A DNA stretch of 64,000 bases from Bacteroidota bacterium. GTDB lineage: Bacteria; Bacteroidota; Bacteroidia; Cytophagales; Cyclobacteriaceae. Each line of letters starts with the position of its first letter. The first letter of the stretch is position 1. Below, piece by piece: positions 1-64,000 of the stretch. The stretch is from positions 1 through 64,000 of the forward strand of contig JAFEAM010000001.1 of assembly GCA_018266395.1 (NCBI GenBank), in the 5' to 3' direction. The notes beneath the pieces were generated by a model. The model was not told where the DNA came from, did no database searches, and worked only from the letters and a program-made list of their open reading frames with translations. Both the position numbers and the translations under genes were made by a program.

Positions 1-1
1 G

Positions 2-940
2 TCACAAGGCACCGTAACTCCCAACAGCCAGGAAATCACATACGCAGAAAAAACAGGCAGGAAATCGATCGGACACCTTATTGAAGAAGCCTCCAAACAG
101 AGAAGAGTGTATGATACCCCTGACAAGGGAATCCTCTGGGGATGGGAGGTTTCAGCTTATGTGTTGACCAAAGCAATAGCTGCAGGTGTCATTTTGGTTC
201 CCTTCATCGCATTGCTCTTTGGAATTACCGGATCATGGCTGGCCTCGAGCGCCATATTTTCACTCATTTTCCTGGCAGCTACCGGCGCACTCCTTATTAA
301 AGATTTGGATCAGCCGGGTCGCTTTCTTTATGTGCTCTTCAGGCCTCAATGGAAATCATGGCTGGCGAAAGGAGGATATGCCATAACACTATTTGGCGGA
401 TTGACTTCCGTGTGGCTCGCATCTCTTTATCTGTTCTCCGGTACATCCCTCTTATGGCACAGCCTGTCGGCTGCCGCTGCCGTGCTGGTGGCAGTCTATA
501 CGGCCTTTCTTTTCGCGCAAGCAAAAGGACGGGACTTCTGGCAGAGTCCGCTCCTCGTGCTGCACATGCTGGTTCATGCCTTCATGGCAGGCGCCGCGCT
601 ATTTATTGTCTTTGCTGTATTTGCCGAAAGCAATAACCAATGGGAATCATTTCTCGTCCTCATACTCCGCATTTCAGTGCTGATCAACTTGATGCTGATG
701 GGGATTGAATTGACTGTCACGCATCCAACGGATGATGCCAAAAGAACCGTAGAGATGATTGTAAGGGGACGATATCAGAAAATGTTCTGGCTGGGAGCCA
801 TCCTCGCCGGAAATCTGCTCCCGCTGGTCATGACATGGATTGCTCCTCTTGCGCCAATGGCCGGCTTGCTGACACTGGCCGGCATTTACATGACCGAGCG
901 CATTTGGGTGGAAGCTCCACAAAGGATTCCGCTGACTTAA
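2..940 (+). CDS. NrfD/PsrC-type membrane subunit of a molybdopterin oxidoreductase (5' partial)
   Basis: Polytopic membrane subunit that would anchor a molybdoenzyme and pass electrons between its iron-sulfur subunit and the quinone pool. About eight hydrophobic segments are visible, beginning with the family-typical WGWEVSAYVLTKAIAAG stretch; the charged C-terminus follows the last one. A GTG at 107 could start a protein of normal NrfD length, but the frame stays open to the window edge and adds at least 35 hydrophilic residues ending in a Lys/Arg-rich run just before the VYDTP motif. The gene may therefore begin upstream, possibly as an NrfD fused to, or derived from, a 4Fe-4S subunit; no cysteine cluster lies inside the window. 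It is followed after 16 bases by the molybdopterin subunit, so the two are almost certainly cotranscribed. Family assignment is firm; the substrate is inferred from neighbours. Confidence 0.85.
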   Translation, partial: SQGTVTPNSQEITYAEKTGRKSIGHLIEEASKQRRVYDTPDKGILWGWEVSAYVLTKAIAAGVILVPFIALLFGITGSWLASSAIFSLIFLAATGALLIKDLDQPGRFLYVLFRPQWKSWLAKGGYAITLFGGLTSVWLASLYLFSGTSLLWHSLSAAAAVLVAVYTAFLFAQAKGRDFWQSPLLVLHMLVHAFMAGAALFIVFAVFAESNNQWESFLVLILRISVLINLMLMGIELTVTHPTDDAKRTVEMIVRGRYQKMFWLGAILAGNLLPLVMTWIAPLAPMAGLLTLAGIYMTERIWVEAPQRIPLT

Positions 941-956
941 TGATTGACCTCATTGC

Positions 957-3821
957 ATGAAAAGCACAACTCACCATCATCAACCATCTGTCATCGAGAG
1001 ACTCGCTGAAAAGATCGGGTTAATTCCGGATTTGCATAAAAACGAGACCATGCTGGATCGGATTACTGAACCAGGCAAACTCGAACGTTATCCGCCTCCG
1101 GAAAAATGGGACAACTGGCAGGAATATGAAGCCAAGGGTTGGGCCAGGAAGGAAAAGAAGACCTATACCATCGTTCCGACCACATGCTTTAACTGCGAAT
1201 CGGCGTGCGGCATGTTGGCCTATATTGATCAGTCATCAGGGCAGGTAAGGAAATTCGAGGGCAATCCTTATCACCCTGCCAGCCGGGGAAGGAACTGCGC
1301 GAAAGGGCCAGCTACAATCAATCAGATCACCGACCCTGAAAGAATTTTGTATCCGCTCAGGAGGAAAGGCAACCGCGGTGAAGGTCAGTGGGAGCGCGTA
1401 TCATGGGACCATGTATTGGATGACATAGCAGGCAGGATCAGAAAGGCCCTGCAGGAAAAGAGACATAATGAAGTGGTGTATCATGTAGGCCGGCCAGGAC
1501 ACGAGGGATACATGGACCGAGTGCTGAAGGCCTGGGGTGTGGACGGCCACAACAGTCATACAAATGTCTGCTCATCCGGAGCGCGGTTCGGTTACAACCT
1601 GTGGCACGGATATGACCGACCTTCGCCGGACCATGCCAATGCGAGTTTCATACTTCTGATCAGCGCACATCTTGAGTCAGGACATTATTTCAATCCTCAT
1701 GCCCAGCGGATCATTGAAGGGATGATGGCTGGTGCCAAACTTGCGGTAATGGACCCGCGCCTTTCCAACACGGCCAGCATGGCAAACTACTGGATGCCCT
1801 CTTATCCCGGATCAGAGGCAGCTGTTCTGCTCGCCATGGCCAGGGTTATCATTGACGAAGGGCTGTATGACCGTTCTTTTGTGAAAGACTGGGTCAACTG
1901 GAAGGACTTCCTCAAAAATCAGCACAAGGATTCACCTGTGACTTTTGAAGCCTTCATCGATAAGCTCAAAGAGGTCTACGCAGAGTACACCCCTGAATTC
2001 GCCGAAAAGGAAAGTGGTGTGAAGGCCGAGATGGTCGTGAAAGTGGCGCGGGAAATCGGAAAGGCGGGCAAGCGGTTTGCATCACATAACTGGCGAAGCG
2101 CAGGTTCCGGAAATCTTGGAGGATGGGCTGTTGCGCGCTGTCTTCATTTTCTCAATGTGCTTACCGGTAGCGTAGGAACTGAGGGCGGTACCTCGCCAAG
2201 TGCATGGAACAAATTCAAGCCCAACTTCTTTGACAATCCGCCGGCACAGAAATTCTGGAATGAACTTCACTTTCCGAGGGAATATCCCCTGTCATTCTTT
2301 GAAATGAGTTTCCTGTTGCCCCATCTGCTGAAGGATGGCAGGGGCAAGCTCGATGTTTACTTCACAAGGGTATTCAATCCCGTCTGGACTTACCCTGACG
2401 GTTTCTCCTGGATTGAAGCCCTCACCGATCAATCCAAGATTGGTTTGCATGCTGCCCTTACACCGACATGGAATGAAACGGCCTACTACGCAGATTATGT
2501 TCTGCCCATGGGTCATGCATCCGAACGTCATGACATCAACAGTTATGAAACGCATAGCGGTGTCTGGATCGCCTTCAGGCAGCCCGTGCTGAGAGAGGCC
2601 GCCAGGAGACAAGGAAAAAAATTCACTTTTACTTACGAAGTAAATCCCGGTGAAGTTTGGGAAGAAGATGAATTCTGGATCGAACTCTCCTGGCGCATAG
2701 ACCCGGACGGTTCATTGGGAATCAAGGAACATTTCATGTCCCCTTACCGGAAAGGTGAAAAGATTACCGTCGACGAGTACTATCAGTACATTTTTGAACA
2801 TACCGCCGGGTTGAAAGAAAAGGCATCCAGCGAGGGGCTCACTCCACTGGATTACATGAGAAAGTATGGCGCGTTTGAAGTGGAGAAATCATCCTATAAC
2901 AAGCACCTTACTGCATTGACCCAGCGTGATCTGGCAGGAGCCACGGTAGATCCGGACAGCGGGATCATCCGCCGGAACGGGAAGGAAGTCGGGGTCTCCA
3001 TTAACGGAGAAAACTTTGTGGGATTCCCTACACCTTCGCGAAAGCAGGAGTTCTATTCCCACACCATGGTGGACTGGAAGTGGCCTGAGTACACCATCCC
3101 AACCTACATCAAGAGTCATGTGCATCCCGAAGTGATCGACAAGTCAAAGGGTGAGTTCCCTTTGGTGCCCACTTTCAGGCTGCCGGTATTAATTCACTCC
3201 CGCTCCGGGAATGCAAAATGGCTTGCTGAAATCGCCAACCGCAATCCCATCTGGATTCACACCTCAGATGCAAAGCAGTTCGGACTAAAGAGCGGAGACC
3301 TGGTAAGGCTCACAACCGACATCGGTTACTTTGTAGACAAAGTGTGGGTGACAGAGTCCATCAAACCAGGAATCCTGGCATGCTCGCATCACATTGGCCG
3401 CTGGCGCCGTCCGCAGGATTCAGGAAATCGCTGGGCCACCGAAACCGTTTCTATAGAAAATGATGGCAGTGGCAAGTGGACGATGCGAAAGATGGAGGGC
3501 ATACGACCCTTCAAAAGCAGCGACAAGGATTCGGCGAGGATCTTCTGGAGTGATGGCGGCGTTCATCAGAACATCACCCATGCGGTCCATCCTGATCCCA
3601 TCAGCGGAATGCACTGCTGGCATCAAAAAGTGAAACTGGAAAAAGCCCAACCAAACGATAAGTATGGTGACATTTCCGTTGATACCAATAAGTCATTCCA
3701 GATCTTTAAGGACTGGCTGGCCAAAACCAGACCTGCTCCGGGTCCCGATGGCCTGAGAAGACCCCTCTGGTTTCCACGTGCTCTTCGCCCGGTCGATGAA
3801 ACGTACTATATTGAGAAATAG
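957..3821 (+). CDS. Molybdopterin oxidoreductase catalytic subunit, DMSO reductase family (sulfite/polysulfide/thiosulfate type)
   Basis: Large catalytic subunit carrying a molybdenum bis-MGD cofactor. A 4Fe-4S site is visible as Cys77-x2-Cys80-x3-Cys84 with Cys114 in GRNCAKG. Cys205 in NVCSSGA is the likely Mo ligand, and a GFPTPSRKQEFYS stretch near residue 685 is the family's usual entry to the C-terminal molybdopterin-dinucleotide-binding domain. At 954 residues it has normal length for the group. There is no twin-arginine or Sec signal: the N-terminus is hydrophilic and His-rich, so the enzyme probably faces the cytoplasm. With an NrfD subunit upstream, a sulfate permease downstream and SoxB nearby, the best guess is a cytoplasmic sulfite dehydrogenase like SoeABC, or a polysulfide or thiosulfate oxidoreductase. 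The family call is secure; the substrate is inferred. Confidence 0.85.
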   Translation: MKSTTHHHQPSVIERLAEKIGLIPDLHKNETMLDRITEPGKLERYPPPEKWDNWQEYEAKGWARKEKKTYTIVPTTCFNCESACGMLAYIDQSSGQVRKFEGNPYHPASRGRNCAKGPATINQITDPERILYPLRRKGNRGEGQWERVSWDHVLDDIAGRIRKALQEKRHNEVVYHVGRPGHEGYMDRVLKAWGVDGHNSHTNVCSSGARFGYNLWHGYDRPSPDHANASFILLISAHLESGHYFNPHAQRIIEGMMAGAKLAVMDPRLSNTASMANYWMPSYPGSEAAVLLAMARVIIDEGLYDRSFVKDWVNWKDFLKNQHKDSPVTFEAFIDKLKEVYAEYTPEFAEKESGVKAEMVVKVAREIGKAGKRFASHNWRSAGSGNLGGWAVARCLHFLNVLTGSVGTEGGTSPSAWNKFKPNFFDNPPAQKFWNELHFPREYPLSFFEMSFLLPHLLKDGRGKLDVYFTRVFNPVWTYPDGFSWIEALTDQSKIGLHAALTPTWNETAYYADYVLPMGHASERHDINSYETHSGVWIAFRQPVLREAARRQGKKFTFTYEVNPGEVWEEDEFWIELSWRIDPDGSLGIKEHFMSPYRKGEKITVDEYYQYIFEHTAGLKEKASSEGLTPLDYMRKYGAFEVEKSSYNKHLTALTQRDLAGATVDPDSGIIRRNGKEVGVSINGENFVGFPTPSRKQEFYSHTMVDWKWPEYTIPTYIKSHVHPEVIDKSKGEFPLVPTFRLPVLIHSRSGNAKWLAEIANRNPIWIHTSDAKQFGLKSGDLVRLTTDIGYFVDKVWVTESIKPGILACSHHIGRWRRPQDSGNRWATETVSIENDGSGKWTMRKMEGIRPFKSSDKDSARIFWSDGGVHQNITHAVHPDPISGMHCWHQKVKLEKAQPNDKYGDISVDTNKSFQIFKDWLAKTRPAPGPDGLRRPLWFPRALRPVDETYYIEK

Positions 3822-3839
3822 CACTGACTGAGGTATGGT

Positions 3840-5567
3840 GTGAGTACCCTGACTACACGCAAAGTATTTCCTTTCCTGCAATGGCTGCCCCTTGTTAACA
3901 GAGTCACGCTGCGATTTGATTTTCTCGCGGGACTCACAGGCGCTGTTGTAGTCCTTCCGCAAGGAGTTGCCTTCGCCATGATTGCAGGTCTGCCTCCTGT
4001 GTATGGCCTCTACACCGCTATGGTGACGCCAGTGGTGGCCGCATTGTTTGGTTCATCCTATCACCTGGTTTCAGGGCCAACCACCACCACTTCCATAGCT
4101 GTATTCGCAGCCGTAAGTACGCTCGCCATTCCGGGAACCGATTCGTTTGTGACTACAGCTCTAGGATTGACCATGATTGTGGGTCTTATTCAATTCTCCA
4201 TGGGGATCGCGCGTCTCGGCTCATTGGTGAATTTTGTATCCCGGTCAGTTATTACCGGTTATACTGCCGGCGCAGCAATATTGATTGTAACCAATCAGAT
4301 CAAGCACCTTACAGGTTTGTCGGTGCCTGCAGGCGCTACCTTCATACAATCCTGGTCTTACACCTTCACACACGGACAGGAAATCAACCTCACAACCGTC
4401 ACCCTTGGCTTCGGGACAATTTTAGCAGCAGTCCTGATAAAGAAACTGAAATGGTCCCTGCCTTACTTTCTTATCGCCATGATATTGAGTGCTGTGGCTG
4501 GAAGCTTGCTGCCGAATGCGATCCCCATGGTCGGGGAAATTCCGTCCGGATTGCCTGCTTTCAGGATACCCGGGCTTTCTTATGAAACCGTCACCTCCAT
4601 GGTGCCAGCCGCATTTGCCGTTGCCATGCTGGGGCTGATCGAAGTCACTTCCATCTCCAGGAGTATCGCCATCCTTTCCAAGCAGCGGCTTGACAGCAAC
4701 CAGGAGTTCATTGGGCTTGGGTTGTCCAACATAGTGGGCGGAATGTTCTCCTGTTATGCAGGATCCGGGTCTTTCACCCGCTCGGGACTCAACTATACGG
4801 CAGGTGCCAGGACTCCGATGGCAGCAATTTTTGCTTCGATACTGGTCATGGCCATCATGATGTTTGTGGGACCCTTTGCAGCCTATCTTCCAATGGCCAC
4901 CATGGGCGGCATCATCATGCTGGTTGCATACCAGCTCATCGACTTTCACTACATCCTGCACTTAACACAAACCAGTCGGTCGGACGCAATAGTCCTGATC
5001 GTCACGTTTATCTCGACGCTGTTCCTGGGCCTTGTATTTGCCATCTTCTCTGGCATTATTCTGTCGTTGTACTTCTATCTGAGAAAAACCTCCAAGCCGA
5101 AAATTGTTGCGTTGGCCCCGCACACCATTAATGGAAAGAGAAAACTGCTGAACACGTCCGTGCATGGTCAGGCCACTTGTCCGCAACTTGAAATTATCCG
5201 GATTGATGAATCCCTGTTTTTCGGATCTGTGGAGAATATCCGTTCTTTTCTTCATGATCTCAGTGCCGTAAAGAAGCATATCCTGATAGCTGGCAGCGGA
5301 ATAAATTTCATTGATTCATCCGGAGCAGAGCTCCTTCTGTCAGAGTCAGAAAGGCTGAAGTCCATCGGCGGTGGTCTTTATTATTGCCGGCTGAAAAAGC
5401 CGGTGCGGGATTTTCTCGACAAGGGATTTAAGGAAAGACTTGGGAGTGAAAATTTCTTTCTCAATGAACAAGAGGCCATTGCGGCCATATTCCTTAAACT
5501 GGATAAGGGGATTTGTGCATCCTGCCAGGTAAGAGTATTCCACGAATGTCAATCCCCACGTTCATGA
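3840..5567 (+). CDS. SulP family sulfate permease with C-terminal STAS domain
   Basis: Anion transporter of the SulP/SLC26 family in the inner membrane. The N-terminal 400 residues hold 11-12 hydrophobic segments, starting with the family signature around LPQGVAFAMIAGLPPVYGLY. The C-terminal part, about residues 440-560, is a STAS domain with the FIDSSGAELL core. It ends in a cysteine tail (C-x2-C-x7-C before the last few residues) that I recall in other SulP proteins. The start is a GTG with GAGG about seven bases upstream; an ATG five bases earlier is out of frame and stops at once. It follows the molybdopterin subunit by 18 bases. In this context it could export sulfate made by sulfur oxidation, but direction cannot be read from sequence and assimilatory uptake is possible. 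Confidence 0.88.
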   Translation: MSTLTTRKVFPFLQWLPLVNRVTLRFDFLAGLTGAVVVLPQGVAFAMIAGLPPVYGLYTAMVTPVVAALFGSSYHLVSGPTTTTSIAVFAAVSTLAIPGTDSFVTTALGLTMIVGLIQFSMGIARLGSLVNFVSRSVITGYTAGAAILIVTNQIKHLTGLSVPAGATFIQSWSYTFTHGQEINLTTVTLGFGTILAAVLIKKLKWSLPYFLIAMILSAVAGSLLPNAIPMVGEIPSGLPAFRIPGLSYETVTSMVPAAFAVAMLGLIEVTSISRSIAILSKQRLDSNQEFIGLGLSNIVGGMFSCYAGSGSFTRSGLNYTAGARTPMAAIFASILVMAIMMFVGPFAAYLPMATMGGIIMLVAYQLIDFHYILHLTQTSRSDAIVLIVTFISTLFLGLVFAIFSGIILSLYFYLRKTSKPKIVALAPHTINGKRKLLNTSVHGQATCPQLEIIRIDESLFFGSVENIRSFLHDLSAVKKHILIAGSGINFIDSSGAELLLSESERLKSIGGGLYYCRLKKPVRDFLDKGFKERLGSENFFLNEQEAIAAIFLKLDKGICASCQVRVFHECQSPRS

Positions 5568-5881
5568 TGCCCGAACCCGTTTTGTTCAGCGCCCGCGCAA
5601 TCGAAGAAGTGAAGAAGATTATGGATGCGCAAAGCCTGTCGCCTGACTACGCACTAAGGGTTGCGGTGGGCGGAGGCGGATGCAGCGGCGGTGCGGAACC
5701 GATTCTGGGGTTCGACAAAAAGAAACCAGCAGATCTTGAATATTTCATCAACGGTGTGCGAATCCTCATCGACAAGAAACATTTGCTTCACCTGGCCGGC
5801 AAGCAGGTGGAGTTTTATGAAGTCGATGATCTGAGCGGGTTTCATTTTACGGATGCACCTACCGGCAATGAACAACGATAA
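5564..5881 (+). CDS. IscA/HesB-like protein lacking the C-terminal cysteines
   Basis: Small protein of the A-type iron-sulfur carrier (HesB/IscA) fold. Taking the ATG at 5564, which overlaps the SulP stop as ATGA, gives 105 residues beginning MMPEPVLFSARAIEEV, close to an ordinary IscA N-terminus. The first family cysteine is present in GGGGCSGG (Cys40). The C-terminal Cys-x-Cys that would complete the cluster site is absent, and the matching region reads DDLSGFHFTD. It therefore has one cysteine in total and cannot bind iron-sulfur in the usual IscA way. An upstream in-frame ATG at 5546 is possible but lacks the coupling. Its place as last gene of the sulfur-oxidation operon suggests an accessory role, which is inference. 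Confidence 0.75.
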   Translation: MMPEPVLFSARAIEEVKKIMDAQSLSPDYALRVAVGGGGCSGGAEPILGFDKKKPADLEYFINGVRILIDKKHLLHLAGKQVEFYEVDDLSGFHFTDAPTGNEQR

Positions 5882-5887
5882 GCTGCA

Positions 5888-7681
5888 TCACCGGAATTCA
5901 TAACCGTAGCCGGACAGCTGGGTAAGAAGGTCTTCAGGGGCATCCGTTGCTGTGATTCTTCCTTCCATCACCGGACTAATAGGTGAGAATTGTGCGAGGT
6001 ATTCCCGGATAACAGAATGAAGTGTGGCGCCTAACTTCTTCGGTGACCCGACATCGTTCACGCGGCATAATGTAGTGTCCGGATCACCCTCCCGCTCGCA
6101 GGCGACAAAGGTGTACGACTTCTTCCGGTCGATGGGCTGGCCTTTAATCTTTATCCAATTTATGCGCTTCCCATCTTCAGCATTGACCGTGATGTTGACT
6201 TCCATGCCCTTGAACCTGACCACCCATCCACCAAACCGCTTGGCGGGATCTTTTGCAAATGCGTTGGTCAATTCTTTTTCAAGCCAGGTCCACAATTGTT
6301 GTCCCGTAACGGTGCCCTGCTTTGCTTCACTATCGACGGGCAGCATGGACCAAAGGTAATCTGCCGTTATCTCTGCCGAACCGGAATGGCCAGGTACGAG
6401 AGGCGGGCAAAACCGAAAGCCGTTGCTCAAGGCCACATCGGGTGAATACTTCCACATGATCGCGTCGGTGATGAAGTTGTCCATGGGGGTCTCCAGGACA
6501 TAGTAACGGAGCAGCGGCGTTTTCGTGACACCGATTACTTTGTCCAGTTCTGAGCGGAAAGGACTCCGGGCTTCTTCGACCATTTTCTTCAATTCAGGAT
6601 CTTCCGGATAGGTTTCAGGATCCACCTCCAGGAGTTGGTAAGACTGGTCTTTGATCTCCCCTTTCTCAACCACGAAATCCAATTTTCCAATAAAGGATCC
6701 AAATGCCCCGGGTTCAGTAACCCTGGCATGCAAACCCTGTATGGGCGTCCTGATTCTTTCGTGAGTATCTGCTCCGAGAATGTAGTCCACTCCTTTGGCA
6801 TAGGGCGAGTTGGCCAGCGCCACCTGCTGGGTCAATCCAAGATGGGTGACCAGAATGACAAGATTGCACTTTTCGTATTCTCGGAGCAGGCGTACATACC
6901 GCTCCAGATTTTCTTCGGGCTTCGCAAACCGTATGCCTTCACTGTAGGCCGGCGATTGCCGGATGGGTGTCAGGGGATCATTATAGCCTATGAATCCGAT
7001 TTTGAAGTTTCCAAAATGTCGAACCTGATAGGGTGGGAAGATCAATTCACCGTTGGAGGCATCACGGGTGTCGTGAAACATGTTGGCGCAAGTCTTGTTT
7101 GCGGTATAGCCGAACAGGTCTCTCATCATCATCTCCTTCCCATACACGACCTCCCAGTTGCCTGGCAACATCAGGTCATAACCGATATTGTTCATCAGCG
7201 GTACTATGGCCTGGCCCTTTGTCAGTGCCGCCACTCCCCCGCCCTGAAAACAGTCACCGCCGTCAATGAGCATGGAACGCTCCGGGTTTTGACGTCGCAG
7301 GACATTCACCATGCTCTTGAGCGTTGCAAGACCTCCTCTTTTCCTGTACACCGCCTTCCCTTTCTCCACAAAGAACTCGTCGTGCGTTAACAACTGGGCA
7401 TGGATGTCGGCGGTGTGCAGCAGGCTGATGACTGTTGCCTTCCCATCCTGAATTGCCTTGTTGTGCATGATTTCCCTGTTCCTTGCCGCACCGTCCTCCG
7501 CCAGAAGGGCTGAGGCTGCGAGAGGAGACAGCAAGGAAGCCCCGATTACACCGAATCCTTTCCTAAGGAAATCGCGACGACTGTCATGGGCCATTGAAAT
7601 ATGATCATGCCTGCTCTCTTGAGAAAGGTTCCCTGGCAGGTGGCATCCACAATGACTGTCAGCACAATGATCTTTTTCCAC
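5888..7681 (-). CDS. soxB: SoxB-like thiosulfohydrolase, Tat-exported (calcineurin/5'-nucleotidase fold)
   Basis: SoxB hydrolytically releases sulfate from the sulfur carrier SoxYZ in the periplasm and needs a dimanganese centre. Expected ligand positions are visible: Asp92 and His94 in TADIHAQL, Asp143 in DGGDCFQG, Asn175 in GNWE, His280 in VTHLG and His307 in ADTHE. The 5'-nucleotidase fold normally has GNHE at 174-177; the Trp here, the TADIHAQL motif and the Tat signal favour SoxB over a UshA-type nucleotidase. The twin-arginine motif SRRDFLRKG (34-42) is followed by a hydrophobic stretch. The longest reading starts with GTG and adds 29 Cys/His-rich residues before ATG 7594, either of which could be the start; neither has a good ribosome site. 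It converges with the IscA-like gene, six bases apart. No other sox gene is in the window. Confidence 0.78.
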   Translation of the reverse strand: MEKDHCADSHCGCHLPGNLSQESRHDHISMAHDSRRDFLRKGFGVIGASLLSPLAASALLAEDGAARNREIMHNKAIQDGKATVISLLHTADIHAQLLTHDEFFVEKGKAVYRKRGGLATLKSMVNVLRRQNPERSMLIDGGDCFQGGGVAALTKGQAIVPLMNNIGYDLMLPGNWEVVYGKEMMMRDLFGYTANKTCANMFHDTRDASNGELIFPPYQVRHFGNFKIGFIGYNDPLTPIRQSPAYSEGIRFAKPEENLERYVRLLREYEKCNLVILVTHLGLTQQVALANSPYAKGVDYILGADTHERIRTPIQGLHARVTEPGAFGSFIGKLDFVVEKGEIKDQSYQLLEVDPETYPEDPELKKMVEEARSPFRSELDKVIGVTKTPLLRYYVLETPMDNFITDAIMWKYSPDVALSNGFRFCPPLVPGHSGSAEITADYLWSMLPVDSEAKQGTVTGQQLWTWLEKELTNAFAKDPAKRFGGWVVRFKGMEVNITVNAEDGKRINWIKIKGQPIDRKKSYTFVACEREGDPDTTLCRVNDVGSPKKLGATLHSVIREYLAQFSPISPVMEGRITATDAPEDLLTQLSGYGYEFR

Positions 7682-7802
7682 GGATGATCTTCAATTATTC
7701 GGCAATAAAAATCATTGTCCCCTTTCTTTTACCAAGAATATGGAATTTCGTACAATTTTTTCCTGGGTGATCGTTCTGGGCAAGCCGGTTTAATTATTGC
7801 TT

Positions 7803-7810
7803 TAACTTTG
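7803..7810 (+). promoter_or_regulatory. Bacteroidota -7 promoter box TAACTTTG
   Basis: Exact match to the Bacteroidota sigma-A -7 consensus TAnnTTTG, 14 bases before the ATG of the AsmA-like gene, in the divergent spacer with soxB. No clear -33 element is visible. Confidence 0.6.
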
Positions 7811-7824
7811 CCAGCGTTTAGCCC

Positions 7825-10275
7825 ATGCGGATCGCCAGGAAGATCATTCTATATACTGTTACCGCTATTGTTGTTCTCATCGGTGGCCTTGGCCTATCCA
7901 TTTATTTCTTCAAAGACCGCATTATTCAGCGCTTTATCAGCGAAGCCAATAAGAGCCTGGGGACACCAATCAAAATCGGGTCGATTGACGTGTCGGCTTT
8001 TCAGGATTTCCCTAACCTCGCCATCGTACTGCGCAACGTATATGTTGAAGACAGTCACCCAGGTGAGTATCCCCTGCTTACTGCAAAAAAAGTATCCTTT
8101 GTGCTCAATCCGCTGGAAGTTTACCGGGGCCAGTACACCATCCGCGGACTTCAGCTATTGGAAAGCGAAACGAACCTTATTATTAACAAAGAGGGACAAA
8201 ACAATTACACCATCATCAAATCCGGCGGGGGCACTGGCGGCGTGTCATTCGATCTCCAGAATGTCAGTCTGAACAAAACACTGGTGTCGTATGTAGACCT
8301 TGAAGGGGTTCTCCACCATGAATTTTCCAGCGAGGCTCTTGTTGCCACCATCGTGGCCAAGGGCGACAAGTATCACATTGTGGCCAAGGGAGATCTGGTA
8401 ACAGAGCAAATCGGCATCAGCGGGTCGGTGTATTTTGAGAAGAAAGAGTTTGACGTGACCGCATCGCTGGACTATGACGACGCCCTTCGTAGTATTATCA
8501 TAGCTCCCTCCACCCTGCAACTGGAATCCGCAAGTTTCGAAGTAAGCGGCAGCTACACCTGGAAAGATAAAAATCTGATAGACCTGAAGGCTTCGGGAAA
8601 GGAAACGAATATTGGAACGCTGCTGTCCTTCTTCCCGGTCAAGTCCACAACATCCCTTAGGAAGTATCAAAGCGAAGGCAATGTGTATTTCGACCTGGGG
8701 CTGCGGGGAGAAATATCGCCCAGGTCCAGTCCGGTGCTGAACGTACGTTTTGGGCTTGATAAAGCCACAATTTTTCATCCTGATCTTAAGGCTAAGATTG
8801 AAGAGGCGAATTTCAAAGGAACTTTTTCCTCTCCTCAGTTGAGTCGTTGGAACAAAGCCGCACTCACCCTTGAGGATGTATCAGGAAAACTTAACGGCGC
8901 GCCTTTCACCGGAAATCTCGATATCGAGAATCTCGAAGATCCTTTTGTTGTGGCCGACTTCCATGGGGAACTCAGCGCTGACGACCTTCTCGCCCTATTC
9001 CCTCGACAGGATGTATTTGAAGTGTCCGGAAAACTGAAGGCTGACATTTCCATGAACGGGCAAATTAATTTGCTCAAGGACAAAAGCACAGCGCAACTCG
9101 TGAGGACACAGGGCACCGTTACCCTGACCAACCTGGACTTTCTTGCCGGCAAGGGGAAACATCACTTTGCAAACCTGAACGGCACCCTGCAATTCAACAA
9201 CAACGACGTGGCCATGAGCGAGCTGGCCGGAAAATTTGAGAACACAGATTTTCTGCTTAACGGCTTTTTCAAAAACGCCGTCACGTTCTTGCTGTTTGAA
9301 GATCAACCCATCGGCATCGAGGCCGATCTGAAATCCGAGTTTGTCGACGCTGACCAGCTGTTTGCCATCGGGTTGGCGGGAGAAACACCAGGGTTCAATA
9401 TCTCCCCCCAACTGCATCTTAAGTTCAATTGCGACGTAAAGCGGCTGCGTTACAGGAAATTTCATCCAACGGAAATCCGCGGCGATCTTCTGGTTAAGAA
9501 TCAACTGGCGGTCTCACGCAGCATCAAACTTAGGGCCATGGGCGGTGCAATCACCTTGTCCGGCATTGTGGATGCAAAAAATCCGAAGGCCATCGATTTG
9601 AGCAGTTCCGCCTCCTTTGACGGCATACATATTGACTCCGTCTTTTATGTCTTTGAGAATTTCCAGCAGGATTTCATCGGTTACGAACACCTGAAAGGCC
9701 AGGCTGTTGCCGACATTTCCATGGAGGGAACACTGCATGAAGATCTGCACCTTTATCCTGAGACCCTGGTTGCCGATGTGCATGCCACCATACGCAACGG
9801 CGAACTCAACGACTTTCAGCCACTCCAGAAGCTGAATAAATACCTGGATGACGAGGGACTCAGCAAGCTCCGGTTCGCTGACTTGTCCAACGACATACAC
9901 ATTGAAAACAGGACGGTGTACATACCACAGATGGATATCAGAACCAATGTCACCACCCTGCAGTTGAGCGGCACACATACATTCGACCAGAAAATCGATT
10001 ATCGTGTGGTGGCCCCGCTGCGAAACAAGAAGAAGATCGACCCTGAGGAAGCTTTCGGCGCCATAGAGGACGACCTGAAGGGAAGATCAAAAGTGTACTT
10101 CCGGATCACGGGCACTACGGACCAATATGAAGTGAAGTACGATAAAGAGGCCGTCAGAAAGAAAATCAGCGGTGACATAAAAAAAGAAGTGCAGGAACTC
10201 AAAGAAGCGTTGAAGCTAAAGGGCAAGAAGAAAAAAGAAGTGGAGCTTGATAAGGATGAAGTCTTTGATTGGTGA
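7825..10275 (+). CDS. AsmA-like inner-membrane protein
   Basis: Long AsmA/TamB-related protein of 816 residues. One N-terminal membrane segment (about residues 7-29) is followed by the family-typical start of the soluble part, with IKIGSIDVSAFQDFPNL and repeated beta-rich stretches. The C-terminal third resembles the AsmA C-terminal domain and ends in a very Lys/Glu-rich tail (about residues 770-816) likely to be helical. Proteins of this superfamily span the periplasm and are linked to lipid transport and outer-membrane integrity in Proteobacteria; the role in Bacteroidota is less clear. It is a single-gene unit with its own promoter and converges on mazG. The family call is good; the function is by analogy only. 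Confidence 0.8.
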   Translation: MRIARKIILYTVTAIVVLIGGLGLSIYFFKDRIIQRFISEANKSLGTPIKIGSIDVSAFQDFPNLAIVLRNVYVEDSHPGEYPLLTAKKVSFVLNPLEVYRGQYTIRGLQLLESETNLIINKEGQNNYTIIKSGGGTGGVSFDLQNVSLNKTLVSYVDLEGVLHHEFSSEALVATIVAKGDKYHIVAKGDLVTEQIGISGSVYFEKKEFDVTASLDYDDALRSIIIAPSTLQLESASFEVSGSYTWKDKNLIDLKASGKETNIGTLLSFFPVKSTTSLRKYQSEGNVYFDLGLRGEISPRSSPVLNVRFGLDKATIFHPDLKAKIEEANFKGTFSSPQLSRWNKAALTLEDVSGKLNGAPFTGNLDIENLEDPFVVADFHGELSADDLLALFPRQDVFEVSGKLKADISMNGQINLLKDKSTAQLVRTQGTVTLTNLDFLAGKGKHHFANLNGTLQFNNNDVAMSELAGKFENTDFLLNGFFKNAVTFLLFEDQPIGIEADLKSEFVDADQLFAIGLAGETPGFNISPQLHLKFNCDVKRLRYRKFHPTEIRGDLLVKNQLAVSRSIKLRAMGGAITLSGIVDAKNPKAIDLSSSASFDGIHIDSVFYVFENFQQDFIGYEHLKGQAVADISMEGTLHEDLHLYPETLVADVHATIRNGELNDFQPLQKLNKYLDDEGLSKLRFADLSNDIHIENRTVYIPQMDIRTNVTTLQLSGTHTFDQKIDYRVVAPLRNKKKIDPEEAFGAIEDDLKGRSKVYFRITGTTDQYEVKYDKEAVRKKISGDIKKEVQELKEALKLKGKKKKEVELDKDEVFDW

Positions 10276-10301
10276 TGCTAACCTGGTTTCTGTTTCTGAG
10301 G

Positions 10302-11114
10302 TCACAGAGACTTTGCCTCGTTCCAATACACATCCATTTCAGCCAGGGTCATTTCACCCAGTTTTTTTCCATCGCGGGCTGAGGCCTGTTCAAGGTACTG
10401 GAATCGCCTGATGAATTTCTTGTTTGTCCGTTCCAGGGCCTCTTCAGGGTCGATGTCAATAAAGCGTGCATAATTGACCAGTGAAAAGAGCAGATCACCG
10501 AACTCGGCGGTGGCTTTCTCCTTATTAATTTGCTCCTTGTCCTGCGCCTGAAATTCTTCCCGGAACTCACGCATTTCTTCCTCCACTTTTTCCCAGACCT
10601 GCTCTCTTTTTTCCCAGTCGAAACCAACACCTCTGGCTTTGTCCTGCACACGAATGGCCTTTACCAGAGCAGGCAATGATTTTGGCACACCTTCCAGCAC
10701 ACTCTTATTGCCTGACTTCAGTTTGATTTTCTCCCAGTTTGACTTGACGGTATCTTCATCCTGTGCGACGACATCACCGTACACGTGCGGATGTCGTTCA
10801 ACGAGTTTGTCACAAATGGCATTCAGTACATCCGCAATATCGAATTGATTCCGCTCAGAGGCGATGCGCGCATAGAAAACATTGTGTAGCATTAGATCGC
10901 CCAACTCCTTCCTCACCTCGGCGACATTGCCGTCCAGAATGGAATCAGAAAGTTCATAAGTCTCCTCAATCGTGAGGTGCCGCAGGCTCTCCCAGGTTTG
11001 CTTTTTGTCCCACGGGCAATTTTCCCGCAGTTCGTCCATGATGGTTAACAACCGATCAAATGCTTTCAGCTTGGCTTCACGGTTAAGATCGGGGGTTACT
11101 GGAGGCTTTTTCAT
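10302..11114 (-). CDS. mazG: Nucleoside triphosphate pyrophosphohydrolase MazG
   Basis: Hydrolyses nucleoside triphosphates to monophosphates and pyrophosphate, a house-cleaning and stress role in the cytoplasm. At 270 residues it has the two tandem MazG domains of the long form. In the first, the metal-binding EExxE (Glu50, Glu51, Glu54) and ExxD (Glu70, Asp73) motifs are intact in the LTIEETYEL and RKELGDLML stretches. The second domain (about residues 160-255) has EEMREF and AEFGDLLFSLV. It is transcribed alone, convergent with the AsmA-like gene. A degenerate -7 box, TAAGTTCG on the minus strand at 11118-11125, sits just upstream of the start. Confidence 0.93.
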   Translation of the reverse strand: MKKPPVTPDLNREAKLKAFDRLLTIMDELRENCPWDKKQTWESLRHLTIEETYELSDSILDGNVAEVRKELGDLMLHNVFYARIASERNQFDIADVLNAICDKLVERHPHVYGDVVAQDEDTVKSNWEKIKLKSGNKSVLEGVPKSLPALVKAIRVQDKARGVGFDWEKREQVWEKVEEEMREFREEFQAQDKEQINKEKATAEFGDLLFSLVNYARFIDIDPEEALERTNKKFIRRFQYLEQASARDGKKLGEMTLAEMDVYWNEAKSL

Positions 11115-11150
11115 AAACGAACTTAAGAGGTCGGATGATTGTTTTTTGAG

Positions 11151-11158
11151 TAACTTTG
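11151..11158 (+). promoter_or_regulatory. Bacteroidota -7 promoter box TAACTTTG
   Basis: Exact TAnnTTTG match 44 bases before the ATG of the small membrane protein gene, in the divergent spacer with mazG. Confidence 0.5.
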
Positions 11159-11202
11159 GGCAAGTTCTGATTCACAAGCCGACTGTCCAAATTCCAAACG
11201 CC

Positions 11203-11442
11203 ATGACGCTGTTTCTGCTAACGCTTGCCATATTCGGACTCTTCTTCCTGTTGATGTCCGTCCGGTTGATATTTATCAAGAATGGCGAATTCAGGGGGAC
11301 ATGCGCAACTCAGAGCCCTTTTCTGGCCAAGCAAGGAATTGTCTGCGGTTATTGCGGCAGGACCATGGGTGAGGGAGAATCTTGTCCCAATGCAGATCAG
11401 CAGGATCCTGCCCTGGCGCCAATGCCGGAAATCGGGAAGTAA
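11203..11442 (+). CDS. Small Bacteroidota membrane protein with a cysteine-containing cytoplasmic tail
   Basis: A 79-residue protein with one N-terminal hydrophobic segment (about residues 2-24), then a short tail holding the FRGTCAT stretch and a CGYCGR motif followed by one more Cys. It resembles a small conserved protein of Bacteroidota usually annotated only as membrane or secreted protein; its function is unknown. The two CxxC-like groups could bind metal or be redox active, which is speculation. The frame is open further upstream, but ATG 11203 is chosen because the upstream reading crosses the promoter box and the mazG start region. It is followed 41 bases later by glmM and may share its transcript. 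Confidence 0.7.
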   Translation: MTLFLLTLAIFGLFFLLMSVRLIFIKNGEFRGTCATQSPFLAKQGIVCGYCGRTMGEGESCPNADQQDPALAPMPEIGK

Positions 11443-11483
11443 GGACTACCTCACATCTTTCACATTAATACCCTCATTCATCA

Positions 11484-12875
11484 ATGAGCCTGATAAAATC
11501 CATCAGCGGGATTCGCGGTACCATCGGAGGCAGACCGGGCGATGCCCTCACTCCTGTTGATGTCGTAAAATTTGCGGCCGCATATGGCAGCTGGATCCAT
11601 GCGCGAAAGGGTAAAAAGATTGTCATAGGGCGGGATGCTCGACTCTCCGGAGAAATGGTGAGCAGTTTGGTGGCTTCCACTTTGCTGGGCCTCGGCCTGG
11701 ATGTTATCGACGTTGGATTGTCTACCACGCCTACGGTGGAAATGATGGTGCCCAAATGGAAGGCTGCCGGCGGAATCATTCTTACAGCCAGTCATAATCC
11801 TGCTCAGTGGAACGCGTTGAAATTGTTGAATGAGAAAGGAGAATTCATCTCGGCAGCCGATGGAGTTGCAATCCTTGCCCAGGCATCGAAAGAGGATTTT
11901 GAATTTGCCGAAGTGACCCATCTTGGGAAGTATTCACAGGTCAGCAATGCCATTCAACTCCACATTGAGCAGGTAAAGAAGTACAAGTGGGTGGATGTTG
12001 ACGCGATCCGCAAGGCCAAATTCAAAGTGGTGGTTGATGCGGTGAATTCAACCGGGGGCATCGCCATTCCTGAGCTGTTGAAAGCTCTCGGAGTGAAAAC
12101 CGTGAAGAAGTTGAACTGCGAGCCTACGGGCAAATTTGCTCATAATCCGGAGCCACTTCCTGAACATCTGAAAGGCATTTCATCTGAAGTAAAGAAAGGC
12201 AGATACGATCTTGGCATAGTGGTGGATCCGGATGTGGACAGGCTGGCTCTTATCCAGGAGGATGGCAAGCCCTTTGGCGAGGAATACACGCTGGTGGCCG
12301 TTGCAGATTTCATACTTACGAAGAAAAAGGGAAGCTCTGTATCCAATCTTTCATCCACGCGCGCGTTGCGCGACATCACAGAAAAGGCTGGTGGCAGTTA
12401 TCATGCCGCGGCTGTAGGAGAAGTGAACGTAGTGACGAAGATGAAAGAAGTGAAGGCTGTTATTGGCGGCGAAGGTAACGGCGGCATCATTGTTCCCGAT
12501 TTTCATTATGGAAGAGATGCCCTCATCGGGGTAGCTTTGTTCCTCACCCACCTCGCCAAATCCAGGATGAAAGCATCTGAATTGCGGAAGACTTACCCCC
12601 AATATTTCATCTCAAAGAACAAGATCGAACTCACCCCTTCCATTAATGTGGATCAGGTTCTTTCCAGGATTCGTGAACAATATGCTAAGGAGAAGATCAG
12701 CACCATTGACGGCGTGAAGATCGACTTTGAGCAACGGCTCGAGTGGGTTCACTTGCGCAAGTCCAATACAGAACCGATCATCCGGGTTTATGCAGAATCG
12801 GCAACGGAAGTTTCCGCCAATGCGCTGGCCAAAAAGATGCTTGAAGATCTGGCCAGGGCCGCCGGAATCGCATAG
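11484..12875 (+). CDS. glmM: Phosphoglucosamine mutase (phosphohexomutase family)
   Basis: Interconverts glucosamine-6-phosphate and glucosamine-1-phosphate on the way to UDP-GlcNAc for peptidoglycan. The phosphoserine loop is TASHNP with Ser103. The magnesium loop DPDVDR holds Asp248, Asp250 and Asp252. A sugar-binding GGEGNGG stretch and a C-terminal phosphate-binding RKSNTEPIIRVY stretch are present. Its 463 residues match the family. The Bacteroidota form is close to phosphomannomutases, so mannose or glucose phosphates are possible substrates, but an orthologue of GlmM is most likely. No strong ribosome site precedes the ATG. Confidence 0.88.
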   Translation: MSLIKSISGIRGTIGGRPGDALTPVDVVKFAAAYGSWIHARKGKKIVIGRDARLSGEMVSSLVASTLLGLGLDVIDVGLSTTPTVEMMVPKWKAAGGIILTASHNPAQWNALKLLNEKGEFISAADGVAILAQASKEDFEFAEVTHLGKYSQVSNAIQLHIEQVKKYKWVDVDAIRKAKFKVVVDAVNSTGGIAIPELLKALGVKTVKKLNCEPTGKFAHNPEPLPEHLKGISSEVKKGRYDLGIVVDPDVDRLALIQEDGKPFGEEYTLVAVADFILTKKKGSSVSNLSSTRALRDITEKAGGSYHAAAVGEVNVVTKMKEVKAVIGGEGNGGIIVPDFHYGRDALIGVALFLTHLAKSRMKASELRKTYPQYFISKNKIELTPSINVDQVLSRIREQYAKEKISTIDGVKIDFEQRLEWVHLRKSNTEPIIRVYAESATEVSANALAKKMLEDLARAAGIA

Positions 12876-12924
12876 CGCTATGGACAATCAGGAACTGCTT
12901 TAGCTTCAATAAACAATAACACAC

Positions 12925-12932
12925 TAATTTTG
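12925..12932 (+). promoter_or_regulatory. -7 promoter box TAATTTTG, five bases before the start codon
   Basis: Exact TAnnTTTG match ending five bases before ATG 12938. With transcription starting a few bases after the box, the mRNA would have little or no 5' leader. Confidence 0.6.
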
Positions 12933-12937
12933 AGGCC

Positions 12938-14077
12938 ATGTCCATATATCTAGACAATGCTGCCACCACTCCGTTGGACCCGGAAGTGTTTGACGCCATG
13001 AAACCCTTTCTTACGGAGGATTTTGGCAATCCTTCCTCGACCCATTCCCATGGCAGAAAAGTAAGGGCAGCCATTGAATCGGCAAGAAAGAAGGTGGCCG
13101 AGTTGCTCAACTGTACGCCTGGTGAAATCATCTTCACTTCGGGCGGAACAGAAGCCGACAATACCCTGATCCTGGGCAGTGTTCAGACCTATGGAATCCG
13201 TGATGTTATAACTTCCGCCATCGAACACCATGCCGTAATCCACACGCTTGAGACACTGGCCTCATTCGGAAGGATCAGCATACATCATGTTGATCTTGAT
13301 GAAAAGGGTCACGTTGATTTCGCCCATCTTGAAGATCTGCTGAAGCGGTATCCCAATGCACTTATTTCACTCATGCAGGCCAACAACGAGGTTGGCAATC
13401 TGCTCGACATGAAACGTGCTGGCGAGCTTGCCCGTCAATATCAGGCCTATTTCCACTCTGATACAGTGCAGGCAATGGGACACTACCGGCATAACATGAA
13501 GGACCTTTATGTGTGCGGGATGACAGCTGCGGCTCACAAGTTTCACGGACCCAAAGGAATCGGCTTGATGTATATCCGCAAGGATCACAAGATCGGTCAG
13601 TTGATCCATGGAGGATCACAGGAGCGTGATATGCGCGGCGGTACCGAAAATGTTTATGGTATCATCGGATTGGCAAAGGCACTTGAAATTGCCTATCGCG
13701 ATATGGATGCTCATACAAGGCATATCCGTGGGCTGAAGTCAAGAATGATCGACAAGCTTCGCGAGTTGATTCCCGGTGTGACCTTCAATGGCGATTCCGA
13801 AAATCCTGACCGAAGCCTGTATACCGTATTGAGTGTGAGCCTTCCCGAATCTGATGAAAATGATATGATACTGTTCAATCTTGATCTGCAGGGGATATCA
13901 GCGTCAGGCGGAAGTGCGTGCAGCAGCGGTGCCTCCACAGGTTCCCATGTCCTGAACGCCTTATACCCCGAATCAAGAAGAGGGGCTGTCCGGTTTTCAT
14001 TCAGCAAATACAATACACCTGAGGAAATTGATCTGGCAGCAACAAAACTCTCGCAAATCTGCGGGGTTGCCGTCTGA
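12938..14077 (+). CDS. iscS: Cysteine desulfurase (IscS/NifS family)
   Basis: PLP enzyme that removes sulfur from L-cysteine and passes it as a persulfide to iron-sulfur assembly and tRNA thiolation. The N-terminal YLDNAATTPLDPEV signature is present. The PLP lysine is Lys201 in AAHKFHGPKG, and the catalytic cysteine is Cys328 in GGSACSSG, on the long mobile loop typical of IscS rather than the short SufS loop. At 379 residues it is slightly shorter than E. coli IscS. No iscU, iscA or sufBCD lies next to it; the next gene, one base after its stop, is a DUF2520 protein. Assignment to the desulfurase family is certain; the partner scaffold is unknown. Confidence 0.93.
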   Translation: MSIYLDNAATTPLDPEVFDAMKPFLTEDFGNPSSTHSHGRKVRAAIESARKKVAELLNCTPGEIIFTSGGTEADNTLILGSVQTYGIRDVITSAIEHHAVIHTLETLASFGRISIHHVDLDEKGHVDFAHLEDLLKRYPNALISLMQANNEVGNLLDMKRAGELARQYQAYFHSDTVQAMGHYRHNMKDLYVCGMTAAAHKFHGPKGIGLMYIRKDHKIGQLIHGGSQERDMRGGTENVYGIIGLAKALEIAYRDMDAHTRHIRGLKSRMIDKLRELIPGVTFNGDSENPDRSLYTVLSVSLPESDENDMILFNLDLQGISASGGSACSSGASTGSHVLNALYPESRRGAVRFSFSKYNTPEEIDLAATKLSQICGVAV

Positions 14078-14078
14078 T

Positions 14079-14855
14079 ATGGATGTTTCCTTCATTGGGT
14101 CGGGCAATCTGGCGTGGCATCTGGCACCTGCACTCGACAACGCAGGTTACGTGGTGAGGGAAGTGTACAGCAGGAATCCGAAACATGCCGCAGCCCTGAC
14201 CGAACGTCTTTACCAGGCTGAAGTCAAGGCCAGCCTTGATTTTTCGACGAGCCGTTCGAGCCTGTTTGTGGTTTGCGTCTCAGATAGTGCTATTCGCGAT
14301 GTTGTAACTGAAATAATTTTGCCGGAGGATTCCATTCTTGTTCATACTTCAGGAAGCATGCCGTTGGGTCTTTTGGATCTTGCTGCTGCTTCAGCAACCG
14401 GAGTGATATACCCGCTTCAAACTTTTTCGAAACATAAGAAGGTAGACTTCAGGAATGTGCCATTTTTTATTGAGAGCAATGATCCGGAGGCCGAAGTACT
14501 GTTGATGGGAATTGCGAAGATGCTGAGCGTCAACGTGAGGAAAATCACCTCTGATGAACGCAAAGCCTTGCATGTAGCCGCGGTTTTTGCCTCCAATTTT
14601 TCAAATTATATCCTGACCCTTTCCAAAGACATTCTTCAGGAAAACAGCATGGACTTTGACCTGGTCAAACCGCTGATTCAGGAAACCATTCAAAAAGTCC
14701 TCACGATCGGGCCTGAGCTTGCACAAACCGGCCCGGCCATGCGCGGAGATCTTGAGACGCTCGACCAGCACCTGGAAGCACTCAAAGACAAGGAACATCT
14801 GCTTTCCGTTTATAAGCTGTTGAGCCAGCAGATTATCGACCGGTATCAGGGATAA
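14079..14855 (+). CDS. Rossmann-fold DUF2520 protein (putative NADP-dependent oxidoreductase)
   Basis: A 258-residue protein with an N-terminal dinucleotide-binding fold (VSFIGSGNLAWHL, residues 3-15) and a C-terminal DUF2520 helical domain starting near the KALHVAAVFASNF stretch. It resembles pyrroline-5-carboxylate reductase and F420-dependent NADP reductase architectures; the substrate is unknown. The start at 14079 lies one base after the iscS stop, which indicates translational coupling; an in-frame ATG at 14028 inside iscS would add unrelated residues before the glycine-rich strand and is rejected. Confidence 0.8.
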   Translation: MDVSFIGSGNLAWHLAPALDNAGYVVREVYSRNPKHAAALTERLYQAEVKASLDFSTSRSSLFVVCVSDSAIRDVVTEIILPEDSILVHTSGSMPLGLLDLAAASATGVIYPLQTFSKHKKVDFRNVPFFIESNDPEAEVLLMGIAKMLSVNVRKITSDERKALHVAAVFASNFSNYILTLSKDILQENSMDFDLVKPLIQETIQKVLTIGPELAQTGPAMRGDLETLDQHLEALKDKEHLLSVYKLLSQQIIDRYQG

Positions 14856-14965
14856 TTTGTTCCCATCCTAACTGCCAGTTGCCCTCACTTTGCCGCCACA
14901 CATCAAAGTGGCATTCGAACAGCGTCAGAATTATCTACCTTGATCCGGATAAACTTACATTCGCC

Positions 14966-15709
14966 ATGAAGAAAATATTTCTCGTTGCCCTATCGATCTG
15001 GTCTGCTTCGGTATCTGGCCAGGGGATTCCCAGGGATAAGATGGACCCTGCCACAACTGAAGTGTGGGATCTAAAACCTAAAAAGATTACGCCGGGCGCA
15101 CAACCCGGTGAGGCCCCGTCAGATGCAATCATTCTTTTCGATGGAAAGGACCTGAGCGCATGGTCATCTGCAAAAGGAGGAGATGCCCGCTGGGAGGTGA
15201 AGGACGGAGCCATGACGATTGTGAAAGGAACCGGTGACATCAAAACAAAGCAGGCCTTTGGTGATTTTCAACTTCACATCGAATGGCGGGCGCCGGAAAA
15301 AGTGGAGGGTGAAGGGCAAGGACGTGGTAACAGCGGAATCTTTCTTCAGGAAAGATATGAGTTGCAGGTGCTGGACAGTTATGAATCTGCAACCTATTCA
15401 AACGGTCAGGCAGGTTCTATCTATAAACAATCCATTCCTCTGGTCAACGCCTGCAGGAAGCCAGGTGAATGGCAGGCATATGATGTCATTTTCACTGCCC
15501 CCCGGTTCAGTGAAAATGGAAGGGTAATTACTCCTGCCTACGTGACTGTACTGCACAATGGTGTTGTGATTCAGAACAACACGCAGATCATCGGTCCCAG
15601 CGAGTTCAAGGGTATGCCGGTATACCAACCTCATGGCAAGGCATCCATCAAGCTGCAGGACCATGGCAATCCTGTAAGCTACAGAAATGTCTGGTTGCGG
15701 GAACTTTGA
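14966..15709 (+). CDS. Secreted DUF1080 protein (3-keto-disaccharide hydrolase family)
   Basis: A 247-residue protein with a Sec signal peptide (Lys-Lys, hydrophobic core, predicted cleavage after SVSGQ near residue 19) and one DUF1080 beta-sandwich domain. The family marks IILFDGKDLSAW, a GNSGIFLQERYELQVLDS stretch and a C-terminal GNPVSYRNVWLREL are all present. Members act on glycosides, including 3-keto-glucosides, in the periplasm or outside the cell. The upstream in-frame ATG at 14879 would put 29 hydrophilic residues before the signal peptide and is rejected. A 7-base inverted repeat (14886-14892 and 14904-14910) lies in the leader. Confidence 0.85.
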   Translation: MKKIFLVALSIWSASVSGQGIPRDKMDPATTEVWDLKPKKITPGAQPGEAPSDAIILFDGKDLSAWSSAKGGDARWEVKDGAMTIVKGTGDIKTKQAFGDFQLHIEWRAPEKVEGEGQGRGNSGIFLQERYELQVLDSYESATYSNGQAGSIYKQSIPLVNACRKPGEWQAYDVIFTAPRFSENGRVITPAYVTVLHNGVVIQNNTQIIGPSEFKGMPVYQPHGKASIKLQDHGNPVSYRNVWLREL

Positions 15710-15744
15710 CAGATTCACTGTGCTTCCCCTGGAATTGATTCAAC

Positions 15745-15774
15745 AAAAAAAGTCAGGCTCCCCGCCTGACTTTC
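15745..15774. terminator. Bidirectional rho-independent terminator
   Basis: Perfect 8-base stem AGTCAGGC/GCCTGACT (15751-15758 and 15764-15771) with a five-base loop. It is preceded by a run of six A and followed by TT, so it can act on both strands. It sits between the convergent DUF1080 and DUF1573 genes. Confidence 0.8.
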
Positions 15775-15795
15775 TCATTTGTTATTGCCAGAAGA

Positions 15796-16200
15796 TTAAT
15801 TGTTGGGTGTATTGGCAACCACTTCTCCATGGAAGCGCAGCATGACCACTCCGTTTTCCACGTTGGCCATCACGGTGATGGATTTATCGAAAGCGCCGGG
15901 AGCAGCTGCGTTATAAGTCGCTTTTACATAACCTTTTCCACCGGGAGGGATCGGATCTTTGGACCAGTCGGGGATGGTGCATCCGCATGACGGCTGGGCG
16001 TTGGTAATCACAATCGGAGCCTTGCCGGTATTGGTGAATTTGAACTCATGGGTAACCGGCACGCCCTGCTTGATCTTGCCGAAATCGAAATTCATATTGT
16101 CGAATGAAGCCACACCGGTTTCAGCCTTTTGGGCCGTGGCCTGACCATAGCTGGTCCCTACTATCAGGGCAAAAACCGCTAGAAACATTAAATTTTTCAT
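15796..16200 (-). CDS. Secreted DUF1573 protein
   Basis: A 134-residue protein: a signal peptide (about residues 1-19) followed by one DUF1573 immunoglobulin-like beta-sandwich domain. The family core is plain: NFDFGKIKQGVPVTHEF, then NAQPSCGCTIPDW and IPPGGKGYVKATYN. The domain is common in secreted and surface proteins of Bacteroidota, where its role is mostly structural or unknown. It is a single gene, convergent with the DUF1080 gene across a terminator and divergent from the histidine kinase. A degenerate box TACCTTTA on the minus strand (16219-16226) may be its promoter. Confidence 0.85.
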   Translation of the reverse strand: MKNLMFLAVFALIVGTSYGQATAQKAETGVASFDNMNFDFGKIKQGVPVTHEFKFTNTGKAPIVITNAQPSCGCTIPDWSKDPIPPGGKGYVKATYNAAAPGAFDKSITVMANVENGVVMLRFHGEVVANTPNN

Positions 16201-16342
16201 GATTCTGATATTAATGGTTTAAAGGTACTGGGTTCCGTTGAACGCCACAAACATCGCATCAAAAGCTGCGCCAGTCTGTTAACGAGGACCAAATGAATGT
16301 TAATGACTTGTTAATCCAGTCACCCGGCGGATGTATACGCTT

Positions 16343-16350
16343 TACCTTTG
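16343..16350 (+). promoter_or_regulatory. -7 promoter box TACCTTTG, four bases before a GTG start
   Basis: Exact TAnnTTTG match. It lies downstream of ATG 16331 but four bases upstream of GTG 16355. The two cannot both be the main start, so the box supports the GTG and a leaderless mRNA. Confidence 0.55.
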
Positions 16351-16354
16351 GAAG

Positions 16355-17626
16355 GTGAGCCGTAATACACTCAGGGTCATTATTATTCTCGCTGCTGTCA
16401 GCATTGCAGGCATTGCCTTCACGCAGGTCTATTGGGTGCGCAAGGCTTTTGACATTCGCGAAAACCAGTTCAATCGTGACGTCAATACCGCTCTGGGCAA
16501 CGTAGCCTCCAGGATTCTGGAAATCAATCGTGCACCTTCGCCTTCCAATAATCCTGTGCAGCAAATGGCCACCAATTATTTCGTGGTCCTGGTCAATGGT
16601 CCGATCGACGCCGGTATCCTTGAGTTCCTGCTGATTTCTGAATTTGAAAAAAGAAACATCACGGCTGAATTTGAATATGGAATATATGATTGTGCCGAAA
16701 GATGCATGGTGGGTGGCAATTACATTTCTCCGCGAAAAACAAAAGTGTCAGCTCATTTTCCTGAGACACCGCGACTCAATAATGACGGCTACTATTTTGC
16801 GGTCCAGTTCCCGGGCCTGCAGGCTAATCTCATCAGCCAGATGGGAATATGGGGATTCTCATCGGCTGTATTGCTTGTGGTTATATTCTTCTTCGTGTAT
16901 ACGATGCTCGTAATCCTGAAGCAAAAACGTCTTTCCGAGGTTCAGCGGGATTTTATCAACAACATGACGCATGAATTCCGGACACCCATTTCCACCATTG
17001 CCATTTCTTCGGAGGTTTTGAGGGATCCCGGCATTGTTCATCAGCCTGAGAGACTGCTCAACTATTCGACGATCATTCAAACAGAAGCGAACAGGCTCCA
17101 GCAGCAGGTGGAACGGGTTCTGCAAATGGCGCAGATGGAGAAGTCAAACGTGGGGCTGAAGCTGGAGGTCCTGGACCTGCACGCCTTGATACATGAAGCG
17201 GTTGCCAATCATCAACCCGCGCTGGAAGCCACCGGCGGTCAAATCTTCCTTGATTTATCGGCAGGCCATCCAATTGTCATGGGTGACAGGCTGCATCTTG
17301 CCAATGTTTTCTACAATCTTCTTGACAACGCGCTCAAGTACAATCAGGGACAGCCGCTCATCACCCTTAAAACGGCACAAGAGGGGAACAAGATCAGAAT
17401 AGGTATCGGTGACAACGGGGTAGGGATTCCAGCTGATGCCCTGAAAAGTATTTTCAAAAAGTTTTACCGTGTCCCTACCGGCAATATTCATAATGTAAAA
17501 GGTTTTGGGATTGGTTTGAGCTACGTCAAATGGATAGCAGAGAAACTTGGAGGCAGTATTTACGTTGAAAGTAAACCGGGTAAAGGTTCAGTGTTTCACA
17601 TGATATTTCCTCTCCATCAACCCTGA
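16355..17626 (+). CDS. Sensor histidine kinase
   Basis: Membrane sensor kinase. A first membrane segment (about residues 6-26 from GTG 16355) leads to a periplasmic domain of about 130 residues with two cysteines, then a second segment near 168-190. The dimerisation domain carries the phosphoacceptor His206 in FINNMTHEFRTPIS. The ATP-binding domain shows the N box (NALKYNQ), the G1 box DNGVGIP and the GFGIGLSYVKWIAEKLGG G2 region. The GTG start gives the family-typical short N-terminus VSRNTLRVIIIL; ATG 16331 would add eight residues but precedes the promoter box. The response regulator follows after six bases, so they form a cognate pair. The signal is unknown. Confidence 0.9.
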   Translation: MSRNTLRVIIILAAVSIAGIAFTQVYWVRKAFDIRENQFNRDVNTALGNVASRILEINRAPSPSNNPVQQMATNYFVVLVNGPIDAGILEFLLISEFEKRNITAEFEYGIYDCAERCMVGGNYISPRKTKVSAHFPETPRLNNDGYYFAVQFPGLQANLISQMGIWGFSSAVLLVVIFFFVYTMLVILKQKRLSEVQRDFINNMTHEFRTPISTIAISSEVLRDPGIVHQPERLLNYSTIIQTEANRLQQQVERVLQMAQMEKSNVGLKLEVLDLHALIHEAVANHQPALEATGGQIFLDLSAGHPIVMGDRLHLANVFYNLLDNALKYNQGQPLITLKTAQEGNKIRIGIGDNGVGIPADALKSIFKKFYRVPTGNIHNVKGFGIGLSYVKWIAEKLGGSIYVESKPGKGSVFHMIFPLHQP

Positions 17627-17632
17627 ACAGGT

Positions 17633-18310
17633 ATGACCAAAATACTTCTGGTTGAAGATGACCCTGCCCTCGGATTTGTCATTAAAGATAATCTGACCAT
17701 CAGGGGCTTTGCCGTAAGTCTATGCAAGGACGGTGAAGAGGGCTATGAAGCCTTCAGTAAGGGCAAATTTGATTTGTGCATCCTCGATGTAATGCTGCCC
17801 CGAAAGGACGGTTTCACACTTGCCAGCCAGATAAGGGAAAAGGATACCAGGGTTCCTGTACTTTTTCTTACGGCCAAGTCTATGGCAGAAGACCGCATAG
17901 CCGGCTTTCGTGCAGGCGGTGATGACTACATTGTCAAACCTTTCAGCATGGAAGAGTTAATGCTGCGGATGGAAGTGTTTCTCCGCAGAAGCCAACCTAC
18001 ATCAACTGAAGAGACATTGAGAATTGGTCATTATGTCTTCGATTGCAGGAACCTTGTACTTCTTCATCCATCAGGCCCGAGAACGCTCACACACAAGGAA
18101 GCTGAAGTACTTAAGCTATTGTGCACCCACCGCGACCGGGTTCTGAAAAGAGAAGAGATACTCAAGAGCATCTGGGGTGATGACGATTACTTCATGGGCA
18201 GAAGTCTGGATGTTTTCATTTCAAAGCTCCGTAAATACCTCAAGTCAGATCCCGCCATCGAGATTGTCAATTATCATGGGGTGGGTTTCCGACTTCAGAC
18301 TCAACCTTAG
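17633..18310 (+). CDS. OmpR-family response regulator
   Basis: A 225-residue DNA-binding response regulator. The receiver domain (1-120) has the acidic pair Asp9 and Asp10, phosphorylation site Asp52 in ILDVMLP, Thr80 and Lys102 in YIVKPF. The C-terminal winged-helix domain (about 130-222) begins after the TSTEETLRIG linker and contains the TLTHKEAEVLKLL helix and the HGVGFRL wing. It is cotranscribed with the upstream kinase. Its 3' end overlaps the convergent methyltransferase gene by 44 bases. Targets are unknown. Confidence 0.93.
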   Translation: MTKILLVEDDPALGFVIKDNLTIRGFAVSLCKDGEEGYEAFSKGKFDLCILDVMLPRKDGFTLASQIREKDTRVPVLFLTAKSMAEDRIAGFRAGGDDYIVKPFSMEELMLRMEVFLRRSQPTSTEETLRIGHYVFDCRNLVLLHPSGPRTLTHKEAEVLKLLCTHRDRVLKREEILKSIWGDDDYFMGRSLDVFISKLRKYLKSDPAIEIVNYHGVGFRLQTQP

Positions 18311-19472
18311 GGCTTCTCCGCGTGCCGGCATAGAGTTCATATTCCAATAAACGGCAGTCTAATTTAGCGCTGTAGAATTCTATCCGCCGTTTGGCTTTCA
18401 ATCCTATTTTTTTGGCCAACTCCATATTACCGGTAAAAATGTAGCCCATGTATCCCTGGCAACTTTTCTTCAGAAAGTCCCCCAATTGCTCATAGGTTGT
18501 TTCCAGTTCCTTGAGTTCACCCAGCCGTTCACCATACTCCGGATTAAAAAAGATAACGCCAGGCGGTGACGGAATCGGCGTATCGCGAAAATCACAAACA
18601 GAAAACTCAAGACAGGACAGCACTCCTGCAGCTTCGGCGTTGACTTTTGAAATAGCGATTGCGTCTTCCCTGTTGTCAGTTGCAATGATCTTCAGACCTG
18701 GTCTCTCCTGTACCGAAGCCTTGATGCGTGCCAATTCTTCCTCATAGTAAGAAGTCTGGTAGCCCTTGATGTGCATGAATCCATAGGCGGGCCTGAACAA
18801 GCCGGGATAGCGGGAGGTGGCCAGTAATGCAGCCTCGATGGCTACCGTGGAGGAGCCACACATGGGATTAACAAATGGACTCTTCCGGTCCCACTGCGTT
18901 GCCAGCAAGGTTCCAGAAACAAGGGCTTCCAGCATGGGGGCCTTTCCGGGGATTTTGCGGTAGCCATGCTTGGCAAGCGTGTGACCGGAAGTATCGACAA
19001 AAACCTCGGCTCGTTCATCTTTCCAGTAGAGATGTACTACCGTAAAATCCAGCAATGGACCTGAATCCGGCCTTTGTCCCGATTGATTACGAATGCGGTC
19101 GGCGATGGCATCCTTGACTTTTACATTAATGAAGAGGTTGTTGTTAACCGTGAAATGGTCTACCGTGCTGGTCACACAAACATATCCGTTGGAAGGCACT
19201 ACCTCCTCCCAGGCGTACGCTACGAGTGACCGGTATACATCATCAGGTTTATCTGAACGAAAAGTCTTCAGCGAATAAAGGACCTGGCTGGCACAACGAA
19301 GGCGAAGATTCAGATGAATGCAGTCCTTCATGGTCCCTTTTAACTCAATCCCGGTCGGAAACACACGATCAACCTGATAGCCCAATGCTTCCGTCTCCAA
19401 CTTCAGGAATGGGGCCAGGCGTTTATTGCATGTAACGATGATCCGTGAGGGGTTTTGAAACAAATCCTTCAT
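18267..19472 (-). CDS. THUMP-domain class I SAM-dependent RNA methyltransferase
   Basis: A 401-residue enzyme of the RlmL/YpsC group that methylates a guanine N2 in RNA, most likely 23S rRNA. The N-terminal ferredoxin-like/THUMP part (about 1-165) is followed by a Rossmann methyltransferase domain. The SAM-binding motif is DPMCGSSTVAIEAAL. The catalytic motif reads NPEYGERL where the textbook form is NPPYGER; one proline is replaced by Glu. The start overlaps the recO stop as ATGA, so tdk-recO-this gene read as one transcript. Its last 13 codons overlap the convergent response regulator gene. The target position is inferred by family. Confidence 0.85.
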   Translation of the reverse strand: MKDLFQNPSRIIVTCNKRLAPFLKLETEALGYQVDRVFPTGIELKGTMKDCIHLNLRLRCASQVLYSLKTFRSDKPDDVYRSLVAYAWEEVVPSNGYVCVTSTVDHFTVNNNLFINVKVKDAIADRIRNQSGQRPDSGPLLDFTVVHLYWKDERAEVFVDTSGHTLAKHGYRKIPGKAPMLEALVSGTLLATQWDRKSPFVNPMCGSSTVAIEAALLATSRYPGLFRPAYGFMHIKGYQTSYYEEELARIKASVQERPGLKIIATDNREDAIAISKVNAEAAGVLSCLEFSVCDFRDTPIPSPPGVIFFNPEYGERLGELKELETTYEQLGDFLKKSCQGYMGYIFTGNMELAKKIGLKAKRRIEFYSAKLDCRLLEYELYAGTRRSPKVESEVGNPPHDN

Positions 19473-20131
19473 TTAAAAATGTCTTTGAGTACCTCAAGAG
19501 AACGAATTGGGCCAAGATTTTCCAGGTGCGTTCCGTAGAAGCGAATCAGGTGGTCGAGGAGATTTCTTCGTGTGTAATAGCTCATGGGGATCGGCTGGTC
19601 ATACGGCGCCTGAAGCAAACATTCCAGCAACTCCTCTTCACCAGGCTCAGGGCGATGCCCGGCCAATACTTCCGAAGCCGTCTGTACTTCGAATCCCAAA
19701 TATCGGCTCAGCTTGAGCAGGAAGAGAAGGTGAAAGTTTTCAGGCTCTTGTGTTTGATCCAGTGCAATAAAGGACGCCACCATAAAATCAGTCATTTCCT
19801 CCGTGTGGCTCTTTTCGCGTACCACCTTGTTCAGGATCTCGGTAAGGAAAATGGCAATAGCGGACTTTCGCAAGTCCTGATGAATCTGCCGGTACACGTG
19901 AACACACTTGACTTCTTTAATCCTCATCAGGTTTGCATTCTCGCGGTGGTAAACCACCATGTCGAGTAAAGTCAAAGGCTGGAACAAAGCCATTCTGCTT
20001 TTCTTTCCTGAACGCACTCCGTTGACAAGGTAGCCCTGTAGACCAGATGCTGCCGTAAAAATGTTGACTATGACTGATGTATCCCCGTAGCGTGTACAGC
20101 GAAAGACAATGCCACGGGTCTTCAGAAGCAT
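19469..20131 (-). CDS. recO: DNA repair protein RecO
   Basis: Recombination mediator that helps RecA displace SSB in the RecFOR pathway. The N-terminal OB-fold starts with LLKTRGIVFRCTRYGDTSVIV (read from residue 2), a clear RecO signature, followed by FTAASGLQGYLVNGVR. The C-terminal part is helical. At 220 residues it is short, and the zinc-finger cysteines found in many RecO proteins are not apparent. It lies 54 bases after tdk and overlaps the methyltransferase start by ATGA, so translation is probably coupled. Confidence 0.9.
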   Translation of the reverse strand: MLLKTRGIVFRCTRYGDTSVIVNIFTAASGLQGYLVNGVRSGKKSRMALFQPLTLLDMVVYHRENANLMRIKEVKCVHVYRQIHQDLRKSAIAIFLTEILNKVVREKSHTEEMTDFMVASFIALDQTQEPENFHLLFLLKLSRYLGFEVQTASEVLAGHRPEPGEEELLECLLQAPYDQPIPMSYYTRRNLLDHLIRFYGTHLENLGPIRSLEVLKDIFK

Positions 20132-20185
20132 GATTGATTATTTTTTGTTGCCCTCTTCCTGTCCAGAATCAAAGAGACATTTCCT

Positions 20186-20797
20186 TCACCCCTTTTTCAA
20201 ACGTTCGACTCTTTCTTTCATTCCTTCCACGAATGCCTTCCGGCTTCTTGCCTCATAGGTGTCTTTCTCCCCAAGCATGACTTGCGCACTGGTATCATTC
20301 AGCCTGAAAGAATAGGAAGCCAATTCGCCTGTTTGTGCACAGATTGCGTGCACTTTTGTAACGAATTCAGCGACGGCCAGCAAATCAGGCATGGGGCCAA
20401 ATGGTTTGCCTTCGAAATCCATATCAAGCCCCGCTACAATGACTCGCTTACCGGAATTGGCAAGCTGGTTGCACACATCAACAATTGCTGAATCAAAGAA
20501 CTGGGCCTCATCGATGCCCACAACATTGCAGTCTCCTGCCAGCAGAAGGATATCACTGGCAAATTGTACAGGCGTGGACCTGATTGTCCGCTCGGAATGA
20601 GACACAATATTCGTTTCATGATATCGCCGGTCGATTGCGGGCTTGAAGATTTCGACTTTTTGTTTTGCGATAAGCGCCCGGTTCAGTCTTCTGATAAGTT
20701 CTTCGGTCTTGCCCGAGAACATGCAGCCACAAACAACTTCGATCCAGCCAACACGGCCCTCCGATTCTGTTCCTCCCAGCTGCGGTTCTATAAACAT
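20186..20797 (-). CDS. tdk: Thymidine kinase (type II, TK1-like) with degenerate zinc site
   Basis: Phosphorylates thymidine in the salvage pathway. The P-loop GCMFSGKT (24-31) and the IDEAQFF stretch with catalytic Glu97 are intact, as is the C-terminal lasso region around YEARSR. The zinc site of TK1-like enzymes needs two Cys-x2-Cys-type pairs; here only Cys153 survives, with Thr156, Ser185 and Ala188 at the other positions. The lasso must be held without zinc. It is first gene of the tdk-recO-methyltransferase unit; a degenerate box TAACTTG lies about six bases before the start codon. Confidence 0.92.
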   Translation of the reverse strand: MFIEPQLGGTESEGRVGWIEVVCGCMFSGKTEELIRRLNRALIAKQKVEIFKPAIDRRYHETNIVSHSERTIRSTPVQFASDILLLAGDCNVVGIDEAQFFDSAIVDVCNQLANSGKRVIVAGLDMDFEGKPFGPMPDLLAVAEFVTKVHAICAQTGELASYSFRLNDTSAQVMLGEKDTYEARSRKAFVEGMKERVERLKKG

Positions 20798-20853
20798 AGG
20801 TGCAAGTTAACGGTCGCCGTCAAATTCCCGATGTGGAGTTAACGCTGATTCAA

Positions 20854-20861
20854 TACCTTTG
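20854..20861 (+). promoter_or_regulatory. -7 promoter box TACCTTTG
   Basis: Exact TAnnTTTG match 19 bases before the TTG start of the aminotransferase gene. It excludes the in-frame GTG at 20800, which would lie upstream of transcription start. Confidence 0.55.
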
Positions 20862-20880
20862 GCCCTCAAACGATCACTCT

Positions 20881-22023
20881 TTGGAAATCATCTCTCGTTT
20901 GCCGGAAACCGGCACTTCCATTTTTACGGTCATGTCCAAAATGGCTGTGGAACATGGCGCCATCAATCTGTCACAAGGTTTTCCCGATTTTCCGGTTTCA
21001 GAGGCGTTGATAGAGTTGATTCATCAGAACCTGCTGGCCGGGCACAATCAATATGCGCCTATGCCGGGTGTACCCGCACTACAGCAGGTAATCGCAACAG
21101 CCGTGCATCGCAGCTATCAGAGACCCACAGACCCGGAGAAAGAAGTAACCGTGACGGCCGGTGGGACCGAGGCGCTGTTTGCAACAATTGCGGCGTTGGT
21201 CCACCCCGGTGATGAAGTTATTGTCTTCGATCCAGCCTATGATTCCTATGGGCCCTCTATCCGTTTGAATGGAGGAGTTCCAGTTCATATTGACCTGAAT
21301 ATGCCAAAGTTCTGGATCGACTGGGATGAAGTAAGGGCACGCATTTGTGACCGGACAAGGATGATCATTATCAATACGCCTCACAATCCTACGGGCACCG
21401 TGCTGCAGCAACGTGATCTGCGCGAGCTGGAGGATATTGTTGCCAGACACAACATCATCATTCTCAGCGATGAGGTTTATGAATGGCTCATCTTCGATTC
21501 AATGGAACATCAGAGCGTACTTAGATATCCTGCACTCGCAGAAAATGCAGTCGCAGTATTCTCTTTTGGGAAGACGTTCCATGCAACCGGATGGAAGGTT
21601 GGGTATGTGGTGGCTGCAGAAAATCTTACACGAGAAATCCGGAAGACCCACCAGTTTATTACGTTCAGTGTAAACACACCTGTTCAGCTCGCATTGGCTG
21701 AATACATGCGAAACCCGGAGAACTATATTCACTTGGGTCAGTTTTATCAGCAGAAGCGTGACTTCTTCCTCGACCAGATACGGGGATCATCATTTGAACC
21801 TCTCCCCAGTCATGGAACCTATTTTCAACTCATGTCGTATCGCAATGTTTCCATGAGACCCGATGTGGAGATGGCAACCTGGATGACTAAAGCACACAAG
21901 CTGGCCTCCATTCCCGTTTCGGTATTTTATAACAATAAGAGCGACCACAGGATACTTCGTTTCTGTTTTGCAAAAAGTCAGCAAACACTTTCAAAGGCAG
22001 GTGAAATCCTGAGAAAATTGTAA
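20881..22023 (+). CDS. Methionine/glutamine-type aminotransferase (class I fold)
   Basis: PLP aminotransferase related to YbdL and glutamine transaminase K, which transaminate methionine or its keto acid with glutamine. The TTG at 20881 gives 380 residues starting EIISRLPETGTSIFTVMS, which aligns with the normal family N-terminus; the in-frame GTG at 20800 precedes the promoter box. NLSQGFPDF, the TAGGTEALFATIAAL cofactor region and the PLP lysine in FSFGKTFHATGWK are clear. The stop overlaps the ATG of an omega-amidase as TAATG. The pairing matches the known coupling of glutamine transamination with removal of the alpha-keto-glutaramate it makes. The exact amino-acid partner is inferred. Confidence 0.87.
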   Translation: MEIISRLPETGTSIFTVMSKMAVEHGAINLSQGFPDFPVSEALIELIHQNLLAGHNQYAPMPGVPALQQVIATAVHRSYQRPTDPEKEVTVTAGGTEALFATIAALVHPGDEVIVFDPAYDSYGPSIRLNGGVPVHIDLNMPKFWIDWDEVRARICDRTRMIIINTPHNPTGTVLQQRDLRELEDIVARHNIIILSDEVYEWLIFDSMEHQSVLRYPALAENAVAVFSFGKTFHATGWKVGYVVAAENLTREIRKTHQFITFSVNTPVQLALAEYMRNPENYIHLGQFYQQKRDFFLDQIRGSSFEPLPSHGTYFQLMSYRNVSMRPDVEMATWMTKAHKLASIPVSVFYNNKSDHRILRFCFAKSQQTLSKAGEILRKL

Positions 22024-22817
22024 TGGCCCCGTTAAGCGTCTCTTTGATTCAATCTGCTCTGCACTGGGAAGATCCTCAGGCCAATATGGCGATGCTGGAG
22101 GAGAAGATCTGGCAGCTTTCAGGTCCTGTTGATGTTATTGTCCTTCCCGAAATGTTCACCACCGGATTTACCATGAATGCATCATCGGTTGCCGAAGTGA
22201 TGGGTGAGCGAACCTTCAGGTGGATGAAGCAGATGTCAGCTCAAACTGGCGCATTGCTCCTGGGAAGCTTTATTGCAAAGGAAAATGGCCGCTATTTCAA
22301 CCGTCTATTGTGGATGGAGCCTGATGGGCAGTTCAAAACCTACGACAAGCGTCATCTCTTCAGAATGGCTAATGAACATCAGGCCTATTCACCAGGCTCA
22401 GTCCGGCTGGTGGGCACCTGGAAAGGGTGGAGAATCTGTCCATTGGTTTGTTACGACCTTCGCTTTCCCGTCTGGAGTCGCAACGGTTGGGATGCCGAAA
22501 ACAACAGGATGAACTATGACTTGCTCATCTATGTTGCCAACTGGCCTTCTGCCAGGGTCACGCAATGGGATGCTTTGCTTAAAGCCCGAGCGATTGAAAA
22601 CCTTTCATATGCGGTCGGTGTCAACCGTACCGGTGTTGACGGACTGGGTATCGGATACGACGGACACTCGGCAATATATGGTCCGCGCGGAGAAGTGCTG
22701 GGCTTCGAAGAAGAAAAAGAGACCATTCTGTCGGCTACCCTTGACCCGAAAATTCTTGCGCAATATCGCTCCAGGTTTCCTGCGTGGATGGATGCCGATT
22801 CATTCGAAATCAAATGA
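22023..22817 (+). CDS. Omega-amidase, nitrilase superfamily (YafV/Nit2-like)
   Basis: A 264-residue carbon-nitrogen hydrolase that turns alpha-ketoglutaramate into 2-oxoglutarate and ammonia. The nitrilase triad is intact: Glu43 in LPEMFTTGF, Lys109 in YDKRHLF and Cys143 in LVCYDLRFP. The residues around it match the YafV/Nit2 branch. It overlaps the upstream aminotransferase by one base (TAATG), so the two are translationally coupled. Together they make glutamine transamination effectively irreversible and could serve methionine salvage. A general amidohydrolase role cannot be excluded. Confidence 0.88.
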   Translation: MAPLSVSLIQSALHWEDPQANMAMLEEKIWQLSGPVDVIVLPEMFTTGFTMNASSVAEVMGERTFRWMKQMSAQTGALLLGSFIAKENGRYFNRLLWMEPDGQFKTYDKRHLFRMANEHQAYSPGSVRLVGTWKGWRICPLVCYDLRFPVWSRNGWDAENNRMNYDLLIYVANWPSARVTQWDALLKARAIENLSYAVGVNRTGVDGLGIGYDGHSAIYGPRGEVLGFEEEKETILSATLDPKILAQYRSRFPAWMDADSFEIK

Positions 22818-22850
22818 GGTCTTAACCTTCTAATTGCCTGAAAATACCGG

Positions 22851-22858
22851 TAATTTTG
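22851..22858 (+). promoter_or_regulatory. -7 promoter box TAATTTTG
   Basis: Exact TAnnTTTG match 19 bases before the purH ATG. Confidence 0.6.
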
Positions 22859-22877
22859 CGGCCTCAACAAAGCCTCC

Positions 22878-24404
22878 ATGTCCAGCCGAAAAATCACCCG
22901 TGCCCTCATTTCTGTCTATAAGAAGGACAACCTCGAATCGATAATAGAGGCGCTGGCCTCCCAGAAAGTAGAATTGATCTCTACCGGGGGCACTCAGGAA
23001 TTCATTGAAAAACTCGGATATCCTGTTACGCCAGTCGAGAAACTGACGGGGTATCCTTCCATTTTCGGCGGCCGGGTGAAAACCCTGCATCCGGCTGTAT
23101 TCGGCGGCATTTTGTACAGGCGGGATGATGGAGGTGACCTGAGCCAGGCAAAGGAGTTTTCCATTTCAGGAATTGATCTGGTAATGGTTGACCTATACCC
23201 ATTTGAAGAAACCGTATCACAAGGGGGTAGCACTGAGGAAATCATTGAAAAAATTGATATCGGAGGTATTTCACTCATTCGTGCTGCTGCCAAGAATTTC
23301 CAGGATGTACTCATTGTGTCCTCCAGAACGCAATACCAGGAAGCTCTCGACTTGCTCAGGAATAAGCATTGTTCCACAGAGCTGGAGGACCGACAGAGAT
23401 TCGCCACTATGGCTTTTGATGTCACCTCGCACTATGATTCAGCCATTTTCCAGTACTTCAACCGCGATGCCGCAACATTGAGCTTCAAGTCAAGCCTTAT
23501 GGGTGGCCGGGCGCTTCGCTATGGGGAAAATCCCCATCAAAAAGCAGTTTTCTATGGCAATCTGGATGAATTGTTTGAACAATTGAACGGTAAGGAGCTG
23601 TCCTTCAATAACCTTGTTGACACAGATGCTGCCATTCACCTCTTAAATGAGTTCCCTGATGAAACGGCATTTGTTATCATCAAGCACACCAATGCGTGCG
23701 GGGTGGCCACAGCACCCAGTGTAAAGGAGGCCTATCTCAAGGCATTCCAGGCGGATACGCTGTCAGCCTTTGGCGGGGTTCTGGCTACCAACAAGCCTGT
23801 AGACCTGGAAGCAGCTGAAGCCATGAATTCATTGTTTTTCGAAATTCTGGTGGCTCCTTCCTTTAGTCCGGAAGCCTTTGAGTTACTTAAAACAAAGAAG
23901 AACCGGATTCTCCTGAGGCAACTGCAGCCGGTTGCGCAGGGCAGGCAAGTAAAAACCCTTTTAAACGGTGTCGTTGAGCAAGACCACGACTGGAAGACGG
24001 ATACGGAAGAAGATCTGAAAGTTGTGACGGAGCGGGTACCAACTGAAAAGGAAATCCGGAGCCTCCTGCTGGCCTCCAAGATTTGCAAGCATACCAAGTC
24101 CAATACGATCGTATTGGTGCAAGAGGGTCAGATGGTGGCCAGTGGTGTAGGGCAAACCAGCCGTGTGGATGCCCTCAAACAGGCGATAGAAAAAGCAAAA
24201 ACGTTCGGGTTTTCACTTGACGGGGCGGTGATGGCCTCAGACGCTTTCTTCCCTTTTCCGGACTGCGTGGAGATTGCGTCGGCGGAAGGCATTAAGGCAG
24301 TGATCCAGCCGGGCGGTTCAATCAAGGATCAGGACTCCATCGACAGTTGCAACAAGAACGAGATGTCGATGGTATTTACCGGGTACCGGCATTTTAAGCA
24401 TTGA
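22878..24404 (+). CDS. purH: Bifunctional AICAR formyltransferase / IMP cyclohydrolase
   Basis: Catalyses the last two steps of IMP synthesis. The N-terminal MGS-like cyclohydrolase domain (about 1-150) shows ISTGGTQEFI and FGGRVKTLHPAVFGGIL. The C-terminal transformylase domain contains the LRYGENPHQ hinge motif, KHTNACGVA and the HTKSNTIV stretch. At 508 residues the length is normal. It has its own promoter and is followed by an inverted repeat that probably ends the transcript. The other de novo purine gene in the window, purN, is 12 kb away in a different unit. Confidence 0.97.
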   Translation: MSSRKITRALISVYKKDNLESIIEALASQKVELISTGGTQEFIEKLGYPVTPVEKLTGYPSIFGGRVKTLHPAVFGGILYRRDDGGDLSQAKEFSISGIDLVMVDLYPFEETVSQGGSTEEIIEKIDIGGISLIRAAAKNFQDVLIVSSRTQYQEALDLLRNKHCSTELEDRQRFATMAFDVTSHYDSAIFQYFNRDAATLSFKSSLMGGRALRYGENPHQKAVFYGNLDELFEQLNGKELSFNNLVDTDAAIHLLNEFPDETAFVIIKHTNACGVATAPSVKEAYLKAFQADTLSAFGGVLATNKPVDLEAAEAMNSLFFEILVAPSFSPEAFELLKTKKNRILLRQLQPVAQGRQVKTLLNGVVEQDHDWKTDTEEDLKVVTERVPTEKEIRSLLLASKICKHTKSNTIVLVQEGQMVASGVGQTSRVDALKQAIEKAKTFGFSLDGAVMASDAFFPFPDCVEIASAEGIKAVIQPGGSIKDQDSIDSCNKNEMSMVFTGYRHFKH

Positions 24405-24414
24405 CTTGCATAAC

Positions 24415-24441
24415 CCCCGATTATTTCTCGTAATTTCGGGG
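24415..24441 (+). terminator. Inverted repeat between purH and mreB; probable terminator
   Basis: CCCCG and CGGGG arms (24415-24419 and 24437-24441) with an inner ATTA/TAAT stem (24420-24423 and 24431-24434) and a seven-base loop; two bases bulge. A short T run follows at 24445-24448. The 3' arm overlaps TAATTTCG (24431-24438), one base off the -7 consensus, so it could also influence mreB transcription. Confidence 0.5.
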
Positions 24442-24489
24442 CAATTTTCAAATGCTTCCACAAGAACAAACAGGAAGGAGTAAACAAGC

Positions 24490-25515
24490 ATGGGACTTTT
24501 CGATTTTTTCACCAGTGATATTGCAATCGACCTCGGTACTGCCAATACCCTGATCATACATAAAGACAAAGTGGTTGTGGACGAGCCGTCCATTATCGCA
24601 CTGGACAAACTCAGCGGCAAAGTGCTGGCCATCGGACGTGAGGCCATGCAGATGCATGAGAAAACGCACGAGAACATCAAGACCATCCGGCCCCTTAAGG
24701 AAGGGGTGATCGCCGACTTTCACGCGGCGGAGATGATGATCCGCGGCATGATCAAGATGATTGATACAGGCAAGCGTCTGTTCCCGCCGTCATTGCGCAT
24801 GGTAATCTGCATCCCTTCAGCCATCACGGAAGTGGAGAAGCGCGCAGTTCGCGACTCAGCCGAACATGCCAACGCGAAAGAGGTATACATGATTCACGAA
24901 CCGATTGCAGCTGCTGTGGGAATTGGCATTGACATTGAGCAGCCTATTGGTAACATGATTGTCGATATCGGCGGTGGAACAACCGACATTGCTGTGATTG
25001 CCTTGTCGGGCATCGTTTGTGATCAGAGCATTCGCATTGCGGGTGATACCTTTAACAGGGACATCCTTGACTACATGCGCAGGCAGCATAACCTGTTGAT
25101 AGGAGAACGTACTGCTGAACGCGTCAAGATTGAAGTGGGCTCGGCGCTTACCGAACTGGATGACGGTCCGGATGACTATGAAATCCGCGGACGCGATCTC
25201 ATGACTGGTATCCCCAAAACGATCAAGATTTCCTACAGCGAAGTGGCTTTTGCACTGGATAAGTCGATCTCCAAACTGGAAGAGGCCGTGCTCAAAGCGC
25301 TCGAACTTTCACCGCCCGAACTTTCCGCCGACATTTACGAGCGCGGAATATATCTCACTGGCGGTGGTGCCTTGCTCAGAGGTCTGGACAAACGACTTTC
25401 CCTCAAGACCAAACTTCCTATTCACGTGGCCGATGATCCGTTGAGGGCCGTAGTAAGAGGAACAGGGGCAGCTTTGAAAAATCTGAATCATTACAGAAAA
25501 GTGTTGATGACCTGA
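24490..25515 (+). CDS. mreB: Rod-shape-determining actin MreB
   Basis: Actin-like ATPase that forms membrane filaments and guides lateral cell-wall synthesis. The phosphate-binding loops IDLGTANTLI (about 14-23) and DIGGGTTDIAVI and the adenosine motif TGGGALLRGLD are intact; 341 residues is the normal length. Unlike most genes here it has a strong purine-rich ribosome site (AGGAAGGAG, about ten bases upstream), fitting high expression. It heads a five-gene operon mreB-mreC-mreD-mrdA-rodA with gaps or overlaps of a few bases throughout, the usual order in this phylum. Confidence 0.97.
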   Translation: MGLFDFFTSDIAIDLGTANTLIIHKDKVVVDEPSIIALDKLSGKVLAIGREAMQMHEKTHENIKTIRPLKEGVIADFHAAEMMIRGMIKMIDTGKRLFPPSLRMVICIPSAITEVEKRAVRDSAEHANAKEVYMIHEPIAAAVGIGIDIEQPIGNMIVDIGGGTTDIAVIALSGIVCDQSIRIAGDTFNRDILDYMRRQHNLLIGERTAERVKIEVGSALTELDDGPDDYEIRGRDLMTGIPKTIKISYSEVAFALDKSISKLEEAVLKALELSPPELSADIYERGIYLTGGGALLRGLDKRLSLKTKLPIHVADDPLRAVVRGTGAALKNLNHYRKVLMT

Positions 25516-25518
25516 TGC

Positions 25519-26346
25519 ATGCAGCGTCTGCTTAACTTCCTGTATGAGTATCGTGCGTTTTTCACGTTCCTTCTGCTGGAATTCCTCTCTGCCTGGATGC
25601 TGGTGCTAAACAATGATTTCCAGTCAACAGCATACTTCAATACTGCCAACGGCTTAACCGCCAACATCATAGGTTTCTCACAGAAAGCATCAGCGTATTT
25701 TTCACTGGGAGATGTAAATACAGAACTGTCGCGGGAGAATGCACAATTGAAAACCGCTCTTGAACTTCAGCGGCAACAATCCCGCAATCCATTCACCTCG
25801 CAGGACACCGTCATCAGGTATGAATTTACAAGTGCAAAAGTCATCAACAGTTCGGTTGCCCAGTTCAAGAATTTCATCACCATCAACAGGGGAATAGATG
25901 CCGGGATTGAGCCCGGCATGGCGGCCATCAGTACCTTCGGTGCAGTTGGCAAGGTGAAGGCAGTGTCAGAGCATTTCGCTGTGCTGATTTCCATTCTTAA
26001 TATTGATGAACAGGTATCCAGCGTTCTGAAGCGCACCGGCAGCATCGGTACGGTACAATGGGATGGAACAGATCCCCGCACGGTAAACTTGCTTTATATA
26101 CCGCGACATGTAGTCCCTCAGGCTGGAGATACTGTCGCCACTTCAGGGTACAATGCTGTCTTCCCGGATGGTGTCTTAATCGGTATTGTGAAAGATGTCA
26201 AACTCAGGGAAGAGGCCCCGTTTTATGACATCAAAGTGGAATTGGCGCAGGACTTCACGCGGTTGTCGTATCTGAAAATTGTAAAGAGCCGCCTGAAACA
26301 GGAGCTGGACTCACTTGAGGTGGTAACGAAGGGAAAAGAACCATGA
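25519..26346 (+). CDS. mreC: Rod-shape-determining protein MreC
   Basis: Bitopic scaffold that links MreB to PBP2 and RodA. The N-terminus has one membrane segment (about residues 12-31). A helical coiled-coil region follows (about 60-95, with NTELSRENAQLKTALELQ), then the periplasmic beta-rich MreC domain with VINSSVAQFKNFITINRG, GIEPGMAAIS and GVLIGIVKDV. It starts three bases after the mreB stop and overlaps mreD by ATGA. Length of 275 residues is typical. Confidence 0.94.
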   Translation: MQRLLNFLYEYRAFFTFLLLEFLSAWMLVLNNDFQSTAYFNTANGLTANIIGFSQKASAYFSLGDVNTELSRENAQLKTALELQRQQSRNPFTSQDTVIRYEFTSAKVINSSVAQFKNFITINRGIDAGIEPGMAAISTFGAVGKVKAVSEHFAVLISILNIDEQVSSVLKRTGSIGTVQWDGTDPRTVNLLYIPRHVVPQAGDTVATSGYNAVFPDGVLIGIVKDVKLREEAPFYDIKVELAQDFTRLSYLKIVKSRLKQELDSLEVVTKGKEP

Positions 26347-26855
26347 ACCGGTCTGCCATATTTATTGTCATTTCATTTGTAGTCTATCTGCTGGCACAGG
26401 TCATGCTGTTCAGACAATTGGTGCTGTTCAACACAGCCTTCTGCTTTCTCTACGTAGCATTTGTGTTGATGCTGCCCATTGAGACGAATAACCTGGCTTT
26501 GATGTTAATTGCCTTTGTCTTGGGCTTCCTGGTGGATGTATTCTACGATAGCCTGGGGCTGCATGCCATGAGCCTGGTCCTGATCGCCTATCTCCGCAAC
26601 TACTGGCTTGTCACCATTACACCCCAGGGCGGCTATGATGCCGGAGAAGGGCCTACCCTGGCAGCGAATGGATTGCAATGGTTTCTGGTTTATACCCTAC
26701 CCCTCCTCTTTATCCATCATTTTGTTCTCTTCTTCACGGAAGCGGGTGGCTTCCGGGTCTTTTGGTTCACCATGTCGAAGGTGATGTCGAGCCTGCTTTT
26801 CACACTCTTTGTTGTACTATTTTTACAGTACTTTTCTTTTGACAGAAGACGATGA
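26343..26855 (+). CDS. mreD: Rod-shape-determining protein MreD
   Basis: Small polytopic membrane protein of the elongasome, 170 residues with about five hydrophobic segments. Sequence conservation in this family is low; the call rests on hydrophobicity, length, the VDVFYDSLGLHAMS stretch typical of the family and its place between mreC and mrdA, with ATGA overlaps at both ends. Confidence 0.9.
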   Translation: MNRSAIFIVISFVVYLLAQVMLFRQLVLFNTAFCFLYVAFVLMLPIETNNLALMLIAFVLGFLVDVFYDSLGLHAMSLVLIAYLRNYWLVTITPQGGYDAGEGPTLAANGLQWFLVYTLPLLFIHHFVLFFTEAGGFRVFWFTMSKVMSSLLFTLFVVLFLQYFSFDRRR

Positions 26856-28678
26856 ACGAGGGGAGGAAAGAGATATTTCAGGTTGTCATTGTGCTGACCG
26901 GACTGGTCTTCCTGGTCAAACTTTTCTTCATTCAGGTTGTCAGCAGTCACTATGCAGAAATGGCCGACAGCAATGCCATTCTCCGGCAGGTGGATTACCC
27001 ATTCCGCGGCCTGATTTACGACCGCAATGGCAAACTCATCGTCTATAACTCACCCGAATTCAAACTGGAAGTCCTGCTAAAGGATGTCAGGAATTTTGAT
27101 TCAGCCAAATTTTGCAGTGTCTTCTCCATGTCAAGGCAAGAACTCAGGAAAGCCTTCAAAGACATGAAGGGGAGAAAGGAGTTCTCTCCGTATAAGCCCA
27201 CCGTCTTCCTCGACCAACTTTCCAACGCCGACTATGCCAGGGTACAGGACTATCTGGATGAGTTCCCGGGATTCTATGTTCAGGCCCGGACCACCCGGGC
27301 ATATTCTACCACAGCATTAGCCAACACCCTCGGCTACGTAAGTGAAATCAGCAAGACGCAGCTTGAAAAGGATCAGCAAAGGATTTACCGGCAGGGCGAC
27401 TACATCGGACAAAGTGGAATAGAGGCCTACTATGAACAGCAACTCCGTGGGGTACGGGGGGTGCGGTTCAAGCTGCGTAATGTGAAAGGTATCATCAAGG
27501 GCTCGTTCAAGAACGGAGCCTATGATACGCTTTCCATCCCGGGCGAGGACCTGGTGACCGGTATCGATCTTAACCTGCAACTGTACGGAGAAAAACTGAT
27601 GAGGGGTAAGTCAGGAAGCATTGTTTGCATTGAACCATCCTCCGGTGAGATTCTTGCCCTGGTATCAGGTCCCTCCTACGATCCCAGCCTGCTGACAGGG
27701 AAGCAATACAGCTCAAATTTCAAGCTCATCAGCAGCGACACCAACAAGCCATTGTTCAACCGGCCGCTTATGGCTCAATACAGGCCGGGCTCCATCTTCA
27801 AGATTGCGCAAGCCATGACAGCCTTGCAAGAAGGGGTCATCACGCCTGACACCAGAATCACCTGCGACCGGACGATCATCAATTGCCACGGAGCCCACAG
27901 CTATGAAGATCTCAGGGGCGCCATCGCCAATTCATGCAATCCCTATTTTCATAATGTGCTCAGGCGGATGCTGAACAAAGGTGAGGTAAATGATCCTTAT
28001 AAGGATACGCGGATCGGGTTGTCGGAGTGGGACAAGCACATGGCAAGTTTCGGATTTGGAAAGCCATTGGGCATTGACCTCCCTAATGAAAAAGGCGGTC
28101 AGATACCCTCACCTGAAATGTACGATCGTGCCTACAACAACCGTCCCTGGAAGTTCTCCAACATTTACTCCATTGCCATTGGCGAAGGCGAAAATCTCGT
28201 GGTGCCTATTCAAATGGCCAACTTCGCTGCCACTATAGCCAACAAGGGCTATTATATTACCCCTCACATTGTCAAAGTCGTTGGAACCAGCGGAAAGCCT
28301 CTTCCAGCCTATCTTGAAAAACACTATACCACGATCGATTCATCTTATTTCCGGATAGCCGCTGATGCCATGCAACTGGTGGTGGAGGCAGGAACAGGGC
28401 AATACCGTGCCAAACTCCGGGATATTGTAGTGTGCGGAAAGACCGGCACTGTTGAAAATAATCCGCCACTCCATGACCACTCTGTTTTCATTGCATTTGC
28501 GCCAAGGGTGAATCCCAGAATTGCAGTTTCGGTCTATGTGGAGGATGCAGGGCAAGGTGCGCGGGCAGCAGCGTCGATAGCATCCCTCATGATAGAGAAA
28601 TATCTCCTTGGCAAGACACAGCGGCAATGGATTGAGGACTATGTGTTGATTGGTGACTTCGGCGACAAGGACAATTGA
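26852..28678 (+). CDS. mrdA: Penicillin-binding protein 2 (elongasome transpeptidase)
   Basis: Monofunctional class B transpeptidase that crosslinks peptidoglycan during elongation. A membrane anchor (about residues 8-29) is followed by the dimerisation/pedestal domain, starting FRGLIYDRNGK, and the transpeptidase domain. All three active-site motifs are present: Ser314-x2-Lys317 (GSIFK), Ser361-Cys362-Asn363 (NSCNP) and Lys530-Thr531-Gly532 (CGKTGTVEN). Its 608 residues match the family. It overlaps mreD (ATGA) and rodA (TTGA) and works as a complex with the RodA glycosyltransferase. Confidence 0.96.
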   Translation: MNEGRKEIFQVVIVLTGLVFLVKLFFIQVVSSHYAEMADSNAILRQVDYPFRGLIYDRNGKLIVYNSPEFKLEVLLKDVRNFDSAKFCSVFSMSRQELRKAFKDMKGRKEFSPYKPTVFLDQLSNADYARVQDYLDEFPGFYVQARTTRAYSTTALANTLGYVSEISKTQLEKDQQRIYRQGDYIGQSGIEAYYEQQLRGVRGVRFKLRNVKGIIKGSFKNGAYDTLSIPGEDLVTGIDLNLQLYGEKLMRGKSGSIVCIEPSSGEILALVSGPSYDPSLLTGKQYSSNFKLISSDTNKPLFNRPLMAQYRPGSIFKIAQAMTALQEGVITPDTRITCDRTIINCHGAHSYEDLRGAIANSCNPYFHNVLRRMLNKGEVNDPYKDTRIGLSEWDKHMASFGFGKPLGIDLPNEKGGQIPSPEMYDRAYNNRPWKFSNIYSIAIGEGENLVVPIQMANFAATIANKGYYITPHIVKVVGTSGKPLPAYLEKHYTTIDSSYFRIAADAMQLVVEAGTGQYRAKLRDIVVCGKTGTVENNPPLHDHSVFIAFAPRVNPRIAVSVYVEDAGQGARAAASIASLMIEKYLLGKTQRQWIEDYVLIGDFGDKDN

Positions 28679-29949
28679 GAAGGGAAGACAACATATCAGG
28701 TACACTAGACTGGCCCACCATTGGCCTGTACTTTCTCCTCGTCCTGATGGGTTGGCTCAACATCTATGCCGTCGTGTACGATGAAGGCACGCATCAATTT
28801 ATTTTCAGCCTGTCATTGAACTCCGGGCGCCAATTAATCTTCATACTCGCCTCCTTCATACTTATCAGCGGTATCGTTATTCTGGATTTGAGATTCTACG
28901 AGGCGTTTGCTTATGTGCTTTACGGAATCATTATCGTATTGCTGTTCCTTGTCCCGATCATTGGCAAAGAAGTTGGAGGAAACAAGGCCTGGCTTGGTGT
29001 AGGTTCGTTTGGCGTTCAGCCGTCAGAATTCGCAAAGTTTATCACAGCACTGGCGGTAGCCAAATACATAGGCTCAGTGGGCTTCAGAATGGACAGTATG
29101 CGCAATCAGATGATGCTCTTCGGACTGATTGGCTTGCCCATGGCACTCATACTGCTTCAGAAGGATACAGGAACGGCCCTTGTTTTCACTTCCTTCATTT
29201 TTGTCTTCTTCCGTGAGGGGATGTCGCCCTTTCTGATGATTGTGGGTCTCTGTGCAGCCGTTCTCTTCATCCTGACCTTGCTGATTCCCAATCAGCTTTA
29301 TTTGCATGGGGCTATTTTGGTTATCCTGATTCTCCTCATCGCCTTCGGCAAAAAGAAGGTGAAGCGCATCCTTCTGCTTACGTTCGGTGCCATCATTATA
29401 ATGGGAGTAATCGAAAGTGTTGACTACGTCATAACCGATGTGCTCAAACCTCATCAACAAAACAGAATCAAGGCACTGATCAATCCTGATGCTGATCCAC
29501 TTGGATTTGGATGGAACGTGACGCAGTCAAAAATCGCCATCGGCAGCGGGGGCTTCGCCGGTAAGGGATTCCTCAGGGGCACTCAAACCAAATTTGACTT
29601 TGTGCCGGAACAAAGTACTGACTTCATTTTTTGCACGATCGGCGAAGAGCACGGGTGGATCGGAAGCCTTCTCGTCATCGGGCTGTTCGTGACCCTGCTG
29701 TTAAGAATCATATACCTTGCCGAGAGACAGAAGAATCGCTTCACACGGGTGTATGCCTACAGTGTGGTCAGCATATTCTTCTTCCACTTTGCCATCAACA
29801 TTGGCATGACTATCGGGCTATTTCCCGTGATTGGCATTCCCCTTCCCTTCTTCAGCTATGGAGGGTCTTCATTATGGGGATTCACCATCCTGCTCTTCAT
29901 CCTGCTGAAACTGGATGCGCACAGGGGTCAGGTGCTGCAAAGGATATAG
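28675..29949 (+). CDS. rodA: Peptidoglycan glycosyltransferase RodA (SEDS family)
   Basis: Polymerises lipid II into glycan strands together with PBP2. About ten hydrophobic segments are visible across 424 residues. SEDS landmarks include GVGSFGVQPSEFAK, the DFVPEQSTDFIF loop before EEHGW, and the C-terminal GIPLPFFSYGGSS stretch. The start is a TTG at 28675 that overlaps the PBP2 stop as TTGA; the next in-frame ATG lies inside the first membrane segment, so the TTG is likely real. It is the last gene of the shape operon and converges with the next gene, 18 bases apart. Confidence 0.95.
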   Translation: MRREDNISGTLDWPTIGLYFLLVLMGWLNIYAVVYDEGTHQFIFSLSLNSGRQLIFILASFILISGIVILDLRFYEAFAYVLYGIIIVLLFLVPIIGKEVGGNKAWLGVGSFGVQPSEFAKFITALAVAKYIGSVGFRMDSMRNQMMLFGLIGLPMALILLQKDTGTALVFTSFIFVFFREGMSPFLMIVGLCAAVLFILTLLIPNQLYLHGAILVILILLIAFGKKKVKRILLLTFGAIIIMGVIESVDYVITDVLKPHQQNRIKALINPDADPLGFGWNVTQSKIAIGSGGFAGKGFLRGTQTKFDFVPEQSTDFIFCTIGEEHGWIGSLLVIGLFVTLLLRIIYLAERQKNRFTRVYAYSVVSIFFFHFAINIGMTIGLFPVIGIPLPFFSYGGSSLWGFTILLFILLKLDAHRGQVLQRI

Positions 29950-29967
29950 GTGCTGAGGGAACAGTAA

Positions 29968-31047
29968 TCAGGCAAATCTTCTCTGAACAATTTCCATAAA
30001 CTCCTGGTATTCCTCCGTGTCCTTGTTCCATTCACCATGGTTATTGGAAAGATAGCTCAGTGCCTGCTGAATATTATCCAGCTGATCAAGCCGCTCGATG
30101 GCATCCGAGAATAGCTCAAAGTCACCATTAAAGAGAATTTTGGTGAACATGAATTTCTGGTTGATCGTCAGGGAGTCTTTGATTTTCTTCAGTTTTTGGA
30201 AGTCTTCAGCCAGTGTAGAGGTGGATGGTCTGACCAACTGATCGTAGAGTGTCGTTTGGGCCCCTGCGACCTTCTTTACTTCAGCTTCGGGCTTGAGGGC
30301 AGGCTTAGACTGCTCCTTTTGTATTTCAGGCTCTTTTCTTGAAACGGGTTGCTCCTTCTGGATAGGGGCCGCACTCTCCTTCTGAACGGCTGCAGGTGCT
30401 GCCGGTTCCTCAATACCCTCGTAGAAAGCTTCCAGTCTCACCGGGACAACCCGGGAAAGTTGCTGCAGGTAGGGCTCCACATCCTCCGGCGTGAAATTCA
30501 CTTCCTCAAGAATATGATCAAGCATAGCAAACGCCTCATTCCCCGGAACCGTAACCAGTTTTTTATCATCCAGCGTTTCGAGCAGACGCTCCAGTGGCAA
30601 TCTGTTGATGCGGAGGAATCTCACCTGCGACCTCAGATCTTCAATCCGGACATGTCCACCATGAACCTGATCCAGTGTATCGGCAAAGAAGTCATAGGGA
30701 TCCAGAATCAGATAAAGAGTCTGGCGAACGGCCTTCTTCAGCAAAGGCTGAAAGTTTTCCCTTGAAATGGATATGTGATTTGAAAGAAGGTTCTGAAATT
30801 GTTCAAGGGCGGCAGTCACTTCCTGGGCCGCGTAGTCAAAAAATGGGCTCTTCAGTTTGTTTGCCTCCAGCTTCCAGGCACCAAGCAGTTCATGGAGAAT
30901 CATGAGGTTCACCTGCTGCAGTTCTGTAACCTTCAATATTTCCGGACCCGTTATCTTTTCCTTAGACAGGAAAAAAGAAGCTGTTACCTTCGATGCGAAA
31001 TCGTCACTAAAGTCTTCAAGCGCTTTTAAGCTGATCTTTTCGTCCAT
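29968..31047 (-). CDS. Conserved hypothetical protein with a low-complexity linker
   Basis: A 359-residue cytoplasmic-looking protein: no signal peptide and no membrane segment. The N-terminal part (about 1-210) is mostly helical. A charged, proline-rich linker (about 215-265) repeats KEQ/KEP-type units such as IQKEQ. The C-terminal domain (about 285-359), with LTINQKFMFTKILFNGDFELFSDAIERL and a final EIVQRRF, resembles a short conserved domain I know from other Bacteroidota hypothetical proteins. I do not recognise a function. It is divergent from the ferredoxin gene with a 22-base gap, so their promoters must overlap. Confidence 0.6.
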   Translation of the reverse strand: MDEKISLKALEDFSDDFASKVTASFFLSKEKITGPEILKVTELQQVNLMILHELLGAWKLEANKLKSPFFDYAAQEVTAALEQFQNLLSNHISISRENFQPLLKKAVRQTLYLILDPYDFFADTLDQVHGGHVRIEDLRSQVRFLRINRLPLERLLETLDDKKLVTVPGNEAFAMLDHILEEVNFTPEDVEPYLQQLSRVVPVRLEAFYEGIEEPAAPAAVQKESAAPIQKEQPVSRKEPEIQKEQSKPALKPEAEVKKVAGAQTTLYDQLVRPSTSTLAEDFQKLKKIKDSLTINQKFMFTKILFNGDFELFSDAIERLDQLDNIQQALSYLSNNHGEWNKDTEEYQEFMEIVQRRFA

Positions 31048-31069
31048 GAGCGCTGGGCTAATGAGAAAT

Positions 31070-31399
31070 ATGTCTTTGGTAAAGATAACAATAGAAAACC
31101 TCGGACAAAAAGAGGTCGATGTACCGTCGCCTGGTGTCAGCGCCCTTTCTTGTTTTCAGTTGGCCCGTATCGACTGGATGCATTCTTGCGGAGGAAAAGG
31201 AAGGTGCACCACCTGCAAAATGATTGTTATTGAGGGGCAGGATCGACTTTCTGAAGAGTCCCCCGCTGAGCTCATGTATGAACGCCAGGGGCAGTTAAAA
31301 TCAAACGAAAGACTGGCATGTCAGGCGAAAGTCTGGGGAAGCATTAGAATCCGGGTGCCAGGCGGTTCCAAACTACCTCACATGAAGTACTCAGACTGA
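31070..31399 (+). CDS. 2Fe-2S ferredoxin
   Basis: A 109-residue adrenodoxin/plant-type ferredoxin. The four cluster ligands are Cys40, Cys46, Cys49 and Cys84 in the pattern C-x5-C-x2-C...C, within HSCGGKGRCTTC and RLACQ. The reading frame is open upstream for another 71 codons, but those lie antisense to the neighbouring hypothetical gene and do not look like ferredoxin; ATG 31070 fits the domain start. It ends one base before the stop of the convergent def gene. Its redox partner is not evident here. Confidence 0.9.
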   Translation: MSLVKITIENLGQKEVDVPSPGVSALSCFQLARIDWMHSCGGKGRCTTCKMIVIEGQDRLSEESPAELMYERQGQLKSNERLACQAKVWGSIRIRVPGGSKLPHMKYSD

Positions 31400-31400
31400 C

Positions 31401-31961
31401 CTATTTTCTCAGCGGTGCCAGAATCCTGTATTCTGTATCGACGTCACCGCGACTGATATCATTGAGTTTGCCTTTGAGCATTCTTCTTTTTAGAGGGGAT
31501 AGATAATCGATGAACATCTTTCCTTCAAGGTGATCATATTCATGCTGGATGATCCGGGCCTTCATGCCATCATAGACCTCATCAAACTCCTTCCAGTTTT
31601 CATCCACATACTTGATCCTCAGCTTCCCCTGGCGGGTAACATTCTCCCTGATATTTGGAATGCTCAGGCATCCTTCCTCAAATTCCCACTCTTCTCCGGA
31701 CTCCTCGACGATCAAGGGGTTAACAAATACCTTTCTGAACCCCGTCATATCTTCATCATCAACTTCCAGCGTGGTGCCATCCACTACAAACACGCGGACA
31801 CTTTTGCCAATCTGGGGCGCTGCCAGTCCGATGCCATGTGCCGCATTCATCGAATCGAACATATCCTGCGCAAAAGCGAGGAGGTCCATGGAGCCTTTTT
31901 CGATCTCCCGGGCCCGTTTCCTCAGAATGGGATCACCATAAACTACAATCGGATAAACCAT
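31401..31961 (-). CDS. def: Peptide deformylase
   Basis: Removes the formyl group from nascent proteins; metal-dependent. All three family motifs are intact: GIGLAAPQIG (43-52), EEGCLS with metal ligand Cys98, and QHEYDH with His140, His144 and catalytic Glu141. At 186 residues it is a typical type-I form. Its own promoter box lies 19 bases upstream, and ruvX lies further upstream on the same strand. Confidence 0.96.
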   Translation of the reverse strand: MVYPIVVYGDPILRKRAREIEKGSMDLLAFAQDMFDSMNAAHGIGLAAPQIGKSVRVFVVDGTTLEVDDEDMTGFRKVFVNPLIVEESGEEWEFEEGCLSIPNIRENVTRQGKLRIKYVDENWKEFDEVYDGMKARIIQHEYDHLEGKMFIDYLSPLKRRMLKGKLNDISRGDVDTEYRILAPLRK

Positions 31962-31980
31962 GTACTCACACTTCAGGGCG

Positions 31981-31988
31981 CAAAGTTA
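31981..31988 (-). promoter_or_regulatory. -7 promoter box TAACTTTG for def
   Basis: Exact TAnnTTTG on the minus strand, 19 bases before the def ATG. Confidence 0.6.
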
Positions 31989-32002
31989 CTAATTTGTAAG
32001 GA

Positions 32003-32416
32003 TCACTTGCGCATCTCCATGTACGACTGAAGTATGATGGTGGCACTCACTTTGTCAATGTTTGCTTTGTCCCGCCGATCCCTCCTTGTGCTGCCGGCCC
32101 GGATCATAGCATCCTTTGCCAATGAACTTGTGAAGCGCTCATCCACGAAAGTTTGGGGTTTATCCGGAAATTTTGTTTTGAGTGATTCTGCCAAATTGCG
32201 CACGTGAGGTGCCATATCCGAATCACTGTTGTCGAGCCGTTTAGGCATACCGATTACCAGCAATTCCACCGCTTCCTTTTGGAAATATGCTTCGAGATAA
32301 GCAAGCAGGCGGCTGGTTTCCACGGTCTCCAGGGCTGTCGCTATAATCTGCTGCGGGTCTGTAACCGCAAGCCCGGTACGCTTTGTGCCAAAATCGATTG
32401 CCAGAATTCTTCCCAC
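32003..32416 (-). CDS. ruvX: Holliday junction resolvase-like / pre-16S rRNA nuclease RuvX (YqgF)
   Basis: RNase H-fold protein that finishes the 5' end of 16S rRNA. The first acidic residue lies in ILAIDFGTKRTGLAV (Asp8), and further family marks are LVIGMPKRLDNS, FVDERFTS and DKVSATIILQSYM; 137 residues is normal. The start is a GTG. On the minus strand TATCTTTA, one base off the -7 consensus, ends six bases before it, so this may be another leaderless gene. Confidence 0.92.
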   Translation of the reverse strand: MGRILAIDFGTKRTGLAVTDPQQIIATALETVETSRLLAYLEAYFQKEAVELLVIGMPKRLDNSDSDMAPHVRNLAESLKTKFPDKPQTFVDERFTSSLAKDAMIRAGSTRRDRRDKANIDKVSATIILQSYMEMRK

Positions 32417-32517
32417 GGCCGGTAAAGATAGCCTAACTGCGGCTTCTTCAGGACCGGATGGTTTGTACAGAATATGAACTTTGCCCCATCTTTACCGTTT
32501 AGTCAGGAAGATAATCT

Positions 32518-34143
32518 ATGAACGAACCCACCAATTCGCCTCGCCAGGCCGCCCTCCCGCTGGTACTTTCTATCGGGCTGGCAGCCGGTGTGCTGATCGG
32601 CGCTGGCATCAATTCAGGCACCGTGCCGGGACCGACCGATAAAGACTTGTCCAAATTCAGGGAGGTCATGAGTCTGATCCGTGATGAATATGTCGATACT
32701 ACTTCAACCGACGCCCTGGTGGACGATGCTATTCAGCACATGCTCGACAAACTGGATCCCCACTCGTCCTACATACCGGCAAGTCAAAGGACGGAGGCGA
32801 ACGAGGACCTTCAGGGCAATTTCGAAGGTATCGGCATAGAATTCAGCATCTTCCACGATACACTCGTGGTGGTGTCCCCCGTCAGCGGCGGTCCTTCTGA
32901 GGCGGTGGGGCTGCGATCCGGCGACCGGATAGTAAGGGTGGGTGATAAAAACATTGCCAATGTCGGGCTTACCAACCCACAGGTGATGAAACTCCTCAAG
33001 GGCCCCAAGGGTACCGAAGTCAAAGTTGAGATTCAAAGAAAGGGAATAAAGGAACTGCTGAAGTTCTCCATTATCAGGGACAAAATTCCGCAGCAGTCAG
33101 TGGACGTAGGCTATATGCTTGAACCCGGCATTGGCTATATCAAAGTGAACCGTTTTTCACAGACCACACATCACGAATTCAGTTTGAAATTGGATACGCT
33201 GAGAAAACAAGGTATGGTGAAACTTGTACTGGATCTGCAAGGCAATCCCGGTGGCTACATGAACCAGGCCATCGACCTCGCCGACGAATTTCTTTCCGCC
33301 GGCAAAACCATTGTGTTCACCAAGGGAAAGGATTCAAGGTACAACTCGAATGCGGAATCAACGAGCAAAGGAAGCTTTGAACAAGGCGACCTGATTGTGC
33401 TCATCAACGAGGGATCAGCCTCTGCATCAGAGATTCTTGCAGGTGCCCTTCAGGACAATGACCGCGCGCTTGTCGTGGGAAGAAGATCCTTCGGAAAAGG
33501 ACTGGTGCAATCACCCTTTGATCTTGACGACGGCTCCGAACTTCGCCTTACCATTTCCAGATACTACACGCCCAGTGGAAGATCGATTCAGAAACCGTAT
33601 GAGGATATGGAAGAGTACTCCAAAGACATTGTCAAACGTTACCATCATGGCGAATTCTTCCATGCTGACAGCATCAAGTTCAACGACTCACTTAAATACC
33701 ATACTGTCAACGGCCGTAGTGTTTATGGAGGAGGGGGAGTCATGCCTGACTATTTTGTGCCGCTTGATACGACTCAAAACAGTCATTACCTGAATGAGCT
33801 ATACGTCTCCAACACCATTCAGGAATACACCTTCAACTACGCAGCCCAGCACAAAGTGGCTTTGACCAAAATGGGTTATGCGAAGTTCTATCAATCCTTT
33901 GACGTCAGCGATCAGATGCTGCAAGAGCTAATGCAACTTGGTGTCAGGAATAAAGTACCCGCCGATATGAAGGACCTTCAAAAGCATAAGCGCATTTTCC
34001 AGATCAACGTGAAGGCTCAGATTGCCCGTAAGATCTGGAACAACGATGGCTTCTACCCAATCTATAATGAGAGCAATGAAATCCTGCAGCAAGCGCTGAA
34101 ACTCTTTGATCGCATCCCTGATCTGAACCGGACCCGGATGTAG
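32518..34143 (+). CDS. S41-family C-terminal processing protease (CtpA-like)
   Basis: Periplasmic serine protease of the CtpA/Prc family. A single N-terminal hydrophobic segment (about 12-33) serves as signal or anchor. A short helical domain, a PDZ domain (about 95-190) and the S41 protease domain follow. The catalytic dyad is the Ser in GSASASEI (299-306) and Lys327 in SFGKG. A C-terminal extension of about 150 residues lacks known motifs. The 541 residues fit the Bacteroidota form. It likely trims periplasmic or outer-membrane proteins; substrates are not evident. It is divergent from ruvX. Confidence 0.92.
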   Translation: MNEPTNSPRQAALPLVLSIGLAAGVLIGAGINSGTVPGPTDKDLSKFREVMSLIRDEYVDTTSTDALVDDAIQHMLDKLDPHSSYIPASQRTEANEDLQGNFEGIGIEFSIFHDTLVVVSPVSGGPSEAVGLRSGDRIVRVGDKNIANVGLTNPQVMKLLKGPKGTEVKVEIQRKGIKELLKFSIIRDKIPQQSVDVGYMLEPGIGYIKVNRFSQTTHHEFSLKLDTLRKQGMVKLVLDLQGNPGGYMNQAIDLADEFLSAGKTIVFTKGKDSRYNSNAESTSKGSFEQGDLIVLINEGSASASEILAGALQDNDRALVVGRRSFGKGLVQSPFDLDDGSELRLTISRYYTPSGRSIQKPYEDMEEYSKDIVKRYHHGEFFHADSIKFNDSLKYHTVNGRSVYGGGGVMPDYFVPLDTTQNSHYLNELYVSNTIQEYTFNYAAQHKVALTKMGYAKFYQSFDVSDQMLQELMQLGVRNKVPADMKDLQKHKRIFQINVKAQIARKIWNNDGFYPIYNESNEILQQALKLFDRIPDLNRTRM

Positions 34144-34194
34144 ATTTCCGGAACAAGGGATTTTCATACCTTAGTTTGGAGAAACAGGAAGGCT

Positions 34195-35385
34195 ATGTAC
34201 TATCATCGACTGGGTAAAATTCCACACAAGCGGCATACGCAATTCAGGCAAGAGGACGGGTCACTATATAAGGAGGAGCTGGTCAGCTCGGAAGGATTTT
34301 CCGGTATCTACTCAATTTTGTATCACACTTATCCGCCAACGCAAGTCAAAAAGGTACTGCAGCCTGAAGCCTACGGCCCGAAAATCATCGACAAATACGG
34401 CTTGCTTCAGACTCACCTGAACACTTCCAAAACCGGAACAACAGGCGAGGACTATTTATCGGCACGCAAGGTGCTTTTGATGAACAACGATTGCTCAATA
34501 GCCTTGTGTTCTCCCCGGAAGAGAACAATGGACCATTTCTACAAAAATGCCGAAGGTGATGAAGTACTGTTCATCCATGACGGCAGCGGAATACTGATCA
34601 GCCAGTTTGGAAGGCTGAGCTTCCAGCAAGGGGACTATGTGGTGATTCCAAGGACTGTAATCTATCGACTCGAGTTCAACGAAGGGCCGCTGCGATTGCT
34701 GATTATAGAGTCGGCCTCTCCGATAGAAACAGTGAAACGTTACCGCAACGACCTGGGGCAGCTGTTGGAGCACTCACCTTACTGCGAGCGCGATATACGA
34801 CCTCCGGATGAATTGATAACAGACCTGTCAAAAGGTGAACACCTTGTGAAAATCAAAAAGCAGGGACATCTTCACAACTATGTCTATGAATTCAGTCCGC
34901 TGAACATTGTAGGATGGGACGGCTTTCTTTGGCCCTACGCTTTCTCCATTCATGACTTCGAGCCGATAACCGGTCGAATACACCAGCCACCCCCCGTTCA
35001 CCAGACATTCCAGGCACACAACTTTGTTATCTGCTCATTTGTGCCCAGACTGTTTGATTACCATCCGGAAGGCATTCCGGCGCCATATAATCACAGCAAT
35101 ATCGACAGTGATGAAGTGCTGTATTATGCAGAGGGAAATTTCATGAGCCGGCGCGGTATCGAGCGTGGTTCCTTCACGTTGCACCCCGGCGGGATTCCGC
35201 ATGGCCCTCATCCGGGCACTGTAGAAAAGAGTATCGGAGCAAAGGATACCAAGGAACTCGCAGTCATGATCGATACCTTCAGGCCTCTATTTCTTACTGA
35301 TGACGCCAAGGCCTTTATTGATCCAAATTACCCGATGAGCTGGAACGATACCGCGGCAGGTTTTAACGAAATCAATACACCATGA
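34195..35385 (+). CDS. hmgA: Homogentisate 1,2-dioxygenase
   Basis: Iron enzyme that opens the ring of homogentisate in tyrosine and phenylalanine breakdown. The N-terminal MYYHRLGKIPHKRHTQFR and the C-terminal cupin with PPPVHQTFQAHNFVI, the DSDEVLYY acidic segment and HPGGIPHGPHPG (iron-ligand His/Glu region) mark the compact bacterial form of 396 residues. AGGAAGG lies just upstream of the ATG, a good ribosome site. Its stop overlaps the next gene (ATGA). The partner enzymes Hpd, MaiA and FahA are not in the window, so the pathway must be completed elsewhere. Confidence 0.92.
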   Translation: MYYHRLGKIPHKRHTQFRQEDGSLYKEELVSSEGFSGIYSILYHTYPPTQVKKVLQPEAYGPKIIDKYGLLQTHLNTSKTGTTGEDYLSARKVLLMNNDCSIALCSPRKRTMDHFYKNAEGDEVLFIHDGSGILISQFGRLSFQQGDYVVIPRTVIYRLEFNEGPLRLLIIESASPIETVKRYRNDLGQLLEHSPYCERDIRPPDELITDLSKGEHLVKIKKQGHLHNYVYEFSPLNIVGWDGFLWPYAFSIHDFEPITGRIHQPPPVHQTFQAHNFVICSFVPRLFDYHPEGIPAPYNHSNIDSDEVLYYAEGNFMSRRGIERGSFTLHPGGIPHGPHPGTVEKSIGAKDTKELAVMIDTFRPLFLTDDAKAFIDPNYPMSWNDTAAGFNEINTP

Positions 35386-36095
35386 AGACTTTACTTGTAA
35401 TGATGTTCCTTATGGTTGGGGTTGCCGCAAAAGGACAGCCGCAACTTACGGGTGCGTGGAAAACTACCGGGGGAGATCAACAATACATAATGATTCTGAG
35501 TGAACGCCAGTTTTCGGTTCTAGTTCAAAATGCGTCCTCACAGGCTTATATTGGAACATATGGCGGAAGCTGGCGGATTGAAAGGAGTGATTTTATTCAA
35601 ACAATTGAATTCAGCACTATTCAGCCCGAATCGATAGGAAAAGATGAGAACCTCAGATTTCATCTAAAGGGTGGGAATCTTGTTCTTGAGCAGGACAAGA
35701 AAGTTTTATCCTACACACGGATTGATGACGGGAAACCTGGCCAACTGGCCGGAGCCTGGCTCATCACCGGCAGGATGACCGACAAAGGAATGTCCAATAT
35801 GACTCCTGGTGCAAGGAGAACCATGAAGATTCTTTCAGGAACGCGGTTTCAGTGGATCGCTTACAATGTGGAGACCAGGGAATTTTTTGGCACTGGAGGA
35901 GGAACTTACACTACCGAGAATGGCAAGTATACGGAGCACATAGAATTCTTTTCCCGCGATGCCAGCCGCGTAGGGATGAATCTTCAATTTGATTTTGCAA
36001 TTGAAGATGGTCATTGGCGTCACAAGGGGTTGAGCAGCAAAGGTGAACCCATCGACGAACGATGGACACACAGGGAACGGATTGCCCTGAAATGA
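35382..36095 (+). CDS. Secreted protein with two tandem lipocalin-like domains
   Basis: A 237-residue protein with a signal peptide (about residues 1-19). The rest consists of two repeats of about 100 residues starting PQLTGAWKTTG and GQLAGAWLITG. Both contain an aromatic-rich strand, a GTYGGSW or GTGGGTY turn, a strand with HIEF or TIEF and a DEN/DAS-type segment, consistent with a duplicated lipocalin-like beta barrel. The ligand is unknown. It is translationally coupled to hmgA and to the thioesterase downstream (ATGA at both ends), so it may serve a small aromatic or acyl compound; that is inference. Confidence 0.7.
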   Translation: MKTLLVMMFLMVGVAAKGQPQLTGAWKTTGGDQQYIMILSERQFSVLVQNASSQAYIGTYGGSWRIERSDFIQTIEFSTIQPESIGKDENLRFHLKGGNLVLEQDKKVLSYTRIDDGKPGQLAGAWLITGRMTDKGMSNMTPGARRTMKILSGTRFQWIAYNVETREFFGTGGGTYTTENGKYTEHIEFFSRDASRVGMNLQFDFAIEDGHWRHKGLSSKGEPIDERWTHRERIALK

Positions 36096-36541
36096 ATTCA
36101 ATCGTCTTGCCGATCCAGGTTCGTTGGTCAGACATTGATCCAAACCGGCACGTGCGACATTCCGTCTATTATGATTATGGCGCCTACGCCCGTGTCGCTT
36201 GTTTTGCGCAGCTTGGGCTGACGACCATGAAACTGGAGGAAATGCGCATAGGACCCATTCTGCTCCGCGAAGAGGCCGTGTTCCGGAAAGAAATAAAATT
36301 CGAAGACAAGCCTTCCATCGACACCGCATTCAGCCGCGCAACCGATGATTTCTCTCGATGGAGCATTCGCCATCAACTCTTTAAGGAAGACGGCAAGCTG
36401 GCCGCCATTCTCAATATGGATGGCGCCTGGATTGACCTCGGTAAGAGAAAGCTCGCGTCACCCAATGAATTCATCCTGGGTATTCTTGGGCAGATTCCAA
36501 GAACCAGCGACTTTGTCTGGATAGACCGAAAGACAAGCTAA
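36092..36541 (+). CDS. Acyl-CoA thioesterase, hotdog fold (4-hydroxybenzoyl-CoA type)
   Basis: A 149-residue single-hotdog thioesterase. The family stretch VRWSDIDPNRHVRHSVYYDYG contains the Asp that marks the 4-hydroxybenzoyl-CoA/YbgC group. ATG 36092 overlaps the previous stop as ATGA and puts the first strand at the right place; an in-frame ATG at 36062 is less likely. It is third in the hmgA operon, so an aromatic or branched acyl-CoA substrate is plausible. It ends ten bases before the convergent purN gene. Confidence 0.82.
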   Translation: MNSIVLPIQVRWSDIDPNRHVRHSVYYDYGAYARVACFAQLGLTTMKLEEMRIGPILLREEAVFRKEIKFEDKPSIDTAFSRATDDFSRWSIRHQLFKEDGKLAAILNMDGAWIDLGKRKLASPNEFILGILGQIPRTSDFVWIDRKTS

Positions 36542-36550
36542 CGGGAGACT

Positions 36551-37144
36551 TTATCTATCCGCCTTGTTCTTCGTTACCCATTCCTTTATTACGCGAGGAA
36601 AATGCTTGTACTCTAGCTCATGGACACGTTGTGCTATTTCTTCCGGCGTATCATAAGGTTCCACTTTACATCTGGCCTGAAAAAGTATCTCCCCTTCGTC
36701 GAAGTGTTCATTCACTTCGTGGATGCTGATACCCGTCTCTGTTTCGCTTGCTGCCTTTACCGCTTCATGAACTTTACTCCCATACATCCCTTTTCCACCA
36801 AATTTGGGAAGCAAGGCCGGATGTATGTTGAGGATGCGCCGGGGATAAGCAGACAGAATGGTGCCTGGTATCAGCCAGAGGAACCCTGCCAGCACAATGT
36901 GGGTAATGGCATTCTTCTGCAGCCACCCCAGTACATCTGAATTTCTGAATTGTTCTCGGTTAAAAACTTTTGCAGGAACTCCGAAACGCGCAGCCCGATC
37001 CAGCACACCGGCATTGGGGTTGTTGCTCAGGATCAAAGCGATAATCACGTTCGGGTCATCTTTGAAATACCTGAGAATAGCTTCTGCATTTGTGCCTGTT
37101 CCTGAAGCAAAAATGGCAAGCCTGGCAATTGATTGATTCTGCAT
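36551..37144 (-). CDS. purN: Phosphoribosylglycinamide formyltransferase
   Basis: Third step of de novo purine synthesis, using 10-formyl-tetrahydrofolate. SGTGTNAEAI near the N-terminus binds the substrate phosphate. The catalytic Asn-His-Asp set is visible in NIHPALLPKF (Asn and His) and HFDEGEIL (Asp). At 197 residues the length is normal. It starts seven bases after the UbiA stop on the same strand and probably shares its transcript. Confidence 0.95.
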   Translation of the reverse strand: MQNQSIARLAIFASGTGTNAEAILRYFKDDPNVIIALILSNNPNAGVLDRAARFGVPAKVFNREQFRNSDVLGWLQKNAITHIVLAGFLWLIPGTILSAYPRRILNIHPALLPKFGGKGMYGSKVHEAVKAASETETGISIHEVNEHFDEGEILFQARCKVEPYDTPEEIAQRVHELEYKHFPRVIKEWVTKNKADR

Positions 37145-37150
37145 GAGATT

Positions 37151-37984
37151 TTAAAGAAAAGCCATACTTCCAATACCTGCCAGCATGATCCATTTGCAGA
37201 ACCTGCTTAGCAACTGAAAATCCCGTTTGGTGTCAGCCCTGATCAGCCATATCACGAGAATCAGCATGGGTACAAACAGAAATCCGATAAAGAATCCCAT
37301 TGGCAGGGGTGTGATCAATTTGTGCAGCAGAACAACTGAAATAGCAAATAACAGGAGGAGTGCGTATGTAAATTGTTTGGTGGGTCTGACTCCCCAAAGA
37401 ATAGGCAAGGTCCGGCAGCCAAAAGTATCATCACCCTTCAGATCTTCAACGTCCTTGATGATCTCTCTTACCAGAGTCATGAAGAAAGCAAACAGTGCAT
37501 ATACGCAGACAAGCGCGGTCAGTGGCGGGTACAGCACGCTGACCATGAGCACTGTTGCGCCGGTAAGAAGGGCAACAACGAAATTTCCGACAAACGGGAG
37601 ACGTTTCAGTGCATTTGAGTATAGCCATAAGGCAAAAACAGCCGCCACCTGAATAACTCCGATCTTCCATGACAAATAAGTACCCAGCATAATTCCGACC
37701 GCCGACAGGATGACATGAGACATGAGGGCCAATCGCCTGCTCATTTCCTTGCCGATCACCACTCTTTCAGGCTTGTTGATGAGATCGATTTTAACATCGT
37801 AGTAGTCGTTGATGATGTACCCGGCTGCCGCTATGAGAATCGTCGACATGGAAAGCAAAAGGAGTCCCGGATCTTTGAGCGTCTCATGATGTACAATGAA
37901 CCACGCTGTACAATATTGAGTAATTCCCACTATCAGAAGGTTCCAGAATCTGGTAAGACGGAGGAAAGTAAAGAGCGCCGGCAT
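37151..37984 (-). CDS. UbiA-family prenyltransferase (geranylgeranylglycerol-phosphate type)
   Basis: Polytopic membrane enzyme of 277 residues with about eight or nine hydrophobic segments. The first Asp-rich motif is NDYYDVKIDLINKPERVV and the second is DVEDLKGD, both needed for magnesium and diphosphate binding. The sequence resembles the archaeal-type digeranylgeranylglyceryl-phosphate synthase branch often found in Bacteroidota, rather than menaquinone MenA. ATG 37984 is chosen: an in-frame upstream start adds 20 residues but precedes the promoter box. Substrates are uncertain. Confidence 0.85.
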   Translation of the reverse strand: MPALFTFLRLTRFWNLLIVGITQYCTAWFIVHHETLKDPGLLLLSMSTILIAAAGYIINDYYDVKIDLINKPERVVIGKEMSRRLALMSHVILSAVGIMLGTYLSWKIGVIQVAAVFALWLYSNALKRLPFVGNFVVALLTGATVLMVSVLYPPLTALVCVYALFAFFMTLVREIIKDVEDLKGDDTFGCRTLPILWGVRPTKQFTYALLLLFAISVVLLHKLITPLPMGFFIGFLFVPMLILVIWLIRADTKRDFQLLSRFCKWIMLAGIGSMAFL

Positions 37985-37990
37985 CCGACA

Positions 37991-37998
37991 CAAAAGTA
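37991..37998 (-). promoter_or_regulatory. -7 promoter box TACTTTTG, six bases before the UbiA start
   Basis: Exact TAnnTTTG on the minus strand in the 31-base gap after the ATP-grasp gene; six bases separate it from ATG 37984, so the transcript would be almost leaderless. It lets ubiA-purN be expressed independently of the upstream operon. Confidence 0.6.
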
Positions 37999-38015
37999 AG
38001 GAAAGAACAACCGAA

Positions 38016-39206
38016 TTACGGCTCGAAAAAACACACCGAACCACCCACCCAGGTTCTGTCCTTGTTGTATTTCACGCCGATCATTTCACCGCGACTAAGC
38101 CTCGCAAGATTTGTAATGAGTACAGGTCGCGGCTGATTATCTTCCCAGATGAACAATAACCGAATTTCAACTTTTACCAGGCCGTCAGGGGCCTGGATTG
38201 AAGGATGATAATCCACTTTGCGCTGCAACATGTAATTGTGTCTCTCCTCCTCCGGTATGGCAATAAGGTCGGCCTGCGTTACGTGGAAGATCACGCCGCT
38301 TCCAGAGAAAGAAAACAAGGGCTTCAGCACATAATTTTCAAGGTCAGACGGAAATTTGTCAAAGTCCGAAAGAAACCTGCATTCCGGTATATAATGACTT
38401 GAAATCAGAGGCATGGTGAATTTCGAAATCCTGAAAAACCAGTTGGGATGACCAGCCCATTCGACATCAATATCTTCTGTGAGATGAAAGGTCATATCCA
38501 GGTCATTCCTTTTTACCATCTCGTCGAAAATCACGCGGTTATAAATCCTCCTGACCTCGGTGCGACAGCCTGAACGGTAGTAGTAAAGCCTTCTGCCTTC
38601 ACGAATCACATCACCAATATGCACGGGTTCAATTTCCGTTATTTCGCGGGTGGCAAGAAAGTCAACTGCCGTATTCTGCTTCATGGGATCGATTTCCAGC
38701 AAAATCACATTTTCCGGATCGCAATCATGAAGTAATACTTTCCTCAGATTCTGAGCATAGGTCTGCGAAGACATTCCAAAATGGCTCTGCCAATCAGCCG
38801 GAACCTTGAAATGCTCTCTGTACTTCTGTGAAAGGACATCCTGCCATCCGTACAGTGAAGGGAATCCCTGCATTTCAATGAGTCGTGGCTCCAACCCATT
38901 TGGCGTCCTGATAACAGCAAAATCGAGTGCCAGAAATAATGTGTGGTCGGTCTCATTCGGGACATCCAGGGAGGGCGGAATAGCTGCCTGTGTCAACTTC
39001 TTGAGATCAGGCCTTACCAAAAAGTCAATTATTTCATTTGAGGCCTTTAACAATTGATCCTTGAATTCCCTCCCAACAAAAACAGGTGTTTCTGCCACCC
39101 TGAATGTTATGGGTTTGTGAAACCGGTTATCCAGGTCAGCCAGAAAATTCCTGTAGCGTGCATCGCTGAAAGATTCATTGTAAGCCTGACGAACACTGGA
39201 GATCAT
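38016..39206 (-). CDS. ATP-grasp-like protein (putative amide ligase)
   Basis: A 396-residue soluble protein with no signal peptide. An ATP-grasp-like core is suggested by YVLKPLFSFSGSGV (ATP-binding lysine and glycine loop), then YMLQRKVDYHP and KVEIRLLFIW for the metal-binding end. The N-terminal half includes LALDFAVIRTPNG and RLIEMQGFPSLYG, recalling the carboxylate-substrate lobe of glutathionylspermidine-synthetase-like ligases. It is last in a six-gene operon; its ATG overlaps the stop of the amidotransferase gene (ATGA). It probably forms an amide or peptide bond on a small molecule, but substrates are unknown. The fold call is moderate because no single textbook motif is complete. 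Confidence 0.65.
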   Translation of the reverse strand: MISSVRQAYNESFSDARYRNFLADLDNRFHKPITFRVAETPVFVGREFKDQLLKASNEIIDFLVRPDLKKLTQAAIPPSLDVPNETDHTLFLALDFAVIRTPNGLEPRLIEMQGFPSLYGWQDVLSQKYREHFKVPADWQSHFGMSSQTYAQNLRKVLLHDCDPENVILLEIDPMKQNTAVDFLATREITEIEPVHIGDVIREGRRLYYYRSGCRTEVRRIYNRVIFDEMVKRNDLDMTFHLTEDIDVEWAGHPNWFFRISKFTMPLISSHYIPECRFLSDFDKFPSDLENYVLKPLFSFSGSGVIFHVTQADLIAIPEEERHNYMLQRKVDYHPSIQAPDGLVKVEIRLLFIWEDNQPRPVLITNLARLSRGEMIGVKYNKDRTWVGGSVCFFEP

Positions 39207-40024
39207 GGCACAACTGCTTTCATCTTGTGTTTCAATGCTGAACGCAGGAATCCCGGGATTACGGTATGATAGGTCCTCCTGATCTTATCGGGCTCATTCA
39301 AATACAAAAGCATCTGCTCGTATTTCTTTGCACCATGCCTCTCAATGACACTCTTCCTTTTATCCTCGCGGATCAGGTAATTGTACATGCCCTCCGAATC
39401 AGCTTCCGGATGAAATTGCGTTCCCACAATCGATTCGTCGAAACGAATAGCCATGACCGCCCGCTCCAGCCCTACATTTGGCCGGTCCTTCTCAATACAC
39501 AGAACTTCTCCACCTCCTGACCAGATTTTTTCTTCACGGGGCTGAAGAATCTGATAGTCTCTTGAATCTACAGCGTAGAACGGGTCATCCAGACCATGAA
39601 GCAAGGGGTCCAGCCGGCCTTGCTTTGTCTTATGAACCGGCATAACACCGAAGGCTGTACTTCTTCTCTTGATTATCGTCGCATAACCATATTGGCGACA
39701 GTATATCTGAAAGGAATGGCAAATCAGAAATACATATTTGCGATCCTGCGGATGAGAGGAATTGTAACGACGGATGAGATCCATTAATTGGAAATAGCTT
39801 TTTTCCCAATCCGAACCTTCACTGGTCAGCGGACTTCCCGGACCACCTGACGAGATATACACATCGTAACCAAGGTCTGCAATTTCTTTCCGTGAGCGGA
39901 CATCGAAAATGTCATATGTCAGACCTGGATCGTAATCCGACCTGAACTCTTCCAGTAACTGGCGAATGCAGCGCATCCCCTCGTTAGCTTCACCCTCATA
40001 CAAATCCAGCACCGCAATCTTCAT
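39203..40024 (-). CDS. Class-I glutamine amidotransferase-like protein
   Basis: A 273-residue protein with the class-I amidotransferase fold. The oxyanion region is SSGGPGSP (58-65). The nucleophile elbow FLICHSFQ gives Cys102, and GTQFHPEA provides His205 and Glu207, so the triad is complete. The elbow differs from the usual G-x-C-x-G-x-Q, so it may be a peptidase or a specialised glutaminase rather than a standard ammonia donor. A C-terminal tail of about 60 residues follows the domain. It lies between a GCS2-type ligase (10-base gap) and an ATP-grasp-like gene (4-base overlap); it could supply ammonia to a ligase or trim a product. Confidence 0.8.
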   Translation of the reverse strand: MKIAVLDLYEGEANEGMRCIRQLLEEFRSDYDPGLTYDIFDVRSRKEIADLGYDVYISSGGPGSPLTSEGSDWEKSYFQLMDLIRRYNSSHPQDRKYVFLICHSFQIYCRQYGYATIIKRRSTAFGVMPVHKTKQGRLDPLLHGLDDPFYAVDSRDYQILQPREEKIWSGGGEVLCIEKDRPNVGLERAVMAIRFDESIVGTQFHPEADSEGMYNYLIREDKRKSVIERHGAKKYEQMLLYLNEPDKIRRTYHTVIPGFLRSALKHKMKAVVP

Positions 40025-40034
40025 TTCAAGGGGG

Positions 40035-41132
40035 TTAGAGTCCTACAAGGGTCTGTTCAGTAATATAATCCACAACTTTTTGCAGGCTGTGTGTCTTTTC
40101 AAAAATCTGCAATTGCCTGTCAGCGCCTGTGCCCTGTTCCAGAATCCGCTTTATATTATTGATGTGTGCCCGGCTCCCGAGGTCATCGACAACGTCATCG
40201 ACAAAATCAAGCAATTCATGAATGAGGTGTCTGGTGTCAACTTCCTCCTGTTTTCCAAAATCTATCAGCCTTCCGTCGATGCCATACCTGGAAGCCCGCC
40301 ACTTATTCTCACTTATGAGTGCACGGTTATAAACGATGAAACTCATGTTTTTCATGCGAAGGCGGTACAGCTTGGCAACTATGGCCTGAAACAAGGCGGT
40401 TATCGCGATTGTTTCTTCCACAAGCATAGGCACATCACAAATTCTGAATTCAATGGTATCATAAAATGGATGGACGCGAACATCCCACCAGATCTTTTTT
40501 GCGTTGTCAATGCATCGTGTCCTGATAAGAAGATTGACATAGTTTTTGAAGTCATCCCAGTCATTGAAATAATCCGGCAGGCCGGTCCGGGGAAACTTAT
40601 CAAACACTTTTGTCCGAAAAGATTTGAATCCTGTATTTCTTCCTTCCCAGAAGGGCGAGTTGGTGGACAGGGCGTAGACGTGAGGCAGAAAATAGCGCAC
40701 TGTATTCATGATGTGGATTGCCATATTCTTGTCAGCAATTCCCACATGAACATGAAGTCCAAAGATCAGGTTGGAACGTGCAGCCTCCTGCATTTCGTTC
40801 ACGATCTCGTCGTACCTGGGATTCGGCGTTATCAGCTGGGTGCTCCAGTGCGAAAAAGGATGGGTTCCGGCCGCCCCGATTTTCAGGCCGATTTCCCCGG
40901 CCACCTCAGCTACTGTTCTTCGAAGCGCCCGGATTTCGCTGTGAGCCTGGTCCACGTTTGTGCAGATGCCTGTACCAACCTCCACTACCGCCTGATGCAT
41001 CTCTGCCTTCACCGCATCGTGCAGTTTTTTGGAGGCCAGCTCGACAATCTTCTGATCGTGTGATTTGAGTTCCCGTGTGGCGGGATCAACCACCATATAC
41101 TCCTCTTCTACACCAAGCGTAAACTTTTCCAT
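40035..41132 (-). CDS. Carboxylate-amine ligase, YbdK/GCS2 family
   Basis: A 365-residue enzyme of the glutamate-cysteine-ligase-2 superfamily. The N-terminal metal/ATP motif GVEEEYMVVDPATREL, the VEVGTGIC stretch and IGAAGTHPFSHW are clear family marks. YbdK proteins join a carboxylate to an amine with ATP; E. coli YbdK has only weak glutamate-cysteine ligase activity and the physiological role is open. It sits third of four ligase or amidotransferase genes in the operon, 22 bases after the RimK-like gene. Confidence 0.9.
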   Translation of the reverse strand: MEKFTLGVEEEYMVVDPATRELKSHDQKIVELASKKLHDAVKAEMHQAVVEVGTGICTNVDQAHSEIRALRRTVAEVAGEIGLKIGAAGTHPFSHWSTQLITPNPRYDEIVNEMQEAARSNLIFGLHVHVGIADKNMAIHIMNTVRYFLPHVYALSTNSPFWEGRNTGFKSFRTKVFDKFPRTGLPDYFNDWDDFKNYVNLLIRTRCIDNAKKIWWDVRVHPFYDTIEFRICDVPMLVEETIAITALFQAIVAKLYRLRMKNMSFIVYNRALISENKWRASRYGIDGRLIDFGKQEEVDTRHLIHELLDFVDDVVDDLGSRAHINNIKRILEQGTGADRQLQIFEKTHSLQKVVDYITEQTLVGL

Positions 41133-41154
41133 ATGCCGGATAATAAAGTGGGCG

Positions 41155-42162
41155 CTACTTCTTAGGACCCTTTGCCTTCGGCTTGCTTTCCTTCAAGTCC
41201 TCACCGGATGACTTCAGAAATGCCGCCACGCCGCCGGAGACAAATGTCCCCCAGGTCAGATTGTCCTTTCCATCTTCCTGTGATTTCGCGCGCTCAACTG
41301 CCATTATTGCTGCATGCTCCACCACCCAGTCAAAATTCTCCTGGCCAACAGAAGCCACGTCGGCATCCGGAGCCGGGTTGCAGAAATCAATGGCATAGGG
41401 AACTCCGTTGCGTACAGCCATTTCAACGGTATTAAAATCGTAGCCCAGGGACTGGTTCAGTTTAAGGACATAGTCATGAATCTTCTTCAGCAGCTTGTCT
41501 GATGCTGGCCCCTTCTCCACGACATAGCGCAAGTGATGCGGGTTCCGCGGTTCATACTGCATGATGCGGATGTACTTTCTACCAAGGCAATAGCATCTGA
41601 AATATTCCTCGAAAATGATCTCCTCCTGGAGCATCATAACCAGTTGACCAGTTTGCCGGTATGCTTCAAAAAAATCATCCGGGCCGTTCAGTTTGTATAC
41701 GCTTTTCCAGCCTCCACCCGCGTGAGGTTTCATATATGCAGGCCATCCTATGTGTGCAAATATTTGATCCCAACTCAAGGGGAACTTCAGGTTGCTGAAA
41801 GAAGAATCCTGGGTATCCACGGGTTTTTCGTGAGATGGGAGGATGACGGTTTTTGGCACGGGAACACCAATCTTAACGGCCAACGCATTGTTAAAGAACT
41901 TCTCATCTGCGCTCCACCAGAATGGATTATTGATTACGGCAGTTCCGGCACTGGCCGCATTCTTGAGATAGGCACGATAGAATGGCACATCCTGTGAAAT
42001 CCGGTCGACGATAACGGCATACCCTGACGGCGCCCCTTGTTCTACCATATCAACCATTACTGGTTCTGCTGAGATGTCTTTCAACCCCATTTTATTGATT
42101 CGTTCAACAAAGGCCTGGGGGAAGGAACGCTCCATGCCGTGTAGGATTCCGATTTTCTTCAT
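41155..42162 (-). CDS. ATP-grasp ligase (RimK/D-Ala-D-Ala ligase-like)
   Basis: A 335-residue ATP-grasp protein. The ATP-binding lysine is Lys145 in YMKPHAGGGWKSV, and a glycine-rich loop follows. The metal site is formed by Glu247, Asp259 and Asn262 in VEMAVRNGVPYAIDFCNP. The N-terminal lobe (1-130) is a pre-ATP-grasp Rossmann-like domain. The C-terminus ends in a Lys-rich, disordered-looking tail. Such enzymes add amino acids or similar groups to a carboxylate. It is the first ligase of the operon, 15 bases after an exported hydrolase. Substrate unknown. Confidence 0.8.
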   Translation of the reverse strand: MKKIGILHGMERSFPQAFVERINKMGLKDISAEPVMVDMVEQGAPSGYAVIVDRISQDVPFYRAYLKNAASAGTAVINNPFWWSADEKFFNNALAVKIGVPVPKTVILPSHEKPVDTQDSSFSNLKFPLSWDQIFAHIGWPAYMKPHAGGGWKSVYKLNGPDDFFEAYRQTGQLVMMLQEEIIFEEYFRCYCLGRKYIRIMQYEPRNPHHLRYVVEKGPASDKLLKKIHDYVLKLNQSLGYDFNTVEMAVRNGVPYAIDFCNPAPDADVASVGQENFDWVVEHAAIMAVERAKSQEDGKDNLTWGTFVSGGVAAFLKSSGEDLKESKPKAKGPKK

Positions 42163-42177
42163 GACTGAAGGTTTAGG

Positions 42178-43101
42178 TTATTGGTTCAGTAAGGCTATAA
42201 TGGATTGCTGGAATTTGCCAGACTCTGTAAGGTTAAGACTATGGCCTGAATTTGTAAACCAAATGAGGTCCTTTTTTTGTGCCCGGAGCGCCTTGAAATA
42301 GCGTGCCGTAACGGCTGGATTGGTGCTCAGGTCCTTTTTGCCCACAAAAAAATAAACGGGACAGTGGATTTCAGGCAATTCCTTTTCAAGATTAACGGCA
42401 GATCCCTCCAGGAATAGGGGAAGCCAATGTTCTGACCATTTAATCACGAAGTCCCTGGTAAATGACCTTCCGCCAGATAGTACGTACGCCCACTTTCGGT
42501 GGTAATACAATTGATCAGCATTTTCAAACGGGATCCTGACTTTGCCCAGCTCCTGCAGCGCCTGATTGTTGTGAGATCTTTTTGAGATTGTTACCATCGT
42601 ATCAAGGGACAAACGCTCACTTTCCAACTGGTTAACCATGGGAGAGGCGGCCACGCAAGCCTGGAGCCGATCCGGATTTAAGCCAGCCAGCCGCAGAGCG
42701 ATGAATCCACCCCATGAATGACCAACAACAAAAATCCTGTCTCTTTTAAACCGGGTGCATAAATAGTTCATCAGTTCAAGGGCATCGTTTTCCGCCTGTT
42801 TCAGGGTTAGTTTCTCTGATGAGTGATTCATCTCCCATGTCTTTCCGCAATCCCTTTGTTCCCATAGTACCACCGTGAAGTGCTTTTGCAACAGATTGGT
42901 AAATCGATTGGCATAACGCATGCTGGAATTGCCTGGTCCTCCGTGGAGATATAGCAGGATTGGATTCGCACGCTCAGTTGCCCGGATGCTGATCCATTGT
43001 TTGATTCCTCCAATACTGACAGCATATGACGTATCTATGCGACCAGCGTTGGACACCAGGGCGGCCATTAACATCAGGCACAATGATATCCAGCGATGCA
43101 T
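42178..43101 (-). CDS. Exported alpha/beta hydrolase, proline iminopeptidase-like
   Basis: A 307-residue hydrolase with an N-terminal signal peptide (hydrophobic residues about 4-18). The oxyanion motif HGGPG (53-57) is that of prolyl aminopeptidases and related enzymes; the nucleophile is Ser129 in VGHSWGG. The acid appears near VGKKDLST and the His in NSGHSLNL. An exported aminopeptidase or amidase next to amide-bond ligases could process or recycle the product. It follows the first esterase by ten bases. Confidence 0.8.
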   Translation of the reverse strand: MHRWISLCLMLMAALVSNAGRIDTSYAVSIGGIKQWISIRATERANPILLYLHGGPGNSSMRYANRFTNLLQKHFTVVLWEQRDCGKTWEMNHSSEKLTLKQAENDALELMNYLCTRFKRDRIFVVGHSWGGFIALRLAGLNPDRLQACVAASPMVNQLESERLSLDTMVTISKRSHNNQALQELGKVRIPFENADQLYYHRKWAYVLSGGRSFTRDFVIKWSEHWLPLFLEGSAVNLEKELPEIHCPVYFFVGKKDLSTNPAVTARYFKALRAQKKDLIWFTNSGHSLNLTESGKFQQSIIALLNQ

Positions 43102-43111
43102 GGAGTTTCAA

Positions 43112-43819
43112 TTATCTGATCAGCGACAAATAATGCGGGAACATTTCCTTCCAGGCAGGCCAATCATGCGGCGCGTTCTGCCTCACATCCAACCAATGAT
43201 GAATGCCTTTGTTTCTGAGGATTGATGCCATCTTTTCGTTAGCATCCCAGCACATGTCGTGGGTGCCGGTGCCGAGCACCACAAACATGTCGTTGAAAAA
43301 TGGACTTTGGGCGTTGGGAAGGAAGTCAGGCGGATTATTGAAATAGACGTTGTCGTCGTAATAGCCATCAAGCTGTGGCTTAATATCAAAGGCAGCACCC
43401 ATATTGAACACGTACTTGACAAATTCCGGGTGTCTGAATGCAAAGTTGGTGGCATGGTATCCGCCAAAACTACAGCCCGCTGTCGCAATGCGATGCACCC
43501 CAGTTTCTCTTTGCATGAGTGGAAGCAGTTCGGTCAGCAGAAATTGATCATACCACATATGATTCACAACACGCTGGGCAGGATGAATCCCCTGATTATA
43601 CCAGCTGAGTGAGTCGATGCCGTCAGGACAATAGATCTTTACCAGCCCCTCGTCAACAAACCAGGCCACTGAGTCTATCAGTTTGAAGTCCTTATTCTCA
43701 TAAAAACGCCCCATGGAGGTGGGAAACAACATGATGGGATATCCCCGGGTCCCGAAAGCCAGTGTTTCCATATCACGGTTCAGGCTGGGCGAATACCAAC
43801 GATGATAGTGTTCGTGCAT
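43112..43819 (-). CDS. Cytoplasmic esterase, alpha/beta hydrolase fold
   Basis: A 235-residue hydrolase without a signal peptide. The nucleophile is Ser117 in AGCSFGG; the His appears in QNAPHDWPAW near the end and the acid upstream near GTHDMCW. It resembles the small esterase group COG4947 (called from memory). It is the first gene of the - strand operon and is divergent from another esterase gene with only 56 bases between the starts. Confidence 0.75.
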   Translation of the reverse strand: MHEHYHRWYSPSLNRDMETLAFGTRGYPIMLFPTSMGRFYENKDFKLIDSVAWFVDEGLVKIYCPDGIDSLSWYNQGIHPAQRVVNHMWYDQFLLTELLPLMQRETGVHRIATAGCSFGGYHATNFAFRHPEFVKYVFNMGAAFDIKPQLDGYYDDNVYFNNPPDFLPNAQSPFFNDMFVVLGTGTHDMCWDANEKMASILRNKGIHHWLDVRQNAPHDWPAWKEMFPHYLSLIR

Positions 43820-43858
43820 AAGAGAGTAGCTGTTTCAGTAAGTTAAGTCCGGTTATTC

Positions 43859-43866
43859 TATTTTTG
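43859..43866 (+). promoter_or_regulatory. -7 promoter box TATTTTTG
   Basis: Exact TAnnTTTG match, nine bases before ATG 43876. It shows that an in-frame TTG at 43864 is too early to be the start. Confidence 0.6.
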
Positions 43867-43875
43867 CAAACATTT

Positions 43876-44724
43876 ATGGCTGCTCCCGAGACAGAAGAAG
43901 AAATTGCTAAAGAGGAACCCTCCTATCAATATCGCACAGAACGGTTGAGTAATATCTACTCAAAATTGCTCGAAAGAAATGTTGAGGTGGAGATACTGAT
44001 CCCGCCTGTTCTGACTGAAGGACGAAAATATCCACTTCTCATATTGAATGACGGGCAGGATTCTGAAGCGGTCAAGGTCAAATCCACCATTGAGGAGCTG
44101 GTTTCCTCGGGGGAGATTTCAGAGGTCATTGTCGCCAGCGTTACAGCTGGTGATCGCATGCAGGAATATGGTGTTGCCTTTCGAACCGACTACTTTGGAA
44201 GAGGCAAGATGTCCAAAGCCTATTCTTCCTATATCGTCACTGAACTGTTCCCCTACCTCACTTACCGTTTCCCAATCCACGGAGACCCTCAGCATCATGT
44301 GATGGCCGGATACTCATTGGGTGGACTTTCTGCAATGGACATTGTGTGGAATCATCCGGAGATTTTCGGGATGGTTGGTGTATTCAGTGGATCCTTCTGG
44401 TGGAGAAAAAGAGATTCAGGCAGTTTCTTCTACTCTGATTACCGCGATCGCCTCATGCATCTGCAGGTGCGCAGAGGCAAATTCAAACCTGGAATGAAAT
44501 TCTGGTTCCAGACAGGCACAAGGGATGAATCCGGTGACCGCAACAAGAATGGAGTGATCGATTCTATAGATGACACACTTGATCTGATCGCAGAACTCAC
44601 CCGAAAAGGTTACCGGCCATTCCGCGATATTCAATACATTGAAATCCAGGATGGGCTGCACAACCAGGAAACCTGGGCGAAGGCGATGCCTGAGTTCTTG
44701 AGATGGGCATTCGGAAAATCTTGA
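43876..44724 (+). CDS. Esterase, enterochelin-esterase/esterase D-like
   Basis: A 282-residue alpha/beta hydrolase without a signal peptide. The nucleophile is Ser147 in MAGYSLGG; the catalytic His is likely in DGLHNQETW near the end. Residues 221-232 read D-x-N-x-N-G-x-I-D-x-x-D, an EF-hand-like calcium loop I also associate with related Bacteroidota esterases. Related families hydrolyse siderophore or peptide esters. It is divergent from the amidoligase operon and is followed after 14 bases by a HAD phosphatase, so its link to the operon rests on the shared promoter region. Confidence 0.8.
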   Translation: MAAPETEEEIAKEEPSYQYRTERLSNIYSKLLERNVEVEILIPPVLTEGRKYPLLILNDGQDSEAVKVKSTIEELVSSGEISEVIVASVTAGDRMQEYGVAFRTDYFGRGKMSKAYSSYIVTELFPYLTYRFPIHGDPQHHVMAGYSLGGLSAMDIVWNHPEIFGMVGVFSGSFWWRKRDSGSFFYSDYRDRLMHLQVRRGKFKPGMKFWFQTGTRDESGDRNKNGVIDSIDDTLDLIAELTRKGYRPFRDIQYIEIQDGLHNQETWAKAMPEFLRWAFGKS

Positions 44725-44738
44725 AATTGCGAACCGAC

Positions 44739-45356
44739 ATGTACGAAAGTGTAATATTTGACCTGGGCGGAGTTCTAATCGACTGGAATCCCCGATATCT
44801 GTACAGGAAGATTTTCAATGATGAGAAGGAAATGGAGTGGTTCCTCAACAACATCTGTACCCCGGAATGGAATGAGCAGCAGGATGCCGGAAGATCCTTC
44901 GACGAGGCTACTGAGGAACTGGTGGCCAGACATCCGGAACATGAAGTCGCCATTCGGGCCTGGTATGGAAGGTGGAAGGAAACTATCCAGGGACCGATAC
45001 ACGAAACGGTGGACATCCTGCGCCACATCAGAGACACGAAGAAATATTCACTCTATGCCCTAACCAACTGGTCTGCGGAAACTTTTCCCTGGGCCATGGA
45101 AAAGTTCGATTTTCTCCAGTGGTTTGAAGGCATCGTTGTAAGTGGAGTGGAAAAGACCCGGAAACCTTTTCCTGAGTTTTATGAAATTCTGCTGACCCGT
45201 TACCAACTCGTACCTGGAAAGTCATTGTTCATTGACGATAACATCAAGAATGTAGACGCAGCACAGAAATTGGGAATTCAAAGCATCCATTTTCAGAATC
45301 CGACCCAATTGCATAGTGAATTATCGAGAATAGGGTTGATTGGAGCGGAGCGCTGA
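44739..45356 (+). CDS. HAD-family hydrolase (subfamily IA, YihX-like)
   Basis: A 205-residue phosphatase. Motif I is IFDLGGVLIDWNPRYL with nucleophile Asp; the residue two positions later is Gly, as in the YihX branch, rather than the Asp of typical HAD phosphatases. Motif II is LTNW, the Lys of motif III lies in KTRKPFPEF, and motif IV is FIDDNIKNV. ATG 44739 avoids overlap with the esterase; ATG 44703 is possible but would add a Lys-rich extension. The natural substrate is probably a sugar or nucleotide phosphate, not resolved here. Confidence 0.85.
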   Translation: MYESVIFDLGGVLIDWNPRYLYRKIFNDEKEMEWFLNNICTPEWNEQQDAGRSFDEATEELVARHPEHEVAIRAWYGRWKETIQGPIHETVDILRHIRDTKKYSLYALTNWSAETFPWAMEKFDFLQWFEGIVVSGVEKTRKPFPEFYEILLTRYQLVPGKSLFIDDNIKNVDAAQKLGIQSIHFQNPTQLHSELSRIGLIGAER

Positions 45357-45395
45357 TACAACGAATCTGGTTAACCCTTCATTTCGATCTTCCGC

Positions 45396-46859
45396 CTACA
45401 ATCCTTTCTGGATGGTGTCAATCACTTCCTGTGCACAGCGTTCGGCAGATGCCAGTGCACCATTAACACTTCCGCCCTCACCGGATACATCAGTAGCTTC
45501 ACCAGCAAAAAATAGAACATTGTTGACAGGTGTGGAGAGAGACTTGCGATCACTGTTCTTGGTACCCGGCATCGGATAGGAATAGCCGCCAAGGATATAA
45601 TCCATCTTTGTCCAATCCTGAATGAGATAGATTCTTTCTAGCGTAGTAATATCCAGGCGTATAAACTGTGTGGCCAGACCTTGATTATTAGCATCTTTAT
45701 ATAGAACATCCAAATCCGATAGAATGGCGTCAACGGCACCGTCTCCCATGGCAGACAGCTGTGCCGCCCTTGGACCACAGACCGTTACTGTCAGAGTGGT
45801 GTTGAACTGGCTCCTGCCCATCCCATAACTGAAATATTCCGGAATACCATTTGAGCCGAAGATCAGACCGGTAGTATCGCCCCAGAAGTTCTTCTTGAAC
45901 TCCAGAATTACACGAATGCAGGCGTCAAAGCCAAACTTTGCCATTGCACCTGTATTTACGGCAGGTAGGGATGGCGTGAATGTAATGAGGTTGTTCTTCA
46001 GTACACTCAGCGGAACCGTAACTATAACTTTATCAGCAGTGTAAGTCGTGCCATCCTTGGCGGTGAGGCTGATGGGTTTTGCTCCATAATTTATCGAGGT
46101 GATCGGGGTCTTCAATTGGACGAACTGCTGGATGTTACTGAATCTGGATATCAGGGCATCCTGCATGGGGTTCGACTTAAGGCTCAGGAATTTTCCATCG
46201 TGGGTCTTAAGCGTTTCATTCTCGCCCAGTGCACCGATTCCCATTCTCTCACTGCTACTGCCGTAAGGGTTGGCAGTAGTTGCATTCACGATATTGGCCG
46301 CACGTGCCGATACGCCCGCGCTCTGTGAAGCCTGCAAAACGGACAGTGCGCTGCCTGCATAACTTTTCAGATTGGCCCTGAAGTTTGACGCAGCCACATA
46401 ATCGGGATCAGAGCCCCAAGCAGTCCCAAGCTGTGCCGTATTATCCATCACATAAGCGAAGGATGAGCTGGGAAATTCGATTGTTGGCAATTGGTAGTCT
46501 GTAAAAATCTTTCCAAAGATGGAGTCTGATCCATGTATAGTCTGCGCACCAAGCTCCAATGGAAAATCGGAGCTCAGTTTGGGTATAATGGGGTAGGCGT
46601 CTGTACCCTGATTGCGTACTGATCTTACTCTTCCTCCAATTTGCTCCCGCGCTTCAAAAAGACTGACCTTGATACCTTTGGTGTGCAGTATATCCGCTAC
46701 ATACAGGCCTGCTGCTCCTGCTCCAATTACTGCAATCGTTCCATCAAAATTGATTTCCGGTGCCGGTTCCTTGGTGGCGCAGGAGTCCAGAAACGGTGGC
46801 AGCAATAAACCACCGCCAAGTCCCATTCCAATTCTGCGAATAGCCTGCCTGCGCTTCAT
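45396..46859 (-). CDS. Exported flavin monoamine oxidase-like protein
   Basis: A 487-residue FAD-dependent amine oxidase. The FAD motif GAGAAGLYVADIL (about 46-58) and EAREQIGGRVRS are followed by a C-terminal FAD-binding end with LFFAGEATDVSGEGGSVNGA. The N-terminus has twin arginines (KRRQAIRRIGMG), a hydrophobic stretch and a lipobox-like FLDSC, so it may be a Tat-exported lipoprotein. Members oxidise amines, polyamines or amino acids. It is a single-gene unit, convergent with the HAD gene. Substrate unknown. Confidence 0.85.
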   Translation of the reverse strand: MKRRQAIRRIGMGLGGGLLLPPFLDSCATKEPAPEINFDGTIAVIGAGAAGLYVADILHTKGIKVSLFEAREQIGGRVRSVRNQGTDAYPIIPKLSSDFPLELGAQTIHGSDSIFGKIFTDYQLPTIEFPSSSFAYVMDNTAQLGTAWGSDPDYVAASNFRANLKSYAGSALSVLQASQSAGVSARAANIVNATTANPYGSSSERMGIGALGENETLKTHDGKFLSLKSNPMQDALISRFSNIQQFVQLKTPITSINYGAKPISLTAKDGTTYTADKVIVTVPLSVLKNNLITFTPSLPAVNTGAMAKFGFDACIRVILEFKKNFWGDTTGLIFGSNGIPEYFSYGMGRSQFNTTLTVTVCGPRAAQLSAMGDGAVDAILSDLDVLYKDANNQGLATQFIRLDITTLERIYLIQDWTKMDYILGGYSYPMPGTKNSDRKSLSTPVNNVLFFAGEATDVSGEGGSVNGALASAERCAQEVIDTIQKGL

Positions 46860-46976
46860 ACCAAAGAAATAGTCTGGAAAGATACGGAGTGCCTGTGGCT
46901 TAGTGAAATGTCAACCGGTACCCGGCCGACTTTATGAACGATTTGCCGCAGATCTTGGTATCTTGCCATATCTGTT

Positions 46977-47531
46977 ATGAGCATGATTTTGTCCGATGCA
47001 AACATTTCGCATCCCAGGAAAGTAGCCATTATTGGTCCGGAATGTACGGGTAAGACAGAACTGTCCCACCGGCTTGCTGCCTATTTCAAAACCGAATGGG
47101 TGCCGGAATATGCCCGACAATATCTCAACAAGCTAAATCGTCCTTATGAACGATCCGATCTTACAAAAATCGCTCACGGCCAGGTACGCATGGAGGATGA
47201 ATGGGCGAGAGATGCCAACAAGGTTCTCATTTGCGATACCAACCTGACTGTTATCAAGGTTTGGAGTGAATTCAAATATGGAGAATGTGATCCGGAAATT
47301 ATCCTGGTCATGAAGGGAAGGCATTACGACCTCCTGTTGGTTACCGACATTGATATCCCCTGGGAAGACGATCCCCAACGGGAACACCCTGACAAGCGTG
47401 AACATTTCAGGGACGTTTATATTAAGGAGGCTCAGGAGTCAGGTGTACCTTTTGCAATTATCACCGGAACCAGAGAGCAAAGATTGAAGAAAGCCGTCGA
47501 AGAGATTGAAAAGATTCTTTCCGGATCATGA
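46977..47531 (+). CDS. NadR-like nucleotide kinase (AAA family ATPase)
   Basis: A 184-residue P-loop kinase with GPECTGKT (20-27), VPEYARQYL and CDTNLTVIKVWSE. It matches the C-terminal ribosylnicotinamide-kinase domain of NadR, without the DNA-binding or adenylyltransferase parts. It probably phosphorylates nicotinamide riboside or a similar nucleoside. An adjacent pnuC-type transporter is missing; the downstream MFS gene overlaps it by ATGA. A degenerate box TATCTTG lies 11 bases before the start. Confidence 0.8.
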   Translation: MSMILSDANISHPRKVAIIGPECTGKTELSHRLAAYFKTEWVPEYARQYLNKLNRPYERSDLTKIAHGQVRMEDEWARDANKVLICDTNLTVIKVWSEFKYGECDPEIILVMKGRHYDLLLVTDIDIPWEDDPQREHPDKREHFRDVYIKEAQESGVPFAIITGTREQRLKKAVEEIEKILSGS

Positions 47532-48757
47532 GTAGTCCATACGCAGCGCTGAAAATCAAGGATTTCAGACTTTTCATCAGCGCGCGATTTTGTGTCACCC
47601 TCGCGATACAAGTTCAGGCTGTGGTTGTTGGATGGCAGGTTTATGAGATTACAAAAGATCCCCTTTCACTCGGACTCATCGGACTGGCAGAAGCCATTCC
47701 ATCCATCGGCGTATCACTTTATGCAGGGCACCTTGCTGACATAGTTGCAAGAAAGAAGATCATTCTGATCACTTTGGCTACCCTCGTTTTCTGTTCAGCG
47801 GCCCTGCTATTTTTTACTCTTGATATGGGTTCATTCATTCTGTCGCATGGTGTATCGGCGATTTACGCAGTCATCTTCATAAGCGGTATCGCACGCGGGT
47901 TCATCACTCCGGCATTGTTTTCCTTCATGCCGCAGCTTGTCCCGCGCGAGTTATACCAAAATGCCATTTCATGGAACAGTACCCTTTGGGAGATGGCTTC
48001 AATCGGGGGGCCGCCCATCGGTGGACTCGTGTACGGGTTCTTCGGCATCACTGCTGCCTACACCATTGATGCCGGGTTGATGGTGGTGGGACTAATACTT
48101 GCCATCCTAGTCGGCAACCGAGCACTTCCGCCAACAACCGAAGAGCAGGGGATCTTCGAAAAGATCAAAGCGGGATTGAAGTTTGTCTTTGAAAACAAGC
48201 TTGTGCTGAGTGCAATCACACTCGATCTCTTTGCCGTGCTCTTTGGGGGAGCCGTGGCTTTGCTGCCCATATTTGCCGATGAAATTCTTCATGTGGGTAA
48301 GATCGGGCTTGGCTTCCTTCGTTCGGCACCTGGTATCGGCGCACTGCTGATGGCCCTTTATATCACCCATCATCCTATTCGCCAGAGAATGGGTAACATA
48401 TTGTTGTATGCCGTGGGTGGATTCGGGCTCTCCATGATTCTCTTTGCCATCTCAACTCACTTCTGGATCAGCATGGTCCTGTTGATTTTCAGTGGAGCTT
48501 GCGATTGCATTAGTGTGATTGTCCGCGGCACGCTTCTTCAGACCCTGACGCCGGAGAATATGAAAGGCCGGGTGGCCGCTGTGAATAACATTTTTATAGG
48601 ATCCTCAAACGAAATAGGCGCCTTCGAATCAGGCGTAGCAGCGAGATTGATGAGGGTAATCCCATCAGTGATTTTTGGCGGTGTGATGACCATAATTGTT
48701 GTGGTGGTTACTTCCTGGAAGGCCCCAACTCTTCGTAAATTAGAGTCCGTAAACTGA
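47528..48757 (+). CDS. MFS transporter (EntS/multidrug exporter type)
   Basis: A 409-residue major facilitator with about 12 hydrophobic segments. It has the MFS signature loop GHLADIVARKKII between segments 2 and 3 and resembles the EntS/YfiS exporter branch. Translation is coupled to the NadR-like kinase by an ATGA overlap, which hints at a nucleoside-related substrate, but this branch is better known for siderophores and drugs. The DUF2721 gene follows seven bases later. Confidence 0.85.
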   Translation: MSSPYAALKIKDFRLFISARFCVTLAIQVQAVVVGWQVYEITKDPLSLGLIGLAEAIPSIGVSLYAGHLADIVARKKIILITLATLVFCSAALLFFTLDMGSFILSHGVSAIYAVIFISGIARGFITPALFSFMPQLVPRELYQNAISWNSTLWEMASIGGPPIGGLVYGFFGITAAYTIDAGLMVVGLILAILVGNRALPPTTEEQGIFEKIKAGLKFVFENKLVLSAITLDLFAVLFGGAVALLPIFADEILHVGKIGLGFLRSAPGIGALLMALYITHHPIRQRMGNILLYAVGGFGLSMILFAISTHFWISMVLLIFSGACDCISVIVRGTLLQTLTPENMKGRVAAVNNIFIGSSNEIGAFESGVAARLMRVIPSVIFGGVMTIIVVVVTSWKAPTLRKLESVN

Positions 48758-48764
48758 CTTTTTT

Positions 48765-49166
48765 ATGGAAGTCACCCTGAACACCCCGGCTCTTCTTTTT
48801 CCTGCCATTACACTGCTCCTATTGGCTTACACTAACCGTTTCCTGACCATCGCGTCACTGATCCGGCGCCTTCATGACGAATATGAAAAATCCCAGGGGC
48901 ACTCAGACAAGATTCTTCTGAAGGCTCAGATTGTGCAACTGAGCAGGAGGCTCAGCCTTGTAAAATACATGCAGGCTACCGGAATACTATGTCTGGTCTT
49001 CTGCGTTATTACTATGGCCTTTGTCTATTTCAACTTGCAACTCGTCGCACACGGACTGTTTGCCCTCAGTCTCACGTTCCTGATGGCTTCCCTGGTTTTC
49101 TCTCTCAGCGAAATTCTGATCAGCACCCGCGCCCTCGAAATCGAACTGAAAGGCATGATCGACTGA
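48765..49166 (+). CDS. DUF2721 membrane protein
   Basis: A 133-residue protein with an N-terminal segment (ALLFPAITLLLLAYTNRFL), a charged middle region and two C-terminal hydrophobic segments (about 66-88 and 95-118). The pattern and sequence match DUF2721, a small membrane family of unknown function. It is last in the NadR-like/MFS/DUF2721 unit, and its stop codon lies inside the first hairpin of the structured spacer that follows. Confidence 0.8.
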   Translation: MEVTLNTPALLFPAITLLLLAYTNRFLTIASLIRRLHDEYEKSQGHSDKILLKAQIVQLSRRLSLVKYMQATGILCLVFCVITMAFVYFNLQLVAHGLFALSLTFLMASLVFSLSEILISTRALEIELKGMID

Positions 49167-49305
49167 CCGTCCCTGTAAGTTTTTACGGTCATATATGCCA
49201 AATGGCTATATTTCACTAGCCATCCATACCAGGCCGAACCAAATGGGCCCCGTTCATTTTGATCGGGGGTTCAGCCAACACATTGATCAGCCCATTTGGT
49301 TGGCC
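49164..49305 (+). repeat. Hairpin-rich spacer with three inverted repeats
   Basis: Three successive inverted repeats: TGACCGT/ACGGTCA (49164-49170, 49185-49191); ATGGCTA/TAGCCAT (49202-49208, 49217-49223); and a long one, exact over 11 bases at ACCAAATGGGC (49238-49248) and GCCCATTTGGT (49290-49300), extended by GGCC on both sides with one unpaired base. Inside the last, CCCCG/CGGGG (49248-49252, 49264-49268) can close a terminal hairpin. CCAAATGG also occurs at 49198. It ends 31 bases before the next start codon. It could be a 5' regulatory RNA, an operator array or a terminator. Confidence 0.6.
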
Positions 49306-49336
49306 AATTATTGCAGGAAACAAGAAACCAACTACC

Positions 49337-50626
49337 ATGTCTACCCGTCGTTCTTTTTTCAAGAAAACAATTGCGTTAGGCGGCGCTATGTCCATCGCCA
49401 CTCTGTCCACCAAGGCCGTTGCCGAAGATATCTCCGACGCCCTGGTGGAGTTGAACAGACTTTCACCACAGGATGCAGCCACGGATGAAGATTTATGGGC
49501 GCGGATGGCACAGTCCTATACTGTGAACCCGAATGTGATGAATCTCAATAATGGAGGCGTCAGCCCGCAGCCTAAGGTGGTTCAGGATGCGGTGGATCGG
49601 TACTATCACCTCAGTAACGAGGCCCCGTCTTATTATATGTGGCAGATCCTCGATAAGGGGCGCGAGCCGTTGCGAAGAAAACTGGCTGATCTGGGAGGTG
49701 TTTCCAACGATGAGGTGGCCATCAACCGAAACACCACGGAGGCGTTGGCCAATTTCTCCTGGGGTATAGAAATGAAGCGTGGTGATGAGATCGTCATGAC
49801 CAAGCAGGACTATCCCACCATGATCAACACGTGGAAGCAGCGTGAGTTGAGGGAAGGCATCAAGATTAACTGGATCAATTTCAATTTGCCGATAGATAAC
49901 GACGATGTCGTTCTGAAGGCATACATCGATGCCACCACTTCCAAAACCAAAATCTGGCATATCACGCATCTAATGACCTGGACTGGACAAATCTTACCGG
50001 CAGCCAAACTTTGTGCAGAGGCAAGAAAAAGGGGCATTATCTCCATTGTCGATGCGGCTCATTCCTTTGCGCATATTGACTACAAAATATCAGAATTGAA
50101 TTGCGATTACTTCGGCACCAGCCTTCACAAGTGGTTGTGTGCACCCTTCGGCACAGGGATGATGTATGTACGAAAGGAGCATATTGAAAAGACCTGGCCG
50201 CTGTTTGCGACGGACAAACCCATGAGTCCTGACATCAGAAAATTTGAAGCGCTCGGAACTCGCTCATTCGCTCCTGAGCAGGCCATAGGTCAGGCGATTG
50301 ACTTTCACAATGCCATTGGAGGGAAAAGAAAACAGGAAAGACTTCATTATTTGAAATCCTACTGGTGCAATGCTGTGACAAAAAATCCCCGCGTCAAACT
50401 CCACATCTCGTTGAAACCGGAATACTCCTGTGCGCTGGGCACCTTCAGTGTTGATGGCATGGAACCCGGCGACGTGGCCACCAAGCTCTGGAATGATTAT
50501 GGAATTCATGTGGTCTCCATAGTTTGGGAAAATGTGAAAGCAGTGCGTGTAACGCCGCATGTTTATACCACCACCAGGGATCTTGACAGATTTATTGATG
50601 CAGTTGGAAAGATTGCAGCTTCCTGA
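49337..50626 (+). CDS. Tat-exported class V aminotransferase (isopenicillin-N-epimerase-like fold)
   Basis: A 429-residue PLP enzyme of the class V/NifS-like fold. It begins with a twin-arginine signal, STRRSFFKKTIALGGAMS, so it would be exported already folded with its cofactor. The PLP lysine lies in GTSLHKWLCAPFGTG, and DAAHSFAHID holds the Asp that pairs with the cofactor ring. ATG 49337 is chosen because the in-frame ATG at 49259 lies within the hairpin region and would bury the Tat signal. The epimerase label is historical for this family; the actual substrate is unknown, perhaps an amino acid or peptide in the periplasm. A penicillin-acylase-type lipoprotein gene follows. Confidence 0.82.
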   Translation: MSTRRSFFKKTIALGGAMSIATLSTKAVAEDISDALVELNRLSPQDAATDEDLWARMAQSYTVNPNVMNLNNGGVSPQPKVVQDAVDRYYHLSNEAPSYYMWQILDKGREPLRRKLADLGGVSNDEVAINRNTTEALANFSWGIEMKRGDEIVMTKQDYPTMINTWKQRELREGIKINWINFNLPIDNDDVVLKAYIDATTSKTKIWHITHLMTWTGQILPAAKLCAEARKRGIISIVDAAHSFAHIDYKISELNCDYFGTSLHKWLCAPFGTGMMYVRKEHIEKTWPLFATDKPMSPDIRKFEALGTRSFAPEQAIGQAIDFHNAIGGKRKQERLHYLKSYWCNAVTKNPRVKLHISLKPEYSCALGTFSVDGMEPGDVATKLWNDYGIHVVSIVWENVKAVRVTPHVYTTTRDLDRFIDAVGKIAAS

Positions 50627-50723
50627 CTTCCCCGGAAAATTCTTTTACGAATTGCAAATTTCGCAGCCGCGAAACACCAGGTCATTACCCCGATTCGAAT
50701 TGTACGACTCTTATCCAAGTTCC

Positions 50724-53123
50724 ATGATACGCTATCTTGTAATCTTTGCCCTCCCACTTCTTTTCTCATGCAAGACTTCCAATGACAATTCCCTTACCGT
50801 ACCCGGTCTTCAGGAACCGGTTGATGTCATTCGTGATGCCTACGGAGTCAATCATATTTTTGCCAAGAATGAGCATGATCTGTTCTTCAGTCAGGGATAC
50901 TGTGCAGCAAGGGATCGATTGTTCCAGTTCGAGATCTGGCGCAGGCAGGCCTCAGGCACTACTGCCGAAGTGTTTGGTGAACAAGAAGTGAAGCGTGATA
51001 TCGGGACTCGTTTATTCAAATACAGGGGGGATCTGGATAAAGAATTCAATCATTACCATCCCCACGGAAAAGACATTATTTCAGCTTTCACCGACGGAAT
51101 CAATGCCTATGTACACGAAGCGCTGCAAGACACCTCATTGCTGCCGATAGAATTCAAACTTCTCGGCATCAAGCCCGGCATTTGGTCACCTGAACTCGTG
51201 ATCTCGAGACATCAGGGCCTTTTGGGCAATATTACCGATGAAGTCCGCCTGGGAAGAGCCGTTGCAAAAATCGGCACCGGCAAAGTAAAGTCATTGAATG
51301 TATTTGAACCAGGCGATCCCGATCTTTCACTTGATCCCAAACTGCATAAAGAACATCTCTTCGACAGTGTGATTGAATTATATGACGCATTCCGGAAACC
51401 TTTCCGTTTCCGTCAGGAAAATCTTATGGAATCGCTCAGTCAAGGTCACAACTTTGATGAGTTGGAGAAACAGGATGTCGAAGACTACAATCAGATCATG
51501 TCAGCGGAAAAACAGAACATCGGCAGCAATAATTGGGCAATAAGCGGAAAAAGATCATTAAGTGGTTTCCCCATCCTGGCCAATGATCCGCATAGGGGTA
51601 TTGCCGTGCCTTCACTTCGCTATATGGTTCATCTGAATGCGCCGGGATGGAATGTGGTGGGCGGCGGCGAACCCACCATTCCAGGCGTTTCCATCGGCCA
51701 TAATGACAACGGAGCGTGGGGACTCACCATTTTTGCCATTGACGGCGAGGATCTTTACGAGTATGAACTCAATCCTGCCAATAAGAATCAGTACAAGTAT
51801 AACGGGCAGTGGGAAGACATGAAGATTCTGCACGATACCATCCACGTGAAAGGTAAGGATGATGTCTACGTGGAACTCAAGTATACAAGACACGGTCCTG
51901 TCACCCTTGTGGATGAAAAGAATCATATCGCTTACGCTGTCCGATGCGGATGGCTTGAGCCTGGAGGTGCCCCTTACATGGCAAGTCTGCGTATGGATCA
52001 GGCAAAGAATTGGGATGAATTCAGGGAAGCCTGCTCCTATAGTCATATCCCCGGCGAGAATATGGTGTGGGCTGATCGTGAGGGCACCATCGGATGGCAG
52101 GCAGTCGGCATAGCCCCGATCCGCAAAAAGCATAGTGGCTTGGTGCCCGTGCCTGGTGATGGGAGTTACGAGTGGGGCGGTTATCTCCCCATCAAAGAAC
52201 TGCCTCATATCCAAAATCCAGACAAAGGTTTCTGGGCTACCGCTAATGAGAACTGCGTATCGCCGGAATATGATCACAATGATGCCATAGGCAGAATGTG
52301 GGCGGATCGTTTCCGGGCCAACAGAATTAACGAAGTGTTAGCGAGTGCAGAAAAGTTTTCTCAGGAAGACATGATGAAACTACAGTTCGATTACCTCTCT
52401 CTTCCCGCACGAACCCTGGTGCCCCTGCTAAAGAATCTGCAGAGCAAAAATGAAAAGACGGAGAACGCCAGGCAAAAACTCCTCGCATGGAATTATTTGA
52501 TTGACAAGAATTCTGTCGAAGCAGGAATATATGTAGCCTGGGAAAAAAAGATGGCTTCCTCGTTGACCGCTTTGGCAGTTCCTGACGAGGCAAAGAAATA
52601 CATACGCACTGTGCCGCTGGCCAGAATACTGGAATGGATTTCAGGACCAGGCGAAGTTTTCAGGCACGACAAGGCTGCTCGGGATGCATTTTTGATGAAA
52701 ACACTAGAAGATGCCATAGCTTCACTGGAGAAGAAGCTGGGGCCTGAAATGGAGAAATGGGTTTACGGGCAGGCAGCCTATCACCATACCCTTATCAAAC
52801 ATCCGCTTAGCAACGTGGTTAATGACAGCCTCCGCAAAATTCTGGATGCCGGTCCACTACCACGCAGTGGTTATGGTGCTACCCCAGGGATGACTTCCAA
52901 TACTGACAACCAGGGATCCGGTGCATCTTTTCGGATAGTTGCAGATCTGAGTGACTGGGAGAAGACCGTGTTCACCAATACGCCAGGGCAGAGTGGCGAC
53001 CCGAGGTCACCTTACTACAAGAACCTGTTTGAGATGTGGGCAAACGACCAGCACTTTCCGGTACACTTCAGCAGGGCTGATGTTGAAAAGGCAGGAAAGG
53101 AAAAGGTCATTTTGAAGCCATAG
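50724..53123 (+). CDS. Penicillin acylase family lipoprotein (Ntn hydrolase)
   Basis: A 799-residue N-terminal-nucleophile amidase made as one chain that self-cleaves. ATG 50724 gives a short lipoprotein signal with the lipobox LLFSC (Cys16), so the enzyme is probably anchored on the cell surface or in the periplasm. The A-chain includes DAYGVNHIFA and GYCAARDRLFQFE. The autocleavage site and nucleophile are Ser268 in IGSNNWAISG, followed by NDPHRGI. Such enzymes cleave acyl amides, including acyl-homoserine lactones and N-acyl amino acids. The upstream in-frame ATG at 50559 overlaps the previous gene and is rejected. It lies about 100 bases after the Tat-exported PLP enzyme. Confidence 0.88.
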   Translation: MIRYLVIFALPLLFSCKTSNDNSLTVPGLQEPVDVIRDAYGVNHIFAKNEHDLFFSQGYCAARDRLFQFEIWRRQASGTTAEVFGEQEVKRDIGTRLFKYRGDLDKEFNHYHPHGKDIISAFTDGINAYVHEALQDTSLLPIEFKLLGIKPGIWSPELVISRHQGLLGNITDEVRLGRAVAKIGTGKVKSLNVFEPGDPDLSLDPKLHKEHLFDSVIELYDAFRKPFRFRQENLMESLSQGHNFDELEKQDVEDYNQIMSAEKQNIGSNNWAISGKRSLSGFPILANDPHRGIAVPSLRYMVHLNAPGWNVVGGGEPTIPGVSIGHNDNGAWGLTIFAIDGEDLYEYELNPANKNQYKYNGQWEDMKILHDTIHVKGKDDVYVELKYTRHGPVTLVDEKNHIAYAVRCGWLEPGGAPYMASLRMDQAKNWDEFREACSYSHIPGENMVWADREGTIGWQAVGIAPIRKKHSGLVPVPGDGSYEWGGYLPIKELPHIQNPDKGFWATANENCVSPEYDHNDAIGRMWADRFRANRINEVLASAEKFSQEDMMKLQFDYLSLPARTLVPLLKNLQSKNEKTENARQKLLAWNYLIDKNSVEAGIYVAWEKKMASSLTALAVPDEAKKYIRTVPLARILEWISGPGEVFRHDKAARDAFLMKTLEDAIASLEKKLGPEMEKWVYGQAAYHHTLIKHPLSNVVNDSLRKILDAGPLPRSGYGATPGMTSNTDNQGSGASFRIVADLSDWEKTVFTNTPGQSGDPRSPYYKNLFEMWANDQHFPVHFSRADVEKAGKEKVILKP

Positions 53124-53132
53124 GAAAGGTCA

Positions 53133-53146
53133 TACTCTTAAGAGTA
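53133..53146. promoter_or_regulatory. 14-base perfect palindrome
   Basis: TACTCTTAAGAGTA is a perfect palindrome ten bases after the penicillin acylase stop and 100 bases before the acetyltransferase start. It has no loop, so it reads better as a dimeric-repressor site than as a terminator. No other copy was noticed. Confidence 0.35.
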
Positions 53147-53246
53147 CGCCTTCGGAAAGAATTGTTCGCTTTAGGTGGTTCAAAATAATTGGTGATTACG
53201 CCACCTATTCGCAAATTCAGCTTGCGATTGTTACGCCGAAACTCCC

Positions 53247-53717
53247 ATGCGTCTTCAGCGGACAGACTCTTCACATCCGGATTTCGAACCCCTTGTAAGG
53301 ATTCTTGACTCCTATTTGGCTGTCCTTGACGGAGATGAGCATGAGTTCTATGCTCAATTCAACAAGACAGACAAGCTTAAACATGTGGTAATTGCTTTTG
53401 AGCATGATGTTGCCGTCGGATGCGGAGCCATCCGGCCATTGGATGACAGTACGATGGAGGTTAAGCGCATGTATGTTGCTGAGAACATGCGTGGGAAGGG
53501 CATAGGCGCCGCCATACTCAAGGAGCTTGAGGAATGGGCTGTTCTGTTGGACTATCATGTGTGCGTCCTGGAAACTGGCAAGAGACAACCGGATGCCATT
53601 GCCTTATATCAAAAGGAGGGTTATGTGAGAATTGAGAACTACGGTCAGTATAGGGGCATGGATAACAGTGTGTGCTTCAGAAAGGAACTTGGCAGGACGC
53701 AAACTTCAGAAGTATGA
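53247..53717 (+). CDS. GNAT acetyltransferase
   Basis: A 156-residue N-acetyltransferase. The acetyl-CoA site is the MYVAENMRGKGIGAAIL stretch (R-x-x-G-x-G/A), preceded by the VGCGAIRPLDD strand and followed by LETGKRQPDAIALYQKEGY. The substrate cannot be read from sequence. Its stop overlaps the ribokinase start (ATGA), making it first in a four-gene run with ribokinase, an ADP-ribosylglycohydrolase and a sugar transporter. Confidence 0.82.
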   Translation: MRLQRTDSSHPDFEPLVRILDSYLAVLDGDEHEFYAQFNKTDKLKHVVIAFEHDVAVGCGAIRPLDDSTMEVKRMYVAENMRGKGIGAAILKELEEWAVLLDYHVCVLETGKRQPDAIALYQKEGYVRIENYGQYRGMDNSVCFRKELGRTQTSEV

Positions 53718-54613
53718 GCTCGATTATTGTCCTCGGCAGCAGTAACACTGACATGGTTATCAGATCACCGCGAATACCGGTTCCAGGGGAGACGATCATC
53801 GGCGGAAGCTTCTTTACCAATCCGGGTGGTAAGGGTGCCAATCAGGCGGTTGCTGCGGCAAGGCTTGGGGGCAAGGTTGTATTCGTTACGAGAACCGGAA
53901 ACGATTCTTTTGGTAAGGAATCACTCGACGGATTTCGCAGGGAGGGGATAGATTTGACTTATGCAAGTATTGATCCCTTGCATCCCTCCGGCGTTGCTCT
54001 TATCACTGTGGATGACAAGGGGGAGAATACCATTGTAGTTGCTTCAGGTGCGAATAGTATGCTCACTCCCGATGTTTTCGAGGCAAAGCTTCCTCCCGTG
54101 AACAGCGAGGACATCATGCTCTTGCAATTAGAAATTCCTATGGATACAGTGATCCGGGGAGCCGCCTACGCCAGACAGCGAGGCGCGAGGGTTATCCTCA
54201 ATCCGGCTCCTGCGAGTGAACTAACTGATGACCTGTTGAAAAACGTTTCTATCATTACCCCAAACGAAACAGAAGCCAGTCTTTTGTCCAGAGTCCCGGT
54301 AAAGGGTAAAGACTCTGCCGCAAGGGCTGCCTCACTTCTTCAGAGAAGGGGACCCAAAACCGTAATCATTACGCTTGGCTCTCAGGGCGCGCTCGTTCTG
54401 GATGGCCATGAGCTATATCCCGTTCCCGCGCCCGTCGTAACGGCTGTTGATACAACTGCAGCGGGTGACGTTTTCAACGGAGCCCTAGCTGTTGGACTTG
54501 CCGAAGGGGTCCCTTTGGATCAGGCGGTTGAGTTCGCCTGTAAAGCCGCCGCGATTTCCGTCACGAGGCAAGGTGCCCAAAGTTCAGCGCCTTATAGAAA
54601 GGAAGTCCAGTGA
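53714..54613 (+). CDS. rbsK: Ribokinase (PfkB family)
   Basis: Phosphorylates D-ribose to ribose-5-phosphate. In 299 residues the PfkB marks are complete: NPGGKGANQAVAAARLG near residue 37 and DTTAAGDVFNGAL near 250, with the catalytic Asp in AAGD. ATG 53714 overlaps the acetyltransferase stop; an earlier in-frame ATG at 53672 is rejected. The match is to ribokinase rather than fructokinase or adenosine kinase, and the downstream ADP-ribose hydrolase and GRP transporter fit a ribose source. Confidence 0.9.
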   Translation: MSSIIVLGSSNTDMVIRSPRIPVPGETIIGGSFFTNPGGKGANQAVAAARLGGKVVFVTRTGNDSFGKESLDGFRREGIDLTYASIDPLHPSGVALITVDDKGENTIVVASGANSMLTPDVFEAKLPPVNSEDIMLLQLEIPMDTVIRGAAYARQRGARVILNPAPASELTDDLLKNVSIITPNETEASLLSRVPVKGKDSAARAASLLQRRGPKTVIITLGSQGALVLDGHELYPVPAPVVTAVDTTAAGDVFNGALAVGLAEGVPLDQAVEFACKAAAISVTRQGAQSSAPYRKEVQ

Positions 54614-54688
54614 CTCCTTCCCGTTAATCATTCTGATTTTGGTTTCAGGTTTCAAATCGTAAATTCCATTACTTATCCATTTCCAGTT

Positions 54689-56254
54689 ATGAATCATCCA
54701 TTCTCGAGAATCCATAAAGCGGGAGCAGCTCTGGTGTTTGGCCTGGCACTGAGTCAAAGCCTGTTTGCTCAAACCTTCATGATTGACAAATCAACTCTAG
54801 CTGACAAGATTAAGGGCGGTTGGGCCGGTCAGACCATCGGCGTCACATTTGGAGGACCTTATGAGTTCCGGTTTGAAGGATCTTTCATTAATGACTACCA
54901 GCCATTGCCATGGGGAGACGGATACCTCAGGAAGAATATGTTGGAGAACCCGGGATTATATGACGATCTATACATGGATCTGACTTTCGTTGACGTGTTC
55001 GAAAAGAAGGGATTGGATGCACCAGTAGCTGACTTCGGGAATGCATATGCCCATGCCGGCTATATGCTCTGGCACGCCAACCAGGCAGGGCGCTACAACA
55101 TCCTCCATGGAATTCAGCCTCCCATGAGCGGTCATTGGCAAAATAATCCACATGCCGACTGTATTGACTACCAGATTGAATCTGACTTTGCCGGATTGAT
55201 GAGTCCTGGAATGCCCAACACAGCCTCACTCATCAGCGATAAGATCGGTCACATCATGAATTATGGAGATGGTTGGTACGGAGGTGTATATGTTGGTGCG
55301 ATGTATGCCCTTGCATTCATGAATAAGGATGTCAATAAGGTGGTAATTGAAGCGCTCAAAACAATACCTCCTGAATCCCAATTTTATCAATGCATTAGTG
55401 ATGTGATCAAATGGCATGACCAATTCCCGCAGGACTGGAAACAAACATGGTTTGAAGTGCAAAAGAAATGGACCGATGACATTGGCTGCCCTGAAGGAAT
55501 ATTTTCTCCCTATAACATCGATGCCAGGGTAAACGCTGCATATGTCGTCATTGGTTTGCTTTATGGTCAGGGGGACTACACAAAAACACTGGAGATTACC
55601 ACACGCTGTGGTCAGGATGCAGACTGCAATCCTTCGACAGCCGGCGGCATTCTCGGCACCATCCTGGGTTATGATAAAATTCCCGCGTATTGGAAACAGG
55701 GACTCAAGGAAGCGGAGGACATCGACTTCAAGTACACCACAATGTCCCTGAACGATGTGTACACTATCGGGCTCGCACACGCCATTAAGAATGTCGAGCG
55801 GAATGGCGGCAGAGTCAATGGCAACGCCATTCAAATCAAGTTACAGACTCCGGCGTCCGTGAAATTTGAAAAGAGTTTCCCGGGTCTAACGCCTACCGCA
55901 CGTATTCCAGTGCACACCAATGAAAATCAATCAGAGGTCGAATTTGACTTTGAGGGCACAGGTTTTGTTTTGCGAGGCAGCACGGCGCCGTGGGAAAGCA
56001 CCTCAGACTATGTGTTGAAGACTGAACTTTGGGTTGACGGCAAGGTCATTGAAAAACCCGACCTCCCCATGAGCTATACCACCCGTCGCTATGAATTGTG
56101 CTGGAATTACGGATTGAATCCAGGGAAACACAACGTAAAATTGAAGTTGCTGAATCCCTCTAAAGACTATCCTGTAAAATACCTGGAGGCTTTTTCATAC
56201 AATTCAAAACAATCCCTTTCCGACACCAACAACAAAGGAAGCAGAATCCGATAA
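54689..56254 (+). CDS. Exported ADP-ribosylglycohydrolase-family protein with C-terminal beta domain
   Basis: A 521-residue protein with a signal peptide (about 1-27). The catalytic helical domain (about 30-380) carries GGWAGQTIGVTFGG, an acidic YDDLYMDLTF segment and GQDADCNPSTAGGILG, the two metal-binding regions of the ADP-ribosylglycohydrolase fold. A C-terminal domain of about 130 residues, with SEVEFDFEGTGFVLRGS and NPGKHNVKLKLLNPS, looks like a beta sandwich. Family members remove ADP-ribose from proteins or hydrolyse related glycosides, usually in the cytoplasm; this one is exported. With ribokinase and a sugar transporter next to it, release of ribose from an external ribosyl compound is plausible. 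Confidence 0.8.
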   Translation: MNHPFSRIHKAGAALVFGLALSQSLFAQTFMIDKSTLADKIKGGWAGQTIGVTFGGPYEFRFEGSFINDYQPLPWGDGYLRKNMLENPGLYDDLYMDLTFVDVFEKKGLDAPVADFGNAYAHAGYMLWHANQAGRYNILHGIQPPMSGHWQNNPHADCIDYQIESDFAGLMSPGMPNTASLISDKIGHIMNYGDGWYGGVYVGAMYALAFMNKDVNKVVIEALKTIPPESQFYQCISDVIKWHDQFPQDWKQTWFEVQKKWTDDIGCPEGIFSPYNIDARVNAAYVVIGLLYGQGDYTKTLEITTRCGQDADCNPSTAGGILGTILGYDKIPAYWKQGLKEAEDIDFKYTTMSLNDVYTIGLAHAIKNVERNGGRVNGNAIQIKLQTPASVKFEKSFPGLTPTARIPVHTNENQSEVEFDFEGTGFVLRGSTAPWESTSDYVLKTELWVDGKVIEKPDLPMSYTTRRYELCWNYGLNPGKHNVKLKLLNPSKDYPVKYLEAFSYNSKQSLSDTNNKGSRIR

Positions 56255-56256
56255 CC

Positions 56257-57255
56257 ATGTTCATCATTCAATCCTATTCTACTGCTGTTATTTTTTGCGT
56301 CATCACCATGTTATGCTGGGGATCCTGGGCCAATACTCAGAAACTCGCAGGGAACAGTTGGAGGTTTGAATTATTCTACTGGGACTATGTCATTGGCATT
56401 GTACTGTTTTCACTATTGTGCGGATTCACATTGGGCAGCATGGGTCAGGGTGGAAGAAGTTTCATGGCAGATCTTCAGCAGGCCGATTATCGCAATCTGT
56501 TCAGCGCGTTCATCGGCGGGATTGTTTTTAATGCCGCAAACATTCTGGTGGTGGCAGCCATTGCTATTGCCGGTATGTCTGTTGCATTTCCTGTAGGCAT
56601 CGGAATCGCCTTGATTCTAGGTGTGATCATCAATTATGTAAGCGCACAGCACGGGAATCCTATTTTGCTTTTTACGGGCGTGTCACTCGTGGCCGCGGCA
56701 ATTGTATTGAACGCACGTGCTTACAGGATCAAAGCCGGGACCCAGACCAGTGTCCCATCCCGTGGGTTATTGCTCGCCATTATTGGTGGCGTCCTCATGT
56801 CATTGTTCTATCGCTTTATTGCGGCATCCATGGACCTGAATGATTTTGTTGCTCCGGAGCCCGGCAAGATGACCCCTTACTCTGCTGTATTCGTTTTCTC
56901 GCTGGGTATACTTTTCAGTAATTTCTTCCTGAATTCCTTGCTGATCTTCAAACCGTTTGTCGGCGAGCCCACGAGCTATCATGCCTACTTCTCAGGAAAA
57001 AGTGCTTACCATTTTTATGGCATCCTGGGCGGACTCATTTGGGGCATCGGGAATTCCTTCAATCTCATCGCGGCCGGCAAGGCAGGACCGGCGATTTCTT
57101 ATGGCCTTGGACAAGGAGCAACACTTGTTGCTGCATTTTGGGGAGTATTTATCTGGAAGGAGTTTGATAATGCACCCATGGGTGTCAACAAACTGATCAT
57201 TGCAATGTTCGGGTGCTTTTTACTCGGGTTGATTTTGATTGTACTAGCAGGGTGA
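56257..57255 (+). CDS. GRP-family sugar transporter (glucose/ribose porter)
   Basis: A 332-residue membrane protein with about ten hydrophobic segments, of the drug/metabolite transporter superfamily. TMLCWGSWANTQKL at the N-terminus and WGIGNSFNLIAAGKAGPAISYGLGQGA near residue 265 match the GRP/RhaT-like sugar porters. It follows the ADP-ribosylglycohydrolase stop by two bases, so they are cotranscribed. Ribose is the inferred substrate. It ends 51 bases before the convergent DUF4293 gene; a 6-base inverted repeat (57270-57275, 57286-57291) lies between them without a T run. Confidence 0.85.
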   Translation: MFIIQSYSTAVIFCVITMLCWGSWANTQKLAGNSWRFELFYWDYVIGIVLFSLLCGFTLGSMGQGGRSFMADLQQADYRNLFSAFIGGIVFNAANILVVAAIAIAGMSVAFPVGIGIALILGVIINYVSAQHGNPILLFTGVSLVAAAIVLNARAYRIKAGTQTSVPSRGLLLAIIGGVLMSLFYRFIAASMDLNDFVAPEPGKMTPYSAVFVFSLGILFSNFFLNSLLIFKPFVGEPTSYHAYFSGKSAYHFYGILGGLIWGIGNSFNLIAAGKAGPAISYGLGQGATLVAAFWGVFIWKEFDNAPMGVNKLIIAMFGCFLLGLILIVLAG

Positions 57256-57306
57256 GCACATGGAATAGCCTCACGCCTTTTCTATCGTGAGCATGGTAGT
57301 GATGAA

Positions 57307-57771
57307 CTAACGTAATCGGTCAGCGTCGCGGACAAGCTTCTCATCTCGACGAATAAACCGATTGGCAACCATATTGCTGACCATGGCGATTGCCGGAAGC
57401 CACAATGCCCAACCATAACTGCCTGCCACCTGATTAGTCTTGATGATATTTGTTGCGAAGTAGACCGATGATCCAATGCAGCCGGCCATAAGCAGGGAAT
57501 TGAGCGCTCCCATTTTTACCTGCAGGAGCCGGTTTTCAAACTTACCGATTTCAATAAGAGCAATCGTAGCTGCTGCCACCGCAAGGAGGGCAGAAAGTGC
57601 ATACGGGAAATAAATCGTATTGCGTACATCACCCGTTTTCACCGTGTAGTGCAACGGAAACAGCATCATTTCATCATTTCCCACAGTCGCCTTCCAGATC
57701 GGAAAAAAGATCATCGCGACTAGGCAAAAGGCCGTCAGTGCCAGGAATATTGTCTGCTTTCTTTGCCACAT
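57307..57771 (-). CDS. DUF4293 membrane protein
   Basis: A 154-residue protein with four hydrophobic segments, starting MWQRKQTIFLALTAF and ending in the charged tail RRDEKLVRDADRLR. Both ends are typical of DUF4293, a family I know only from Bacteroidota; function unknown. ATG 57771 is preferred over an in-frame TTG at 57801 because the family starts at the Met-Trp-Gln-Arg motif. It is a single gene between convergent and divergent neighbours. Confidence 0.85.
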   Translation of the reverse strand: MWQRKQTIFLALTAFCLVAMIFFPIWKATVGNDEMMLFPLHYTVKTGDVRNTIYFPYALSALLAVAAATIALIEIGKFENRLLQVKMGALNSLLMAGCIGSSVYFATNIIKTNQVAGSYGWALWLPAIAMVSNMVANRFIRRDEKLVRDADRLR

Positions 57772-57809
57772 ATACAGCGTGGAGGTAACTTGAACCGTCA
57801 AAAACTGCC

Positions 57810-57817
57810 CAAAATTA
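57810..57817 (-). promoter_or_regulatory. -7 promoter box TAATTTTG for the DUF4293 gene
   Basis: Exact TAnnTTTG on the minus strand, 38 bases before ATG 57771. Confidence 0.5.
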
Positions 57818-57856
57818 GGAATTTATCCCGTTTACTAACGAGGCCCCGATCCGACC

Positions 57857-59056
57857 ATGAAAAGCGCATTCATAACTGACATCATCAGAACGCCAATCGG
57901 AAAATACGGCGGGACACTATCCTCCGTCCGTCCTGATGATCTGGTTGCCAGCACCATTCGCGAGCTTTTGAACAGGAACTCCACCCTATCCGGTGCGGCA
58001 GTTGAAGATGTGATTGTCGGGGCAGCCAACCAGTCTGGTGAGGACAACCGCAATGTTGCTCGCATGGCACTCCTTCTGGCAGGACTTCCCGTTTCTGTCG
58101 GCGGCGTTACTGTGAATCGCTTATGTGCTTCCGGTTTGCAGGCAATCATGACTGCTGCCTTGGGTATCAATACAGGCAACGGTGAAGTATATATAGCAGC
58201 CGGAGTTGAGAGTATGAGCCGGGCGCCATTTGTCATGGCCAAGTCTGAAGAACCTTTTGGCCGCAAGGCTGAAGTCTACGACACGACACTTGGCTGGCGC
58301 TTTGTCAACAAGCAGCTGGCAAAACTTTACCATCCTTACAGCATGGGAGAAACGGCCGAAAATGTCGCCGAAAAATGGAAGATAAGCCGGGAAGAACAGG
58401 ATCGGTTTGGTTTGGCTTCACAGTTGAAATATTTTACTGCCGAGAAAGCAGGAAAATTCAATGATGAGCGCATTCAAATCCAGATAGTAAAGGGCAAAGA
58501 AAAGACGGCTTTTGCAGTCGATGAATATCCTCGTGAGACCACGTTGGAAAAATTAGCGGCCCTGAAACCTGCCTTTCGGGAAAATGGCAGCGTGACGGCC
58601 GGAAATTCATCAGGGATCAATGACGGAGCTGCAGCAAGTCTGGTGGTCTCCGAGGAGGCTGCCCGGCAATTCAATCTTCATCCAATGGTACGGATTGTTT
58701 CAACCGCGGTTGCCGGAGTAGATCCTGCATACATGGGTGTTGGTCCTGTTCAAGCCACACGCAAGGCGCTTCAGCGCACCGGTCTTCGCATCTCCGATCT
58801 CGGTCTGGTTGAACTCAATGAAGCCTTTGCCTCACAAGCCATTGCCTGCATCCACGATCTTGACCTGAATCCTGAATTGGTAAATGTTAACGGCGGTGCC
58901 ATTGCCCTCGGACATCCTCTTGGATGCAGTGGTGTAAGGATCAGTGCCACGCTTATTCATGAGATGATGCGGCGGAAGGTGAAATTTGGGTTGGCCACAA
59001 TGTGCATTGGTGTGGGACAGGGAGCCGCCATCGTTTATGAAAACCTGAATGCCTGA
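57857..59056 (+). CDS. Thiolase, 3-oxoadipyl-CoA / acetyl-CoA acyltransferase type
   Basis: A 399-residue degradative thiolase. The catalytic set is complete: nucleophile Cys90 in VNRLCASGL, His353 in IALGHPLGCSG and Cys383 in ATMCIGVGQG. NVARMALLLAGLP recalls the PcaF/PaaJ branch that splits 3-oxoadipyl-CoA, but fatty-acid thiolases are close. No partner beta-oxidation or phenylacetate genes lie nearby. truA starts eight bases before its stop, so the two genes are coupled despite unrelated functions. Confidence 0.9.
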   Translation: MKSAFITDIIRTPIGKYGGTLSSVRPDDLVASTIRELLNRNSTLSGAAVEDVIVGAANQSGEDNRNVARMALLLAGLPVSVGGVTVNRLCASGLQAIMTAALGINTGNGEVYIAAGVESMSRAPFVMAKSEEPFGRKAEVYDTTLGWRFVNKQLAKLYHPYSMGETAENVAEKWKISREEQDRFGLASQLKYFTAEKAGKFNDERIQIQIVKGKEKTAFAVDEYPRETTLEKLAALKPAFRENGSVTAGNSSGINDGAAASLVVSEEAARQFNLHPMVRIVSTAVAGVDPAYMGVGPVQATRKALQRTGLRISDLGLVELNEAFASQAIACIHDLDLNPELVNVNGGAIALGHPLGCSGVRISATLIHEMMRRKVKFGLATMCIGVGQGAAIVYENLNA

Positions 59057-59807
59057 CGCTGTGCGCTATTTCTTTGAAATCAGGTATAAAGGAACGCACT
59101 ACCATGGCTGGCAATCTCAGGCCAACGCCGTTGGCATTCAGCAAATGGTGGAGGAAGTGCTCGGCAAGTTGCTGAGGGAGCAAGTCTCCATCGTGGGCAG
59201 CGGACGGACCGACACCGGTGTTCACTGTTGCCAGCAGTTCTTTCACACAGACATCAAGACAGATTTCGATCAAAATCAGCTCAAACAGCGGCTCAATTCC
59301 TTCCTTGACAAGGACATAGCCATACGAAGTATCCGTCCGGTAAAATCGGATGCAAGTGCGCGATACTCAGCACTCGAACGGACTTATGAATACAGAATAA
59401 CCCGCGTTAAAGATCCATTTTTGAATGGATTCGCCTGGTTTGTTCATAAACCCATTGATGTCCCAACTTTACAGCGTGCATCTGCGTTATTGATCGGAAC
59501 ACATGACTTTCAATGCTTCAGTAAGGTAAAGACAGACGTGAACCATTTTGTGTGTAAAGTGCGGAAGGCCGAATGGGTCGAAAAGGAAAGCCTCCTTGTA
59601 TTCACTATCTCTGCCAACCGTTTTTTGAGAGGGATGGTGCGCGCAATCGTGGGAACCCTTATGGATGCAGGAACCGGAAAAATCAGCGTGGACGACCTGC
59701 GACATATCCTGAAAAGCAAAGACCGCAGGAAAGCCGGACAGAACGTGCCTGCAGAAGGTCTGTTCCTGACCCAGGTGCGTTACCCAAAGCAAATATTCTT
59801 GATATAA
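59049..59807 (+). CDS. truA: tRNA pseudouridine(38-40) synthase
   Basis: Makes pseudouridine at tRNA positions 38-40. The catalytic Asp55 lies in GSGRTDTGVHC, and YFFEIRYKGTHYHGWQ at the start and FLRGMVRAIVGTLMDAG in the C-terminal half are TruA signatures. The 252 residues fit. The start overlaps the thiolase stop; the ABC exporter gene follows six bases after its stop. Confidence 0.95.
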   Translation: MPDAVRYFFEIRYKGTHYHGWQSQANAVGIQQMVEEVLGKLLREQVSIVGSGRTDTGVHCCQQFFHTDIKTDFDQNQLKQRLNSFLDKDIAIRSIRPVKSDASARYSALERTYEYRITRVKDPFLNGFAWFVHKPIDVPTLQRASALLIGTHDFQCFSKVKTDVNHFVCKVRKAEWVEKESLLVFTISANRFLRGMVRAIVGTLMDAGTGKISVDDLRHILKSKDRRKAGQNVPAEGLFLTQVRYPKQIFLI

Positions 59808-59813
59808 GACCTC

Positions 59814-61586
59814 ATGGAGAAGGAGAAAATCAGCAGCGGAAATATAATTGACTTTGAGGTCCTGGGCAGGCTTCTCCAATTCATAAAGCCTTATCGGAGA
59901 AGGTTTTACTTTGTCATCATCCTGACAGTCGTTCTAGGGTACCTTTCGCCCTATCGAATTTATCTTACACAGGTGATCCTTGATAAATATGTAAGCGCCG
60001 GCCACTATCAAATGATGGTGTACTTCGTTCTTTTGCTTTTCGGCTTACTCATTGCACAATCCATTTTGCAATATATCCATACCTATTTGTCCGGCAGGAT
60101 CGGGCAATATGTTATCAGAGACATCCGGATCAAGCTGTACAAGCACATTCTCCAGTTCCAATTGCGCTTCTTCGACCGGACGCCGATTGGCAGACTCGTT
60201 ACTCGTACCATTTCTGATGTGGAGACCCTGGCCGATGTTTTCAGTGAAGGATTGTCCGCCATGGCAGGAGATTTGCTTCAGATTATTTTCATACTTGCCT
60301 TCATGTTCTGGACCAACTGGAAGCTGTCACTCGTGAGCCTTAGTTGCATTCCACTCATGTTCCTTGCCACTTACATCTTCAAGGAGAAAATCAAAGTTGC
60401 ATTCAATGATGTACGGAATGCAGTTGCCAACCTAAACACATTCGTGCAGGAGCATATTACCGGTATGAGTATTGTACAGATCTTCACAAGTGAGAAACGG
60501 GAGTTCGCGAAGTTCAGGGAAATAAACGGAGAGCACCGGGATTCCAACCTCCGGTCCGTATTGTATTACTCGGTGTATTTCCCCGTGGCAGAAATAATTG
60601 CTGCCATGGGAATCGGGTTGCTCATGTGGTACGGCGCGAAAAGCACCCTTCATTTTGAAGAAAGCGGGATTACCATTGGAATGCTAACGGCCTTTATCAT
60701 GTACATACAAATGTTCTTCAGGCCAATCAGGATGATAGCCGACCGATACAACACCCTGCAAATGGGCATTGTGAGTTCTTCCCGCATTATCAACCTGCTC
60801 GACAGCAAGGAAGATCTCATGGCAGAAGGTCAGAAGTGCCCTGAAACCATCAGGGGCAGCGTAGAATTCGATAAGGTCTGGTTTGCATACAAAGAATCTG
60901 ACTACGTATTGAAGGACATCAGTTTCAGTATCAAACCTGGCGAGACTGTCGCGTTTGTCGGTGCCACAGGAGCCGGGAAGTCTTCCATTATAAATTTGCT
61001 CAGCCGCTTCTACGACATCAACAGGGGATCGATTCGAGTGGATGAGGTGGACATCCGGGAATACGAACTTGGATGCTTGCGGCGCAATGTCGGGGTGGTT
61101 TTGCAGGATGTATTTCTCTTCTCCGACTCCATTCGCAATAACATCACGTTGGGTCAGACCGATATCACAGATGACATGATCATGCATGCTGCTGATCTTG
61201 TCGGAGCCAGAAAGTTTATCGACCGGTTGCCCGGACAATTGGACTATAACGTAATGGAAAGAGGCGCCACACTTTCTGTGGGTCAACGGCAACTGCTGTC
61301 ATTTATCCGGGCCATGGTCTATGATCCGCACATTCTGGTTCTGGATGAGGCCACATCTTCCGTTGACTCAGAGACCGAAGAAATGATTCAGGAAGCGATA
61401 GCCAAAATGATGAGTCATCGCACTTCCATTGTTATCGCGCATCGGCTGTCCACCATCCAGAAAGCAGACAAAATCATTGTTCTTGACAAAGGTGAGATAA
61501 AGGAATCCGGCACGCATGAAGAGTTGCTGGCACACAATGGTTTCTATGCTCAGCTTCATAAAATGCAGTACAAAGAAGTAGTTTGA
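59814..61586 (+). CDS. ABC exporter half-transporter, MdlB-like (canonical ATPase site)
   Basis: A 590-residue type-IV ABC exporter half with six membrane segments (about 30-320) followed by the ATPase domain. Walker A is GATGAGKSS, the signature is LSVGQRQLL, Walker B is ILVLDEATSSVD with the catalytic Glu, and the switch His is in AHRLST. The LSVGQ form and the intact Glu match MdlB/BmrD-type halves, which pair with a degenerate partner. Such a partner, with LDDALSAVD, is encoded 1.3 kb away on the opposite strand. Substrates could be lipids or drugs. Confidence 0.9.
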   Translation: MEKEKISSGNIIDFEVLGRLLQFIKPYRRRFYFVIILTVVLGYLSPYRIYLTQVILDKYVSAGHYQMMVYFVLLLFGLLIAQSILQYIHTYLSGRIGQYVIRDIRIKLYKHILQFQLRFFDRTPIGRLVTRTISDVETLADVFSEGLSAMAGDLLQIIFILAFMFWTNWKLSLVSLSCIPLMFLATYIFKEKIKVAFNDVRNAVANLNTFVQEHITGMSIVQIFTSEKREFAKFREINGEHRDSNLRSVLYYSVYFPVAEIIAAMGIGLLMWYGAKSTLHFEESGITIGMLTAFIMYIQMFFRPIRMIADRYNTLQMGIVSSSRIINLLDSKEDLMAEGQKCPETIRGSVEFDKVWFAYKESDYVLKDISFSIKPGETVAFVGATGAGKSSIINLLSRFYDINRGSIRVDEVDIREYELGCLRRNVGVVLQDVFLFSDSIRNNITLGQTDITDDMIMHAADLVGARKFIDRLPGQLDYNVMERGATLSVGQRQLLSFIRAMVYDPHILVLDEATSSVDSETEEMIQEAIAKMMSHRTSIVIAHRLSTIQKADKIIVLDKGEIKESGTHEELLAHNGFYAQLHKMQYKEVV

Positions 61587-61624
61587 TCACCCATTCGGCG
61601 CGGAAGCGTTACCCCCAAAAGAGC

Positions 61625-61632
61625 TATATTTG
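61625..61632 (+). promoter_or_regulatory. -7 promoter box TATATTTG, five bases before the start codon
   Basis: Exact TAnnTTTG match ending five bases before ATG 61638, again implying a leaderless transcript. Confidence 0.6.
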
Positions 61633-61637
61633 CTCTA

Positions 61638-62351
61638 ATGCCCCGTTTAATAAAGTTTGGTGTCTTGTTGGTTCTCTTGGTGATTGCCGCGAACTCCTTC
61701 GGACAGGTGCGCAAGAGCCCGAAAAGTTCTCATTATTCGGTACCAAAAGTCAGCGGACATAAGGCACGCATTGTCTGTCCTATATTTGAAAACAGTCGAT
61801 ATCCATACCAGGGCATAGGGTTCAAATTAGGTGACCCTTTCGCCTTCACTTATAAGTTTTACGCCAACAAGCATTTCGCTTTTGCCGGTGATTTCGGGAA
61901 GGCCGCAAGCGGTTTGTACAACAAATACTACCGGGAGGCTTTCCCTCAATACCTTCCTGATACCCTGAGTAAAGATCAATCCATAACATACCTTACTCAC
62001 AAGGTGTCCACCGATTGGTTTCTCGAAACGAAGTTTTTGTATCAATGGGACGCCGAAAAGATTTCCAAAGGACTACAGCTCTATGCCGGGTTTGGATGGC
62101 AATGGCGAAATACCAAAATCATTTACGATTACAATTTCAATGACAGAACCAATAATCAGGATGACGGCAAGTTCGGGAAGCTCACTGTAAACCGTTTCAC
62201 CTACGGGCCAGTTGTTCTGGTGGGATTCGAATACTCCTATTTCTCGCTTCCGATGTCAGCTTTTATTGAGGTCGAAATGTTCACCGACGCACTCATTGAC
62301 CCCGGCTATCAGCGATTTCAGGGTGGCGTTGGGCTCAGGTACGTCTTCTAA
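61638..62351 (+). CDS. Secreted beta-barrel-like hypothetical protein
   Basis: A 237-residue protein with a signal peptide (about 1-22). The mature part has alternating hydrophobic strands, such as GFKLGDPFAFTYKFYANKHF and LQLYAGFGWQWR, and ends in FQGGVGLRYVF. A final Phe and strand-turn pattern suggest a small outer-membrane beta barrel. No functional motif is recognised. The start is fixed by the promoter box five bases upstream. The next gene begins 11 bases after its stop. Confidence 0.65.
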   Translation: MPRLIKFGVLLVLLVIAANSFGQVRKSPKSSHYSVPKVSGHKARIVCPIFENSRYPYQGIGFKLGDPFAFTYKFYANKHFAFAGDFGKAASGLYNKYYREAFPQYLPDTLSKDQSITYLTHKVSTDWFLETKFLYQWDAEKISKGLQLYAGFGWQWRNTKIIYDYNFNDRTNNQDDGKFGKLTVNRFTYGPVVLVGFEYSYFSLPMSAFIEVEMFTDALIDPGYQRFQGGVGLRYVF

Positions 62352-62362
62352 AACGTTACTGA

Positions 62363-62929
62363 ATGTCTTTCATGCACAAGAGGATATACTTGATCGGAGC
62401 TGTGTTGGCCGTATTTCTGGTGCCAACCGGATGCATGCAGAAATTGTACAACATGAAGCAAAGCAAAGTTGTGTCCGAATTTGAGCAAATGGATTTTCAT
62501 GGACTGGCCAAGCTTTACATGAGCAAAGGTGCACCGAATCCAATCGAAGGAATTTATTCAGTCTCAGGCGAGGTAATCCGGAAAGGCGGCGGATTCCTCA
62601 GCAGCAGTAACAAAGAAAAGGTGCTTGACCGCCGGGAAAATTATGCACAAGTAGCCATTATACGTGATCCGGATAACAAGGACAGGGAATTCATTGAAGT
62701 CTCTCTCGACAAGGAAGGCAAATTCAGTTATTCCGTTGTGGGTGAGTTTACCACATCTGCTGGCGGCAGTCTTTTGATTTACAAACATCTTGAATCAAAG
62801 GACAAAGTCTCTTCATTCACCTTTACCTTCGATCAAAAAACAGATGTGCTTGAAGGAATCAGGACTGATTCCAGGAACAACGCCAGTTACACCTACAAAC
62901 TCACATACGTCAAGCTATATCCAAAATAG
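62363..62929 (+). CDS. Putative lipoprotein of unknown function
   Basis: A 188-residue protein whose N-terminal signal (about 8-23) ends in a lipobox-like VPTGC (Cys24). The mature part is soluble and mixed in composition with no recognised domain; it contains a run of Gly and Ser (GGGFLSSSNKEK) and a FTFTFDQKTD strand. It is cotranscribed with the upstream beta-barrel-like gene and ends two bases before the convergent ABC gene. Confidence 0.6.
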   Translation: MSFMHKRIYLIGAVLAVFLVPTGCMQKLYNMKQSKVVSEFEQMDFHGLAKLYMSKGAPNPIEGIYSVSGEVIRKGGGFLSSSNKEKVLDRRENYAQVAIIRDPDNKDREFIEVSLDKEGKFSYSVVGEFTTSAGGSLLIYKHLESKDKVSSFTFTFDQKTDVLEGIRTDSRNNASYTYKLTYVKLYPK

Positions 62930-62931
62930 CC

Positions 62932-64000
62932 TCAACTCTCCACTTCGTCGGTGGCCATTTGACGCTCATAAAGATCCCTGTAGGCTCCGCCCTTGCTCAC
63001 TAATTCTTCGTGAGTACCCTCTTCTACAATGGCACCGTCCTGAAGGAAGAGAATCTTACTGGCGAGTTTTGCGGAAGACACGCGATGGGAAATGATGATG
63101 GTGGTGCGGTCCTGCATGATCCGTCTCATGCTGTTCAAAATTGTATTTTCTGTCTTGGTATCAACTGCTGATAGCGCATCATCCAGTATGAGTATTCTCG
63201 GTTCCCGGACTATTGCCCTGGCAATTGAAACACGCTGCTTTTGTCCTCCTGAAAGTGTAATCCCCCTTTCACCGACCCGGGTTGCAAACCCTTGCGGGAA
63301 TGACATGATATTCTGGTACATATCAGCATCTTTGGCGGCTTGCAGCACCTTCCCTTCAACCGGATTCTCAAGACCAAACGCTATGTTGTTGTAGATGGTG
63401 TCACTAAAGAGAAATACATCCTGCGGAACATAACCTATCTGGCTTCGCAGGCAATGCAAGTCATACTGCCCGATTGGGATGCCGTCTATCCTGACTTCAC
63501 CGGACGTGGCATCATAAAGTCTTGTGACCAGATTGGAAATCGTGCTTTTACCTGAACCTGTTCCCCCTATGATGGCTAATGAGGCCCCGGGATCCAGCCT
63601 GAACGAAACGGATTTGAGTGCTTCAATCCCGCTGTCAGAGTATGTGAAGCTCACGTGATCGAATTCGACTTTCCCCTGAAGGGGTTCAATGGCAAGTGTA
63701 CCCGATACAATGTCAGTCTTTGTATTCAGGAATTCGTTAATTCTTTTTTGCGAGGCTTCCGCACGCTGAACCTGGCTGCTTGTCCAACCCAGTGACGCAA
63801 CAGGCCAGGTCAGAAGATTCACATACATGAGGAACTCTGCAATATTTCCGAATGTCAGCGTTCCGTTAATAACCTCTACACTTCCTTCATAAACAGTAAG
63901 AATGGTGCTTAGGCCAATAAGTCCCAGCATTAACGGGAAGAACAAGGCCTGTACCCTGGTTAGCTTCAGTGACCGTCTTTTGTATTCATCGTTCTCCCTG
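62932..64000 (-). CDS. ABC exporter half-transporter, MdlA-like (degenerate ATPase site; 5' partial)
   Basis: C-terminal part of an ABC exporter half; the frame runs open through the right edge, with RENDEYKRRSLKLTRVQA as the outermost visible residues, so the start lies outside. The last membrane segments and the full ATPase domain are present: Walker A GGTGSGKST, signature LSGGQKQR, Walker B ILILDDALSAVD and switch His in SHRVSS. The residue after the Walker B Asp is Asp, not the catalytic Glu, as in MdlA/BmrC-type halves. This suggests a heterodimer with the MdlB-like half nearby. Confidence 0.9.
   Translation of the reverse strand, partial: RENDEYKRRSLKLTRVQALFFPLMLGLIGLSTILTVYEGSVEVINGTLTFGNIAEFLMYVNLLTWPVASLGWTSSQVQRAEASQKRINEFLNTKTDIVSGTLAIEPLQGKVEFDHVSFTYSDSGIEALKSVSFRLDPGASLAIIGGTGSGKSTISNLVTRLYDATSGEVRIDGIPIGQYDLHCLRSQIGYVPQDVFLFSDTIYNNIAFGLENPVEGKVLQAAKDADMYQNIMSFPQGFATRVGERGITLSGGQKQRVSIARAIVREPRILILDDALSAVDTKTENTILNSMRRIMQDRTTIIISHRVSSAKLASKILFLQDGAIVEEGTHEELVSKGGAYRDLYERQMATDEVES

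Follow-up and report, generated by a model that had tools for sequence, protein, structure and literature searches.

Genes for a RimK-like ATP-grasp ligase, a GCS2 carboxylate-amine ligase and a second, divergent ATP-grasp ligase (ATPg2) belong together in the operons and genomes of Bacteroidota, and we are confident that they serve a single pathway. Its product is very likely a small molecule of peptide-like character. Our best reading, to which we give a probability of roughly 45%, is a pathway in the cytosol for the synthesis and recycling of a small peptide-amine conjugate. Its core is formed by two ligases, the RimK-like protein and either ATPg2 or an ATP-grasp protein of family PF14403, and GCS2 is a usual but not obligatory companion. 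The pathway is best read as chromosomal and mostly vertically inherited, and roughly one in three sampled genomes of Bacteroidota carries the gene set.

Organization of the locus

The window, i.e., the whole 64,000-nucleotide stretch of DNA that was analysed, lies within contig C11 of a 4.4 Mb source genome in 56 contigs. Its nearest named rows on the RimK tree are metagenome-assembled genomes of Flammeovirgaceae and Cyclobacteriaceae. Seven open reading frames were confirmed between positions 38016 and 44724 (Table 1), and the arrangement described in the first-pass annotation was reproduced, with gaps of 10, 15, 22 and 10 bases along the minus strand and one 4-base overlap (GAT/ATPg2). The divergent gap between EstA and EstB measures 44 bases from the listed TTG, or ~56 bases from the next ATG.

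Table 1 Features of the ligase locus (positions in the window).
Feature	Position	Strand	Match or residues
EstB, divergent serine esterase of the PF00756 family, no evident signal peptide	43864..44724	+	PF00756, 101.8 bits
EstA, small esterase of family PF00756, opening the minus-strand operon	43112..43819	-	PF00756
Exported proline-iminopeptidase-like alpha/beta hydrolase (HGGPG), a gene inserted in a lineage-specific manner	42178..43101	-	TIGR01250, 60.5 bits
RimK-like ATP-grasp ligase, core member	41155..42162	-	
GCS2/YbdK-type carboxylate-amine ligase (PRK13515)	40035..41132	-	546.8 bits
GAT, class-I glutamine-amidotransferase fold, predicted amide hydrolase	39203..40024	-	PF00117, Cys102/His205/Glu207
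ATPg2, core ATP-grasp ligase of a divergent glutathionylspermidine-synthetase/YgiC type	38016..39206	-	

Co-occurrence and distribution in Bacteroidota

We searched 296 genomes that were assigned to Bacteroidota from the taxon names of relatives. ATPg2 was detected in 92 of them (E limit 1e-5), the RimK-like protein in 108 and GCS2 in 103 (E limit 1e-40 for each). Among the 92 ATPg2 genomes, 89 also encoded the RimK-like protein, 87 GCS2 and 84 both, so that the co-occurrence check proposed in the first-pass annotation came out in favour of its idea. Since this co-occurrence persists where the genes are scattered in the genome, it reflects more than an inherited neighbourhood. Together with the ATP-grasp fold predicted for ATPg2 (see below), it also sustains the first-pass idea of one pathway with several amide-bond-forming families. 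Of the 104 RimK genomes with a second ligase (ATPg2 or PF14403), 13 had no GCS2; when 14 control genomes outside Bacteroidota were searched for the GCS2 family, 4 gave matches, none over the cut-off.

Gene content was compared at the best 80 of at least 584 confirmed relatives, obtained by a RimK alignment scan of named genomes. Of these 80 loci, certain of which end at contig borders, 78 bear Bacteroidota names (e.g., Pedobacter, Mucilaginibacter, Dyadobacter, Runella, Spirosoma, Chitinophagaceae, Cryomorphaceae, and others) and 2 are named 'uncultured bacterium'. EstB was present at 68, EstA at 56, GCS2 at 74, GAT at 54 and ATPg2 at 51 of these best 80. The simple gene caller was imperfect, giving 26 EstA genes at the same loci versus 56 by direct search, and missing or mis-starting others (e.g., the PF14403 gene of L216 and RimK at both L214 and L216). 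Two or more core genes lay together in 101 of 120 scanned loci, and 39 of these 101 showed the uninterrupted order EstA-RimK-GCS2-GAT-ATPg2. In one family, placed with Chitinophagaceae on the tree, the set is split into an EstB-RimK-GCS2 part (L187 to L191) and a two-gene GAT-ATPg2 unit that lies apart from RimK-GCS2 (L041, L225).

The RimK tree, for which 78 of 136 rows were used, with the 80 named loci sampled at one in four, largely tracks families when judged by eye. ATPg2 had zero matches in the plasmid and phage collections, its 27 pattern matches in viral contigs included no relative, and the RimK-like protein had zero matches in the plasmid collection. An origin in mobile elements or phages was therefore rejected.

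The three ligases of the window

GCS2 is a full member of the YbdK/GCS2 carboxylate-amine ligases, scoring above the curated PRK13515 cut-off of 371; it shares 29% identity with E. coli YbdK and is related to gamma-glutamylcysteine ligases. The RimK-like protein stands further from its namesakes, with 28.3 bits for TIGR00768 against a curated cut-off of 143.4. Its predicted model has the RimK/LysX/ArgX ATP-grasp fold and is nearest to RimK. Whereas the usual metal motif of RimK/LysX/ArgX ligases is E-x-N, the RimK-like protein reads D259-F-C-N262, which was invariant in 45/45 aligned sequences, and no carrier protein was seen with it.

ATPg2 had no match by sequence in Pfam, NCBIfam or PDB, and its placement in a named family by sequence was rejected. 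Structures were predicted for the window proteins and for loci from the best-80 set. The closest structures to the ATPg2 model were those of YgiC, YjfC, the E. coli glutathionylspermidine synthetase/amidase Gss and glutathione synthetases, and the model has the fold of the glutathionylspermidine synthetase family (PF03738) over its whole length. The ATP-grasp fold suspected in the first-pass annotation, where structure prediction was proposed as the check, is thus present in the model, which places a protein family that lacks a Pfam entry in a known ligase fold. The link by sequence is weak: a profile search from ATPg2 reached YgiC at E 0.011 only, hhalign against Gss gave E 0.29, and PF03738 had no hit to the window protein and 12.1 bits to a relative (L059), below the gathering score of 29.3. 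The Mg-ligand motif of this ligase fold is E-x-N, where ATPg2 reads E111-x-Q113 in 48/48 aligned sequences. In comparison with E. coli YgiC/YjfC (PF03738), ATPg2 shares 14% identity, falls below the Pfam cut-off, has E-x-Q for E-x-N, and is embedded with RimK-like, GCS2 and GAT genes. ATPg2 is probably a peptide-carboxylate:amine ligase. RefSeq designates YgiC a peptide-spermidine ligase, and passages of PMC12568646 and PMC10948618 cite Pederick 2023 for YgiC/YjfC.

Replacement of the second ligase

ATPg2 was absent from 19 RimK genomes. A circularly permuted ATP-grasp protein of ~470 residues (PF14403; E <=5e-203) was carried by 15 of the 19, and the RimK matches of the remaining four were only weak (E 1e-43 to 1e-83). 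By coordinates, the PF14403 gene is beside RimK in 15/15 genomes and beside GAT in 14/15, the exception being G290, where GAT is on another contig than the PF14403 gene. A strong PF14403 match and ATPg2 were found together in 0/15, and one ATPg2 genome, G137, matched PF14403 more weakly (2.5e-110). This swap defines the core as the RimK-like protein plus a second ATP-grasp ligase. The PF14403 genomes form approximately one clade on the RimK tree (support 100/99), so that we count one replacement and not 15 independent events. An hhalign comparison of ATPg2 with the PF14403 ligase gave a probability of 10%, and homology of the two alternative ligases is thus not supported by sequence. PF14403 was searched in 80 chosen genomes, with G007, G087 and G287 replacing G023, G105 and G168 of the set used for GAT. 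One tree row (L170) is labelled GAT; its genome, G135, has a PF14403 gene that the gene caller missed.

GAT and the metallopeptidase in its slot

GAT matched PF00117 at 37.6 bits. Its catalytic triad (Table 1) was invariant in 19/19 sequences, and it retains Gln106 and, like true amidotransferases, the motifs GGPG and QFHPE. The nucleophile elbow of class-I amidotransferases is G-x-C-x-G-x-Q; that of GAT reads I-C-[HY]-S-[FY]-Q and departs from this consensus, with Ser104 for Gly in 19/19. The nearest solved structures, both weak matches, were an uncharacterised protein and homoserine O-succinyltransferase.

Orthologues of GAT and of an M29 metallopeptidase were searched in 80 chosen genomes out of the 296. 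GAT was present in 42/80. Among the 64 ATPg2 genomes tested, 27 had GAT, 6 had a strong M29 and 31 had neither; since GAT is absent from 37/64, ATPg2 is unlikely to depend on it. Strong M29 orthologues (E <1e-158) occurred in 6/80 genomes, all without GAT (Fisher p 0.009, with relatedness ignored). The GAT slot can hold the M29 metallopeptidase instead: in five genomes from four families (G055, G251, G255, G271 and G093) the M29 gene lies between GCS2 and ATPg2, the GCS2 gene of G251 ending at a contig border. In the sixth, G208, it is located elsewhere. On the RimK tree, M29 accounts for four rows, which correspond to at least three changes, gains or losses, by well-supported branches. GAT accompanies weaker M29 relatives in 12 of the 13 additional genomes where these were found. 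With M29 filling the GAT slot and over half of the tested ATPg2 genomes lacking GAT, an amide hydrolase is likelier than an ammonia donor, and we consider hydrolysis the probable role of GAT. The first-pass annotation had described an amidotransferase with a complete triad and an unusual elbow; both features were borne out, but the amidotransferase function is doubtful on the same two grounds.

Peptidase genes of other families adjoin single loci, with M42 before GAT in L041 and S10 beside GCS2 in L173; the S10 protein cluster of L173 was also seen at L176 and L186. A C26 peptidase gene lies 18 bases after a distant GCS2 gene in L184.

Proposed pathway

A YgiC-like ligase accompanied by a separate hydrolase recalls E. 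coli Gss, and with the peptide-spermidine ligase designation of YgiC this led us to propose a peptide-amine conjugate. GCS2 would form a gamma-glutamyl amide, which the RimK-like ligase may lengthen, unless it joins a second acid and amine. ATPg2 would close the molecule, joining an amine (perhaps a polyamine) in amide linkage to its terminal carboxylate. GAT or M29 could act as a separate amidase that reverses one of the ligase-made bonds, as does the amidase half of Gss. In Gss, that amidase is a fused CHAP domain, which was absent from the scanned window proteins; here, its place would be taken by a separate class-I GAT-fold protein or M29 peptidase. EstA and EstB may have an ester, thioester or amide form as their substrate.

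That the amine is a polyamine is only a tentative suggestion. nspC, a marker of the polyamine carboxynorspermidine, was found in only 12/296 genomes, so that the amine is not tied to the carboxynorspermidine route and we rejected such a tie. A fuller version, in which a gamma-glutamyl-type peptide is capped by an amine or polyamine through a GCS2, RimK-like and YgiC-like route with interchangeable hydrolases, beside bacillithiol, is a little more speculative still. If true, Bacteroidota would have an equivalent of glutathionylspermidine or trypanothione of their own, an undescribed and widely kept molecule whose route was assembled independently.

Amidoligase neighbourhoods were reportedly surveyed by Iyer et al. 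in 2009 and likewise bring together several non-ribosomal amide ligases of different folds. The content of that survey aside, our text searches turned up no published description of this operon. We regard as new the family of ATPg2, the coupling of the genes across the phylum and the swaps in two slots. Wide retention across a major phylum, with no assigned product found, indicates a gap in the picture of bacterial core metabolism and not a curiosity. The swap of ligases and that of an amidotransferase fold for a metallopeptidase offer testable predictions on the bond made and the bond cut, and Pedobacter, Mucilaginibacter, Dyadobacter and Runella are tractable hosts for metabolomics.

Alternative explanations

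The roles assigned to the hydrolases and ligases above can be read in other ways. GAT might be a glutaminase feeding ammonia to ATPg2 or the PF14403 ligase, with a primary amide as the end product; carbamoyl-phosphate synthetase would be the model, or a molecule resembling glutathione amide. Its Cys-His-Glu triad, GGPG strand and Gln106 would suit this role, as would the 4-base overlap with ATPg2, the adjacency to the PF14403 ligase in 14/15 genomes of the swapped clade and the detached GAT-ATPg2 units (L041, L225). This reading is nevertheless unlikely in view of the many ATPg2 genomes lacking GAT (37/64), the metallopeptidase in the slot of five, the Gly to Ser change in every elbow (19/19) and the weak structural neighbours. 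A glutathione-like low-molecular-weight thiol, started by GCS2 as gamma-glutamylcysteine and completed by the ATP-grasp ligases, would be consistent with the kinship of GCS2 to gamma-glutamylcysteine ligases and with the glutathione synthetase fold predicted for ATPg2. However, BshC, a bacillithiol enzyme family, was found in 291/296 genomes, so the cluster does not stand in for the usual thiol and a replacement thiol was rejected; the absence of GCS2 from 13/104 RimK genomes with a second ligase also speaks against a thiol, which we regard as improbable.

It is also conceivable that the ligases put a peptide tag on a protein, as RimK acts on ribosomal protein S6, and that the hydrolases remove it. 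Pairs of ligases and hydrolases suit tagging and untagging, and the RimK-like model is nearest to RimK, a protein modifier. Yet among open reading frames of at least 70 aa the cluster shows neither a recurring small carrier nor a conserved protein partner, and the 10 to 22 base gaps leave no space for one in the window, which makes tagging about as improbable as the thiol. Least probable is a natural-product gene cluster, e.g., for a graspetide or a compound like dapdiamide or E-64. A check for a graspetide precursor found no recurrent small open reading frame among those of at least 70 aa, nor did an exporter recur among them, and the window gaps are again 10 to 22 bases. A distribution over about a third of the sampled phylum, a RimK tree that by eye runs largely by family, the lack of plasmid matches to ATPg2 and RimK and the lack of phage or viral matches to ATPg2 also argue against this possibility. 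RimK is described as modifying a protein in a passage of PMC8939145.

Esterases, exported hydrolase and flanking genes

EstB Ser151, Asp221, Glu222 and His266 and EstA Ser117 and His218 were invariant in 20/20 aligned sequences each. The HGGPG hydrolase falls below the TIGR01250 cut-off of 167.65 and was present at 6 of the best 80 of at least 584 loci; together with HAD (5) and UbiA (0), it was rejected as a member of the set. The other six window proteins have no obvious signal peptide by eye, and one EstB relative (L103) does appear exported. The first-pass annotation had taken the exported hydrolase to suggest that the product leaves the cell or is recycled outside it. This is unsupported, because that hydrolase is rare among the best 80 loci and the six other proteins lack an obvious signal peptide.

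EstA relatives occur in 14 plasmid records, of which four regions were examined. An ATP-grasp gene directly precedes EstA in the Peptoclostridium and Pararhizobium regions, the pair being 38% identical; no ATP-grasp partner was seen by EstA in Thiodictyon (annotation) or Rhizobium lusitanum (tblastn of the region). A constant EstA/ATP-grasp pairing was thus rejected (2/4 regions). The Peptoclostridium partner was also rejected as a relative of RimK or ATPg2; it is an ATP-grasp_4 protein distantly related to a fourth ATP-grasp ligase, which flanks the cluster in 7 loci and is 23 to 25% identical to the plasmid EstA partners.

Transport, ligase and hydrolase genes at related loci

In family f28, a sodium:solute symporter is associated with ATPg2, the divergent glutathionylspermidine-synthetase/YgiC-type ATP-grasp ligase of the cluster. 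At L049 the ligase follows 18 bases after the symporter gene, which a domain scan of this locus placed in PF00474, and at L054 the two share one reading frame. This association hints that the substrate may be transported.

A fourth ATP-grasp ligase (about 400 aa; PF13535 in L167, the one locus scanned) flanks the cluster at seven loci (L047, L060, L126, L167, L209, L210 and L222). At L060 it lies immediately before the esterase gene EstA, the same arrangement as in Peptoclostridium (L192) and Pararhizobium (L195), where EstA is preceded by a distant ATP-grasp_4 gene. At L184, a C26-type gamma-glutamyl hydrolase gene lies 18 bases 3' of a distant GCS2 (YbdK-type ligase) gene; a RimK search of this genome (E limit 1e-40) returned 0 matches.

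Genes bordering the cluster and protein variation

The flavin amine oxidoreductase beside the cluster has a lipoprotein- or Tat-like N-terminal start and, used as a query, matched none of the best 80 of 584 related loci. Downstream of ATPg2, gaps of 10 and 6 bases lead to the UbiA prenyltransferase and formyltransferase-like genes, which may be co-transcribed with it in the window.

Positions of neighbouring and variant genes
Feature	Position	Remark
Symporter, then ATPg2	L049:9984-11369	f28
ATPg2 and symporter	L054:7637-10240	f28
Gamma-glutamyl hydrolase	L184:9364-10077	
Flavin amine oxidoreductase	window 45396-46859	PF01593
UbiA prenyltransferase and formyltransferase-like gene	window 36551-38005	latter PurN-like by eye
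RimK-like protein	window 41155-42162	
EstB	L036:13963-15525	520 residues

The C-terminal tails of the RimK-like protein and its A2 relatives vary widely in length, and many are Lys- and Ala-rich. At L036 the EstB esterase ORF carries an additional domain at its C-terminus, which on visual inspection resembles DinB.
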